Assembly (NCBI GenBank): GCA_035236585.1
Contig: CP141132.1
Location: 50,657,880 to 50,721,879 of the forward strand
Origin: Warburgia ugandensis
Lineage: Eukaryota > Streptophyta > Magnoliopsida > Canellales > Canellaceae
DNA: 64,000 nt
Direction: 5' to 3'
Shown here: positions 1-64,000 of the stretch, piece after piece
How the letters are laid out: the number at the start of each line of letters is the position of its first letter
Numbering within the stretch: position 1 is the first letter of the stretch
Made by a program: the position numbers and the translations under genes
The notes under the pieces: generated by a model
Told to the model about the DNA's origin: nothing
The model's database searches: none
What the model saw: the letters and a program-made list of their open reading frames with translations, nothing else

Positions 1-97
1 GCCTTACCTTGCATTTTGCAAGAGGCTGTTTCTACGCCTTGAACCCGTGACCTCAAGGTCACACGACAACAACTTTTACCATTGCACCAAGGCTCCC
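1..97 (-). mobile_element. Au-like tRNA-derived SINE, 5' head
   Basis: Read on the minus strand from base 97 down, this begins GGGAGCCTTGG and carries a pol III A-box-like stretch (TGGTGCAATGGTAAA) and a B-box-like stretch (GGTTCAAGGC), followed by the AAACAGCCTCTTGC stretch typical of plant Au-type SINEs. The 3' half runs off the left edge of the window. It abuts LINE coding sequence at about base 98, so it probably inserted into that LINE. Its target duplication cannot be checked because the other end is outside the window. The family name rests on recalled sequence pattern. Confidence 0.7.
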
Positions 98-1700
98 TGT
101 CGTTACTTTCAACAATTGCTAAATGATAATTACCCTGAGGATATAGGGATTGAAAGTATCGTATACTCAAATAACATTGGATATTATAAATATGGCTGTA
201 GGATTAGAATACTTGAAGCTAAAGAGGCTTTGAAAAAGATGAAATCAGAAAAGGCTTTGGGGCATGATGGTATACCAATAGATGTTTGAAAGTATATGGG
301 AGATACTAGGGTAGTTTGGTTGACAAAATTGCTTGACAAGATTGTAAAATTGAAGAAAATGCTAGATGTATGGAGGAAGAGCTCTATTGTACTAATTTAT
401 AAGAATAAATGAGACATACATAGTTGCTCTAATTATTGGGGGATCAAACTTATGAGCCATTTCGTGAAACTTTTTGAAAGACTGATGGAGAAGAGGCTAC
501 GGCATGAGACCAGTGTATTGGAGAACCATTTTATTTTCATGCCGAGGAGATCTACCATGGAAGCTATTTTTCTACTTGGACAATTGATAGAGAAATATAG
601 GGAGATGAGGAAGGACCTCCACATGGTCTCTATTGACTTAGAAAAAGCTTGTGGTCCACAGAGAGTTAATATGGTGGGTATTGGGTTTCAAAGGGGTTTC
701 ATGGTGGGCACGATCCTGTAGGCATAATTAAAGATATGTATAAGGGAGCGGTAACAAACGTTAAGACCACTAGCGGACAGGTCGGTAATTTTTCTATCAC
801 TATAGGATTGCACCAAGGATTGTAATTGAGCCTGTATCTTTTGACATTGGTTATTGATGAGTTAAAAAGAAAAATTCAAAAGGAGATTTCATGGTGCATA
901 TTATTTATAGATGATATGGTTTTGATTGATGAGACAAGGGAAGGAGTAAACACAAAGCTTGAGTTGTGGAGAGATGCATTAGAATCTAAAGGACTTAAAT
1001 TTAGTTGAACTAAGACAAAGTATATGGAATGTAATTCTAGCAAAGAAAAGAGCAGGAGGAAAGCACCGGTAAAGATTGATAACCAAGAAGTCCTCCTAAA
1101 AGAACACTTTTGATACTTGGGATCGATAATTCATGAGAGTGGAGAGAATAAAAAGAAGGTTACCCAAAGAATCCAAGCAGGTTGGAACAAATGGAAATGT
1201 GCTTCTGGAGTTTTGTGTGATTGGAAGGTGTCACTCAAACTGAAAGAAAAATTCTACAGGATAGCTGTAAGGCCAGTCATGTTTTATGGATCAGTGTTGG
1301 GCAGTTAAGGAACAATATGTACATAAAATGAGTGTTGCTGAAATGCGGATGTTGAGATGGTTGAGTGGCAAGACAAGAAAGGATAGGATTAGAAATAAAA
1401 ACATTAGAGGAAACTTAGGAGTAGCACCAATAGGTAACAAGATGAGAGTGATTAGATGTAGATGGTTTGGACATGTCCAATGTAGACCAAAATGGGCACC
1501 AGTTAGAAGGAGTGAGGCAATTTAAGTTGAAGGTTCTAAAAAGGGCAAGGGGAAGGCCCAAAAGAATGTGGATAGAAGTAGTGCGATGAGATTTAAAAAC
1601 TTTGGGACTAAATAAAGCCATGACACTTAATATTAGGGGAATGGAGGAACAAGATTCATGTGACCAACCCTTAATCAAGTTAAGGTCTTGATGATGATGA
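98..1700 (+). mobile_element. Degenerate RTE-clade LINE (reverse transcriptase to 3' end)
   Basis: Broken pieces in all three forward frames read in order as a plant RTE-type non-LTR retrotransposon. They cover the pre-RT linker and HDGIP motif (about 240-290), the RT fingers and palm with SHFVKLFERLMEKRLR (about 450-560), the DLEKA motif (about 640), and the catalytic box as LFIDD instead of the usual FADD (about 900-915). The C-terminal part follows, with MSVAEMRMLRW (about 1330-1365) and WFGHVQ (about 1465). Many stop codons and frameshifts (for example at 289, 411 and 823) show it is dead. The end, TTGATGATGATGATC near 1690-1700, is the short TGA/GAT-repeat tail usual for RTE elements. 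The same tail ends the second copy at about 26.0 kb. It lies just upstream of COX5b exons and may occupy one of that gene's introns. Confidence 0.85.
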
Positions 1701-2081
1701 TCAATTTTTGGCCAACTGTTCTTAATATCCAAGATTTGCCAAACATAACAAATTCTACATGGACATTATGTGTGAACTTCTGTTTATTGGACTTTTTTCT
1801 AATTGAGGTTGAATAATTTTTACTCTTATCTGAATTCATTCTCTGTTGAGAGAGGTTTTGTAGCACATTCAGATAAAGCCAGTCATAAGTTCATAAGTCA
1901 ATTATGTAACTAATTCTTGTAACAATTTATGATTGATCCAACTAATGCTCTTGTCATGCTTGTGATTACTGGTTCTCCGTTTTTTACGTAGTTCTGTGTC
2001 TTGAGAGGGTATAGTTATGCTGGAGGAACCGTGGTTGTTGATCTTTGCCTGTAATTTCTTTTATGCTGTGTATATCTGCAG
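1701..2081 (+). other. Intron/upstream sequence before COX5b exon
   Basis: No coding similarity is seen. The stretch ends in the acceptor tatatctgcag at 2071-2081, so the part next to 2082 is intronic. The exons coding for the transit peptide and the segment normally preceding EAPAIV in plant COX5b were not found here. They should lie left of the window, beyond the RTE element. Confidence 0.6.
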
Positions 2082-3408
2082 GAAGCGCCTGCTATTGTGC
2101 AATCCTATTATGACAAAAGAATAGTTGGATGTCCTGGTGGTGAAGGCGGTATGTTAACACTGGCCCCCATTCAGCTGATGGTTTGTTGATTTTGTTTTAA
2201 CCTATTAACACCACATTTAACCTGATTTACTTGATCTTTTCGCAGAGGACGAACATGATGTTGTTTGGTTTTGGCTGGAGAAAGGCAAACCACACGAGTG
2301 CCCTGTGTGCTCTCAATATTTTATGGTAAGAGGCATTCTTTGGATCCTTATTATACTCTTATGACAATCAAGGTGATTGAAATAATGAAAAAGAAACATA
2401 AGTTGCTATCTAATCTATGTTTCAAGCTTTTCTTGTAACAACAACGTTGTCTAAGAGTTGGATTCCGACCTTACATATGGTGACCAACCCTTTAAGCAAA
2501 GGTTGAGCAGTTGATGGATTCTCGCAGTTTCTTTTGAGTCTCTTCTGCAATTATTTAACATTGTTTCCTTCTGGTAGAAGAGAAAACATATAGAAATCCA
2601 ACAACCTGTGATCGTAGTTCAATTTCTTTAATTTGTGAATTCAATATTTTACTCGTGAAGTATTCTAAATTGAATTCATGATGGGCTTGAATGACCTCAA
2701 TCCATGTCTTAATAAGTTAAAAAGTACGGATATTGCGATTGCTGGAGTGATTGTAGTGTCAGGGTAGCAAATTTTCACTCTTTGAAGCCTAAAATTAAGC
2801 TGTGGCTTGACAGAATCAGTCTTTCAGTTATTGTTGTAACGCTTTAATCTGGTATTGGTCTTAACATTTGATTGATCAGGCCTGTTTGGTTGACTTCCCA
2901 TCAACTTTGAGCAGTGCGATGGTGTGAGAATATGATAGTTTGTAGTTGAAATACAACATTTTTGTACCCTTCGTCTGTTTGTTACCTGGGATGTCAGTGA
3001 TGGTTGTTATATTTTCGTTAATACATGATTAGTTCAGTCGATCAACTGTTATGTGATCTGGGGGACTTGTCTCATTGGTCGAGCTGACTATGTTGCTTTC
3101 AAGTCAACTTTGGGTCATACGGCCTGAGGTTTTCTAGAAGTATGTTATGCCCCTCTTGTTTGTGACACGTGTCAAGAGGTATAGAATGTGTTGTATTAAT
3201 GTGTATATAAAATATAGGACGGATGCATTATGTGTACATTCAACTTCAGTTGCCCCTTTGGGTTTAGACCCCTCGTTAAACATCGATACTATTCACTTGG
3301 CTTGCTCTCAGAATTGAATTGCTTACGTGATATTCATCTAATGCTTTGCAGCTTGAAGTGATCGGTGAAGGTGGACCTCCAGATGGCCATGGTGATGATG
3401 ATCACTGA
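2082..3408 (+). CDS. COX5b: Cytochrome c oxidase subunit 5b, mitochondrial (3' exons only)
   Basis: Three exons joined by GT-AG introns give the C-terminal 67 residues of a plant COX5b, a nuclear-encoded, zinc-binding subunit of respiratory complex IV in the mitochondrial inner membrane. Exons are 2082-2148, 2246-2325 and 3352-3408, with stop TGA at 3406-3408. Phases agree across both junctions (GGC G|AG and ATG|CTT). The translation starts EAPAIVQSYYDKRIVGCPGG, continues with VVWFWLEKGK and the metal-binding ECPVC motif, and ends GGPPDGHGDDDH. The cysteines in GCPGG and CPVC are the ligand positions expected for the family zinc site. Plant members are about 150-170 residues, so the transit peptide and N-terminal half are missing from the window. 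No stop or frameshift is seen, so the visible part looks functional. A possible poly(A) signal AATAAA sits at 3434-3439, rather close to the stop. Confidence 0.92.
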
Positions 3409-4519
3409 TATTTGGTGCAAGTTTTCCTACTGGAATAAAGATGGGTGAGACAAGACAGTTTCTGTTATACTGTGTAGCTGCAAACAGCTTGTTTGTTCTC
3501 TATTTGCCATGTTTTCTTGGTCCCAGAGTCAGACATCGTTTGCCCATGTGGATTTTGTACCTTTGCCTGGTCATCCAATTCACCATGGATTGTTTTAGCC
3601 TCTTTCAGGGCTTCATTAGAATAATTGATGACCGTATTTCTCATTTCTCTTTGTGACTCCTTTGACGAGCAAATTGAATGAAACTTGTCATCTTTACCTT
3701 TGTGGGTTATGGTATTCTCAACCCTAGTTCAAGTCATTGATAGTTTGAGAGCTCCACACAACAATATTGTCTGCTTTGGAGACGGGGGCCTATATTACCT
3801 AGTCTTCTCCCGGCTTTGTTTTTTCTCGAAGGAAAAATGCGTTATTGCATGTGAAGTCTTTTCAACTCTTATCAACAGTTCAGTAACTTTTCCCTTAACG
3901 ATGTGGGATAACTCTTTGTCCTACAGTCGTCTCCCATCTACGGGGTACGTAGGTCTTCACATCTTTCTTCCTTAGAGAACATGCGTCCTTGCATGTTATC
4001 CATGAAATCAAGCACTTGTGTGGTCAGCCATACACCGGGTCAGCGGTACAGCTCGGTAGTTCCTACTTACAACAATATTGTCTACTCTAAAAAGTTGCTC
4101 TTTTATATAACGAGCCCCCTCATGGCTTTGTTTTTCTCCAATTTATATTTTAACAAATTAATGACTCAATCAAAAGCGTCATGTATTGATTTGAAAACAC
4201 ATGGGCTGAATGTACGAAGCACCATCAGTAGTATATTCTATTTTTATGTCTAGTCATTAGCAATTAAGTACGGGCCGTAATAGTTATCTGTTTATACTAA
4301 TATAGCTTGCAAAAACGTCGGCGGTATCATTTGTAAACATTATTGTGTCATATGGGTCTTGATGTTCCAAACTACAAGTTCGAGTAACCCAAAGCCCCAA
4401 ATGGATGGAATAGGAGAATGCACCAGATACACCTGGAGCTAACGTCAATGTCTAGAGCATCGGAACTATCAATGTTTGCTAACCCAGTTTGATTATTTCT
4501 TGAATCACATCCTCAGAGG
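3409..4519. other. COX5b 3' region and intergenic DNA
   Basis: The first part should be COX5b 3' UTR. Beyond about 3700 no coding pattern is convincing. Two copies of ACAACAATATTGTCT (about 3760 and 4070) lie in otherwise loosely similar context, followed by GTTTTT-rich stretches and a GATGTGGGATAAC string near 3900. That combination is common in short LTR-type (TRIM-like) plant repeats. I could not define termini. Confidence 0.4.
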
Positions 4520-5376
4520 ATGGAAACGTCAAACCATAACATTAACATGTCCGGACAAATCTCTGAAGGAATAACTGAATATCTAGCTCTCCATTCCGAG
4601 TCTCATGAATTTCAGGAGGAAGCACTCCAATACTTCTCCTACCTCACTAAGGTCAGCCCGCACAACAGAAATTTGCTTGCGCAGAGACATGAATCGATAT
4701 CAATCTTGCTTGCCCTCTCCAATTCCCCCGCCATATGCCTTGCCCTCTCAGTCCTCTTCAGCCTCTCTCTCAAACCTATATCAGGCAATCCCTTGCTAAA
4801 ATGGACTGTCCGCCACCTCAACAACATCATCCTTAACTCTTGTTCATTGGCTGGTTCCTTGATCTGTAGTTTGGCCATTCTAGATAAGAATCAGGCTGCA
4901 TTTGGCGTCGCACGAACTGTTCAAACACTTGTAAAGAGCCTTGCAGGCTGCATGCCTTAGCACCACCTGCTCAGTTCGCTTGTGCAGTTTCATGGGCTGT
5001 CCCTGTGCTAAGTCAGGTGATTAAGTGCACAGCTGGGGAAGACCTTGTTGGGTCATCCCTTGCTCTTCTGGGTCTTTTGGCAAGGTTTGGAGAAGGGATT
5101 GAGGCAATAAGAACGGTGGATGGGGTTGTAGGTGTCTTGAAGGGGAGATGTATATTGAGTTAGGAGGGTTCAACTTAAATCCTCTGCCGTGTCTTGGAGG
5201 AGGGTGAACAGTATGTTTGTAAAGCTGTAAGGTTCCCGGAGTTCTCTTCTTTGGTTGCTGATTTATCAGTTCGAGGCTCCACGAAACTGCCGGAAAAGGC
5301 TGGCTTGCTAATGTGAAAGTTGATGGAGGCTAACTTGGATTGCTTTGTGGATGGGAATCCCCTGGTTTTCAAGTGA
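4520..5376 (+). pseudogene. ARM-repeat protein pseudogene (U-box-family-like)
   Basis: The first 146 codons (4520-4960) are open and read as armadillo-repeat sequence (for example SICSLA-type LICSLAILDKNQAAFG and VQTLVKSLAG). Similarity then continues through several frames: HHLLSSL (about 4961), GSSLALLGLLARFGEG (about 5050-5095), a KGRCILS segment (about 5140), EFSSLVADLSVRGS (about 5240-5280), and a C-terminal EANLDCFVDGNPLV ending at TGA 5374-5376. At least one in-frame stop (4958-4960), frameshifts and further stops separate these blocks. The order of blocks fits plant ARM-repeat proteins often annotated as U-box domain proteins. No U-box is visible upstream, so either the parent lacked one or the N-terminus was lost. 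No introns are evident, which would fit a retrocopy or an intronless parent. Family membership is by recalled pattern. Confidence 0.75.
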
Positions 5377-6734
5377 TGAGGTGTGTGGATGGGTTAAAGG
5401 GCAACTCACTGGTTAACCTGGTGTTGTTATTGTTGCCGAAGAGAACGCAGAGGTTTCCTGTTGTGCCCTTTTTACCCGACTAATTTTCTCTTACTCCTAT
5501 CTTACCGCAAAGGAATTGTCTAGTATTTGTCTCTGTGATGCAGACGCAGCTATATGGTGGCCTACATGTGGTTGGTGCACCAAACCGTTCATACGCTTGC
5601 ACCAAATGATGTTATTATGTTTACTGCAGATAGTTCATTTCCAGCTCAGTAGTGGTCGTCATTTTTTATGGAGAAAATATTTCGTGAATGGCAATTTTGT
5701 TTGAGTTGTACGGATAACTAAATATCTAGGTCCTACAAGCCTTTTGCTGCTTATGTCAGTCCCTGATAAAATAGAAATGCTGAATTTCTTAGAAAATTTC
5801 CAGATCTAGTTTTATCGGATTCAGAAAAAGTTCCCAGAGGGAAGTCAGAGAAGCGTAGAATTGAGAGAACTTGAGTGGCTACGCGTGCATGTTGCGAAAA
5901 GAAAACTCTGTTTGTGATTATTATGGTACTTCTCTCTCCTTAGGTATTCCAAAAAATCCTTTGCCCTCAAAGTCTTTAGAATACTTCTCAGTTATCACAA
6001 AGAGGGAAATGTAGATTCCTTCAACCTGGAAACACAATCCTGGTGTTAACTTTTCATCATAGCCTTGGAGGTTGAGGTGTAGGCACTTAGCTTAAATAGA
6101 TAGGCCTTGCAACTGATAGAAGTGGGGCAAAATTTGATTGTGAATAAGGTGTTAATCATCAAAGTCAAAAAAACGAATTCTAGTATGGACATTGAGCTCT
6201 TTACATGAGAATGGATCAAATCAGAATGTATTTTTGTACCCAATTTGATCGTAATACCATATTATAATAAAAGAAAATTTTCAACAAACATGTGAATTAG
6301 GAAGGAGTGGTGATGAAATTGAATCGGAGACTGAATCTTGATATACTTCAGAAAACATTTTTATTTTTGTTTTTTAATCTTTTTTCCTGAAGGAACATAA
6401 TATATTTTTGTTACATGAGGTGTATTGGCTGTTGCAAATCATTTTATTTTAACAATTCAATGCAAGTCACTATAAGATAAGAACGGTTTAAGTTATGGAA
6501 AAACACATGTATATTGGTATTGGATATTCGCTGGTTTTTATTTTGTTGGGTCTAGAAAATTACTTATGTAAAATAAAATAGTAAAAAGAGAAAATTGACG
6601 GGTTTCTCTACTCAAACAAGATCATGGAGCAAAAATCATTGATAAACTCAGGAAAAGCACCCGTCAACACTTTTAATTGTTTTGACTTGATAGATCATGT
6701 CAATGGTTTATCCACGGTTAAGTTGCGTTCCCTA
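5377..6734. other. Non-coding stretch, no feature recognised
   Basis: AT-rich sequence with scattered stops in all frames. The short ORFs here show no motif or composition pointing to a real protein. Confidence 0.5.
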
Positions 6735-7139
6735 TACACACGTAGGGATGACAATGGATTTGATCATTTAAGGGGATCCAACGCGAATGACCCCTCAAGA
6801 TTAGGGGCTGAGAATTTATGACCCAAGTGTGCTAGGGTAAAAATACTTTTGACCTAAGTAGAGCTGAGGTTGGGCACAGTCGGTGAAATAGCAGGGCGAC
6901 CAGAGCAACTTATGTACTGTCTCAAATCAAAAGAAAAAATTCATGGAAACCGTTTGAATATGCAGGCTCGGGTCAATTAAGGGGACATGACCTATTTTAC
7001 TCGTTTTGGGTCAAAGATCGTGGTAGAAAATTTATGACCTTAGCACGGCTGGGGCCAGGTTAGGACACAGTGTTAGGTTAGGTTCAGTGTCGGACAAAAA
7101 TTTTGCCCTGACCGACCCATTGTCACTCGTATACACATG
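6735..7139. mobile_element. hAT-type MITE with 8-bp target duplication
   Basis: The element spans 6743-7131 (389 bp). The left end reads TAGGGATGACAATGG and the right end, reverse-complemented, reads TACGAGTGACAATGG, giving an imperfect terminal inverted repeat of about 15 bp. Flanking bases are TACACACG (6735-6742) and TACACATG (7132-7139), an 8-bp duplication with one mismatch. An 8-bp duplication plus TA(G/C)GG-type ends is the hAT superfamily signature. Internally, a motif around ATTTATGACC is repeated (about 6813 and 7030). There is no coding capacity, so it is non-autonomous. Confidence 0.82.
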
Positions 7140-7739
7140 TTAAAATAAGACAGACGCAAGAGCGCTGAGTAGCTGTTCACATTCACTCTTCATCAAAAGT
7201 TTCTTTCCATGACCCTGCTTAACCGAGACGGGAGATAAAATGGGTGAAATGGAAATCGATTGGATTCCATTAGACCTAGGTTTAGGTAAGGTAGGTTCAG
7301 GTCATACTTAAAATTCAACCATGATTAGTTCCTTCCCTTTGCCCGAGTAGTTGACGGCAGGATTCTGTGGATAACGCGTGTGAATCACCGCACACCTGCA
7401 AATGAGATACATTCAATTGGTTAACAAGTTTTAGTCAAAAAAGAACTGCTTGCGATTCGGCCATGTTGTTTAATTTTCTGCCTTATATAGGGAGAAAACC
7501 CCACGATGCAGAAACAAAAGCGGTCTCTGAGGACTCCCTTTGATGCTGCACAACCTGGGTTAGTAGTCGACGCTCCATCAAAGTAAAGCTAGATGTAGCC
7601 TTGAGGTGGAGGTTTCCACTTGATCTAGACATCTGTGAATCTAATGGCGGAGCAGTGATTTTGCTTCCATTTTCTTAAGATATTGAGGTGGGCCTTGAGT
7701 AGGTGTGAGCAACATCCGTAACAGTTGTTTTCTATTGCC
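7140..7739. other. Non-coding stretch, no feature recognised
   Basis: No open frame or repeat structure that I can support. Confidence 0.4.
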
Positions 7740-8102
7740 TTATTCTTCGACCTCATTGATTATGAAGGATTCATGGACAACTTCGTTTCTTGTTTCCCAT
7801 ATCTCGTAAAGCATATGAACCTGCACAAGGTGCCAAAGGATATTAATGCAGGACTTTGGTTCACGTTGACCATCCACAATGAGTTCTAACTGGAAGCCCT
7901 TCATGGAATGGACACGGTGTTGACATCGGCGATTCCATAGTATGTTTCGTTTGTTAGGTCTTTTAATTGGACCCACTTCGAGGCTTAAAAATTTATCTGA
8001 GGAGACCCGGATCAACTTGTCCTGAAGATTTTTATGAATCTTCACCGATGAAATGGCATCTCTATCGTCATGAGGGAAGGTACTATTTTTTATGCGTCCC
8101 AT
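7740..8102 (-). pseudogene. Possible LINE ORF2 C-terminal remnant
   Basis: A 120-codon minus-strand frame ends in a segment (WHLVQVHMLYEIWETRNEVV) resembling the W..W..RN pattern found after the zinc-binding reverse-transcriptase domain of plant L1-type LINEs. Upstream minus-strand sequence (8.1-8.8 kb) gives broken frames with no secure motif. The call is tentative; it may be an ordinary chance ORF. Confidence 0.3.
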
Positions 8103-9689
8103 GAGGAGCCAAGATCATAGCAAATGAGTTGACTTTATCATTCAAATTAAAAGAGTTCTGAAGTGACCATTCAAAAAAAAAAAAAAATGAAAAAGAAAAC
8201 AAGGAGTCTGAAGTTGATACCTTCTTCGGTTGGCAGCCTAATTACTTTCAATTGTCGGCCCACAATCGAGCTGTTGATCTCTCTCCAATCAGCCATTTGG
8301 TTCCTTGAGAGACTGTCTCCCCAATTCTTTGCAATTTCCTTCCATGCTGGTTATACAGACTAGGGGGAATGATTTAGGAAATCCTTCTTTTTGAGGTACT
8401 TTGATTAGCTTAACCCTCGGGGTTGGTTCGTTCATAATAATTTCCCATGCAAGCTTGAGCTTAAATGCGCTCTAGACTTATGCTATGTTTCGAGTACCAC
8501 GAATTCCCAGCTAATCGTGCGAGGAGATCTGCTTTGATCCTTTCCTTTCGATAGGAAAGGCATTCTTTATTTGAAAACTCAAAGAGGAGATGGGGCAAAC
8601 ATATCTCCAATAGGAACAATAGTGGGAAAGAGACTATCTATAATCATTCAAGGTGTCCAAGGTTTGAGGATGAGCAGCGTAGCTGCTATTCTCCACGGCC
8701 GATTAACTCCAAACATGTAATCCTCTTTGCTTTCTATGCAGACGGCGAAAACATGCACGGTGGCCAAAGTCAATAACTTTGAGTATGTTGTTCATCTTCC
8801 ATGCTTTTTTCCAGCAAAATGATAATGTCACTGATTTTTGGGCGCTAATTGTTAGTCTTAAAACGATGGTAATTATCCAAAGAATTCTATAACACGATCT
8901 TCCTGTTCAAGGGTTGTGATCTTCATCATGCCATTATTTAGGTTTTTCTTCTCGCCCGTCATTTCACTTTACCTTAGCAAAAGAGTCATTCTCTTCTTTC
9001 ATTTCCTCTATTTACTATTCTTCACCGTGGATATTCACTAGTTATATTAATATTTGTTTGTTTCTATTAAGGCCTAATTTCTCCTAATACAGAATAAGGG
9101 GTTTTTATATTTACATTCACTTTATTAGTGATTGTGAGTACATTCCAATGATTACATCAAGTGCTCTAAATACATTTCTCAATCAATAATGGTCATTAAT
9201 TACATTCATTTGTTGACTTAATACATGCAAACAATCATTTGATTACAAATACATACAAATAATCTCTTGATTATAGAATACATACATACAGAATAAAGAA
9301 AAGATCCTTTATTAGAGGTTGACTATGTATGATCAAGCATGAATCTATGGCTTTGATATACTTTGCATGCCTTGATTCTTTTGATCAAAACTTGATTAAA
9401 TCACTTTTACAACATAATTTGGCTATTGACTTAGTTTTACAGCATGAACTGGTCAATTATTAAAGTATGAAGATGTCTTTCAAAAGTGGTACCTCGACTA
9501 GATAAGAGTGTATAACCTTTGAAGCCTTTCTATTTAGCACTAGGTATAGCATTAGAATCAGCAATTTTCATCATCTTTAAGGCTCTAGAATCATGTGCAC
9601 AGTCCAAAAACCATGTAAATAGTTGTAAGTCCCATTCTCCTTTGAACTTTGGTCAATTTAATTGTTAGATCTTGTCTTACAGTAATTAA
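8103..9689. other. Non-coding stretch, no feature recognised
   Basis: Broken frames on both strands and an AT-rich section from about 9000. A continuation of the tentative LINE remnant on the minus strand to about 8.8 kb is possible but unproven. Confidence 0.35.
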
Positions 9690-10180
9690 TTTAGTTATTT
9701 TTATGTTGTTTTAGGTTTAGAAAGTTTCCTTTTTAAATTTTAAAAAGTTCTATTTTTGGTAAGTTTTAGTTTAGGAAAGTTCTAAATTAGGAAAGTTTTT
9801 TTTTAGGTAGTTTCCTGACTTGAATCTTTCTAATTATATGTAGTTTCTTTATTTCTTTACTATTAATTAGTTAAGTTTCCAATTCCAATTACTTAGTTTA
9901 AATTTTAGTAAGTTTTCCTTACTTTTAATTCTAGATTAGGAAAGTTTTCATTTTTATTAATTATCATCAGTTAGTTGTTTACTGTTGTTTCCTTACTGTA
10001 ATTTCTAAGTTTGCATGCATGTTAGTTTAGTAACTTTCCAATTTCATTGTAATTTTGGTTTTAGTACGTTTCCTTTCTAGTTTTAGTTTTGAATTCCATG
10101 TACATTTCTATTTTGAGTACTTTAGTTTCCTAATTGAACTGCAACTTTTTCTCATTGGCTAATGTTAATCACTTTAAATA
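9690..10180. repeat. Degenerate AGTTTCCTTA/AGGAAAGTT-rich block
   Basis: Variants of TTAGGAAAGTTT, AGTTTCCTTA and TTTTAGTTTAG recur irregularly over about 0.5 kb. Spacing is not constant, so this is a low-complexity repeat block rather than a clean tandem array. It lies directly downstream (in minus-strand sense) of the short repeat at 10190-10278. Confidence 0.5.
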
Positions 10181-10189
10181 AAATTCAAT

Positions 10190-10278
10190 TCATTGCAAAT
10201 TTGTGAGATTCCTCATGGGATCAACCTCGCTTGTTTGAAAATATTATATTGATTCGTGCACTTACGAGTAATTTTAAT
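10190..10278 (-). repeat. Dispersed 'AAGTGCACGAATC' repeat, copy 1
   Basis: On the minus strand it reads TAAGTGCACGAATC, then GTTGATCCCATGAGGAA. Similar heads occur on the plus strand at about 18117, 59989 and 63909. Each begins with AAGT(G/T)(C/T)ACG(A/G), continues with a GATC(T/C)C(C/A)CA-type stretch 35-45 bases later, and runs into AT-rich sequence. The element class is unknown to me. Confidence 0.5.
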
Positions 10279-10429
10279 GCTAGGGTTTTTCAATAACAAA
10301 TAATGGGCACCCACTTTTTTTATGTACTAGGAGGGCCTCAATATAAGCAAAACTAGGCATCTTTCTGCGATTATTGGGAATTCTAAAATTTTAGAGCTCC
10401 TAAGGGAACTTAGATTCTTGGACATTTAA

Positions 10430-11860
10430 AACAACACATAGTCCTAAAGTCGAAAGATTCCTAAATTGGTCAGAATTCTAAAAGTTCAAGGACTCTCAAT
10501 CTAATTGAAGTCCTAAAGGTTCAAGGACTCTAAATCTAGTCAGAGTTTTAGGGTCCAAGGCCATTAAATCTAATTAGAGTCCCAAAATTCAAAGACTTCT
10601 AAAACTAGTCAAAGCCCTAAAGTTCAAATCTTCTAAAACTAGCCAGAGTCCTAAGGGTCAAGATTATTGAAACTAGTTGAAGTCTTAATAAGAGTCTCAA
10701 AATTCCAAGAGTCCTTATATTAGTGGACCCTAATTGATAAACAAAACTAGGCTCCTAGTTTCTTTGTCTTTTCTAATTGACTCTTGAGTTAATTAAAGTC
10801 CTAAATCATTTCAAAGTCCTATAGCTATTAGAGTTTAGAAACAATTTAGTGTCCCATAGTTTAAACTTCTAAACTTTCTCGAAGTTCTATAGCTTAAGAC
10901 TCCTAAACTCAATCATTGTCCTGCAGCTTAAGACTTCTAAACCTATTCAAAGTCCAACAACTTAAGACTTTTGAATCTAGTCAAAGTCTTACAACTTAAG
11001 ACTTCTAAACCAATCAAAGCCCAACATCTTAAGACTCCTAAATCCAATCAAAGTCCCATAGCTTAAGACTTTTAAATCCAATCAAAGTCCAATATCTTAA
11101 GACTTCTAATTCCAGTCGAAGCTCATGACTTCTTGCAAAAATCAAATTCCTATAGATTGAGAATCCTTGTCCAAATGAAAGACTTGTGGACCAAGACTCC
11201 TATATCAGTAAGAATTCTAGAGACATTAGTCCTAGGATGATTAAATTCCTATGACCTAAGGGTCTTAGAATGACAGGAAATCTAGAGACCTTAGAGTTTT
11301 GTGATGACAAGAAGTCCTATGGCGTAAGAGTCCTAGAATGATGATAATTCTAGAAACATCAACATTTCCTATGACCTAAGAGTCCTAGAATGATGAATGT
11401 TCTAGCGACCTTGAGTTTTAGAATGGTTAAAAGTTTTGAGCCCTAAGAGTCCTTGCATGACTAAAGTTCTAATAACTTTAGAGTCCTTGGATGACTAAAA
11501 GTCCTATGACATAAGAGTCATTGAACAATTGAAATTCTAATGAATTCTAGTGTCCTTGGATGTTTAAAAGTCTTTAGACCTAAGATTCCTTGAATGATCC
11601 ACATTCTAGACACTTTAGAGTCCTTGGATGATTAAAGGTCTGGAGAGCAAAAAGTCCTAGAGTGACTACAATTCTGAAGGCTTTAGAGTCCTTAACTAAC
11701 TAGAAGAGATATAAAAATCCTCAATGAACTGAAAATCTATATACATTAGAGTTTATGGATGGATATAATTCCTAAGACTTGAAAGTCCTGAGAGGAATCA
11801 ATATCCAGTAACTCAAAGATCCAAGAAATCAAGGACAAGATTCCTAGAATATTGGGACTC
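10430..11860. repeat. Diverged tandem array with 34-bp period
   Basis: Between 10893 and 11096, CTTAAGACT recurs at 10893, 10927, 10961, 10995, 11028, 11062 and 11096, a spacing of 33-34 bp. Between 10487 and 10659, CAA(G/A)GA-type words recur at 34-35 bp (10487, 10522, 10556, 10590, 10625, 10659). Further on, a CCTAAGAGTCCT-type word recurs at about 68, 52 and 67 bp (near 11256, 11324, 11376, 11443), close to twice the unit. Units share a pattern of AAGTCC....CTTAAGACTTCTAAA..(A/C)AATC but are strongly diverged. At about 1.4 kb this would be roughly 40 units. 34 is not a multiple of 3 and stops abound, so it is not coding. Confidence 0.8.
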
Positions 11861-13690
<1,830 letters not shown>

Positions 13691-13694
13691 TCTA

Positions 13695-14639
13695 AGCCAC
13701 CATTGTTTGCAACAAGTTCTAAAAATAGTGTTCTGCTTCCTATTATGTATCTTGAACACCCACTATCCAAATACCATAAACTCTTCGTATCTTTGAATGT
13801 AAGATACACTAGTCATCCATAGTTAAGTCTTGATTTTAGGTACCCAAAGTTGAAGTTTTGGTCCTTTGCAGTTAGTTGAAGGAACAACACTACCTTTAAC
13901 TACCCAAGTTTGTCTAACCATTCATTTTATTCTTAACTGATAAGGAGACCAATAAAAAAGTAGCATGGTTTTATAGAAATCTATTTTTACAAACTAGTAA
14001 CCTTGTTTTAAAAATTATTTTCCAAGTTAGCAATATTTTTCAAAGTTACCTTTAAAACTTCATTCTACCTTTTAAAACTTTCACATTCATCAATAAAAAA
14101 ATTTCATTTTCCAAGATCATTTTTTGAAACATCACTATCCATTTTTAAAGAGTCTTTTTTTGGAATTGCATTTTCAAGCTTATTCGATATTCTAGAAAGA
14201 GTCCTTTTAAGAAGTTTGCTTTTCATACCAAGCTTCTCATATTAAAAAATAATTTTCGCAAATTCCTCATTCAATTCCTCAAAGGATAAATCATTTCCCT
14301 CAGTTTCTTAGTGACTTTGAAGAATACCTTTTTTAATTGCCATAAAACAAATGTTGGCGACAATCAGGTTTGACGTGTCCTGGATTTTTATACTTAAAAT
14401 ATACTAAAGGATCTTTCTTGGATGTAGGATCTAACTTTGATGTAATCTTCTTGAAGAATCTCTATCTTTCTCTAATAAAATTTTCTTTACCATTTTATTG
14501 AACCTTCCACTAAGAAGAACAACTTCTTCATCACTATCGATGGAAACTTCTTCTCACTCTTCTTCATGAAATTTGAGTACAATAACTTTATCCTTCTTGC
14601 TTATTGATCTTAATTATTATCGATGAACTTGTGACTTCA
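13695..14639 (-). pseudogene. Copia gag C-terminus and protease remnant
   Basis: Minus-strand pieces in mixed frames show an acidic gag tail (IDSDEEVVLL, about 14545-14515) and a degenerate zinc knuckle YFKYKNPGHVKPDC (about 14410-14360). The two N-terminal Cys of the knuckle have become Tyr/Phe-context residues. Next come a Lys/Glu-rich spacer and WYLDSGCSRYIIG (about 13775-13740), which is the Copia aspartic-protease active-site motif with DSG intact. Stops and frameshifts are frequent, so it is non-functional. Confidence 0.75.
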
Positions 14640-17600
14640 TGTGACACCACGGGTTTTTCTAAACCTTTTTCCCAAAGTAATAATAATAATAATAATAATA
14701 ATATGCTTTTGAAAAAAATAGACAAGATCCCTAAAAATGAAAACTAAAAATCTATAAATTATGCGTAGTGTTAAAGGAATTAACCGAAAAAGAAAACCTC
14801 GGGGGTCATCCACATTCCAAAACTACAACAATAAATAAAATCAAATCCAGATACTCTGAGCATGCTTGGTTTAAAACTACGATAAATACACACGTTGAGT
14901 AAAGACAATAATAAATCAAATAAAAAAGCCACTAGGTTCCATCCATGATCACCACAACAACTACATCTGTATTAAACGTACACTACACAATGGTATGGGT
15001 CCAATCTATCCAAATATGTAAACATCCAAGTAAAATCCCAAAGGTCTAATACAAGTCTAAGAGACGTACACTAATCTGTCTCCAAATACAAAAAGTGGAT
15101 AGTCCTCAGGTCTTCGCCCAAATCAATGCTACTCCACTTACTTTCCTTTCTAGTATTACGCTCCAAAATTGAGGCATTGCAAAACAAAGCAATGCCTCAG
15201 CAAGCTATGCTTGTGTAGGTGATCACATTCAATTAAAGCTTAATAAAATCACATGGTGAATCTCATGTAATAATCATATATAAGGTATGTCAAATAATCG
15301 GATGCTCATAATGGAGGAACATATGAAAACCATAAATCTTCACAAATAAATATCAAGTCAAATCATGATGGCATGCAAGGCATGATAAAAACATAGATTT
15401 GCGTCCATCAAAACAATAAGAGTCCATGTCCACAGAATAATATGCATGCAAGTCATGGTAAATATGGCACTATATAAAAAACAACCTTAAGAGTGTCCCA
15501 CGACGGTCAATCATTGGAGATGAGTACTCATACCAACCTTGGGTCCCTCTCGTGCAACCCGCATCAGACCCTAGAGTCCCTCACGGTCTAGGCCTCGCTT
15601 GCCCCTGTTCACCTCACATATAAATCCACATGAGCATATATAATAACAGTATGGGCTACTATGCTGCAGTGACAACCCTACCAGAATCTAAACCATTGCC
15701 ACTCCCCATAGACACCTAAATGGGAGACTTTCTTCGTCCCCACGGGGAGGAATGGACCCGTAAAGGGGACTACCCATGATACCACCACCTACGTACCTGG
15801 CCCTGTACCACTTAAGGGCGGTGTCTAATCATCATCATCACAAAGTTAGAGGGTGGGTGGCCAACCCTACAACCCTCCTAGCATAGTACCCACTGGGTGG
15901 AAGTACTCGTCATAAACCAACAATAAGTCATAAATCATAGAAAGACTCCATAAAATAATCTCAATTAGTACAATCAAAGCCCATGATAAATACAATACAT
16001 CACGTGTAAAACATGGTTATTCGCAAAAATGGAATATCATACTACCAGTAAGAAGTAGGAACACATTTATGTGATCATGAAAAGATATAAAAACACATGC
16101 CTCAAGAACTTTAAAAAACAGGTCATGGTTACTGAAATCATGAAAAAACTTCGAATGAAATCACTTACCTCGATAAATATAGTACTCCAATTAGGAGGGC
16201 AAGCTATATCACATCGTGCGCCCTGATGTACTTGTCACATCGTAAGTCGTCGATTACTTGATGTTCTCACATCTCAAATAAATAGCTCCAAGTGATAACC
16301 TTCCTGATCTGGTAGTTAATCCTAGACTAACGGCCCAAATCATCTAATTAACCCTCCATTAGGATAATCCTAAGCTAGATGTTTGTCTTCCTAACATCTA
16401 GATCGTCATATGTCATTTTTTATTTCAATCCTACTCATTTTCATCATGATCCATTAAATTTATCTTTCGTTTAGTGATTCACATGTATCTTTATGATTAC
16501 GCGTCGATTTGACGATCAGATCGCTCTCTGATCAAAACATCCTAAGACACTCACTTAGATCGATGGTCAAGATCAATTTTCTTGGCAATTCAATGAGATC
16601 TACTCTTCTAATCCCCTAGATCATCCCATATTTGATGTATACCATCAAGGTCTAAGGGCTGATCATACATTGATCATCCTGATCTAGGTCATCTAATAGT
16701 ATTTAGTAGTTTAACAATTTAAAAGGTGCTCCAAGCTAGGTTTTTATCTTGAATTTAGGTCCACATCATTGAGATGATCACAATGCCTCTTACGGATAGC
16801 GATTTGGACCTCTATAGCTCTTAAAATCAAAATTTTGTGAATGGATGGGTTAGAAAAACCAAAAAATAAAAAAAAGCTATGCTGCATGTACCACATGTGC
16901 CACTCGTGCCTGCGCTATGCGAGTGTGCCGCCCGCGTATGGGTTGTGAGCATGTGCCGCCCACGTGCAGCGTGCTGCTTGTATGTGTCGCCTTGTGTCAT
17001 GTGCTGCGTGCATGTTGCTCGCGTGTTGCGCCTCGTGTCATTGCATGTCGTGCGTGCACTCGCCACCCGATGCGCTCATGTGCGCCATCGAGCTGCCGCT
17101 GTTGGGTGCTGTCATCGGGAATGATGAACGGCTGGCCGGCGTCGCCGGAGATGACGGTTGGACTCTGGTCGCCGTCGGCTACTCTCATGTGTCCACATGG
17201 TGCGATTTTTGTACTGTTTCGCTCAGCTTTCCCGTAGATCCTGTTTTTAAGCTCCCTTTTAACAAATTCTATCATTATCTCACGTTTTTACAGGATTTTC
17301 ATCACGTTCCTAAAAAAATTTCTCTTACTTTTTTCCTAGTTTTTTGTCCCTAGCCTTCCAATTACCATGAAAATTCATGGGTTTGTTCTTTGTGTTACCA
17401 TGCATAAGATGAATGGTTCAGATCATCCATCTAATATTGTTTCATTGGGTTATTTTTGCAAAAAAGTATATTCATGCTGTCACTAGAAAAACGACATTCC
17501 ACGTCGTTTTCCAGCATTAAAAATGGTAAACTCAATGTAAGAAGGGGAAATGAGTGGAGGGTGGCTTATCTTGGTTAGGCTAGCTAGAACGAGAGCTTCC

Positions 17601-18037
17601 CGTCCACGTGCATCTAGGAGGGGGCTATCCACGTTGTTGCAGGCGTTTGGTGTTGTCGCCGTCATCAGTGACACAAGAGCTGAGGGGGAAAAGGTTGTGG
17701 TCATGCGAAAAAACAGGGTAGGCTTTTAAAGCCTCATTCGTGGGTTCCTGTGCCCAGTCTGTGGGCCCCACACATATTTACTATTTTACCCCTTTTGCCA
17801 TTTAATTAAATACCATAATTAAAATAATTAACCATTCTTCCTCCGGTCTCCGATTTTAGCTTTCTTAGTGGTGTTGGATTCCATTTTTTGAGTACATTTC
17901 AATTATTGAGGTTTTAACTTGTGATTTAATCTCTAAAATTCTCAATTCTACAATTACCTCAATTTTTGCAAAATTCCAATATTCCACAAATCATGCATTT
18001 TCAGAATTTAAAAATGGTGGATATTGCATTTCATCCA
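14640..18037. mobile_element. LTR-like insert inside the Copia gag (tentative)
   Basis: Copia gag similarity stops exactly at 14639 and the next bases, TGTGACACCACGGG, resemble the TGTGACACC start of many Ty3-type LTRs. A candidate end ...CATTTCATCCA at 18037 is followed by ACTTCA, matching the six bases ACTTCA before the start (14634-14639). The match could be chance, because the Copia does not resume at 18038. It contains an (AAT)n run (14681-14702) and a GC-rich island (16880-17240). No polyprotein is readable. Confidence 0.35.
16880..17240. other. GC- and CpG-rich island
   Basis: About 360 bp with many GTGC, GCGTG and TGCCGCC words, in sharp contrast to its AT-rich neighbours. Several overlapping ORFs appear on both strands only because GC-rich DNA has few stops; their products are Cys/Arg/His-rich with no domain. 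Words such as CGTGTTGC, GTGCCGCC and CACGTG recur loosely, suggesting short-repeat growth. It lies inside the tentative LTR-like insert and could be its regulatory part. Confidence 0.6.
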
Positions 18038-18116
18038 ACTTCAAGGTTTGGACATATTTGGCCTCTTACATTGTAGTGATCTTGTGAAACTATGACCATG
18101 GAAGATGTTATTTAAC

Positions 18117-18190
18117 CACAAGTGTACGAGCTATTATGGTATAGCTAATGCAAGTACGGATCGATCTCATAGGAACGTGCTTTAAGAATT
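18117..18190 (+). repeat. Dispersed 'AAGTGCACGAATC' repeat, copy 2
   Basis: Shows AAGTGTACGAGCTATTATGG..., then GCAAGTACGGATC and GATCTCATAGGAA, followed by AT-rich sequence. It is the most diverged member of the set, related by the spacing of the two conserved blocks. Confidence 0.4.
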
Positions 18191-19130
18191 TCAAGTTTTA
18201 ATAAAATTTAATTACTTAAAATTGAAATTAAATGATAAAAATTAATAGAAAGAGAAATCAAACTTCATATGTGTTTAATCAATGAAATTACAGAGGTTTA
18301 ATTCCAGAAAGAAAAGGGGAAAAAATAGAACCTTGACTAAAACTAAAACTAGAAAAAAGATAAGAAAATTCTACTTTCTTAGCTTAAATACTGTCCAATT
18401 CTTTAATTATGGTATCACAAACTTTGATCATACTTCATCAATGTCTTCAATATATCATTGATTAATGATCTGACGGATGAATATGTCAAATTCTTCAAAT
18501 TTTCAAAGATCTAGTCTAATTAAGAAAGTTAAGAATTAATGGCTTAGATCTTATTTTAGAACTAAAATGGAAGATCAGGAATAGTAATCAAACTAGAAAC
18601 TATCCTAAAACAAGTTATAAAATTTAATTAAAATTCTAAATTAAAACATACAAGAAATAAGAGGTTTCCCATGGTTAAACCAGAACCTTTGATTTTGTTA
18701 AATAGGAACATATAAGATAGTTCCTGGTTAACCACAAAATAACATAGAACGTGAATAATCAAAACTGAAATAACATAGAAAGCGAATAGTAACAGTAACA
18801 AGACAGAAAAAGTAATTTAAAATATCCTCCTATGGGCAAAAGTGGATATTTTTTTAAAACTTCATGTAAAAGAAAAAACAAGCCAGTGGAGGCTTGTCAA
18901 AGAGGTGAACTAGGTGGTGACGCGATACTGGTTTGTGTTCTAGGCAGAAGACGTCGATTGGTAGAGGCAACCCATGTGAGAGGTGGACAGGAAACCAGAG
19001 AGAGGAGAAACTTGGCTGACGTTGCTACGTTTGTGCAATGAAAATCTAGGTAGAAGATGTGTTGGAGCAGAGAAGGAGAAACTGGGGTACCTAAGCATGT
19101 TGAAGAGGATGTCTTGGGCTGGTGCTGGAA

Positions 19131-19132
<2 letters not shown>
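18191..19132. other. Non-coding AT-rich stretch
   Basis: No gene is recognised. It lies within the DNA that interrupts the minus-strand Copia gag. Confidence 0.45.

Positions 19133-19209
<77 letters not shown>
19133..19209 (+). repeat. (AG)n microsatellite
   Basis: 77 bp of uninterrupted AG dinucleotide. The Arg-Glu repeat ORFs over it are artefacts. Confidence 0.95.
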
Positions 19210-19215
<6 letters not shown>

Positions 19216-20394
19216 GCAGGCTCTAGACTGGGTGGCTGGTGTGGTGATTGACTAGTGGAAATAGAATTTCTTCAAGTAGATGCATCGTCTGGTTGGTTCT
19301 TGGAAGAGAATAGAGTAGATAACGTGCTATAGTGTGTTAGATGGATGAAGGAGATGGTAGAGGACAGTGAAACAGATGGAGAACAGGGAAGAAAGAGAAG
19401 GATGGGTGATGTGTGGGTAGAGGAAAACAAAGGAGCGTGTGCCTAGGCTGGCAATGCAGCGTGGAGAAGAGGGAGATGGGCCATTGAAGGAGATTGCGGT
19501 GAGGAGTTTGGTTGGTGAAGTAGAACTCAGGCGTGTTGGAGATGATGCATGGTGGAAAAAAAAAAGAAACTAGGTAGTGGAGTAGTGTAACGAGGGTAGT
19601 GATGCTTGGAGCCGGGCTAGGAGAGGCGTGTCCTGGCCCGGTGGAACAATCAAGCGGTGTCCAAAGGAGGGCTGGGGTGTGAGGAAAAAGCAGTAGAGAA
19701 GGAGAACGATAGAAAGAAAAGAGTGGGAAAAGGAAAAATAAAAAACAAAATGGTTGATGCTAATGTGTGAAAAAGAAACAAGGAGCGATGTGCATGAAAA
19801 GGAAAAGGGAGATGGAGTAAGGAAAACAATGAAAGCAAAAAGATGAAGAATTGGCAAACAAGGGAAAGGAAAATAATGAAAAAAACACAGACCTCCCCCT
19901 CTTTCCACTATTCCCCATTCTTATAGTTTTCCCCCTCTCTTATCTCATCTTCTCCCCTTTCCTTTAAGAGTTAGTTTCCTATTAAGAAACTTCCTCTTCT
20001 TCCCAAAATCCCATCCATAGTCCTCTCCTTAATAGGTCTCTTCTTCCTTTAGGAAACCTTCCACTCTTGCCTTATCGATCTTCAAGATGATTTGTACTAT
20101 CAAAATTTAATTTGATCCATCCATGCCTCTTTTGATCGATATGCACCGTTGAATATTGATCTGAGTCATCCAACACTCCTTTAGTTAATCTGCAAAACCA
20201 AAGACTAGATTAGAGTTATCTAAACCATACATTAAGCATTTGATTAGCTCAAATGATCATCTAACCATTAATTTTGACAATTTATGGTTGGATGGTCAAA
20301 TTGAGCTAAATTACATAGATTATCTAAAAATCATCAAATTAATGAATTTGATGGTCAAATTAAATGCTAAATTAGGGGTCTTTTGGCCAAAATT
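19210..20394. other. Purine-rich block then AT-rich DNA
   Basis: From about 19260 to 19900 the plus strand is strongly purine-rich (GGAGAA, AAAGGAAAA words), then switches to pyrimidine-rich near 19900-20080. The same arrangement, a dispersed-repeat head followed 0.6-1.2 kb later by a purine-rich block, occurs at 59989-61480. Together they may mark one non-autonomous element type. Confidence 0.4.
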
Positions 20395-20961
20395 AAACTC
20401 TTAACAAAAGAGACCTTAGAACCTTGCTATCCTACTTACCAATTGTAATACTATGCCAAGAGATTTTAAGGAGTTCATGCTGTTGTGAATCTTGTAAACA
20501 TTTTTGTAATTGATTCATTAGACTTCATAGAGAACAACTCATATGCATAGACTAGAAGGTTGGGTCTAGTCATCTTCAATTGATTTATACTTTCATGAAT
20601 GACTTGTAGCTTGTTCCAAATTTCTTGAGCAAATTCATAGTTGAAATCCCATTAAACTGGTTGGATTCTAGTGCATAATAAAGTAAAGTCAATGCTTTTT
20701 TTTATTTATTATCAACTTCTACCTTCTTGAAATCTTCATCACTTCATTCACTCTTTGGAGTGTAGTATGACACACCATCTATCAACACGAAAGGCTTGTA
20801 ATGACCCTCTTCTACACATCTCGGCAAGTCGTAACCTTTATATTTGATGAATATTTTTGTCTTTACTTTCTAGTGGCTGTATTAGTGCCATCAAAGAAAG
20901 GGTGTCTATGAGTGGATTAACCTTCTTTGGGATTTATACCTATAATTGCTTGTTGTGCCAT
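20395..20961 (-). pseudogene. Copia gag N-terminal (UBN2-type) remnant
   Basis: Minus-strand pieces start MAQQAI near 20961 and include LPRCVEEGHYKPFV, KALTLLYYALESNQFNGIST, YELFSMKSNESITKMFTRF and SLKSLGIVL, then KVLRSLL. These are successive landmarks of plant Copia gag (UBN2/DUF4219 class). Stops and frameshifts break the frame. The following stretch of gag is missing and C-terminal gag resumes at 14639. Confidence 0.8.
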
Positions 20962-21030
20962 TATAGAAAAACTTGAAAATTAGATCTTTGACCATTTTTG
21001 AAAATAGGAACATTGGTACTCTAATACAAT

Positions 21031-22442
21031 TGTTAGGTTCTAAGAGAGGGGTGAATAGGGCATAAATAAAGTTTTAAACCTTTTTTGCAAGTTTGTGCTG
21101 AAAAATATAAAGATAAGTTTTAGAAATAAAAGTATTAACACACAAGAAGAAATTAGAAACAGAAATTTTATAGTAATTGGCTAACTAACCAACACCCCTA
21201 CTTCCATTCTCTCAAGGTATTTCTTACTTTGAGTTTCCATTAACTCCCAACAAGACTTTTCACACCACATGACACTGAGTTGGTCATTAATAAATGATTA
21301 CTTGTAGCAACTCAACCTTTTTACAAGAACTTGAAAAGCAATCTAAACAAGAGGGCTACACCACTTTCTCAAATGTAAAGAAGAATTTGAAGAAAAAGTT
21401 CTTACTTAGTGCATTTAATCTAAGTACATAGATAGAGAGACTTTATAAAATAAAACATAGAAAGGATTAGCACGAGAAGTTTATAGATGTTGCTAAGTAG
21501 ATAGTTTAGATGCTCCTAAATTTCCTCTTCTATGGCTTTTTAGATCCTCTATCTATCTCTTATATATAGTAACCATTCAAATAAATCCGTTTGAGACAAA
21601 TTCTTATTTGTTGGGTACCAATCTTGCAATTAAGGAGACAATGTTTCAAAATTGAAAATAACAACTACCTTAGTTGTCTTCTAGTCTAGTCTGCTAGACT
21701 TGTCAAATTAATCGACTAAAGTCTACTTATAGTAAATCCGATACAATCCCTTTGAATGGGAATTGGCTTTTCATCAAGCTTAATGACTTGATTTCTACTT
21801 GGAATTTAAATCCACTTGTTTCAACTTTAGTTGGCTGAAAAATCTAGGCAAATGGCTAGATTCTCAAGCCAAAGTTTGAAATCCAATAGGCTTGATCTTC
21901 CAGAATAGCTAGCGTGACTTAAGGAAAAAATATTTTACTACTTTGAGTAAGGCTTTCTTATATCCTAGTCGACTCGATTAACATGTGTCAATCTTCTTGA
22001 AACCTTGAAATCAAAATCCAATTTCCCAATACTTATCATCAAATCGGATGGATTTGAAGTTTTTTTATTTTCTTAGGAAGTCAATTGAGTCAGCTTAAGA
22101 AACTTGAGCAGCCACCTCGAATTTAGGAAATTCTTCTAGTTGAAGCATTATAGAATAGTTGGCTCAATTTTGTGGCAATCAACTACATTCTACCAAAGAA
22201 TCAATAGGATTTTTACTTAACCACTAAATGCAAATTCAACCAGCTTATCATGAAATTTCATCAAGCTCATTTTCAGGAAATCTCACTTTTACATGAAAAA
22301 CTTGACCAATTTAAAGTTTTTCTATTTCTAAACATCCACGCAATCTTGCACAATTACAAATACATTAGAAACACATAATTTGAGGTTTTGTAAACATCAA
22401 AATATAGAGGCTTCAAAACCATATAGGTTGGATTATTGTACA
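21031..22442 (-). mobile_element. Copia (SIRE-like) 5' LTR, minus strand
   Basis: The inner boundary is TGTTAGGTTC at 21031 (minus strand ...CCTAACA) next to a primer-binding-like stretch ATTGTATTAGAGTACC. The outer boundary is placed at ...TTGTACA (22442), a minus-strand TGTACAAT start. Near the outer end the minus strand has TTTTGATGTTTACAAAACC and GTATTTGTAATTGTGCA, typical of SIRE/Maximus LTR starts. Near the inner end it has the TTGGGAGTTAATGGAAACTC-type stretch of these LTRs. The outer boundary is uncertain by tens of bases. Confidence 0.6.
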
Positions 22443-22961
22443 ATTTAAAATTTAGGCCGCTGTTTCTAACTCCTATTTTCAAGCACAACTTTTAAATGGG
22501 TAGAACCTTCCAATTAACATGATCCGAATGTTAGTATATATTGACAACACCCTAAAAGCATGCAACTTCTCCGCTTTTTTATGATGAGCCCCCCTACATC
22601 ATTGATCCATATAGTTTATCAGACTATTTTAATCTTGAATATCTAATTATGCAAAAGTCATGCAAAAAGGGGCACATCTAGCACTCAAGAATGAATGTTG
22701 GATGCTCTTCAAAGCAATAGTTTACATTCAACGAAGCAAAACTCAATTTCTTGGGTGCCACTCGTTATATTTTGGCATGGCTTTTGTAACACTGGGTATC
22801 CGCGGTTAGGAGAGTCAGAAAAACAGTTTATCATGGACCAGTGACACAGCCTGGCTCAGTACACACAAGTGGAGTTGCATTACGTTGGAGTATCCTCATT
22901 CCTATTTTTGGCCGGTATTAATACATTTTAGAATGGATCAACTTTCATCTAACGGACAACG
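22443..22961 (+). promoter_or_regulatory. Upstream region of the OTP82-like gene
   Basis: About 520 bp between the Copia LTR and the PPR start codon, and therefore the likely promoter. No clear TATA box is seen. The LTR lies only about half a kilobase upstream of the coding start. Confidence 0.45.
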
Positions 22962-23040
22962 ATGGCTTCCCTTGTCATCGCCTCACCTTCTTCTTCTTTC
23001 CAACTCCTCGCTTCCTCTGATCATCCATACAAAACCTTGA
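22933..23040 (+). promoter_or_regulatory. Upstream ORF overlapping the PPR start
   Basis: An ATG at 22933 (A at -3, G at +4) opens a 35-codon frame ending at TGA 23038-23040, out of frame with and overlapping the main start at 22962. If the transcript starts upstream of 22933 this would reduce translation of the PPR protein. The transcription start is unknown. Confidence 0.4.
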
Positions 23041-25166
23041 AGCAACACCCATCGCTTTCTCTTCTTTCCAGCTGCAGAGGAATGGACCACCTCAAACAAA
23101 TCCATGCCCAGATCATAAAAACTGGCCTCCATAACACCCAGTTTGCTTTAAGCAAACTCATAGAGTTTTGCGCTGTTTCGCCCTTTGGAGATCTCTCTTA
23201 TGCTCTCTTAATCTTTGCCTCTGTTGAAGAACCAAACCAATTCATTTGGAACACAATTATCCGTGGCCATTCTTTAAGCACTGATCCGATTTTTGCAGTT
23301 GCAGTCTATGTTCAAATGCTTCTTTCCTGCGTCGAGCCCAATTCCTACACTTTCCCATTCCTTTTGAAGTCTTGCTCTCTAATTCCTGCTATTTGTGAAG
23401 GGAAACAAATCCATGCTCATGTTATGAAGCTTGGTCTTGACTCTGATGCTTTTGTACATACCTCACTAATCAATATGTATGCCAGAAATGGGAACCTGAA
23501 AGATGCTCATCGTATATTTGATAAAAGCTCTTTGAGAGATGCCGTTTCTTGTACAGCTATGATAAATGGATATGTTCTATGGAGATATATGGACGAAGCC
23601 CGTCGGGTTTTCGATGAAATGCCTATAAGAGATGTAGTTTCTTGGAATGCAATGATTTCTGGTTATGCGCAGGATGGCATGTTTGAAGATTCAATCACCT
23701 TTTTCTTAGAGATGTTGAAAGGGAACGTGGAGCCCAACGAGAGCACATTGGTTAGTGTTCTTTCTGCTTGTGCCCAGTCAGATTCCATGGAATTAGGAAT
23801 TTGGATTCACTCCTGGATTGACGAACGTGGGCTAGGATCTAATCTCCGGCTTGTTAATGCTCTAATTGATATGTATGCAAAATGTGGAGATGTGGAAACA
23901 GCTCGTGCATTATTTGATGCAATTCCTCAAAAAGATCAAGTATCTTGGAATGTTATGATTAGTGGTTATACTCACTTGAGCCACTATAAAGAAGCATTGG
24001 CTTTATTTAGGCAAATGCAGCTCTCATCTGTAGATCCGAATGAGGTGACCTTCTTGAGTGTTCTTCTAGCCTGTGCAAACTTGGGTGCTCTTCATCTTGG
24101 CAAATGGATACATATTTACATGAAGAAGCACATGGCTAATTCTACTAACATGTCACTTTACACTAGTCTCATTCACATGTATGCTAAGTGTGGAAATATA
24201 GAGTCAGCAGAACAAGTCTTTCGTGCATTAGAAGTTAAGAACCTGTCTTCTTGGAATGCAATGATATCTGGTTTTGCCATGCATGGGCATGCAAGAATGG
24301 CCTTCGAGCTTTTCTCTAGAATGACTGATGAAGGACTCCATCCTGATGATATCACCTTTGTTGGCATCTTGTCAGCTTGTAGTCATGCTGGCTTGGTCAA
24401 AGAAGGCCGTCGACATTTCAGTTCCATGATTCAAGATTATAAAATTTTACCAAAAATTCAACACTATGGCTGCATTATAGATCTGCTAGGGCGAGCTGGG
24501 CTTTTTGATGAGGCAGAGGCCCTTATAAAGACAATGGAGATGACGCCTGATGGAGCCATATGGGGATCTCTCCTTGGAGCTTGTCGAATACATGGAAATG
24601 TTGAACTAGCAGAGTTTGTTTCCAGTCACCTTCTTGAAGTGGAACCTGAAAACCCTGGAGTTTATGCCCTTCTATCAAATATTTATGCAGGAGCTGGTAG
24701 ATGGGAGGACGTGGCAAGAATAAGGACTAGATTAAATGATAGAGGGAAGAAGAAAGAACCTGGGTGTAGCTCGATTGAGGTAGATAGTGTTGTTCATGAA
24801 TTTCTTGCTGGTGATAAAGCACATCCTGAGAGTAACGAGATATATAAAATGTTGGATGAAATAGATCAACTTCTGGAGTTGGCTGGGCATGTCCCGGATA
24901 CCTCAGAAGTACTTTATGATATAAAGGAGGAGTGGAAGGAAGGTGCATTGTGTTATCATAGTGAGAGACTGGCAATTACTTATGGATTGATTAGTACAAG
25001 CCCAGGAACAACAATCAGAATAGTAAAGAATCTGCGTGTATGTGGCGACTGTCATTCAGCAACTAAGCTCATATCTAAGATATTCAATAGGGAAATTATT
25101 GCTAGAGATCGTACTCGTTTCCACCATTTCAAAGATGGTGAATGTTCATGTAATGACTACTGGTGA
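22962..25166 (+). CDS. OTP82: PPR-DYW RNA-editing factor, OTP82-like
   Basis: Intact intronless 734-residue pentatricopeptide-repeat protein of the PLS-E-DYW class. It closely follows Arabidopsis OTP82 (741 residues), for example HPSLSLLSSC, HAQIIKTGLHNT, ALSKLIEFC and the shared C-terminus, so orthology is likely. OTP82 is known to be needed for C-to-U editing at chloroplast ndhB and ndhG sites. The N-terminal about 35 residues are Ser-rich, consistent with an organelle transit peptide. PPR repeats run from about residue 60 to 560, with repeated VSWN.MISGY, LIDMYAKCG and PNE.T..SVL signatures, followed by E/E+ motifs. The DYW cytidine-deaminase domain shows HSE (666-668), CGDC (694-697), FHHF (720-723), CSC (728-730) and terminal DYW. 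All catalytic zinc ligands are present. The start is the first in-frame ATG, in good context. No co-transcribed neighbour. Confidence 0.93.
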   Translation: MASLVIASPSSSFQLLASSDHPYKTLKQHPSLSLLSSCRGMDHLKQIHAQIIKTGLHNTQFALSKLIEFCAVSPFGDLSYALLIFASVEEPNQFIWNTIIRGHSLSTDPIFAVAVYVQMLLSCVEPNSYTFPFLLKSCSLIPAICEGKQIHAHVMKLGLDSDAFVHTSLINMYARNGNLKDAHRIFDKSSLRDAVSCTAMINGYVLWRYMDEARRVFDEMPIRDVVSWNAMISGYAQDGMFEDSITFFLEMLKGNVEPNESTLVSVLSACAQSDSMELGIWIHSWIDERGLGSNLRLVNALIDMYAKCGDVETARALFDAIPQKDQVSWNVMISGYTHLSHYKEALALFRQMQLSSVDPNEVTFLSVLLACANLGALHLGKWIHIYMKKHMANSTNMSLYTSLIHMYAKCGNIESAEQVFRALEVKNLSSWNAMISGFAMHGHARMAFELFSRMTDEGLHPDDITFVGILSACSHAGLVKEGRRHFSSMIQDYKILPKIQHYGCIIDLLGRAGLFDEAEALIKTMEMTPDGAIWGSLLGACRIHGNVELAEFVSSHLLEVEPENPGVYALLSNIYAGAGRWEDVARIRTRLNDRGKKKEPGCSSIEVDSVVHEFLAGDKAHPESNEIYKMLDEIDQLLELAGHVPDTSEVLYDIKEEWKEGALCYHSERLAITYGLISTSPGTTIRIVKNLRVCGDCHSATKLISKIFNREIIARDRTRFHHFKDGECSCNDYW

Positions 25167-25589
25167 TAGTTGCATCCTTAGTTTGTTGTTTCATGTAATT
25201 ATTTGATGAGACATGAATTTGACCAGAATCTGGTAATTGGTACTAACTATTATGCTTTTGAACTTTCAATCAGCTCAAATTGGCAATTGAAATCTGTAAA
25301 TCGCAAAGTTGTATTTACTGTCTAGAATAAATTTCTAGACTGTCAGATTGTAAGATACTGTTGCGGAAAGCATCACATTTTTCAATTTAAGCTTCAAGCA
25401 ATGGAAGGTATCAGTTGAAGCGGTTGCATACGTGATGGAACAGACTTTCTTTGTGGTGCTAAATGCTAAGGTGGATCTGTTAAATCTGTATCTATTCTAA
25501 CTAGTTGGTAGAAGAATACTGGCCTGTAATCTATTAGAGCCAAGAGCTTGTGTGGATGTACGTTTTCAAGCAATGAAATTCTGAATCAT
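25167..25589 (+). other. OTP82-like 3' flank with poly(A) signal
   Basis: AATAAA at 25326-25331, about 160 nt after the stop, is the likely poly(A) signal. It sits in the loop of a short inverted repeat (GTCTAGAA...TTTCTAGAC, 25320-25341). The rest has no recognised feature. Confidence 0.55.
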
Positions 25590-26017
25590 ACTGGCCAGAT
25601 GTTGGGCAGTTAAGGAACATCATACTCATAGGCTGAGTGTCGCAGAAATGAGGATGTTGAGATGGATGAGTGGTAAGACAAAAAAGGATAGAATTAGAAA
25701 TGAAAATATTAGAGAAAATTTAGGGATAGCACCAATAGGTAACAAGATGAGGGAGATTAGCCTTAGATGGTTTGGACATGTTCAAAGGAGGCCAACAACA
25801 GCACCAGCTAGAAGGAGTGAGGCAATACAAGTTGAAGGTTCTAAAAGGGCAAGGGGAAGGTCCAAAAGAACGTGGATAGAAGTGGTGAGAAAAGATTTAA
25901 AAACTTTGGGACTAAATGAAGCCATGGTATTTAATAGAGTGGAATGGAGGAATAAGATTCATGTGGCCGACCCCTAATTGGGATAAGGTCTTGATGATGA
26001 TGATGACTGGCCAGATG
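25590..26017 (+). mobile_element. 5'-truncated RTE LINE insertion with 12-bp target duplication
   Basis: The insert (25602-26005) is flanked by ACTGGCCAGATG at 25590-25601 and again at 26006-26017. It is the 3' end of the same RTE family seen at 1-1.7 kb: both contain TTGGGCAGTTAAGGAACA (25602 and about 1296) and end in TTGATGATGATGA. A 109-codon open frame (25648-25977) encodes the ORF C-terminus with MRMLRWMSGKTKKDRIRN, WFGHVQRRP, and the end NKIHVADP. That frame is intact here but broken in the first copy. A clean duplication and open frame suggest a fairly recent insertion. Confidence 0.92.
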
Positions 26018-28492
26018 TGTATGAGTGCCACAGTGTTCTATAGTTCAAAGTGTATTATGGTTTTAGTTTTAGATACCTGACTGCCAAGACCGTTAGAGCA
26101 GTGTGTATGTGATTCAATCATGCAGAGAATTTCTTCAGTGTATGTGTTGCCCCATTTTCCTACCTGGAACTTTCTCTACCAGTTATCCAGCAATGGACAA
26201 CCATGGAGGTTTAATCATGAATATTTTCAAGAAGAAATAATCAAAATCTTTACCTGTCTCCAACACTACCAGAATCTGCCTCACAATTGATGCTACCGTC
26301 TTGGAGTTTCTTCAGTCACAGTGAGCATCAAGTGGCAAATCATCAAATTAATCTTTTGAAATTCATGCACCATTCTCTGAGGTCCACCATACTGTAATAT
26401 ATATTGATAAGAAGTTGCTACGAATCCTAGAGGCATTAGGAATCGGCCGAGGTATCATGAAATTCCTGCTGGCTGGAATTTCTACGACATTCGCCCATAC
26501 ATTGTGAATGTTCTCTGCCATTACAACTTGGAGGATACAAGCTACATCAGTACATGCTCTACAATAGTCGCTGAAGATCAGCCTGTGTACAGATTTAAAA
26601 GACTATTTGTAAGATGGATCCAGCCTCACAGACCATGTAACTGGTTATTCTTGTTGTTTATTGTTAAGGTTAACGGTTTATTATTCTCAACGCCAATCTT
26701 TGACTGCTTTTATGTTAAAGTTTTACTGCTGCTGCTATAGAACACATTTATTTTTAATGTAATTCGTGATTGTCTTCATCTCGATCCTGTTCCATACAAA
26801 AGATATCAGAAATGTCATGCTTATAGTCATTGATGGTTTCTAAGTACAAGGATATCACATTTTCCGTTTATCTGCTGAGAGTTCTGTATTTGGAAATTTG
26901 GATGGCTTACCTCGCTTAGTTGCTCGTGGGCACCATGATTGATGTCTCGGATGAACTGCTAAATTATCGGATGGGAAGGAATTAAATACCAAACCTCAGA
27001 GGATCAAAGATGGGGTTCTACCGATGACAGGATGTGGATTAAAAGTACAGGAAATTAGAGAAATAATGAAAAAACTGAAATTAGTATAGGATTATATTAG
27101 ACATTTGAGATGGAAGGGTCGAAGGCATAAAAATCTTGAGCAGTCAGAAGTTTGTATTGTCCAATACACGAGATTCTTGAACCTACCCTTTCTAGGAGAA
27201 TAACCTATATATGAATCTCAAACATCCCGCAATATATGAGGACGGAATGCGGCAACACTCGGTAGCTGTTCAACTTGTCCGCTTCTGTGGCAGGCCTAAT
27301 ACCATTGATTCTTCTTGTATCTGGATATCTAATGGCCCAAAAATATGTCAAAAGGGAGCATGTAGCATCCAAGAAGTGACCTTCATGGAAGCTAGAGGTG
27401 CCGTGTGGCATGATTTATGCACCAGTAGGTATCCGAAGCCAGGGGAAGTCAGATGGACGGCATGAATCCCTGTTTTCGTCCCACCATACAAATGTGTAGG
27501 AATTGCACCAGCTAGCTGTTAAGTGTTGTTGTGCTCTACCTATGACAGCATTCCTCGTATTGTCCAGGATTTAGCGTCCATTAGAAATCCTTGGTGACAA
27601 CCACATTAGAAATTTGCCAGTTGTAGGAGTCCGATCGCCATTTTTTCTTCTGTGATACATTAGAAATTTGCCAGTTGTAGGAGTACGATCGCCATTTTTT
27701 CTTCTGTGTTTTCACAAGTCAGGTGTTAAAATTCTACCGTTGACTTAAACAAGTCAATGAAAATCAACCAAATTCACGGAAATCAGCAGAAATATATTTT
27801 GTTTATGCTTGTTGAACTCAAATCGCTTCAACGATAATCTCGATAGTTCGGCAGTAGATACTGCTGATTATGCAGAAACCAAGTGTACGAAACCCTGGAT
27901 TCTGCATTATACCGGCATAAACAAGGAGTCAAATCATCTTAGTAGAGTTGATCAACTTGTTTAAGATGAGTTATATGTGATGTACATAATTTTCCAGAGC
28001 TCCTGAAGATCCAAGTTAGGGCCTACTTGTTTCATGATCCAACGTTTGTATCTTCTAAGCCCTAGTATTGATGTCTCATGCACACAAATTCAACACCATT
28101 TGAAGAATGTAAGGCTCTAATTCGTTGCTTGTATATTGTACCAGACGGTTATAAATGAAAAAACAATGGTCTAAATTTATCAACAAAATCATCTTAAATC
28201 AAAGCTAGAACCCTCAAACAAGGAAGAATTTTGGGAAGTGTGCCAGCTTTACCAAGAACTTGTCAAATCGGGAGCGGACATGACTAATTCAATACTAAAA
28301 TACCCTTCAAATTACTAATTCCTGCGTATTATTTGGGCTGGTGATCTGCACGCGATGGAAAATAAGCAGGACTCCATGCAACTGCCTATTTTCCGTTTTC
28401 ATTTTCTCCAGCAGGCAGACAAACATGAAAACCACAGTAACTTTCAGGTTATAGATAGTAAATAATTAGTATGCTAAGGTCGTGAAGGCCGC

Positions 28493-28494
<2 letters not shown>
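26018..28494. other. Intergenic DNA
   Basis: No gene is recognised. An open frame pair near 27205-27465 on both strands has no motif. A 54-bp tandem duplication is listed separately. Confidence 0.45.
27603..27710. repeat. 54-bp tandem duplication
   Basis: Two adjacent copies starting ACATTAGAAATTTGCCAG (27603-27656 and 27657-27710) differ at only one or two positions, notably C/A in GGAGT(C/A)CGATCG. A recent local duplication. Confidence 0.9.

Positions 28495-28544
<50 letters not shown>
28495..28544 (+). repeat. (CT)25 microsatellite
   Basis: 50 bp of CT dinucleotide. A second short (GA)n run lies at about 29114-29132. Confidence 0.95.
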
Positions 28545-28546
<2 letters not shown>

Positions 28547-29573
28547 AGTGTTCCGTCTGTCCCTGCGTCCATGGACTCTGCAAACCGATACGTAATTATC
28601 AAGGCAGACAATGAAGAATACTCGATCTCAGCCTTCCTTAACCATCCAAACATGTAGGCCCCATGTATCAAACCTACCATCAAAATCACCACAATCTCTT
28701 TCAATTGGATCCCAAATACCTTAATGAAACTACCACCACCAAAACCAAATTATCAGTATCCTATATCTCCTCCAAAATCCATCTCAAGTTCCTAAATACC
28801 CATGTAACAACGCGAAGGGTTTTGTATTCAAAACGCAGTCGCATAAGTGGTTTTGTTGAAATAATAAAAATTCGATGTTTAGAGTCAATTCAGCAAGGCA
28901 AAACCTTCCTCTATGGCTGGTTTATGGCACAGCTAAGCTAACAAATGGTTTAATTTCTGCAAATCGATTAGTTTGAAATTAGGTTTATGCAAAGTAAAAT
29001 CTTTGCAGTGAACCTGCAAATAATTATCAATTTTTGCTGATCTCTTACAATAAGGGATTCTTTACTGATAAATTTCATCAGTCTTAATCTTTACTATAGA
29101 TGTTGGATGACACGAGAGAGAGAGAGAGAGAGAGATGTGGAAAAACTAGTGCTCTTTTGATAACGCACTGAATGGAAGAGGCGATTATATCCCCATGCTT
29201 TCCTTTCCCCTTTTTAACATTGCAACTATTAACAAATTTTGCGTTAGTTTCTGAAAGCACTTAGTCTTTAAGTGTTTGCCGACTAGTGGAAATAAAAAGC
29301 AAAAATAGGCAGTTTCATGGTGTCCTGCCTATTACCCATGGTGTGAGAATCACCAGCCTGTCTGTCTGTGTATTTATTTAGTGAATGGACTGACATCAGA
29401 TACTACGGCCGATGCAAAGAGTGCCCTGGTGATTGTGATTCCTTGTGCATAGGCCCTGCCTTGCCTCTTAATTTCTCTTTGCAATCTTTCTCATAAATAC
29501 AATCGATTCTTGAAGAAGAACAAGGAGATGATTTGGCCCATATGTAACGCTGTATGTTCAAATAAGGCTGAAT
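28545..29573. other. Intergenic DNA downstream of ENOD93-like gene
   Basis: No gene is recognised. The ORFs at 28663-28941 lack recognisable motifs. A short (GA)n run lies at about 29114-29132. Confidence 0.4.
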
Positions 29574-29579
29574 TTTATT
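29574..29579 (-). terminator. Poly(A) signal of ENOD93-like gene
   Basis: AATAAA on the minus strand, 83 nt downstream of the stop codon at 29662-29664. Confidence 0.6.
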
Positions 29580-29661
29580 CATTTACTACAATCCACATTC
29601 AGATGCGAGTCTATGAGAGAGCTAAACAGAACATTGTTCTAAAGACGATTGAGATCCAGAG

Positions 29662-32600
29662 TTAAGCTTCAATGCCGGCACTTGGACCATGGCTGAAGGA
29701 GTTCTTCCTTGCTGTTGCTAGCACAGTCTTGTCAGCTACCATGAAGTATCCGGCGCCTGCGACTGCAATTAGAGCACCAACTATCAGTAACCATTTCCAT
29801 AAATAGTACTAATACAATAATATCTTCATTCCCTCTTTCTAATTGTGAACTTCTTCTAGTTAGCTTTTGAAGGCTGTTACAATTTTAAGAGGCTTGTTCT
29901 CTTTGCATTCGTTACCTGGAAGTAATACATGGAATTTCCTCAAACGTTAACTGATTGGGATGAATTAATTGATCACATAGCTTGTATTGAAAATTTACTA
30001 CTGCTTCGAAAGTGATTTTACGTGGGATAACTACCACTAGAACATGAAACTGTCATAACATATTTCGTTGTAAAAATAAACTAATGACTTGGGACATAGC
30101 TTATCTGTGGAAGGCTGTTAAAATGAAGGTTTCGGATCATTAAGAAGGCTTTGTCCCCTGATACTTTCAACACAAAATATCAAATTAGGGTGTGCAGGCA
30201 GTAGTCCTGGATCGATCCGGGAATATAATTTCCCTAAAAATAATGCCATTTCAAATAATAGTAGTAGTAATCATGACAATGATGATAATATAATAACAAA
30301 CCTGTGGAGACGATGAGAGACTGAGCGCTGGGGTTCAGGTAGGATCTCGCCCATGGCAGTATCGTCGCGCCAGCCAACTATACATGGGAATACAGGGAAG
30401 AGCGTAACTCAATCAGAATACACCGGAAGATTTAAGTGCCCGCATGTAAAGTTCTTATATTTTGGTCACTTCACATCTATGACACCTAAGAGATTTTGAA
30501 TTCTATGCATGCATGTTTCTTAGATCAAATGGGTCCTTCGCATCCATAGCAGAACCCAGTAGGCAGGTGTATCCCACGATCAGATAAAAGCCATACATGT
30601 CTGAGGTGTATGGGGCTTTGATATGGCTTAAAATGAGAAATTTTAAACCTCCTGAACCCGAAAAGACAATGGCATTCCTAATTAATGGCTAATGCACGGT
30701 CCTAGCAGTTCCCGCATTTCTTAATTTTGATAATTGCTGATTTGCCACTCAGTTTTTGCATTTTTGCTAAAATATCGAGACATTTTAGCTTTTGCAGATT
30801 TGCCATTAAGTTTTGCAAAACTTTGCAAATTTGCCATTCCGTCAATGTTTCACCATCACATTTTTCAAAATGTCAAAAATACCCCTCTTCTCTTCTCCGT
30901 GTAAACACTAGGTTGAAAAACAGATCTGCATTTCTGTGTTCACTGTTGTGGAAGAAGACGGATGATATTCGAGTGAAGCATCCCCATGCACTCCGACGGC
31001 TCCTGTCCCTGCTCATCCTCGCCTGAAATGAGCCTGTCCTTTTGGAAGCACTAGCAGTGCTGCGGCCACAGTCGTTGCTGCCGCCGATTCAGTCACTTCC
31101 TCCACCAGAACTGCAAGCACCTCTCCCAAATCACCTAACCAGAAGTGTTGTCATTGGACCAAAACCAATTGTTATATGTGGCAGACTGTCTATATGGCCA
31201 CTGTTGAGGCATATTAAGTAAGGAAACTGAGGTAGCATTAATCAGCCCTGTCTCATTAGTAGATGCTAAGCAAGATAATTTCCAGAAAGGATCTCTGCAC
31301 ATGTAATTGAAGTACATTGTCATGTTTCCCGAATTAGTAATATCCAATCTAAAACAAGTCAACCAGATAACAAAATTAGTACAAGCTAATATTGCCATCT
31401 GACCAACCATGACAAAAAGAATAAGCAGGGTCAATGTGTTTGGTAATTTGAAACATTCATCCTCCAAAATATCATACATTAGACTTATTCTAATCCTCCC
31501 AATTATCCAGCTTTTTCTGTGTTAGTTGCTTGAAGACCAGAATAATATCAAGTTACATCTCCAAAATGACCTAAAAGCAGTGCATACATCCAATTGAACT
31601 CTATTACCTTTATGGACTGGTTTATACAAATAAGTACTACAGAAATAGATGGAGAAAAAGTGATTGACCTTTTACACATTTCTAACTATTTAGTGCATCT
31701 TCCCAAAAGTGACACAATCAGCTCCAAGATCATCAAGACACTGGCATCCTTCACTGCAGAGCATTTCATAAGCTGGAAGTTGATGACTACACCCTGTTTC
31801 TGTTACTCACTACTATTTTGGAATGAAATTAAAATTCAGCTTCATGATATGCAAAGTACAAACAGATACTGAACTTCCAGTGTATTCATCTGCCCAGTTA
31901 TAAGTTAGTTGTGTCAGTAGACAGTACATCTCCAAGAGCAGAATTTTGGACCATGATAGAAGCACTCAAGGCACACATGTCACCATGCATAAGAATAAAG
32001 GTGAGATGAACCTGACAAAGATCAATTTGAATGGTTTGTCCATGTATGGATAGTTTTGAACAATATATGATTTCTTGTCAGGACAACCTTCTGATACAAT
32101 GAAGACAGCCTACTTAGTTTTGCTTTTATGGACAACAGACCTTAGTCATGGTTTTGGGTTCTGAAAAAAAACAGAAAACAAAGCATCAGTCAAAGCATTG
32201 GAGAAGAATTCTCTTAGCTAATGCTCTGCCATTCCATCAACAATGTTTTACATAAACCAAGTTTTCATCTGCTTTCCACTTTCTCCCAATGGCGTCTGCC
32301 AACACTTCTTTTGTTTTCTTTTTTGTTTTTTTTCCCTTTTTCTTGGGTATGGTGTTGGTTACAGATGAAGCACTGATGACAGGTCTCTACCAAGGTAATT
32401 ATGTACTGACATAAGCAGGTTTCAAGTCAAGTATTTCAAAGCTCCTGTGCTTCCCTTAAATTGCCTCCAGATTGGAGAGTCAAAGCCAGGCCTTCAGCTG
32501 CAATTACAGTGTCCAGTGACATTCAAGGGAACATAATGTAATTAGTATTCAAACATCATATCTTTGCAGGTATTGATTTTGACGAGAACATGAACACCAA

Positions 32601-35600
32601 TTGTAACTAAGTAAACCACTCATTAGGTGAAAGTAGAATGTACCAATTACAAAGATTGCTTGGTTTCGTACCCATATGATGTCAATTAAGTCTTTGTGTG
32701 GCATTCAAGAGGAATGCTAAATAGACACTCCATATGAGAATGTTTTATTGTACCCATATGATGTCAATTGAACACATTTGTACAAGCGATGGCCTTATAA
32801 AAGCTAATACATGGGAAAATTTACTTTGGACAGAACATATCAATTAAAATACAACAATAAAATCCAAGTCCCAATAATTCCTACTACAGAAGCTGTAAAC
32901 CTTTGAAAGCTCCTGAATACGCAGAATATTTTTGTTAAAGTTTACAGAGAGAAGTCTGTTAAAGTTTGAACCAAACAATTTCAACTTAAAAAACACCACA
33001 TAAGGTAGCTGATAATTACCTAACATTGTCTACATGAGGCAGGTACAACAAGATTAGAACAATAAGAATAGCCTATCAATCAGAAGTGGCAAGAATTTTA
33101 TTGGCTCAGTGTACAGTTTTGAATTTTAACTAGTAATGGAAGTGTGTCAAATGCAGATCTCAAGATCCTTTTTGGTCAAAAATTTGGCAATTAGAGAATA
33201 AGTAAACCCAGTTAAATTTAAGAGTAAATCAGCAAATATTGCACCAAAATAAAGATGCCACCGTTGTCAAACTTCGGAAACAAGTTTGAGTTGACAACTT
33301 GACAGTATCAAATCCCAGGATTCAAGAACCCCATCACTCTCAGGTTTGCAGATTAGGTCCCAATTCCTCAAGCGAATTCATCAGGGAGGTGTGTAATCAT
33401 TTACAAAGTAATATCTCTACAGTGTATATAGATTATTCACGAAAATTGTTACTTCACAAGTACACTGACAAATAAAACCAACTTTTGCAAAATAGGATTT
33501 GATAAGAGCTAGATGAACTCAGAAGGTTGAGGTCTCTAGTCCAGATTCTAGATGACATTGAACTATCAATCCAGAACAGGTAGACCAGAGAAGCATAGAG
33601 CCCTAAGCGTACACCAGAGGTCAAATTCCTATACGGGATAAGTGTCATTGACTATTATTTCCTAGAGATTGTCCTTAATCTTATTCATATCTTTCACCAT
33701 TCTATATCTTCATGTTTACAGTGTCTTTATATTGTATTCTTTTCACCGAAAGGGAATCTACGTATCAAATGAAATGATTATGGTAGTCTTCATCATTTGT
33801 AACAGCATATGATGGCACATAGAACACATTTGTCCATTGCATCTTGATCAGAAAAGCCAATACACCTGAAAATAAAAGGATCCGTGCAGATAATACTCAT
33901 GAACACATTTGTCCATTGCATCTTTATCTGAAAATTGACAATCCAGTTGCTTATATATACATATGCCGGTGCTTTTTTCTTTTTTTTATAGAACAAACTA
34001 CATTTTCTCAATTCTGCTATTCTGATATGCACAAACCCAACCTTGTCATGATTGCACAACAAGTCCCTCTTTACTTAAAGTAGAAGCTCATCATTAAAAA
34101 AAAAAGAAACTGCTATTCGAATTCACTGACCATTGGAAAAAAAAGAAACTGCACATATCATAGTTCATTTGAAACTCAAAATGAGCTTCATCAGTAGTTG
34201 AGATTATCAGTAATTGGATTTTGGTGGATTTGAACCACTATTTTCTTGAGATTAATTCCCAAGCGCTCTACCACATTTGAGCTAAAGACTCAAATGCACC
34301 CACACTTAAGGTAGGTGCATTGACTTCATTACAGATAATGTTCATAATCATATTATAATCCCATTACAAGACATAAAAAACACTCATTTAAATGCAAATG
34401 ACAACAAGCAGGATCTTCATCACTTGAAGATCAGCCTTACGTGACTGTACATCACACTTAAGAGACTGTAGATTAGCCTTTAGCGACTGTGGCTGGTGAT
34501 GATATTGGTCGCACTCGATGGTCTATGCTGGTGAAGATAACGAGTGATATTCTTCATACCAAGCAAAGTAGTCACACCTCCTTGCCAGACAGCAGTGGTA
34601 ATACCTACCAGGAATTTTTACTGACCTTGATTTGGCAGCCACAGGTTCAAATCCACACGAAAATTTACGCATATTAGAAGAACTACTTGTAGAGTGCATC
34701 TTCTATCCACCTATTCACTGGCATCCACAATCATCCACATTACTTGTGTTTTACATACGGGGACCTGATCAAGTAAACTTAGTAATGGAGACTCTCATAA
34801 TTCACTTCTTAATTGCATGATAAGGTTATCTTAAGAAGCCACATAAATAAATTCATAAATGCAAGTCTACAAGTCCAAGGGAAAACAAAAATTTCAAGGA
34901 AGAAGCATCTATGAATAAATTAATATCAAATACAGCATACATTTATCTGATTCTAGCAATGCTGTCCACTTCTGTGATTTATGGAGTAAGGAACTTTGGT
35001 TGAGGTCTTTAATGTAGCATCACTTCTACAATGAGGCAAACACTCGGCAACCTAGTGCTTCATAGGTAATATGTGCCTCTTTTGTAATCTGGAAGTCCTT
35101 TCCTAAGATTCTGTTTCCTTATATGTCTCCTTCAATAGCAGTCTTCATTTGGTTCAACAAAAGAATTCAAATAAAAAAGAGCCACCAGGTTACTTAATTG
35201 AAAATGCAGCATGTAAGTGCTCCTAATGCTGCCTTTTGCAAAGCCAACATTAACATGCTGCATTAGGAAGAATCTTTACTAGATCCTATCTCTACTGTGC
35301 AAATAGGACAGTTGTGAAAGCTTTTGCGAAGTGTTTCTCTGTAATTCTAACTCTTGCAACTCTCTCATTGTTCAAAACCTTGGACATGGTTTACAAAGTT
35401 AGCTTAGCTTAGGAGTTGAAGCATGTAAGTTAACTCAGCCACTTGAGCAATCTTTTGCTCCTGATGCTCCTAAATAGGGCAGATACAATCCCAAAAGGCA
35501 GATCAGGAAAGATGAACCTTTGAGAACTAATAGACAAGCAGATGCATGCACAATGTAAACCACAATGAATTACTGAAGCCAAAACCTATATATGGAAACA

Positions 35601-37013
35601 TCAATTCTACGCATCAATGGTGGCCTAAGGGAGCTAATGCACAAGTCAAACCAGAAGGAAGCTGACATATCCTCTCAATGACATGATACAAAAATGGTCA
35701 TGGTCAGATCAACTCAAATATTAGAGATTCAAACTTTTTGAGGTTTTTATGGGACATCCAGTTGAACATCTGATTCTGCAAGAAGGTTTTGTATCAAAGA
35801 CCCAATTGCTCGAAACAACCAGAACCAAAATTTTCCCAAAACCATTTTTCTTATGGCGTATTGGCCAACCTAACTTCCTTTCTGTAGAACCAAAGAGATG
35901 ATCGTGGAGGCTTCCATTGCGCACTAGGTCACATACAATTGTCCTCTGGTGACCTTCAAATTTAGTCGTTGCAGTACAATAACCTCTTAAAGCAACAAGA
36001 TCAACATGCCTAATAATGGAAATAACCTCCACCTCATGCTTGAAGCTTGCATCCCCAGCTGCAGAGCAGTTTTTGAATCTTTTCATTGCAACTTCAGATC
36101 CATCCAATAAAATTCCCACAAAAACAAAAACAAAAACCAAAAGCAATAACAGTACCTATGGAAGATAGTAGAAATAGTTTTGGGAAAACCCAGAATCGAC
36201 GGTGTTGTGAAGGAGAACCTAGAAGAAAAAGATAAGCAATACCAGTAAACAAAGCGTTTTCAGATACTGACATGCGAAGGTGTTGTGAACTTGGAGAGAA
36301 GGGCCGAGGAGACTGGATGGAGCAACTGAGTCGGCAGCAGCAGCAGCAGCGACTGCGGCCGCGGCGCTGCTAGTGCTTCCAAAAGGATGGGCTCGTTTGA
36401 GGCGAAGACGAGCAGGGGCAGGAGTTGGCGGAGCGGGTGGGGATGCTTCATCGGAATATCGTCGGTCTTCCCCCACACCGGTGAACACAAACGCATATCT
36501 GTTTTTCAGTGCAGTGTTTACAGGGAGAAAAGCAGAGGGGTATTTTTGATATTTTGAAAAATATGACGGTGAAATATTGACGGAATGGTAAATTTGCAAA
36601 GTTTTGAAAAACTTAATAGCAAATCTAAAAAACTTAAAATGTCTGAATATTTTAGCAAAAATGCAAAAAATGAGTGGCAAATCAGAAAAAACATTAAGAA
36701 ATTTAGTGGGGAGGAAGGACACTTACAGTTGGAACTGCAGTTGCAATGGTTGCTACAACTACAGCCTTGGCCCCTGCATACGCCGCCCTATGTTCATATG
36801 TGTACAAAAGAAAACATTGTCATTTATCTCCATAACACCACAAACATTCAAAGAGTATAACATTTGAGAGATTCATGCAACAAAAAATAAGAGACCATGA
36901 GAGCAGCGCTTGGCCATGGTCAGCCTGTGGTCAAGAGAAGAGAGCCCATTTCTCTCCAGGAGAGAAGGGGAAACATTTCTCACAGCTGAGGAGGAAGAAG
37001 AAGAAGAGGCCAT
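29662..37013 (-). CDS. ENOD93: Early nodulin-93-like membrane protein
   Basis: Four exons on the minus strand: 37013-36896, 36773-36727 (acceptor uncertain), 30377-30302 and 29762-29662. The joined protein is about 113 residues, the usual ENOD93 size. Landmarks in order are a Ser-rich N-terminus, SLDHRLTMAKRCSH, AKAVVVATIATAVPT (first hydrophobic segment), ILPWARSYLNPSAQSLIVST, VAGAGYFMVADKTVLATARK (second hydrophobic segment) and a short tail ending GIEA. The family is a small two-helix membrane protein induced in nodules and by nitrogen status; a role at the mitochondrial respiratory chain has been discussed. Junctions 2-3 and 3-4 are clean GT-AG with matching phase. At junction 1-2 the upstream acceptor (36788-36790, TAG) would keep the conserved AAYAG residues but shifts the frame by one. 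The acceptor TGCAG at 36774-36778 keeps the frame and drops about five residues. The ATG at 37013 is preferred because a more distal in-frame ATG lies upstream of the TATA box. Confidence 0.85.
30303..30716 (-). other. ENOD93 exon 3 and intron sequence beside the Pack-MULE
   Basis: Exon 3 ends its acceptor side at 30377 (acceptor TAG at 30378-30380). Beyond this, to 30716, is ordinary intron without a recognised element. Confidence 0.5.
31135..31479 (-). other. Unassigned open frame in Pack-MULE interior
   Basis: A 114-codon minus-strand open frame starts 20-30 bp inside the left inverted repeat. It has a hydrophobic N-terminal stretch (LTLLILFVMVGQMAILAC) and several NxT/NxS sites. I do not recognise the family. 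It could be another captured host fragment or chance. Confidence 0.25.
34222..34300 (-). pseudogene. tRNA-like sequence (degenerate tRNA or SINE head)
   Basis: The minus strand shows TAGCTCAAATGTGGTAGAGC (D-arm/A-box), an anticodon-arm-like CTTGG...TCAAG hairpin, and GTGGTTCAAATCCAC (T-arm/B-box) at tRNA spacing. The acceptor stem does not pair and the anticodon loop length is irregular, so it is not a working tRNA. Poly(T)-containing repeats (A8-9)GAAACTGC at about 34097 and 34137 on the plus strand follow in minus-strand sense, which would suit a SINE tail. Confidence 0.5.
35850..36116 (-). pseudogene. Captured RKF3-like receptor kinase fragment
   Basis: About 89 codons of an N-lobe protein kinase domain: LLDGSEVAMKRFKNCSAAGD (with the VAxK lysine), HEVEVI (alpha-C Glu), RHVDLVALRGYCTATT, EGHQRTIVCDLVRNGSLHDH and LFG. 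This matches Arabidopsis RKF3-type LRR-receptor kinases nearly residue by residue. Similarity starts abruptly after a (TTTTTG)n-like tract and fades just after GWPIRHK, before the catalytic loop. No HRD, DFG or APE motif is present, so no active kinase can be made. Although the frame is still open (35721-36146), it is a gene fragment carried by the surrounding inverted-repeat element. Confidence 0.8.
36704..36726 (-). other. Exon 2 splice donor region
   Basis: Only 23 bp separate the placed Pack-MULE end from the ENOD93 exon 2 donor (GTAAGT at 36726-36721). Confidence 0.5.
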
Positions 37014-37097
37014 TAATGTCTCTGGATGAAGTTGGTGGAGATTGCAATCAAGCATGCTTGTAGTTTTCCGCTGAAATTTTCTTGTTAAGACGAGCGC

Positions 37098-37104
37098 ATT
37101 TATA
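37098..37104 (-). promoter_or_regulatory. TATA box of ENOD93-like gene
   Basis: Minus-strand TATAAAT, 85 bp upstream of the chosen ATG at 37013. This places a transcription start near 37070 and a 5' UTR of 50-60 nt. Confidence 0.6.
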
Positions 37105-39407
37105 AGCATTGGGATGAGTAAGTGAGTGGGTAGTGGAGGGAGAGTAGATTCAGGTTGTTTGATTATTTTGTTTAATTCTAGGGACGGGAGTCGGTTGTTT
37201 CACTTAGTTTTGTTGCTTGGGGACAGAACTTTCAATATTCATAATCTAGTACCACTGGTTTTGGAGGGAATTTCAAAGGGAAGATGTACAACCTAAAGAT
37301 CGGGAACTAATTATGCGTTCTAATCTACTTAAATACCCTTTTTATTCCTAATTGTTTGTCTAATTATTATTATTACTATTACTTAACTACTTACATGCCT
37401 AATTGGTCTTCATGTCTACACCCTTTTCAAACATAGTACAAAGCTCCCTCAACTTGTACTCTTGTCAAACATATTCCCATGACACCTTGTTCAACATGCA
37501 AGCTACTTACATCCCTTAAAGGGATACAATTCAATACCTTTAACCTGTGATTCTTACAGGAGACGCGCTTCAACTTGGCCATTGGGCTATATTGGCTTAT
37601 ATGGCCTAATTATTTGTCTAATTGTCTCTTGTTCTAGCTTTATCTAGGTATCCAAATTCATCTTTGGCAGATTACTCAATAGTTCGATTGCTAAACGAAG
37701 ATTTTAGATCTGGTCGGCATATTCTTTGGAATATGCAATCTAGATAGGTGCTATCCCAGGTCACTATACTGTGACATCTGCGCTCAGACATTTGTTGCCG
37801 TGACATTTGATGTGTGTATCCTACTTAATTAGTTAAAAATGTGATGAACATGTGCCATAAACCATCGCCAAAAGTGATGAGTAACTCTTTAGGCACTAAT
37901 TGAGATATGGCTTCAACCTAACAAAAATAGTTTCTTCAAGCAATCTGATTAGATTTCAAGTGAAACCAAATATTTAGATAACCGATATACATTAGCACTA
38001 TTTCATGCAGTTATGCTGAAGCTCCTTTCTCTTGGAGCTTTAAATAGATAGTAAGGTGGAAGAGACATCTCGGCAATTTGCACTGCTAGCGGCTGGTCGG
38101 TTCATTTGTAGTTTTTCTGTAAATCAGGGGGAATAAGATTCCTTTTGTCCAACTAGTGACTAACCATAGGTTTGGATAGAGGTGCAGATAAAACGGTGGG
38201 TTGTCGTCTGGTTATGGCATCTTTCAACTGTAACATCTCTATGATAATGACACGTGATTAATATCTAACGTCCTATATAGAAGTTGGTTTTTGTAGGAAA
38301 TGGTCTACCGACTTGCACCCACCCAAGAAAATTATCGGATTTGTTGCTTTCATTTTAGTGGGGTAAGCAGCATTGTGAACTTTGAGGATTGTTCTCATAG
38401 CCGTCTGTTATGGGCCAGTAGGATAAGGTTGTTTAACGAAAATGCTTTGGGAACGCGGGAAGATGCTGAAAATCTAGTTCTTCCTTTGCAGGATCTGACT
38501 TATTCATTATAATCGGCAGGTCTTAGAACGGGCAGATAACAAATTTTACAATCTTTGAATGGTTTTAGCCATGCCTTCTTTTTTCAAATCATCTATCGAC
38601 AAATTTTAATTTAAAATTTTAGTATTGAGAAGTCTTTGATGGGCATGCATTTTGGTACAACACCTAAAGAGAGCAGGCTAAACAAGATGAACGAGACAGA
38701 CCTCCCACATTGAAGACCTATTTAGGATGTATCTTTTTCTGCATCTGTTTCTGACATCCTGGTAGAACTCAATTGTTTAACTTGAGAGAAGTTGAAAAGA
38801 ATACCTGAACTTCGGTAAAAAAAAGGACAGTCCCAGGAAGAGTTACTGCACTAAGGCATAAGAAGAAATTGATCCTCCATTTTGTGATTGAGTGTGATTT
38901 CTTTTATAAGACATAAGCTATTCATCTTATTCAGCTTACCAAAATTAGAGAGCCTATGAAAAATAGATGCATTAGGATGATTCTAGCCTGTTGTTATTGG
39001 TCTTTGAAAAAAACAGCTAAAAAATAAGTGACTATGATTTCAACTGCACATAAAACAGATTATAAGCATCTAATGATCTAGAAATTTTTTATCCAACACA
39101 ATGAACAACTTAGATCTTCTTAAGAAGTCACCCTCTACCACAAAATGGAGGATCGACTTCTTCACACACCATAGTATGCTGACTTTTACTAGTACTCAAA
39201 AAGAAAAAAAACGACTGTTGAAAAGAACAGACGGAATTGGAAAACCAAATTCATTCTTGAACCAAACTATTTATTTTCTATGCCACATCTTAAATGAGGA
39301 GCTAAGAAAAGCATAGGCAAATTAGATCATTGATAGAATAGCTAAGATGTGGCCCATGTCCCAGAAGATTAACCTTCTACTCCCCAAATGTACATGCTAT
39401 AGTGCGT
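37105..39407. other. Intergenic DNA
   Basis: ENOD93 upstream region followed by AT-rich sequence. No gene or element termini are recognised. Confidence 0.4.
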
Positions 39408-39412
39408 TGATC

Positions 39413-39592
39413 TGTTGTGAGGGTGTTTCATTCGTATCATTTTGGTGATTGGATCCACTTGCTCTGTTTCCTAAGAGAAACAACTCCCTAAAGTTTCTAA
39501 TTTAGTTTGGTAACTTAAGGATCTGGTCACTAAGGGCTATATAAGATAATAAACTCTCACGATCTTTCATATAACACTTTGACGGTCTGGCG

Positions 39593-39635
<43 letters not shown>

Positions 39636-39916
39636 TTCTCTTGGTTTTGTTTTCTAGTGTTCTTCAAAGGTTTTGAGAGTGGGGGGGTGGTGGCGTTTAG
39701 GGGGGAGCAGAGAGAAGACTATACAAGTTGCGGTTCGGGTTTATGGGAAAAGCCGGTTGTTTTGTACTTTATTTTCTCTAATTTCTCATAGTAAAGAAAG
39801 GTAAGTTTGTGGAGTAGAAACACTGCTGTGACACACAAATTTGTAGTCTCATTGTGAGTGCTTTATTTCTCTTTTGTTCTTTAAGTGCATAATAGTTTCT
39901 AGTTTTCGTTTCAACA
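39413..39916 (+). mobile_element. Copia 5' LTR
   Basis: Begins TGTTGTGA and ends TTTCAACA (504 bp). It shares blocks with the 3' LTR: TTGTTTCCTAAGA-like, CAATCTTTCATA(C/T)AACA(C/T)TTT, the (AG)n run, and TTTTGAGAGT. A TATA-like CTATATAAG lies near 39538, and the (AG)n run (39597-39631) follows it. Confidence 0.88.
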
Positions 39917-39952
39917 ATTAGAATCAAAGCCCTACGTTAGGATCACTGATCT

Positions 39953-41730
39953 ATGATGGCAGACATAATGACAAAAGATTGAAGTTGAGATTGAGAAATT
40001 TGATGGGAAGAACAACCGCGGCATAAGGTGAAAGGTCTCTTGATTTAGGATGAGTAGATTGATGCTTTGATGGAAAAAAAAATAATTAGAGGTTGAAGAT
40101 GACAAATGAAAAAGACAGGATGTAAAAACAGCAAGTACCATTCAATTATGTCTCTCAAATGAGGTAATGTAAAATGTTCTTGTTGAGGAGTTACTACCAA
40201 GCTTGTGGGAGATGTTAGAAAATTTAAACATGGCTAAATCTTTGACAAATAAGCTATATATGAAGACAATGATATAAAAATGGAAGATTGGAAAAAATCT
40301 GAGAGAGCATCTCAATGTGTTCATAAATTGATTAGTGATTTATTAAGAGTCAACATAAGGATTAATGAAATAGACAAGGCATTGGTGTTGTTGATTCATA
40401 TACTCTTTCTTAATGATCATCCATTCACTACTTACCATTTGAAAAGGAGACTATTAAAACAGACAAGGTGAAGTTAGGGCCTAAGAAGCATGAACAAGAA
40501 ATCTTGATAAAAAAGGAATAGATAGAGATAAAAATTAAAGACAAAGGAAGTTGGATGCTACTATTACCATTAAAAGAGACACTTCAAGAGAGTGCCCAAA
40601 ACCATAGAAGGATAAAGAAGAGAAGAATTACAAATCCTCTAGTTCACCAAGTGTGGTAGCGGCAAATAATTAGTTGGATGAGACTTGCTTTGAGTCTCTT
40701 CAGGTATGAATTACTTTGCTGATGGATAGATTATGGATTGTGGATGTTGCTACCATATGTGCCTAAATAGGAAATGGCTTCATAGCTACAAATTTTACAA
40801 TATTGTTTTGTCCTAATGGGGAATGGCATTGCATGTAGGGTCATTGGAACAGGGACAATAAAAATAAAATATTTATGGGGCCTATGAGGACTTTGGGTGA
40901 TGTTACCCCTAGGTACTTTAGATTCTAATGGTTTCACATACAACACAACAAGTGCAGCTTCAAAACTGATTGACGGGGCTACAGTTTTGATGAAGAGGTA
41001 AAAAGTAAAAAATTTGTACGAAATGATAGGGAGTGTGGTTGTTGGTGGAGTTGCCATCTCTTCGTTGATGATTCATGCATAGATAACACAAAGTTATGGC
41101 ATACATGGTTGGAGCATATGACAAAGTGCGACATTATGGAACTTGACAAAATAAAATTATTGAAGGGATTAAGGTCATTCAAGCTAGACTTCCTCAAATA
41201 CTATGTTTATGGGAAGGAATGTGGGCTTTGATTTAAAACTATAATCCATAGAAGCGGTGGCATTCTTAACTATCTACACTTGAATGTCTAGAGACTTATA
41301 CCAGTACGAAGGGGGAGCTAGGCACTTTGTGAGATTCTTCTACAACTTCTCTAGGAAAGTGTAAATGTACTTTATGAAGAAGAAATTTGAGGTTTTCACT
41401 AGGCTTAAGTAGTGAAATGCAAAAGTAGTAAAGCAGATAAATTGTCTCAAGCTAAATAATGTGATGGATTACAAGGACAAAGAATTTATGGAATTATCTA
41501 AGAATGAAGGTATCACTGAACACGTTACTACTTTAGGGACTCCACAACAAAATGCATATCATGTGAATAGAACTCTTTTAGAAAGAGCAAAGTGCATAAG
41601 ATTGCATGTGGGGTTGCCAAAGAGTTTTTAGGCTAAAGAAGTTAACATGAAATTTTACATGGTTAACATTTCATCATCTATTGTACTTGATTTTAAAGTG
41701 GTAGAAAAGGAGTGGACAAGAAGGGAGTAC
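39953..41730 (+). pseudogene. Copia gag-protease-integrase remnant
   Basis: Frames are broken throughout. Readable landmarks are a gag start with KIEVEIEKFDGK-like sequence (about 39975), SLTNKLY (about 40235), and LREH plus the RLLKQT piece (to about 40470). The protease motif is IMDCGCCYHM, where the catalytic DSG has become DCG (about 40730). The GAG-pre-integrase WHTWLEHM follows (about 41095). Integrase core pieces are GGARHFV, NEGITEH and TPQQN, then NRTLLERAK (about 41310-41590). It stops at about 41730 where CACTA DNA begins. Confidence 0.85.
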
Positions 41731-41754
41731 TACTAGACAGGGGCCTTTTAAAGT

Positions 41755-42460
41755 TGGTCAAAAAAGAAAATCAAAGTCGCTTAATAAGTGACTTCTATCG
41801 AGCTGACTTGGAAAGTCACCAACTTTTAAAGTCGTTTACCTAAACGAATTTAAAAATCAAGTACTTTTGAAGGCATTTAAACAAATGACTTTAAAAATCA
41901 TCAACTTTTAAAATCGTTTAGTCTAAGTGACTTCAAATGTATGTGACTCTTGAAGTTGCTTGGGTTAAAATGACTTTAAAAGTCACCAAAAGACCAACCT
42001 TTTTGGTGGAGTTTTAAAGTCGCTTAATGTAAATGACTTCTAAAGTTTGTTACTTTTGAAGTTATTTTTATCTAAGTGACTTCAAAAGCCCAACCTTTTT
42101 TATGAAGTTTAAAAGTCGCTTAACCTAATGACTTCTCAAGTTTGTGACTTTTGAAGTCTTTTTTATCTAAGCGACTTCAAAAGCCCAACCTTTTTTTATG
42201 GACTTTTGAAGTTACTCAAAATAAACGACTTCAAAAGTCTGGACTTTTAAAGCTGCACACACATATAAGACTTCAAAAGTTATTGACTTTTGAAGTCCTT
42301 TGTACTTAAGCAACTTCAAAAGCCCACCTTTTTTTATGTACTTTTGAAGTCATTTACCCTACACAACTTCAAAAGTTTATACTTTTAAAGTTGTTTAGTG
42401 ATAAACAACTTCAAAAGTCTATATTTTTGAAATTGTTTATCACTAAACGATTTTAAAAGT
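41755..42460. repeat. CACTA subterminal palindromic array, left
   Basis: About 20 alternating copies of CTTTTGAAGTC(G/A)(C/T)TTA and its complement TAA(G/A)CGACTTCAAAAG, spaced about 30-45 bp, with a (T)n run at 42461-42483. Dense direct and inverted subterminal repeats are where CACTA transposases bind. Confidence 0.85.
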
Positions 42461-42483
42461 TTTTTTTTTTTTTTTTTTTTTTT

Positions 42484-44489
42484 CTGAGCAATATTACCTG
42501 TGTACACTTAAATAACAAATATCCTAATACTCAAGCAGTATCACTTGTATACAATTGAATAACAAGCAGTATCACCTGATACTCAATCTTTATAAGCATT
42601 CAAAGCCTATTCTAATACAACATTTATTCACTTTTTGATACATTACCACCTATGTATACATTGAATAACAAACATTCTATAAACTTGATACTTCAAACAA
42701 TCTTTATAAACCTGAAAAACTAAACATCATATACACCTAATACTTCAATCTCCATACACATTCAAAACCAACATCTGCTACAATGCATCGACATCTTTCT
42801 CGATACACTACCACATGTGTATACATTGAATAACAAATATTCTATGCACCGATATGTCAAACAATCTTTATAAACATGAAAAACAAAAAATCCAATACAA
42901 CAAGCTCCAAATTCACTTCATCCATACTAATTTATTCTCACAGTTTAAATTTCCAAATAAAATAATAAAATGTAAAGGAACACACACAAGTGAATGAAAA
43001 AATTATTATGTATTTCAGGTTCATGTAGTTACTCCAAGTGATCTAATAGAAAACAATTACAACTCAGCCATTCATTTCATATTTCATTGGAATTTACTCT
43101 GTAGTAACTCTTCTTGTTTGCCTACTTAGAAAGCACAATAACCTGAATACAACATATTTAATTAAGCCCAAAGTTTTTAGCTAGATCCATAAAAACTATA
43201 GAAAAATATAAAATTATGAAATGTAAAAAGTATTCTACCTTTCTTAAATGGGAGACATGAATACAATTAAATATGAAGGTCTTTATGTATCTTAGGACAT
43301 AATACTCGCACTCCTAATCAGATTGTTGTTTAGGGCACTGTGCAACAAGGACAACAGAAAAGAACCCATAAATATCATTTGTAATAATGTAGGTTTAATT
43401 AGTAGTAACTTAGAGTAATTAATTGTTTTATATATCTTGACATTCTTCCAAATGAGTTTTGGTGGTTGTATAGTTTTGGTGATATTAGCCCATTCAATCC
43501 AAACTCTACAAATTTAAAATTCAAATGAATTATAGATAAATAATAAATTACTTAACTATACCTAACATATGAAAAAAATAAATTCTTACTCATTTATAAT
43601 TTCTATGAGGGTGGGATGGATGTGTGATCCACAAGAATAAAAAAAAGAAAACATGCCCACCATGCACATCCAAACTGAGTAGCATCCAATGAGACCTACA
43701 TAAATAGTCATATGGATTGTAATGGAAGCTGACAATCCCTAAGTATAGAATAAGTTGACAAGGAAATAAAAAAATTTAAACTTACTCACTATTGTAGGGA
43801 ATCATTAAGCCCTGTCCTTAAGAGCAACGAAAGAAGCCTAGTAAAATATCTTGAACATGCCTCTCTATTGGCCATTACTCCACTACTCCAAAAATGTTGC
43901 CAGGATTAAGGGATTGGTAAAGTGTACCCTCACCCTCAAAAAGGCTAGCTGCATCATTCAAGAAGTTGCATAAAAGAAATAATTCTTACATATACCATTA
44001 AAATGTAACATGTAAATGTCAAATGATTTATAAGCAAGTATGTGCATATACCCCATGTAGGAGATAGTGTGAGGGTGCTCGAGTTGATCCCATAGGTAAA
44101 CATATAATAAGTCCTTTGCCATAAGTGACACTTCAACAACATCCTCAGTAAGCATTCCCTACTTGATTCATACAAAATTGATTGCCATATCATCATTGAT
44201 GAGACAATAGATTAACCTTAGGCATCGAGGAGTGTTAGGTGGGACTCACACACCCTCCTTGGACGACTGCTATAAAAGATGTAAAAATTTTCAACTAAAC
44301 AATATTAATCAATGAAGATGACCTAATTTATGATGAAAAAAAAACTAAAGGTATATACAATTACCTGTCCCATTGGTGCAGTAGCAATAGGTCACACTGG
44401 AAAGGCAGCTGATCTTGGTGCCTCATGTTGTTATTGATTAACCGTATATAGTTATTAAACAATTAAGTGGTGTCTCTAACTAAAAAATA
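42484..44489. other. CACTA interior, non-coding
   Basis: AT-rich, with loosely repeated phrases such as GTATACATTGAATAACAAATATTCTA (three or more variants, 42500-42850). No coding landmark is recognised. Confidence 0.4.
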
Positions 44490-45800
44490 TTTATGAGGAA
44501 GGTAGTATAATAAGATAAATACCATAGATTCTATGGGAATGACTAATGCCTCTGGGCAAGCGACATGATATGCAACTGCCTGTCCAACGATTATAATATT
44601 TTTCATTTCTAATGGGAATGGTAAGTAGGCATAGCATTCCAAGCCATAGTAATGGATACTTGCTTAGTATGTGGTGGCATACTAATACTGTGCAAAACGT
44701 TTGATTCACGCTCATAGCATGAACCGACTGCATGATGTTTTGACTGGAATCCAAGGCTAACATGCAATGACCCACATACAAACCAAATATACATTATAGA
44801 GGTTGAGATAGAGAATTATTATAGAAGGATAATGAAAATTTGCAGTTTTGTCTATATCGATACCTCCTGGGCAGTAATTTCCTTTTCAAGGGGGCCCAGA
44901 TGTCCTTCATTATCTTCTTTAGTTGGGGAATTGCAACTCGCATTTGATGGAGGCCCAAAGCACTAAGAGAATTATGAGCAAGGGTTGGAGCAACAATCAT
45001 CAAACCTCCCTCACCTAATTGATTAAATATATTAATCTTTCTTTTCGCAATGAGCTCATTGCAGGCCTCCTCATCATCTTGAATATTAGGTAAATGTCCT
45101 TTACCAAAGAATTTAGAAGGAACAACACTGTGACCCATGCCCTTAACTTGACTAAGGTGGTCCTTATTGCCCATAGCCTTATACAAGATGTCCTCATTGG
45201 CAGCAGTGCTGCTTAGAGTTCTTGTAGTAGTGCTTTCTTAGGTAAGAATGTCCTGCAAAATTTAATTAGAAAGACATGACCATGTCATAGAATTAATTGT
45301 ATAAGATTTATAGACATGTGGAACCACTTACTAAGCGAGAAGCAATTTGGTAGTGCTTTCATCTGAGAACTTGATGTCAGTACGATCTGCCGAATGCTCC
45401 ATCTTCCAGAGGATGGAGCAATTAATGGGTTCCTTAGTCTTAACTTTCTTTTGCTATCAAGCAAGGACATTATAGTTCAAGAACAAAATGTATATAACTA
45501 TAATAGCATTAAATTGAAAGGGATAAATTATCACAAATTCTTGCTTCGCACTCTTCTAAATGAGCGTATCCCATCCTAGACAAATGGTGTTGCATATTTG
45601 TTTCATTCACCTTTCTTCCCCTTGTACTCTTCACTTGCACATTTGTACATGCATGATCAAGTGCAATAATAGGATGTTACAAAGGATTAATTAAATGAAC
45701 ATTGTTCCTGTGCATACCTCAAGTTTGACGGAGATGCGGTTCTGTACAAATGCATTCCAAACCTCCTGGTCAATGACGTCAGAGTAAATGAAAGGCACTG
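44490..45800 (-). pseudogene. CACTA TNPA-like (Ptta/En/Spm) transposase remnant
   Basis: Minus-strand pieces read as the second gene of plant CACTA elements: EVWNAFVQNRISVKL (about 45770-45725), KEPIAPSSGRWSIRQI-type sequence in two frames (about 45440-45380), and MGNKDHLSQVKGMGHSVVPS (about 45180-45120). The last piece matches the G...GRVRGMG pattern of Ptta/En/Spm proteins. The longest open piece is 130 codons (44794-45186). Introns and stops are both likely. This protein class binds subterminal repeats. Confidence 0.65.
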
Positions 45801-48800
45801 TGTGTATAGCCTTAACTAATTGTTGACATTTGGAGCTATGTAATTACGAACAAGGTAGTTCTTCCATTTTCTCCATAGCTCACCAACCCCTTATAAAGCA
45901 CACGTCTTCTTGTCATTCGACACGTCAAAGGTTGTCAACAAATTATACACACCAAATGACTATATGTTAAAAATAAGATGAGTTATAATTTAAATAATAC
46001 ATGTACTTCATGGTCACATACCTTCACCATTTCCCATTTTGAATTTTTGTCGAGGATGGCAAATGTCTCCAATCCTCAAATGTGATAGGAACCCTACTTC
46101 TTACTATAGAGTAGAGGAAACTACTATAAGCAAGTACACTCTCACCAATCTCTTGCCCTCTACTATTGTATTAGACAGTTTCTTTAATTCCCTTCAACTT
46201 TCTCTTGATAACCTTTTCCATTGTTGTTTGCCCTCTACCCTTTCTTTTTGGAGTAGTGCTCATGTTGGCACTTATTCATGCTCTTTGTTTTGTGGCCGTA
46301 ATCTTCAGTTTGATGTTCTTCTCATTTCATCGTTACTACAAAGAAGAACACAATGATATAAGAACAAAGATATAAAAAGATGTCATGTAATTCATTTAAA
46401 GAAAGAAACCAACATGACATATGCAAACAAACTGAAAGCAAATTAGATAAGAAATGCATGAAAATAGAAACTTTCTAAAGAATAGATATTTCTAAAATTA
46501 AACTTTCCTAAAACTAAACTTAGAAACTAATTTGTATGATTATAAGTAAAGAAATGTTAACTTGCATGATTATAAGTGAATTAGGATACAAGTAAAGCAA
46601 TGTTAACTTGCATGATTCTAGTCATCACATAGCACATCTATATATACATTCATCTGCACTCATATACACATGACTAAAAGAATCTAGCTTTATGCAAGCA
46701 ACTATAACTACCATTAGATAATAAAGAGATACATCTTAAAGCATTTACTAGTAAGCTTGCATGTACGTCTATCCGCATCTTGTTCATGCACATTTCTAAA
46801 AACTTTTATACATCATTCTTATCAAAATGATCAAGCGTTATAAATCCCAAGTGTCATTTCTATAGCATACACAAGGATTATACAATAGCATGAGTGTCTC
46901 ATCCTATGAAAATTCAACAGAGTTTTCTCTTTTTTTTGGACATATGCACATTTAACACATGCGTACGAAACACCTAATAGACAATGCAAATATATTTTCA
47001 TAGTTTTCAAAACAAATGCATACAACTTATCACATCCTAGAAGCTTCAGTCACAACCATATCACAATACATTCAACTAAATAAGAATGAATCCACTGCAT
47101 CAAAGTAAATATGCATACACCTTCTCTAATAACTCATAAATTAAATTCCAAGATGTGAGACTCACTCTTTAGATACTAAAAATCCCAATCTACTACAATT
47201 ACTGCTCCATAGTTGCTTTAACGTCCTCTACTCAACTTGTTTGTTCTTCTATTCTAGTTCTTCAAATCTCAGACATTGTAAACAATTACAATGTCTAAGC
47301 AAGCTTGCACTTGTGTATGTGGAAAAAAGGTTGTTATTTTGGCATGCATTTCATGATTTACATTGGACAATTAGTCATATATGCATTTCATGCACTTGTG
47401 TACACATATATCCGTCTCACCTACTTTCTTTATGAGCATGATGCATTTCAAATTCATACATGATTGAGTACATAATCATGCATAACTATTAATGATACTC
47501 AATTTAATCCAATTCATTTATAAGGCAATCCTTAAAAACACCATTAGTCTAAAAGATTTAACATATACATTGATATGTATATATGCATCAAAATCCATTG
47601 GTGAAATTTGTCATGTAAGGACATAAATGTAGAGAGAACCTATGTTTACATGATTTTATTAATGTATGCATAATATAAAAAATTCTTAAATTTAACAATA
47701 ACTTCAACTCTAGCATAATTATAATAATATTTGGAAACATCAAAGAAATATTAATGTATGCATAATCAGCAAAGGTGTTGGAACAAGAACAATCTTTTAC
47801 TTTTGCCCATTTTTGTTTTTTGAAATGCTTCCACACACTATCCTTGAGGTCAACATTAGTGAGCAGAGGTAATTAGGATTCAACCAACTTATATTGTTCA
47901 TAAGCAGTTTATGATAGTTTTAGGCACAAACTAAAATTCAATAAATTGTTGGCAATAATTAAAAAGGTTATTGTTCAATAATATAAAGTTTGACTTAAAT
48001 CTAAAGCAAGGATAAACCACTCATGATATGAATATCTAAGACAAAGGTCAATCCAACCATCATCAAATAACTTAAGCCCAAATTTTGACTACAAATATTC
48101 CCCACAACCCCAAATGAGATGAGATGATGAATGAACTCTAGAAGAGATGCAGAACCCATATGATATGTACTTTGGTTCCTATGTGCTTGTACGGCAAGGG
48201 ATAAGACAAGTCAGTTCACTTGAAAGGGGGGGGGGGGGGGAGGGTGGTTGTTGAGCTAAGGATACTTGACAATATAGGTTGAGATAATTTTGAAACTGCC
48301 AAAGATGTATATCACATAGATGAGAGAATAACACAATTCTACTTTAAATGAACACTACAAGCAAGTTAGAAACAATAATCTTTGCAAATTTGACATCACA
48401 ATTAAATCTAAGAGCACATTATTGTCAATATCTAAGCACAATCACAATGAAGCATTAATAGCTAACTACCAATTGACCAAACCATTACCACATGTCACAA
48501 GGCTTTCTACCACAAAATACTTGACTGAGCCTCACTGGGGCCTCAATTTACACAGAAACCCTTCCATGACTAAGCCTTAGTCCATGCCCACTGAGCCTCA
48601 TCCAAGCCTTAACAGCTCCACATAGGAAGTTCAATCATAGGTGAGCCTCATTCGAGCCTTAATACTACTCTCATTGAGCCTTATCTGGTTCTTAAACTCA
48701 CACCAATGTCACATCGACCAACCTAATGCCACATACTTAATAATCCAATCATAGAGCATAGATCCACATTTCATATTGATCCCATACCACAAACTTGCAA

Positions 48801-50462
48801 ATAGTAGTGATACCAGAAACCTTAGAGAATTGTACATCACATTTCGCATTCCATTTATCACATTCTAAGAAATGTAATATACTTAGATTAAGGCACTGAG
48901 CATACTTGCAGTCCATACTTGGAGCAATAACATGTAAATCATTAAAAGAAACAAAAATAAATTCTTCTTATGATAGTATTCGCACTTATTGCTAAATATT
49001 GTGGACAATTAGAATGTAAGCATTACACGGAAATCAATAATCCAAACAAGTTGCTGACAATGAGTTTAACAAAAGACATCCAAAAGTGAGGAATATACAA
49101 GGTTAAAATTCTAAAAGACTCAAGTGTGCAAAAGATTCCCTTTTTGTATAAGAAACTGAACACATCTTAATTCCTATTACACAAGTGAACAAAATAGGCA
49201 TTTAACAAACCAAAAACTGAAATCTTACAGGCATTCAAATAATACCCAAAGAACTAAAATCTAACAAGATCGTGTTTCCATCAAACTGGAGAATACAATG
49301 AGATTGCTAAAAAATTACGATCGAGCACATCTTAGCTCATTCACACACAAAAAAAAAAAGAACACTAAGGATACTCCAGTAATGCTAAAAACCAAACATA
49401 ATAGGGGCTAATTCAAGCTACAATCATCTTAAGAATGGCTCCAAACTTACCCACAACCAACTCAATGGGAAATGCCACCATATGGGAAAACCGAACATGA
49501 TCTGGGTATTCAATAAATCCAAAATAATCACTCCCATGGGCTCTTGAATTTTTTACCCCCCCACTATATCTTAGTCCTACTACGAAAACCCAATTTTCTA
49601 ATTTAAATGATTGTTCTAGATCCATTTCTCATTTAAACATATCCCAGATTGATGATCAGAACTCAACAGAGGACTTTGGAGTTTCGATCAATCTCTGATC
49701 AACTGTGATATCGAAAATCATCCTCAAACCTAGCTAAAATAACTAGATCTACATGTATTACCCAAAATAGTAAACAAATCAAGACAAAATAAAGATAGGT
49801 AAGTGAAAAAATTACCACCACATTGGAAAGATGGGCTTCGGTTCCTTTGGGCAATCCATGGAAGATGACTAGCTCGAATCAACGAGTCGTCATCTCCAAC
49901 GACAGCAAGCAAACTCTAGCAAAAAATTCAATGAAATCTCCTTCGATCACAGTGGAACCAAAGGGATCATGCCCTTGAGCTAAGTAGGATGAACGGGTCA
50001 AACTAGAAATATGAGTAGCCCCCATTGCTAGCGAGTGCCCTTTTTCCTAGTTACACAAAAACCCCCAAAACTGGCATGGTCTGGGTTTTTTCCAATGTGC
50101 AAGCTCCCTCTCCTTCTCTTCCTCCTATCCTCTCTTCTTCTTCCCCTTTCTCTTCTTTCTTCTTCTTCTTCTTCTCCTCTCTCTCCATCAGGTTTTTCCT
50201 CATGTCTATTGGGATTTAGAAAATGGACCTGATGGTTGTTTTGTTTTTGCTTAAGTGGGTGAGTGCCAGTATCAATTTTGGCCCCTTCTTTTAGTATTTT
50301 TAATTTCATTTTTGTTTAAGTGGGAGGGTGCTAGTATTAATCCACCAACCTGATATCGACCATATCGATTTACCAATGTCTACTTGTGATTGATCTTAGC
50401 ATTGATATGCAATTTAAATCACCGATATGAGCTTCTAAACTATGGTTTGTAGCTGATATGAG

Positions 50463-50510
<48 letters not shown>

Positions 50511-51004
50511 CACTATTAATCAATCTTCTAAATTGAAGGTTTAGTTTATGGAGATCATTACAAGCATTAGATTGTTGTTGGATAGTCATGGATCTGCCTA
50601 ATCATGGATGTACAATACTATTGTGTCAGGATCTCCATCGGATCAATCCTGATCGTCGAATTACCAGAGAGGTTTTGTCTGTGACATTGAGAGAATATAG
50701 GCCATTGGATCACCATTGCTTTGAGTTCACATCTCTTAGTGGAAAATTGCATCCCACACTAAGTCTAATCACATAACTAGGTTGCTAATAGTCATGTATA
50801 AGATTTCTTAAGGGTTGAACTTCTTGATTCTAAATGATTATATGTATTTGATTGACACTAAGCTTCCAAAGTTTACTTGCACCACAAAATATTATAAAAA
50901 CACTCCTATAGAACTAAAGAAATGTGATAACCAAAGAAGTACAAAAACTGTAGTAATAAAAAAACTTAAACAAAATAAGATGATTAAATTAATTATGAGG
51001 TTGG

Positions 51005-51038
<34 letters not shown>

Positions 51039-51239
51039 GCTTAAATTTTCCTATCCATTTTATGAGGTGGGAAATGTGCGTGTGTTTGAGAGAGCTTAGT
51101 TCTTAATTAAAGTGTACTTGACACTGATTTCACATAATCCAAAATTTTTGTAAATTGTTATTTAAAAATCAAAGATGATACGTAATGATTAGTGTAAATT
51201 TTTGTAGATTGTTTTTGGTGGTAAATTTTAATGTACATA
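45801..51239. other. CACTA interior, mostly unassigned
   Basis: No secure coding landmarks. It contains four variants of GAGCCTCA(T/C)(T/C)..AGCCTTA between about 48533 and 48690, a poly(G) run (about 48226-48240), a CT-rich tract (50100-50190), an (AT)n run (50467-50509) and a (GT)n run (51007-51036). Other elements may be nested here. Confidence 0.4.
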
Positions 51240-51420
51240 AAGAAGTCATTTAGTGTAAATGACTTTAATAATGTCAACTTTTCAAATTGTTTAGTTCTAA
51301 ATGACTTTGAAAGTAGAGACTTTTAAAGTCATTTAGGGTAAACGACTTTAAAAGTATTGACCTTTAAAGTCGTTTATTTGTAAACTACTTTAAATATTAG
51401 TTTTTCCCCAAAAAATACAT
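51240..51420. repeat. Internal copy of the CACTA palindromic array
   Basis: Five or six copies of the same GACTTTTAAAGTC(G/A)TTTA motif, far from either end. It could be the end of a second CACTA copy or a regulatory cluster between the two genes. Confidence 0.7.
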
Positions 51421-51812
51421 ATCTTTTATGTTAGTACTTTACAATATCTAACAATTAATACACAATGAAATCAATTTTTTGTTATAGTCAACATTGATTC
51501 ACGCATTCTTTGAACACACATACGGCTCACTTATCAATCCATATAGCACATGACAAAAGAGCTAATTAAAAAATATGAAATTATATATATATATATATTG
51601 GAATTGACTAATACATTATTTCACATACCCCCAACTATGTATTGTTTTCAAACCCAAGCAACCTCCTCACCATTGTGATGCACATAATCCTCATTCTCAC
51701 CAAGTACTACCATTGATGGGATTGTTTTAGTAATGGAAGGGTAATTTATTTTAGTATCTTCTAAGTCATCTTCACCATAAAAATCCCTCAGACATGATGA
51801 TGAAATAGTTGA

Positions 51813-54800
51813 CTATCTCTTATCACATTCATCTTGAACGTAAAATACTTCTTTTGCTTGAGATACCAAAATAAGTTGATCATTTTTATAGCCGATCCTA
51901 TTGAGGTCAACCAATGTCAATCCAAGGGCATAAGTTTTGATTCTATGTATGTGGTGTTCTACCCAATTGTACTTAAACACAACCATAGTTCTGAAAGTAT
52001 AATCCAAGGCCCAAATCTCTTTTATAACCCCATAATAAAAATCATCCGCCATTATTAGCATGTTATCCTTTGAATTGGAAAAGAATGTAGCATTGGCAAT
52101 TAAGCTAACTCGATTATTTTGTTACACTCTTGAGTTATCATGGTCTTTTGTATAAAAGTGATAACCATTGATGGCATATCTAGCATATTTTATTACTTTT
52201 GGTCGTGGTCCAATTGCTATCCAAACCCTAATATATCATTGCCTGTTACTTCTCCCTGGCCTTGAATCTGTGTATGTTCATATTAAATAATTAGGTAAGA
52301 TTATATATATATATATATACAGAATGTAGGCTTTTAATTAATATTGAGTGAGAATTCTTTCATTTTACCTTCTTATGCAGCCAATTAATGAAAGTGTGAC
52401 GATGTTCAAATTGTAGCCACTTCTATTTCTTTCATAACTTGGATTCTTCGCTTTAAGTGCATCCATATGTTCACTACACACACACACAAATTAATATAGT
52501 AATCAAAGAAAATGTAACCATTAAGAATTAAATTATACATAAGTGCATGCATGATCAACTTACTCAATGTATGGTTGGAGTTCACCAACATTTTGCAACA
52601 CAAAAAGATGCGCTTGGTCCCATTCTTTATAGTCAACGATCGATACATGATCACTCAATAAAGGTTCGCCAACCTTGGCATCATGAAATGCAATTGATTG
52701 TTTCTTTCTTAGGATTCTAATTGCATCCACCTGCTAAGTACTTTGTACAAAACTCCACTGTTTCCTCTATAATATAACATTTGGATATACACCCCTCTGG
52801 CTAGTTGTGATTACGTACTTGCCCTTTTAAAATTTTCATGTACCTCTTAAATGGGTACATTCAACTCAGGTAAACTAGCCCATAGGGTCTGACGTCAATA
52901 ATGAGGTGCATTGTTAAGTTTATCATAATGGCAAAGATGGATGGTTGGAATATTGTCTCAAGCTCACATAAAGGTGTCACTAGATGACCTTGAATTTCTT
53001 GTAATATTAAAACATCCACCACCTTCTTGCACAAAGCATTAAAGAAGTAGCAGAATTTTGTAATAGCTCCCCTAACTTTGTCTAGTAACATCGAATGTAT
53101 TGCTACAGGAAGTAATTATTGCATCAATGCATGGCAATCATAGGACTTCATCCCCTACAATTTCAGCTCTTTCAAGGAGAAAATGTTTTTAAAGTTTGAA
53201 AAGTAGTCATCTAGTAATTTGAGCTTGAATAGGGTTTTACATATCATTCTCCTATCCTCTCTGTTAATTGTATAATTTGCCTTAGGAAAATATGTTCCTC
53301 GAGTGCCCCTATCCCCTAGGTGCAACTTCCTCTTCAAACCCATGTTCATAATATCCATTCGGGCTGCAAGTCCATCCTTTGTTTTTCCTAGGATATTATG
53401 TAAGGAACCAATCAAGGTTTCATATACATTCTTCTCAATGTGCATGACATCAAGTACATGGGTAGATGTAGTAATTTCTATTATGCCAAACAAAAGAATA
53501 TTGATTTCTTCTTCCAACAACTTTTACAATTACTTTTACCTACACGTTTACTTGATTTCTTCTTTCCCCGCAAGATATTAATGTTTTCAACCTGCTTCAA
53601 GACTTGTCATCCTATCAAGATCTTTGGAGGTGTCCTTGTCTTTACATTCCTATTAAATTCTTCCTTCTTAAAACGATATAGATGGTCTCTATGTAACCTT
53701 CTTCTGTGCCTAAGGAATGTCATTTTCCAACCATGTTTAAGTTGTACAATACATGTTTGATCACTACAGATAGCACAAGCATTGTATCACTTCACTGTGC
53801 ATCTAGACAAATTATCGTCTGTATCTGTAGGGAAGTCACTTATTGTTCATAATAGTATAGTCTTTAGGGTGAATGACTCTTTCCTGTATGCGTTGTATGC
53901 TTTAACTCCTATGTCCCATAATGTCTCATGATCATCGATCAAGGGAGACATGTACATTTCAATGTCATTCCTTGGCTACTTTGGACTCGATATCAACATA
54001 GTTAGCATCATGAACTTCCTTTTCATGCATAGAGATGGTGGGAGGTTGTAACAAACTAATATAATGGGCTAACAACTATGCTTGTTGTTGATAGAACCAT
54101 GAGGATTAATCCCATTTGCAGATAATGCAAGTCATAGGTTTCTATGTTCTTTACCAAAATTAGGCCACATGAAGTCTACAAACTTTCATGTTGGGCTATC
54201 TACTAGATGGTGTGAAAAGCTATCAGTTACTCTGTCCTTGGCATGCCACACTAATTTCTTTGCTATTTTTTATTTATACAAAACATTCTTTTGAACTTTG
54301 GAATAGGGGGAAAGTACCATAGAAACTTTCTAGGAATGCTTGTAACTGTCTCAGTTGAATTCTTCTTTAACTTCTATCTTGGCGGTCCACAAGTTGGACA
54401 TGCAGTTTTATCCTTGTGCTCCTTCCTATACAAGATGCAATCATTAGGACAAACATGTATCTCCTCATACTTCAACCCTAGTGCAGCCAAGGTTTTCTTT
54501 GCCTCCTATGTGGACCTTGCTAATTTATTATCCTTCAATAGCATCTTACCCACTACTATCAAGACTTTTGTAAAACCTTGATCTGAAAAACCAAATCTTG
54601 ATTTCACTTTGTAAGTTCTACCACTATGGATAGCTTGGTATAATCTTTATACTGAGGATACAACGGCTCATCAGCTTCCTCTAATGTAGTATGGAATTGT
54701 TTAGGTCATCCTAGAAGTCATCATATGCATCTCGACGCATCAGTATAGCTGTACTATCTCCAACACTTCCTACAGTGTCATATCTTTTAGGCCTTGTTAA

Positions 54801-55046
54801 GGGCCTATGTGAAAATTGTTCTCCATGCCAAATCCATGGGTGGTAGCTTTCATCGATTCCATTGAAGCACAAGTATTCTCTCAACACCCCTATAGTTAAT
54901 TTTTTCAAGTTTTCACATTTTGAGTATGAATAATACATGCAATTGCGATCAATACCTGCCTTAAGTGTGAACTTTATGAAAATTTTTGTTCCCTCATCAT
55001 ATTCTTTTGATCTTCTTATCATAGTTATCCAAGCATATTTTGTCAT
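51813..55046 (-). pseudogene. CACTA tnp2-type transposase remnant
   Basis: Minus-strand order matches plant CACTA TNPD/tnp2 proteins. The transposase-associated domain starts MTKYAWITMIRRSKEYDEG at 55046 and includes ...HPWIWHGE (to about 54830). The tnp2 catalytic region follows in broken frames (TISDFPTDT..., HRRRLHRDH about 53690, LDVMHIEKNVYETLIGSLH about 53450). Next are DUF4218-type FCYFFNALCKKV and MINLTMHLI (53091-52861), and a DUF4216-type domain YGVIKEIWALDY plus LVDLNRIGYKNDQLILVSQA (52061-51813). Several frameshifts and stops separate the blocks, so it is dead. The encoded family cuts and re-inserts CACTA elements. Confidence 0.88.
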
Positions 55047-55051
55047 TATCA

Positions 55052-55346
55052 CAAGAAATTGAAGCAAGTTTGTGTGGAGACATGTTAGACATGAAAAGAT
55101 TAGGTTAGGCATTTGACCAAACACACACTAGGTATACAAGAATTAAAAGTATTTGAAATAACTACATTTCATGAAAATTTTCAATTAACAATGAAAAAAC
55201 AGACAAGAAATTGAAGCAAATATGTGTGGAGACATGTTAGACATGAAAGGATTAGGTTATGCATTTGACCAAACACTAGGTATACAAGAATTAAAAGAAT
55301 TTGAATAACTACATTTCATGAAAATTTTCAATTAACAATGAAAAAA
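55052..55346. repeat. Tandem duplication of about 150 bp
   Basis: CAAGAAATTGAAGCAA..TTTCAATTAACAATGAAAAAA occurs twice with a 152-bp offset (55052 and 55204). Copies differ by a few substitutions and small indels. It covers the 5' edge of the transposase reading frame. Confidence 0.88.
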
Positions 55347-56387
55347 GGAAAAATATGACATATACATTCAAGAAGAAAATTAACTTTAAAAAGGAAATTT
55401 CTAACCCATAACCTTGTTAAACTTCTTCAAATATTCATAATACGTATGAGACAAACAAAGAGATACTAACCAACACTCAAAAATTGATATTAACCCCAAA
55501 TTTGTGAATGTAGTTACAATTCATAGGTATGATTTGGTTCAAAGTAGTGAAATAGATATCTGGCTTAGTTTTTTGTGCATAGATAATAAAGACCGACTAA
55601 AAAGGAACTGCATAACTCAACAAAATAATTATTAAAACATACAAAAATCTTCACATTTTTGCATTAAATGTATATTTATTTACTTTTTCCTTTACAATAC
55701 CTTAGATAAATACACAAGGAAACTGATTTTACAAACACAAACATATATAATATATATACATAAACAAACACTTCAACAATGAAATCAAATTTTTATTTGA
55801 TTACATCCACTTTTACATATATCAAATGTTACATATTATTAATACAAGATCAAATAGCAAATATGCTCTTTTTCATCAAAATCTAGCTTAGTATTTAGGT
55901 GACACCCATTCTATGGAGACAGAGTGTGTGCTTCACTTTTCTTGTCTAAAAGTTGATGGTATAACCACTAATCTTTATCAAACCCTAATTTTGGATGAGA
56001 AACACAAATTGTAAAGTTCTCCTTTTCTTCAATATTGAGGGTTAGAGAGAGAAGTAGCTGTCATTTGCATTGAAATAATATGATTTTTGCAAAATTAGGA
56101 CTATCTAATAGACTTCTTAACCCCATCATTTGAAGTGAGAAAATTCACATGATCTACAAAATGAAAACAAAGAGAGTTAGTAACAAGAAAGTAATTCATG
56201 ATCAAAAGAAGTTATGGTTTACTTACAGTTTTTTTCATGACACAAATAGTGAACATATCCAAAATGGAAAGCAAGAAGGGAAAATTAGAGAAGCATAAGC
56301 ACCAAGGAGGAAGCCACCATGCCACCTGAGAGAAGAAGAGGATACAAGAAAAAATGATATGTGGTCTGCTATTTATAATTGAACAAG
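55347..56387. other. CACTA interior, 5' of the transposase
   Basis: AT-rich. No coding landmark; probably leader, promoter and intron sequence for the minus-strand transposase. Confidence 0.4.
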
Positions 56388-56812
56388 GACTTTAGAAGTC
56401 TTTTAGTGCTAAACAATTTCAAAATCATACATGTGAATGTACTTTTAAAGTTGTTTCACTCAAGCAACTTCAAAATTTATCGACGTTTGAAATCATTTGC
56501 AATCAAATGACTTTAAAAGTCCATTCCCGCATAATGTAATCTTCTAGCCAATGCTGTTGAAGTTTCTTACAATAAACGACTTTAAAATTGTCAATTTTAA
56601 GGTCTTTTAGGTATAAATGACTTTAAAAGTAATCAACATTTGAAGTCGCTTAGAGATAAACAACTTTAAAAGTCCATTCTTGTTTAATATAATATTGTCG
56701 CCAAATTTATTGGCATACATTTGAAGTCACTTACAATAAATGAATATTGTTGATTTTTAAAGTCGTTTAGGTATAAATGACTTTAAAAGTAATCAACATT
56801 TAAACGACTTCA
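56388..56812. repeat. CACTA subterminal palindromic array, right
   Basis: Repeated GACTTTAAAAGT and its complement ACTTTTAAAGTC/GAAGTC(G/A)TTTA, about 12 copies, matching the left array in motif and density. Also contains a local duplication: GGTATAAATGACTTTAAAAG occurs near 56610 and 56770. Confidence 0.82.
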
Positions 56813-56814
56813 AT

Positions 56815-58850
56815 CTAATCTAGATTCTAAGTGGCGAAAATGCATATTTCTTGGATATGAGAAGCAAGTGAAACACTACAAGCTATGAAACTTAAGTCCA
56901 TAGGTAGCTATCATCAGTAAAAATCATATTTAATGAATCCCTAATGGTGAAGGAGAGCCAACATAGTGAAGATAAGTTAAACGTAATCGATGATGGAGAG
57001 AAACTTTCAGTTGTGGTGAAGATAGATTGTCAAAAGTAGAATAAAAAAACTCAGTCAACTATGATATCGGTCACCTATGATATTTAGCAACCATGGATAC
57101 AAGAGATCATACCCAAAAGCAAACCAAAATGAATTACCAAAGTTTTAGAGAGGCATTGTTTCGAAGAAATTATTTCTTTTGCATTGGTAAATGGTAATGG
57201 AGATTCATCTTTCTTCAGGATGTTATATCATGTAAGGATAAAGATACGAGGATAATAGCTATGAAGGAAGAGAATGGGTTGCTTGTAAATAATGCAACTT
57301 TAGACTTAGTTGAACTACCTAAGGAAAAGAAGGCTATAGGTTATCAAGTGGGTGTTAAAAAGAAAGGAATAATTGATAGAAATAGAAGGCAAAAATTTCA
57401 AGGCAAGATTAATAGCAAAAGGATACTCATAGAAGGATGGCATTGATTATAATGAGGTCTTATCATAACTTGTGAAGTGTACTTATATTACGGTGCCGTT
57501 AGCTATTGTAGCAATGTTCTATATGGAACTTGATTAGCTTCATGCAATGATAATGTTTTTGGAGGAAGAAATTTACATGTAGCAACCAAAAGGATTCAAA
57601 GTGCCTATGAAGGACAACCAAGTGCATAGATTGAAGAATTATTTTATAGCTTTACGCAATCTTTGAGAAAATGGTACAATGCTTTGACTTATATATGGCC
57701 TAGATTGGCTACACTAGTTTTGAATATAATTGTTATGCTTAATTTTAGGTTTTTGTGGATGGGTTTATATAATGTTGGTGCTATATGTCAGTGACATGCT
57801 AATTGTTGCAAATGAAAAGTCCAAAATGGATATTTTGAAATTGTTTAGAAAAGAATTTGATATGAAGGATATAAGTGCTGCAAAGAAGATCCTTGAGATG
57901 GAGATACATAAGGACAAAGTTGTAGAAAAGTTGTGGCTTTCTTAGAAGAAGTATGTTGAGAATGTGCTAGATGGGTTTAATAGAATGATGATAAATAAGT
58001 AAGCACTCCTCTGGTAATTCATTTCAAGTTGTTTATTAAGTTATGTCTTACTAACAAAGATGAAATTGACTGTATGTCTCAAGTTGCATACGTGAATATG
58101 GGGGTTAACTTATGTATGCAATGGTATACACAAGGACTGGCATTTCACATGCTGTTAATGTGGTTAGCAAGTATATTGCTAATCCAGGGAAGGAACAATA
58201 GAATGCTGTAAAGTAGATTATAAGGTAATTGAGAGGTACTAAGGATTATGAAATTATATTTAAATGAAAACAAGTGATAGGGATCATAGCCAGATATACA
58301 TGTTGCAAATTATGCATGAAACATGGATGGGAGGAAGATCACTATAGGGTTTGTGTTTGCACCAGCTAAATGGCCTATTTGTTGAAGATCTATAATGCAA
58401 TATACTTTGGTGCTATACATAACAAAAGCTAAATACATGGCTGATACAAAAGTAGGGAAAGGAGCATTGTTATTAAAGGGATTGGTGATTCATCTTAGGT
58501 TGAAACGAGAAGGTATCCAATTGTATTCTAACAACCAAAGTTGAATGGGGTGTACAATGTGAGGATTAAACACATAGATGGAGACATAATAAGATACAAG
58601 AGTATATTTCTATTAGAGAGGTACTTCTTGAAAAGGTTTACACAAAAGAGAATATAGCCAACATGCTCACAGAGTTGGTTCTTAAGGAGAAGTTCGAGCA
58701 TTGCTTGGACTTACTCAACATTTACTGCGTTGCTCAAGACAGGTGGAGCACCTCAAGGTAGAGGTACAATAAGGATACTTCATGTATTTATAGGTAGGAG
58801 GGTGATTGCAAACATCTTTAAGGTAGCCATGAATAAACTAAGGTGGAGAT
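56815..58850 (+). pseudogene. Copia reverse transcriptase/RNase H remnant
   Basis: Broken frames read in order: KCIFLGYEKQVKHYKL (about 56840-56890), LVELPKEKKAIGYQVG (about 57308-57355), ARLIAKGYS (about 57405), and the active-site segment YVSDMLIVAN, where YVDD has become YVSD (about 57785-57815). Then come DMKDISAAKKILEMEIHKDK (about 57860-57920) and the C-terminal ENIANMLTELV (about 58645-58680). The polypurine tract is at 58840-58850. Confidence 0.88.
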
Positions 58851-58999
58851 TGTTGTGTAGTTGCCTTATTCACTACTGTGGTGATGGAACCCACTTGTTT
58901 TGTTTCCTAAGATACTATGTAGATTGGATCACTAATGGTTATATAGTAAAATCTTATTACAATCTTTCATACAACATTTTGAAGGTGTGACGTATAAGG

Positions 59000-59065
<66 letters not shown>

Positions 59066-59333
59066 CAACAGAAAATTGGTTTCTCTTGTTTTGGTCTTTT
59101 AGAGTTTTTCTTAAGGATTTTGAGAGTTGGAGAGAGAGAAGAGGTAGAAGGTGGATTTTGGGCTTCTAGTAAGTGATTCAAATTGGTTGTTTTATGCTTT
59201 TATTTTATCTATTTTTTGGAGAAGACACACTACAACCATGCAAACCTGCTATGCCTTTGTGAGTGCTTTACTTCTCTTTTGTTCTTTGTGCACATCATAG
59301 TTTCTTTTTTCTTCTTTTTTTCCTTTTTCAATA
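58851..59333 (+). mobile_element. Copia 3' LTR
   Basis: Begins TGTTGTGTAG directly after the polypurine tract and ends TTTTTCAATA before TGATC (483 bp). Contains an (AG)n run of about 62 bp (59002-59063), against 35 bp in the 5' LTR. Confidence 0.88.
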
Positions 59334-59338
59334 TGATC

Positions 59339-59988
59339 AAAGAAACAAACAAATAAATAATCTTAGATTACTTGTGGCACAACATATGAAATCATGTTAG
59401 AATTGTGGTATTAATAATGAAGAAAATAGCCTTAATTCAATTTGAGAGAACCACAAAAACTCCTAAAGCCTTGATTCAGTTTGAGGTAACCAAGAAAACT
59501 CCTAAAACTCACTTGTTACATAAATATGCTTTCAATTTATATTTTTTTATTTATTAAATAAATAAATAAATATATAATTCTCTTGTATGTAAATTAGAAA
59601 TTAATGAAAGATAAAAAAAAATTATATTATTTGCTAATAGAAAGCCTTTTGAAATAAGCAAACTATTCTACAGTCTAATAAAAAAATTTCAAAGTAAGCA
59701 AATAACTAATGTATTGGTCTTCTAAAATATAAATTCATCAAATTGGAAAAATTCCTAGTTGAACAAATTTCCTAATATAGGAGTATTTGAGGAGTACTTA
59801 TAGGTTGTACCATGGCCCTCTAGTAATATGGACCATATCATTTGATCCCTCTTTGAAAAGAACCTCATTATCAATGTTTAGACTTGAACTTACTAATAAC
59901 TTCTAACCATCTCCAAAAGTCTCTTTTGTGTTGACCTTACATTTTTGAGCAAAAAATTGTTGCTTTATAATGTGATTTTAATTATACT
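59339..59988. other. Non-coding AT-rich stretch
   Basis: No gene or element termini recognised. Confidence 0.4.
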
Positions 59989-60080
59989 ACAAGTTCACGA
60001 ATCCACTAAAGCATAGACACAACAAATATGGGCAGATCTCCCACAGGCTCTTCGATAAATGAGGTTCAATTAAACTTAGA
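59989..60080 (+). repeat. Dispersed 'AAGTGCACGAATC' repeat, copy 3
   Basis: About 84% identical by eye over 91 bp to the copy at 63909: shared CACTA(A/T)AGCATAGACAC, GACAAATATGGG-like, CCCACA and GATAAATG(A/G)GGTTCAAT blocks. Confidence 0.75.
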
Positions 60081-63000
60081 TTATCCTACTTTAACCTAGA
60101 AAATGATTTAAGAAAAGTAAATAAATTTAAACACTAAAGCAGTTAACTAAAGTAAGGAAATAAGACAATGCATTAATACTAAAGCAAACTAACTAATAAC
60201 TTGAAAACTACTTTCATTAATGGAATTGGATTACAACAAAATGTAATACAATAAGAAGAAAGAAAGGAATAAGAAAATACAATAAAAGTTCCTTGAAGTG
60301 TTTGTCATGTGATTCCTTTGATGTGTCACCCAATAAGGATCTTTACACATTCATTTCCTTTCCTTGAGCTGAATTTTGCTTTAAATCTCTCTTTGTTATG
60401 TCACTCAACAAGGGCTTGTACACTTCTTTTCAACCCAAAGTATAGTAATTTATAACTAACCAAGCATCATATATATGATTCCATTTACTTGTTTAAGCAC
60501 ATCAAGTGTAGCTGACACGCAAAGAGGGTAGTCACCCTAACATGCCACTCACCCAAAATAAACCTTAAACCACACTTTCAGAGGGCGAGAATCCTTGGCT
60601 GCCATGGAAAGAGGCACAAGGTTTTCTTCCTTTCCTTATTGTTCCCAAAACCCAATGGAAGAAGGAAGGTCGAAGGGAAAGGAAGGTGATGTGTGTGAAT
60701 CTAATGAAGGAGAGGGAGTGTGCATGTAAGGTTGAGGAGGGAGATGTATAAAACTAAGGTAAGAGGGAGTGGAATGCAAGAATGGAAGGGTGAGGCATCT
60801 GAGTCTAAAGAAGAAGGGTGGAAAGCTATTGAGTGTAAATGCTATGGGGGTAAGGCATGGAAGAGAAATGGGTAGGAGGATGCATGTAAAGGCAAAGGAA
60901 GGGACATGTGAAGGTGAGATGGTGGGTGCATGTGAGTGCAAGGTGGAAAAGGCATGTAAATGAGAGGAGTGCAAGGATGGTTCATGCAAGGGTGGGTAGA
61001 TGTAAGAATGGAAGAAAATAAAGGAAAGAGAGAATGAGAGAATAAGGAAGGGAAGGGGGAAGTAATGGTTGAGACTCTTACCTCCTCTCCTTGTGTTGGA
61101 TGCGTGGATCAATGGGAGAGATGGTAAGAGTGCTCTCTCCCTTTGTATCTCCATAGTTTAGCTTTAGGATCTAGAAAAAGTAAGAGAAAGTTGTCCTTGT
61201 CCCTCTCCTCTATATATAGAGTTCTAAGATGGAAACCCTATAAATTGGTTGGCTAGGATCGTGATGAGAAGGAATAAAGGAGGGATTGAGATGAAAGGGA
61301 GAAATGAGGAAGAAAGAATAATGGAAAGAGGGGGGTGTGAAATTCATTTTTGGAAAGAGTGGTTGCTAGGATGGTGGAATTAGAAGGAGATTGGGTGAGG
61401 GATATTGATGAGGTTAAGAAGGAAAGATAAGATAAAAAAGGAGGAAAGAGATGGGGAAGGATAAGAAGGAAGAATGTAGGGGATAATGTGGAACAGAAAG
61501 GAGATAGGATAGGATCTCCTTAAGTTGGGAAAGATTGAGTGGGATGTTTTAGATGGATGGTTGGATGAATGTCCTTCTTCCTGGATGGTGGAGATGGGAA
61601 GATGAAGATCTTAATATGGCTAAAGAAGTTTCCTCCATCTTTATCGTAGAATCAAATGGCCTTTCTTTAAGGAAAATGATGTCTCCTTTTTACGCTTTGT
61701 TGATCATGTGCCGATTCATTGAAATAGAATATTTAGGAAGAATTCTGGTATGGAATGTGAGATAATGGCTAGGGTTGAGTTTTGACTCTTCATTTCTTTG
61801 CCCTCAGATCATACTTCAGTTAGGATTGAATGGATGTGATTCTTTGAAGTTTCCTTGTCCAAAAGAACATGTTTTGTAGATCTTTTATTCTCAACCTTTG
61901 GATTAATATGCCTTAAAATAGATGGCATAAATTCCATTGAGATTTCCTTATTCACTCTAGATCCTCCTTTATTCTCTCCTAATCCACCATTTTAACTCTA
62001 TCCAATGAGCTTCAAGGAGATGAGGACATTTTTCCCTGTAGAGTGGGATGTTTTTGTCCTAACAATAAGGTGGGTAGCCTACTGAAAAAATCTCCGCTAG
62101 TGGGATTCCAGTCTAGCCTGCCTTGCAGTATTCCTACTCATTGATTCATCCTTGTTTGATTGAGTTATCAGTGGTTGCTTAGGATATCCATAAATAAGGA
62201 TAGATCTTAGCCTTTCAATACTTAAAAAGTAAGGATGATTGTTGACTGTAGATTTCTCGTAAATTGTCTCTCTCTTCACCTCCTTTATTTTCTCCTTATT
62301 CCTCATTATTTTTCTTATTTGAAAACATATAATAAAAGGGGGTACACTTGCTTGTATGGGAAATTCATCCTACTCCTTTGGTGGTCCTCTTTTAAGTAAG
62401 AGAGAGTGAATGGAATATGCCTTCATGCGGGCCCCAATCTTCTAACTTGTTTTGTTTTAGAAGAAGCCCTAGAAGAAGCTCTTATTTATTTGAATCCAAT
62501 GAATGTGATTTAAGCTTCCCTTAAAACCTTTTCAAGGTGGTAAAATGCTAGCATGCGTGCATGGGAAGTTCTGTAGCCTAAAAGTTTGATAAGAACACCC
62601 TCTTTAGTATAGATAAGGTTGGGGTTTTACTTAGAGTTTCTAACTACTCTGATAATAGCACTCACTTATCATTCTAAACTCTCGGACTTCATATTTGGAA
62701 TGTGGGCTCATGATGTTGTTTGGATAGTGGTATTGCTCTTTTTTAGGATTTTGAGTGCTAAAAATAGTATTTATTTAGTTGTACCCTAATCCTACAAAAT
62801 ATGAAATAAACCCTAATTAGTGATACTGAAGTGAATTCTAGGGTTAGAGACTGCTAATTACAGGGATATTACATGTCATATTTCTAAGTACATTAAATAC
62901 TCTCAAAGTTACATTTTGCTAGTCCTCGAGTAAAACTAGAAAAAAAAGAAGAAATCTAACCACTTTTGTAGGTGATGTTATCTACATTAAACACCTAAAT

Positions 63001-63908
63001 TACCCCTAGTGGATGACTTGTAGTTTCACAAGGGTTTCCACAAATGATACCTAAAAACATTTTAAAAACTTGAAACTTCTTTATTTTTCTCAAAGAATTT
63101 TCTTCCATTCATCATTCATTAAATTCCTAATTTTACCATGCTAATAGAAATGATCAACTATTCAGAATCCTACCCTTTTGCTAAAGATATTCCATTATCA
63201 ATCATTTCTTAGAATGTGAGTGTGTGAATATTGCCAATATCTACATAACTATCAGTCTCTAAATTATAACCTAAATTACCATCCAAAAGTATTCTTTGAT
63301 TTCAAATCTCATAAGATACACTTGACACTCAGAAAGAAGTCGCTCAGACGTGGGTAAATCTCTATTCAATATATAAGCAGAATAATGTTTGTCAAAGCCA
63401 AAGTCTCGCATATTTTATATCAAAGAACAATAACTTAGAAAATAATAATAATCCAATAATGGTCTAATGGAAAGGATATCAACTATTAAAGAATGTTACA
63501 CTCTACTAGAGTACCTACTCATCGATAACCATATCCAAGCTATACTACTAAGATCAACCAAGACTTTTAATAGGACAAAACATAGGCTTAGGACCAGGTT
63601 ATTGAGAAATGATACAAGGGTAAACAAAGGTGTTTTGAAACATATATAAAGGTCTCTACTATTGTATTCATAATTTTCTCTTCTACCCATGAGAGTGAAC
63701 ATTCTCTTTTTCTTTTCATTGGCTATTTTTCTCTAATTTGATTTTCCACTTTTCCTTGGACTTTTTAATATAGCCTTTTCAAAAAATTTCTTCTTTGTAG
63801 CCTTTATATGTTCATCTCTTGCACTGTATTGTTCATACTTTTTCTCAAGATGAACTAATTCTATTAATAAGCTAAAGTTCAAAGGTATATTGAATATTTG
63901 GAAAATAA
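60081..63908. other. Repeat-type DNA between two direct repeat copies
   Basis: Purine-rich block at about 60600-61500 (GGAAGG, GGGAGA words), otherwise AT-rich. The ORFs here, including the 172-codon minus-strand one at 60636-61154 (Ser/Pro/Phe-rich), are by-products of purine bias. No gene recognised. Confidence 0.45.
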
Positions 63909-64000
63909 CTGCAAGTGCACGGATCCACTATAGCATAGACACGACAAATATGGGTGAATCCCACAAAGATTCTTTGATAAATGGGGTTCAATGAAACTTA
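63909..64000 (+). repeat. Dispersed 'AAGTGCACGAATC' repeat, copy 4
   Basis: Reads CTGCAAGTGCACGGATCC, then ATAGCATAGACACGACAAAT, and TGGGGTTCAATGAAACTTA at the window edge. It is in the same orientation as copy 3, 3.92 kb away. Confidence 0.75.

Follow-up and report, generated by a model that had tools for sequence, protein, structure and literature searches.

Intron 2 of an ENOD93-type gene of Warburgia ugandensis very likely contains a non-autonomous Mutator-like element of the Pack-MULE kind, inserted there by the history that we propose below. The element occupies positions 30735 to 36694 (no strand assigned) of the window, that is, of the whole stretch of 64,000 nucleotides that was analysed. 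Its ends, which are uncertain by a few bases, were placed by comparison with two ENOD93 paralogs that have empty sites and with the terminal sequence of the family. It combines fragments of two or more host genes with a retained portion of the family interior, in which a GRF-like ORF lies. A preliminary description had proposed that an intron of ENOD93 houses a gene-capturing Mutator-like element, and this stands, given the long terminal inverted repeats (TIRs), the 9-bp target duplications of sister copies, the parent of the kinase cargo and the empty sites of the paralogs. The element is a known kind of plant transposon, an ordinary Pack-MULE and not a new system.

The host gene is intact and lies on the minus strand. 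Its four exons (exon 1, 36896 to 37013, with the ATG at 37013; exon 2, 36727 to 36773; exon 3, 30302 to 30377; exon 4, 29662 to 29762, with the stop codon at its end) are separated by GT..AG introns and give a 113-amino-acid protein that matches PF03386 (E = 1.1e-26). Exons 1 and 2 add up to 165 nt, so that intron 2 (30378 to 36726, 6349 bp, GT..AG, minus strand), which contains the element, is in phase 0. A genome search found two ENOD93 paralogs on C8 that retain both flanks of this intron without the element, which argues for an insertion at this place. Compared with these paralogs, host sequence runs up to about 30734 and again from about 36695. The right end of the element is therefore about 32 bp from the splice donor, and not about 23 bp as first described. 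Absence of the element from the C8 paralogs could in principle also reflect a loss.

Part of the cargo is a 269-bp piece of the N-lobe of an RKF3-like kinase (35849 to 36117, minus strand), open over 89 codons. Its match to two intact genes spans exactly these positions, with the same edges in both, and its ORF matches PF07714 (4.6e-6); the sharp-edged 89-codon piece of the preliminary description, on the same strand as ENOD93, is thus borne out. Both genes, on C3 and C1, are intact SPARK-plus-kinase ORFs that include the 269-bp sequence. The likely parent, on another contig, is the C3 gene (C3:11010138-11010406, 96% identical to the piece), with which the window piece agrees at 14 of the 18 sites that differ between the C3 and C1 genes. 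Three further element copies contain the entire piece with identical edges, and element and gene sequences diverge on both sides of it. The search for an intact RKF3 parent and for sister elements, suggested at the outset, was successful on both counts, with the C3 gene and a full-length sister on C10.

The kinase piece has an open frame on the strand of ENOD93, in a phase 0 intron, and it, or part of it, could be imagined as a working cassette exon of ENOD93 that gives a chimeric protein. Read by eye, the junction CCATAG/GTACTG and a downstream GTATGT would bound an in-frame exon of 219 bp, or 73 codons (35937 to 36155), and the window copy is the nearest to the C3 gene among four full copies (11/269 differences, compared to 17/268, 22/269 and 24/269 for the others). 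We nevertheless consider such an exon very unlikely. In neutral simulations with 11 or 7 substitutions (substitutions only), the frame stays open in 76 to 84% of cases; openness is thus expected by chance, and was rejected as a signal of selection. Moreover, four of the seven polarised changes (read by eye) alter the protein, with no sign of purifying selection, and most of the kinase domain is missing from the piece.

The element is bounded by a left TIR (30737 to 31108, no strand assigned), which has lost the family's terminal GGGTTTT, and a right TIR (36313 to 36694, no strand assigned). Local alignment between the two flanks scored 454, whereas 200 block shuffles never exceeded 32 and 160 other comparisons inside the window never exceeded 34, in keeping with the inverted repeats of about 0.4 kb, facing each other 6 kb apart, that had been noticed initially. 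In the refined arms (30737-31108 and 36313-36685, about 370 bp), 316 of 369 aligned bases are identical (86%). Pack-MULE TIRs, like the long ones seen here, are typically 100 to 500 bp, and the target site duplication is 9 to 11 bp. The repeat-bounded element first drawn at 30717..36703 is retained, less about 18 and 9 bp at its two ends, which belong to the host. An outermost 10-bp extension of the TIRs (ATTTCTTAAT / ATTAAGAAAT) runs past the family terminus; the ENOD93 paralogs identify it as host sequence, and not as flank that was transferred between the two ends. Between the 60-bp end regions of the window copy, no 9-bp direct repeat identical at 8 or all 9 positions was found. Since the left terminus has lost GGGTTTT and a few host bases differ, the insertion event at the window rests on empty sites and sister copies; of the two features to be checked by the preliminary proposal, the inverted-repeat ends were found, and the 9-11 bp duplication is not readable at this copy.

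The family is large, with long TIRs ending in GGGTTTTTTGC and 9-bp target duplications. The full-length C10 sister (88 to 90% over two main alignments) has a perfect 9/9 duplication, TATCCATAA, directly outside its GGG-type ends, and the C13 copy has a 9/9 duplication, TTAAATTTT. The duplication is 8/9 at C9 and 8/9 at C1 (the latter read by eye from the ends), and none was found for the facing TIR pairs on C12 and at C7:64174338; six facing pairs were examined, and at the family level duplications of the expected length are present. A candidate pair at C3:91617243/91666883 was discarded, its ends facing the wrong way. Two separate short MULE-type insertions flanking unrelated intron DNA might also leave two such arms, as TIR-like matches are abundant (at least 49, with 40 of 576 candidates scored) and the window copy has no readable duplication. 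This is extremely improbable, and is refuted by the C10 copy, where the same interior lies between the same arms with the perfect duplication outside both ends; the two ENOD93 paralogs, too, are without the interior.

The preliminary description had recognised the kinase piece and missed most of the cargo, namely a larger TPR-like piece and an internal MULE remnant. The captured TPR-like gene piece (32439 to 33825, minus strand, 1.4 kb) consists of five colinear stretches (87 to 98%) of C3:89226475-89229066. Because it holds intron as well as exon sequence (frames read by eye), we take it to have been captured as DNA; the gaps between the five stretches had looked like introns, and a spliced (cDNA) capture was rejected since intron sequence is kept. 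One of these gaps removes coding sequence, by frame reading. Like Pack-MULEs, the element thus carries host gene pieces with parents elsewhere (C3:11010138 for the kinase, C3:89226475-89229066 for the TPR-like gene). That the kinase piece is itself a retrocopy, or the remainder of a kinase gene that was broken at this very place, is hardly conceivable: the parent frame is uninterrupted across it, so that for this piece alone cDNA and DNA origins look alike, but element and gene diverge on both of its sides, intact genes are present on C3 and C1, the neighbouring TPR-like piece retains intron sequence, and three further copies have the entire piece with the same edges, and breakage in place is refuted. 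The two observations named beforehand as contrary to the Pack-MULE reading, flanks that do not align and a kinase piece contiguous with a full RKF3 gene, were not encountered.

To the left of the TPR-like piece, an internal block (31109 to 32438, no strand assigned) is common to the C10 sister and a 2.7-kb element on C12. A match to its part 31642-32028 also lies on C13, 0.8 kb downstream of a PADRE-domain ORF; the two could have this stretch in common for a reason other than capture. For 31109-31641, no source beyond C10 and C12 was found (40 of 276 candidates scored). To the right lies the internal MULE remnant (33822 to 35556, no strand assigned, 1.7 kb), which is common to other elements and contains a decayed GRF zinc-finger-like ORF (34376 to 34657, minus strand, with a further coding stretch at 34686-34730). 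As the order and strand of this GRF block relative to the transposase are fixed, it was assigned to the MULE interior, and its capture from a host gene was rejected.

No MULE domain was found in five element ORFs scanned with Pfam, and of the places scored for PF10551 (150 of 478 candidates) and for transposase pieces (150 of 272 candidates), not one lies in the element. Within these ORFs and candidates, the element has no transposase, as initially noted and as in a Pack-MULE. In two of the five copies with the kinase piece, the TIRs enclose transposase remnants: on C13, a PF10551 match at 25119502 lies between TIRs at 25116067 and about 25128946, and on C9, a transposase-piece match (C9:18782927) lies between the TIRs. 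The TIRs of the window element are thereby akin to those of MULE-transposase-encoding elements. The C6 copy, where a transposase match lies 22.8 kb beyond the block and the far TIR was not located, is probably a third of this kind. The remnants are interrupted by stops, and a working autonomous copy was not found among them.

The internal MULE remnant, the TIRs and the GRF-like ORF were each found near transposase sequences more often than expected. Among the matches listed for the internal MULE remnant, 11 of 35 had a PF10551 match within 30 kb (0.28 expected), with strand and side the same in all 11; the 35 leave out the window, the first C10 match and eight second-piece matches of loci already counted. 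For the TIR places listed, the proportion was 5/36 within 15 kb (0.14 expected). Among the GRF matches listed, 91 of 150 had a transposase match within 10 kb (0.4 expected), and all 91 were convergent to it, a two-gene arrangement like that of MuDR. The GRF-like ORF of the C9 copy approaches PF06839, the GRF zinc finger (2.1e-5, 24.9 bits, with a cut-off of 25.9), and that of the C13 copy gave no match up to E 0.1; neither of these two ORFs matched a ULP protease domain, as would be expected of Kaonashi. A plausible but tentative reading of these sequence patterns is a two-gene MULE family, with a convergent GRF-type zinc-finger gene (in a mudrB-like position, a different protein), that would capture host pieces while still encoding transposase. 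Capture would precede loss of autonomy, since the kinase piece occurs in copies with transposase remnants. This is weakened by the C6 far end not being found and by the transposases of kinase-bearing copies not being mutual closest relatives: the C13 piece is closest to C1:22432258 (73%), compared to 70% for C6 and 67% for C9 (150 of 272 candidates scored), so that transposase regions may have been nested or exchanged.

As far as excerpts of the literature go, the element resembles Pack-MULEs described in rice and other plants (PMC3310237, PMC8903248, PMC13317346, the last citing Jiang 2004) in being non-autonomous, with long TIRs, 9-bp duplications in sisters, parents still present and cargo from several host genes; in rice, Arabidopsis and maize, elements are reported to combine pieces of more than one locus (PMC8903248). 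It differs in that a large part of the transposon interior persists next to the captured pieces, and in lacking a readable duplication, its insertion being shown by paralogous empty sites. Excerpts on KI-MULEs, or Kaonashi, and ULP-carrying MULEs (PMC2528002, PMC13317346) likewise describe a transposase MULE with a further ORF in reverse orientation; however, the extra ORF here is GRF zinc-finger-like and not a ULP protease, and Arabidopsis KI-MULEs are without TIRs whereas those of our family are long. Maize MuDR and its clade, in the excerpted parts of PMC6446971 and PMC3310237, share two convergent genes (transposase and a second), 9-bp duplications and long TIRs, but our second ORF resembles a GRF zinc finger and is likened to mudrB by position only; the excerpt of PMC6446971 nowhere uses the term 'grf' (0 occurrences), and its rows for MUDR give 'PMD' in antisense. 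In soybean, captured host gene pieces in a CACTA DNA transposon are spliced into transcripts (PMC1947982); alternative splicing is the subject of that excerpt, whereas the present element is a MULE.

The history of the Pack-MULE could be as follows, its order of gains and losses being drawn from five copies without a tree. A transposase-bearing ancestor would have captured the kinase piece; the lineage leading to the window copy and the C10 copy would then have lost the transposase region, the TPR-like piece and left block being found there instead. Mobilised by a transposase supplied in trans, the element would have inserted after the ENOD93-type gene split from its C8 paralogs, and today it may be a passenger that is spliced out of the ENOD93 pre-mRNA and has no function of its own. 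For the gene, this means an intron grown from about 0.4 kb to 6.3 kb. Capture, parents, sister copies, duplications and empty sites are all readable in one genome, and the presence of the kinase piece in copies with and without transposase remnants informs the timing of MULE gene capture. The matches listed further indicate that, in Warburgia ugandensis, a GRF zinc-finger ORF regularly accompanies MULE transposase.

The inverted repeats claimed in the preliminary description are real: in a gapped alignment, the flanks of the reported interval (30716-31108 against 36702-36313) scored 454, compared to a top score of 32 in 200 block shuffles of the flanks and 34 in 160 comparisons elsewhere in the window. 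In the searched genome (1.12 Gb, 14 contigs, the window being a stretch of contig C7), the right arm had at least 49 matches (best 40 of 576 candidates scored); query position 379 (window 36691) was the end point in 24 of the 49 listed, and positions 378 to 380 in 30. The family's intact ends read GGGTTTTTTGCTGATTTGCCACTC or near it.

The element lies inside intron 2 of an ENOD93-type gene on the minus strand. The gene's four exons (37013-36896, 36773-36727, 30377-30302 and 29762-29662) are separated by GT..AG introns of 122, 6349 and 539 bp; joined, they form one unbroken frame for a protein of 113 aa, which matches ENOD93 (PF03386, 1.1e-26). A Pfam search of the genome gave at least seven ENOD93 exon matches elsewhere, a list that is incomplete since the window's own exons are absent from it. 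Two paralogs on contig C8, about 22 kb apart (one covered by loci L058 and L062, the other by L063), align with both flanks of the window intron: the left flank (query 29500-30730) in pieces at 75 to 80% identity, the right flank (query 36690-37200) at 77 to 82%. For the other ENOD93-match loci (C8:1689..., C7:6809...), flank alignments were at most 21 bp each. At the element-free site, L058 reads GCATTTCCTAATTTTGAGAATGTAGCAAGAAATTTAGTGGGG and L063 nearly alike, while in the window the element stands between GCATTTCTTAATTTTGATAAT and TAAGAAATTTAGTGGGG; this comparison places host DNA up to about 30734, and again from about 36695. The empty sites show an insertion into the ENOD93-type intron. 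A 10-bp inverted match just beyond the family terminus was rejected on the same sites, as host sequence and chance.

Six facing pairs of terminal inverted repeats (TIRs) were compared for target duplications. Exact 9-bp duplications lay directly outside the GGG-type ends of the C10 and C13 pairs; the C9 pair agreed at 8 of 9 bases, as did the C1 pair (TACAAATCA/TACAAATTA, by eye on the printed ends). For the C12 and C7:64174338 pairs, a duplication was sought at both ends and none was found. At the ends of the window copy no duplication was readable; its left end has lost GGGTTTT.

The region of the kinase piece (query 35800-36150) matched eight places in the genome, itself included. For C3:11010138 (96%) and C1:93257677 (92%), the match limits were exactly 35849-36117; the surrounding ORFs are 628 and 666 aa long, both encode SPARK and kinase domains, and they belong to genes that we take to be RKF3-like. 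The remaining matches lie in elements, namely the C10, C13, C9 and C6 copies. Divergence between element and gene starts at identical bases in all four full copies (window, C10, C13 and C9), although the sequence upstream of it is not the same in C13 and C9 as in the window and C10. Relative to the C3 gene, changes numbered 11/269 in the window, 22/269 in C10, 24/269 in C13 and 17/268 in C9. On paper, a cassette exon (35937-36155, 219 bp) in phase with ENOD93 could be outlined, but its use is very unlikely. Among the four full copies the kinase frame is open in the window only, but in simulations the frame survived 7 changes in 84% of cases and 11 changes in 76%, so that this openness carries no weight. 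The C6 piece (C6:71873579-71901416) is split into halves about 27.6 kb apart, with 8 query bases overlapping, as would be expected from a nested insertion. The C1 gene is a paralog of the likely donor; about 0.3 kb upstream of its ORF there is TIR-like sequence matching this family (75 to 77%, L013 6300-6466).

The full-length sister on C10 (within C10:50521000-50530999) aligns to 30734-36696, with main pieces at 88 to 91% and a gap in the left arm. The TPR-like piece (32439-33825) forms five colinear alignments (81, 157, 38, 163 and 888 columns, 87 to 98%) with C3:89226475-89229066, which has exon-like stretches on the minus strand. One of these matched TPR_2 at 4.6e-4 (20.5 bits, under the cut-off of 27); two others were without match in a Pfam scan. 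By our reading of the frames, the pieces span exon and intron sequence, and the four gaps may be losses from the element or gains by the gene. Window 31642-32028 was likely captured from C13:7093079-7093721, to which it is similar at 74 and 87%; this C13 stretch is 0.8 kb downstream of a PADRE-domain ORF (PF14009, 1.7e-19). A C5 element of the same TIR family (L053) carries an MFS-transporter piece (PF07690, 1.9e-6, short of its cut-off at 27.5 bits) together with a PPR piece (PF13041, 5.6e-7), so gene capture extends beyond the lineage of the window element. A 2.7-kb relative (L051, C12:52993500-52999400), with TIRs of about 720 bp, corresponds to no more than the leftmost third of the element in the window; its right end is the left arm and adjoining left block in inverted orientation.

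The internal remnant (33822-35556) was found at 35 or more further loci (best 40 of 276 candidates scored). Its C9 copy holds a 95-aa ORF with a GRF zinc finger match (PF06839, 2.1e-5, 24.9 bits, cut-off 25.9); a Pfam scan of the C13 counterpart gave no match, the window counterpart (34376-34657) contains stops, and so do several copies. The transposase domain PF10551 had at least 150 matches in the genome (best 150 of 478 candidates scored). It occurred within 30 kb of the remnant at 11 of the 35 loci (0.28 expected), always on the same strand and side, and was absent within that distance from the other 24 among scored candidates. The GRF ORF gave at least 151 matches (best 150 of 204 candidates scored), 150 of them listed, a few rows being two pieces of one copy. 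In a search with a transposase piece of the C13 copy (best 150 of 272 candidates scored), a transposase match lay within 10 kb of 91 of the 150 (0.4 expected), all 91 pairs being convergent, at a median distance of 2.1 kb; the other 59 had none within 10 kb among those scored. The GRF zinc-finger-like ORF may be a second gene of the MULE family. Pairwise dN/dS among nine copies ranged from 0.30 to 1.87 and was below 1 in 32 of 36 pairs; past constraint followed by decay is likely.

The kinase-bearing C13 and C9 copies have transposase matches between their TIRs; for the C6 copy, one lies 22.8 kb beyond the remnant, and the far TIR was not located. Among the best 150 of 272 candidates scored with the C13 transposase piece, the closest was C1:22432258 (73%), ahead of C6 (70%) and C9 (67%), an order compatible with nesting or exchange of regions. 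In the window and C10 copies, no transposase match was found among these candidates or the 150 scored for PF10551, and the TPR-like piece and left block (31109-32438) occupy the place left of the remnant.

Compared with L009, L010, L011 and L014, window 30735-36694 had fewer derived changes each time in seven comparisons with an outgroup (73 against 111 in one, 44 against 51 in another). In the six mutually dependent comparisons tested, which leave out 44 against 51, P was <0.01 in five and 0.15 in one. C-to-T/G-to-A changes were fewer in the window copy in six comparisons, and in the seventh the two counts were the same. This may perhaps reflect less methylation inside a transcribed gene.

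Elsewhere in the window, 22959-25163 (+) encodes in one uninterrupted frame a 735-residue PPR protein with a DYW deaminase domain (PF14432, 7.2e-41). A transposase-associated domain (PF13963, 4.7e-11) at 54714-55127 (-) and the neighbouring ORF at 53158-53523 (-), which had no match in a Pfam scan and presumably resembles a CACTA transposase, are probably a CACTA element remnant.

Family membership and insertion bear out the main call of the preliminary description, a gene-capturing MULE (Pack-MULE) in an ENOD93 intron, with cargo at the DNA level. The kinase piece would have been captured by a transposase-bearing ancestor and the element mobilised in trans, and today it would be a passive intron filler. 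In the literature, the defining features of MULEs are 9-11 bp duplications and TIRs typically of 100-500 bp, and the name Pack-MULE is given to non-autonomous members that carry genes or fragments of genes (PMC3310237); cargo from several loci is already known (PMC8903248), and additional MULE ORFs include ULP, in reverse orientation (PMC2528002, PMC13317346), mudrB and others (PMC6446971). Within the open-access collection searched, no report of GRF paired with a MULE or transposable element was found; one matching paper apparently concerns DNA damage and microRNA. In kind the element is an ordinary Pack-MULE; less ordinary are the pairing of GRF with transposase and the presence of the captured kinase piece in copies with transposase remnants.
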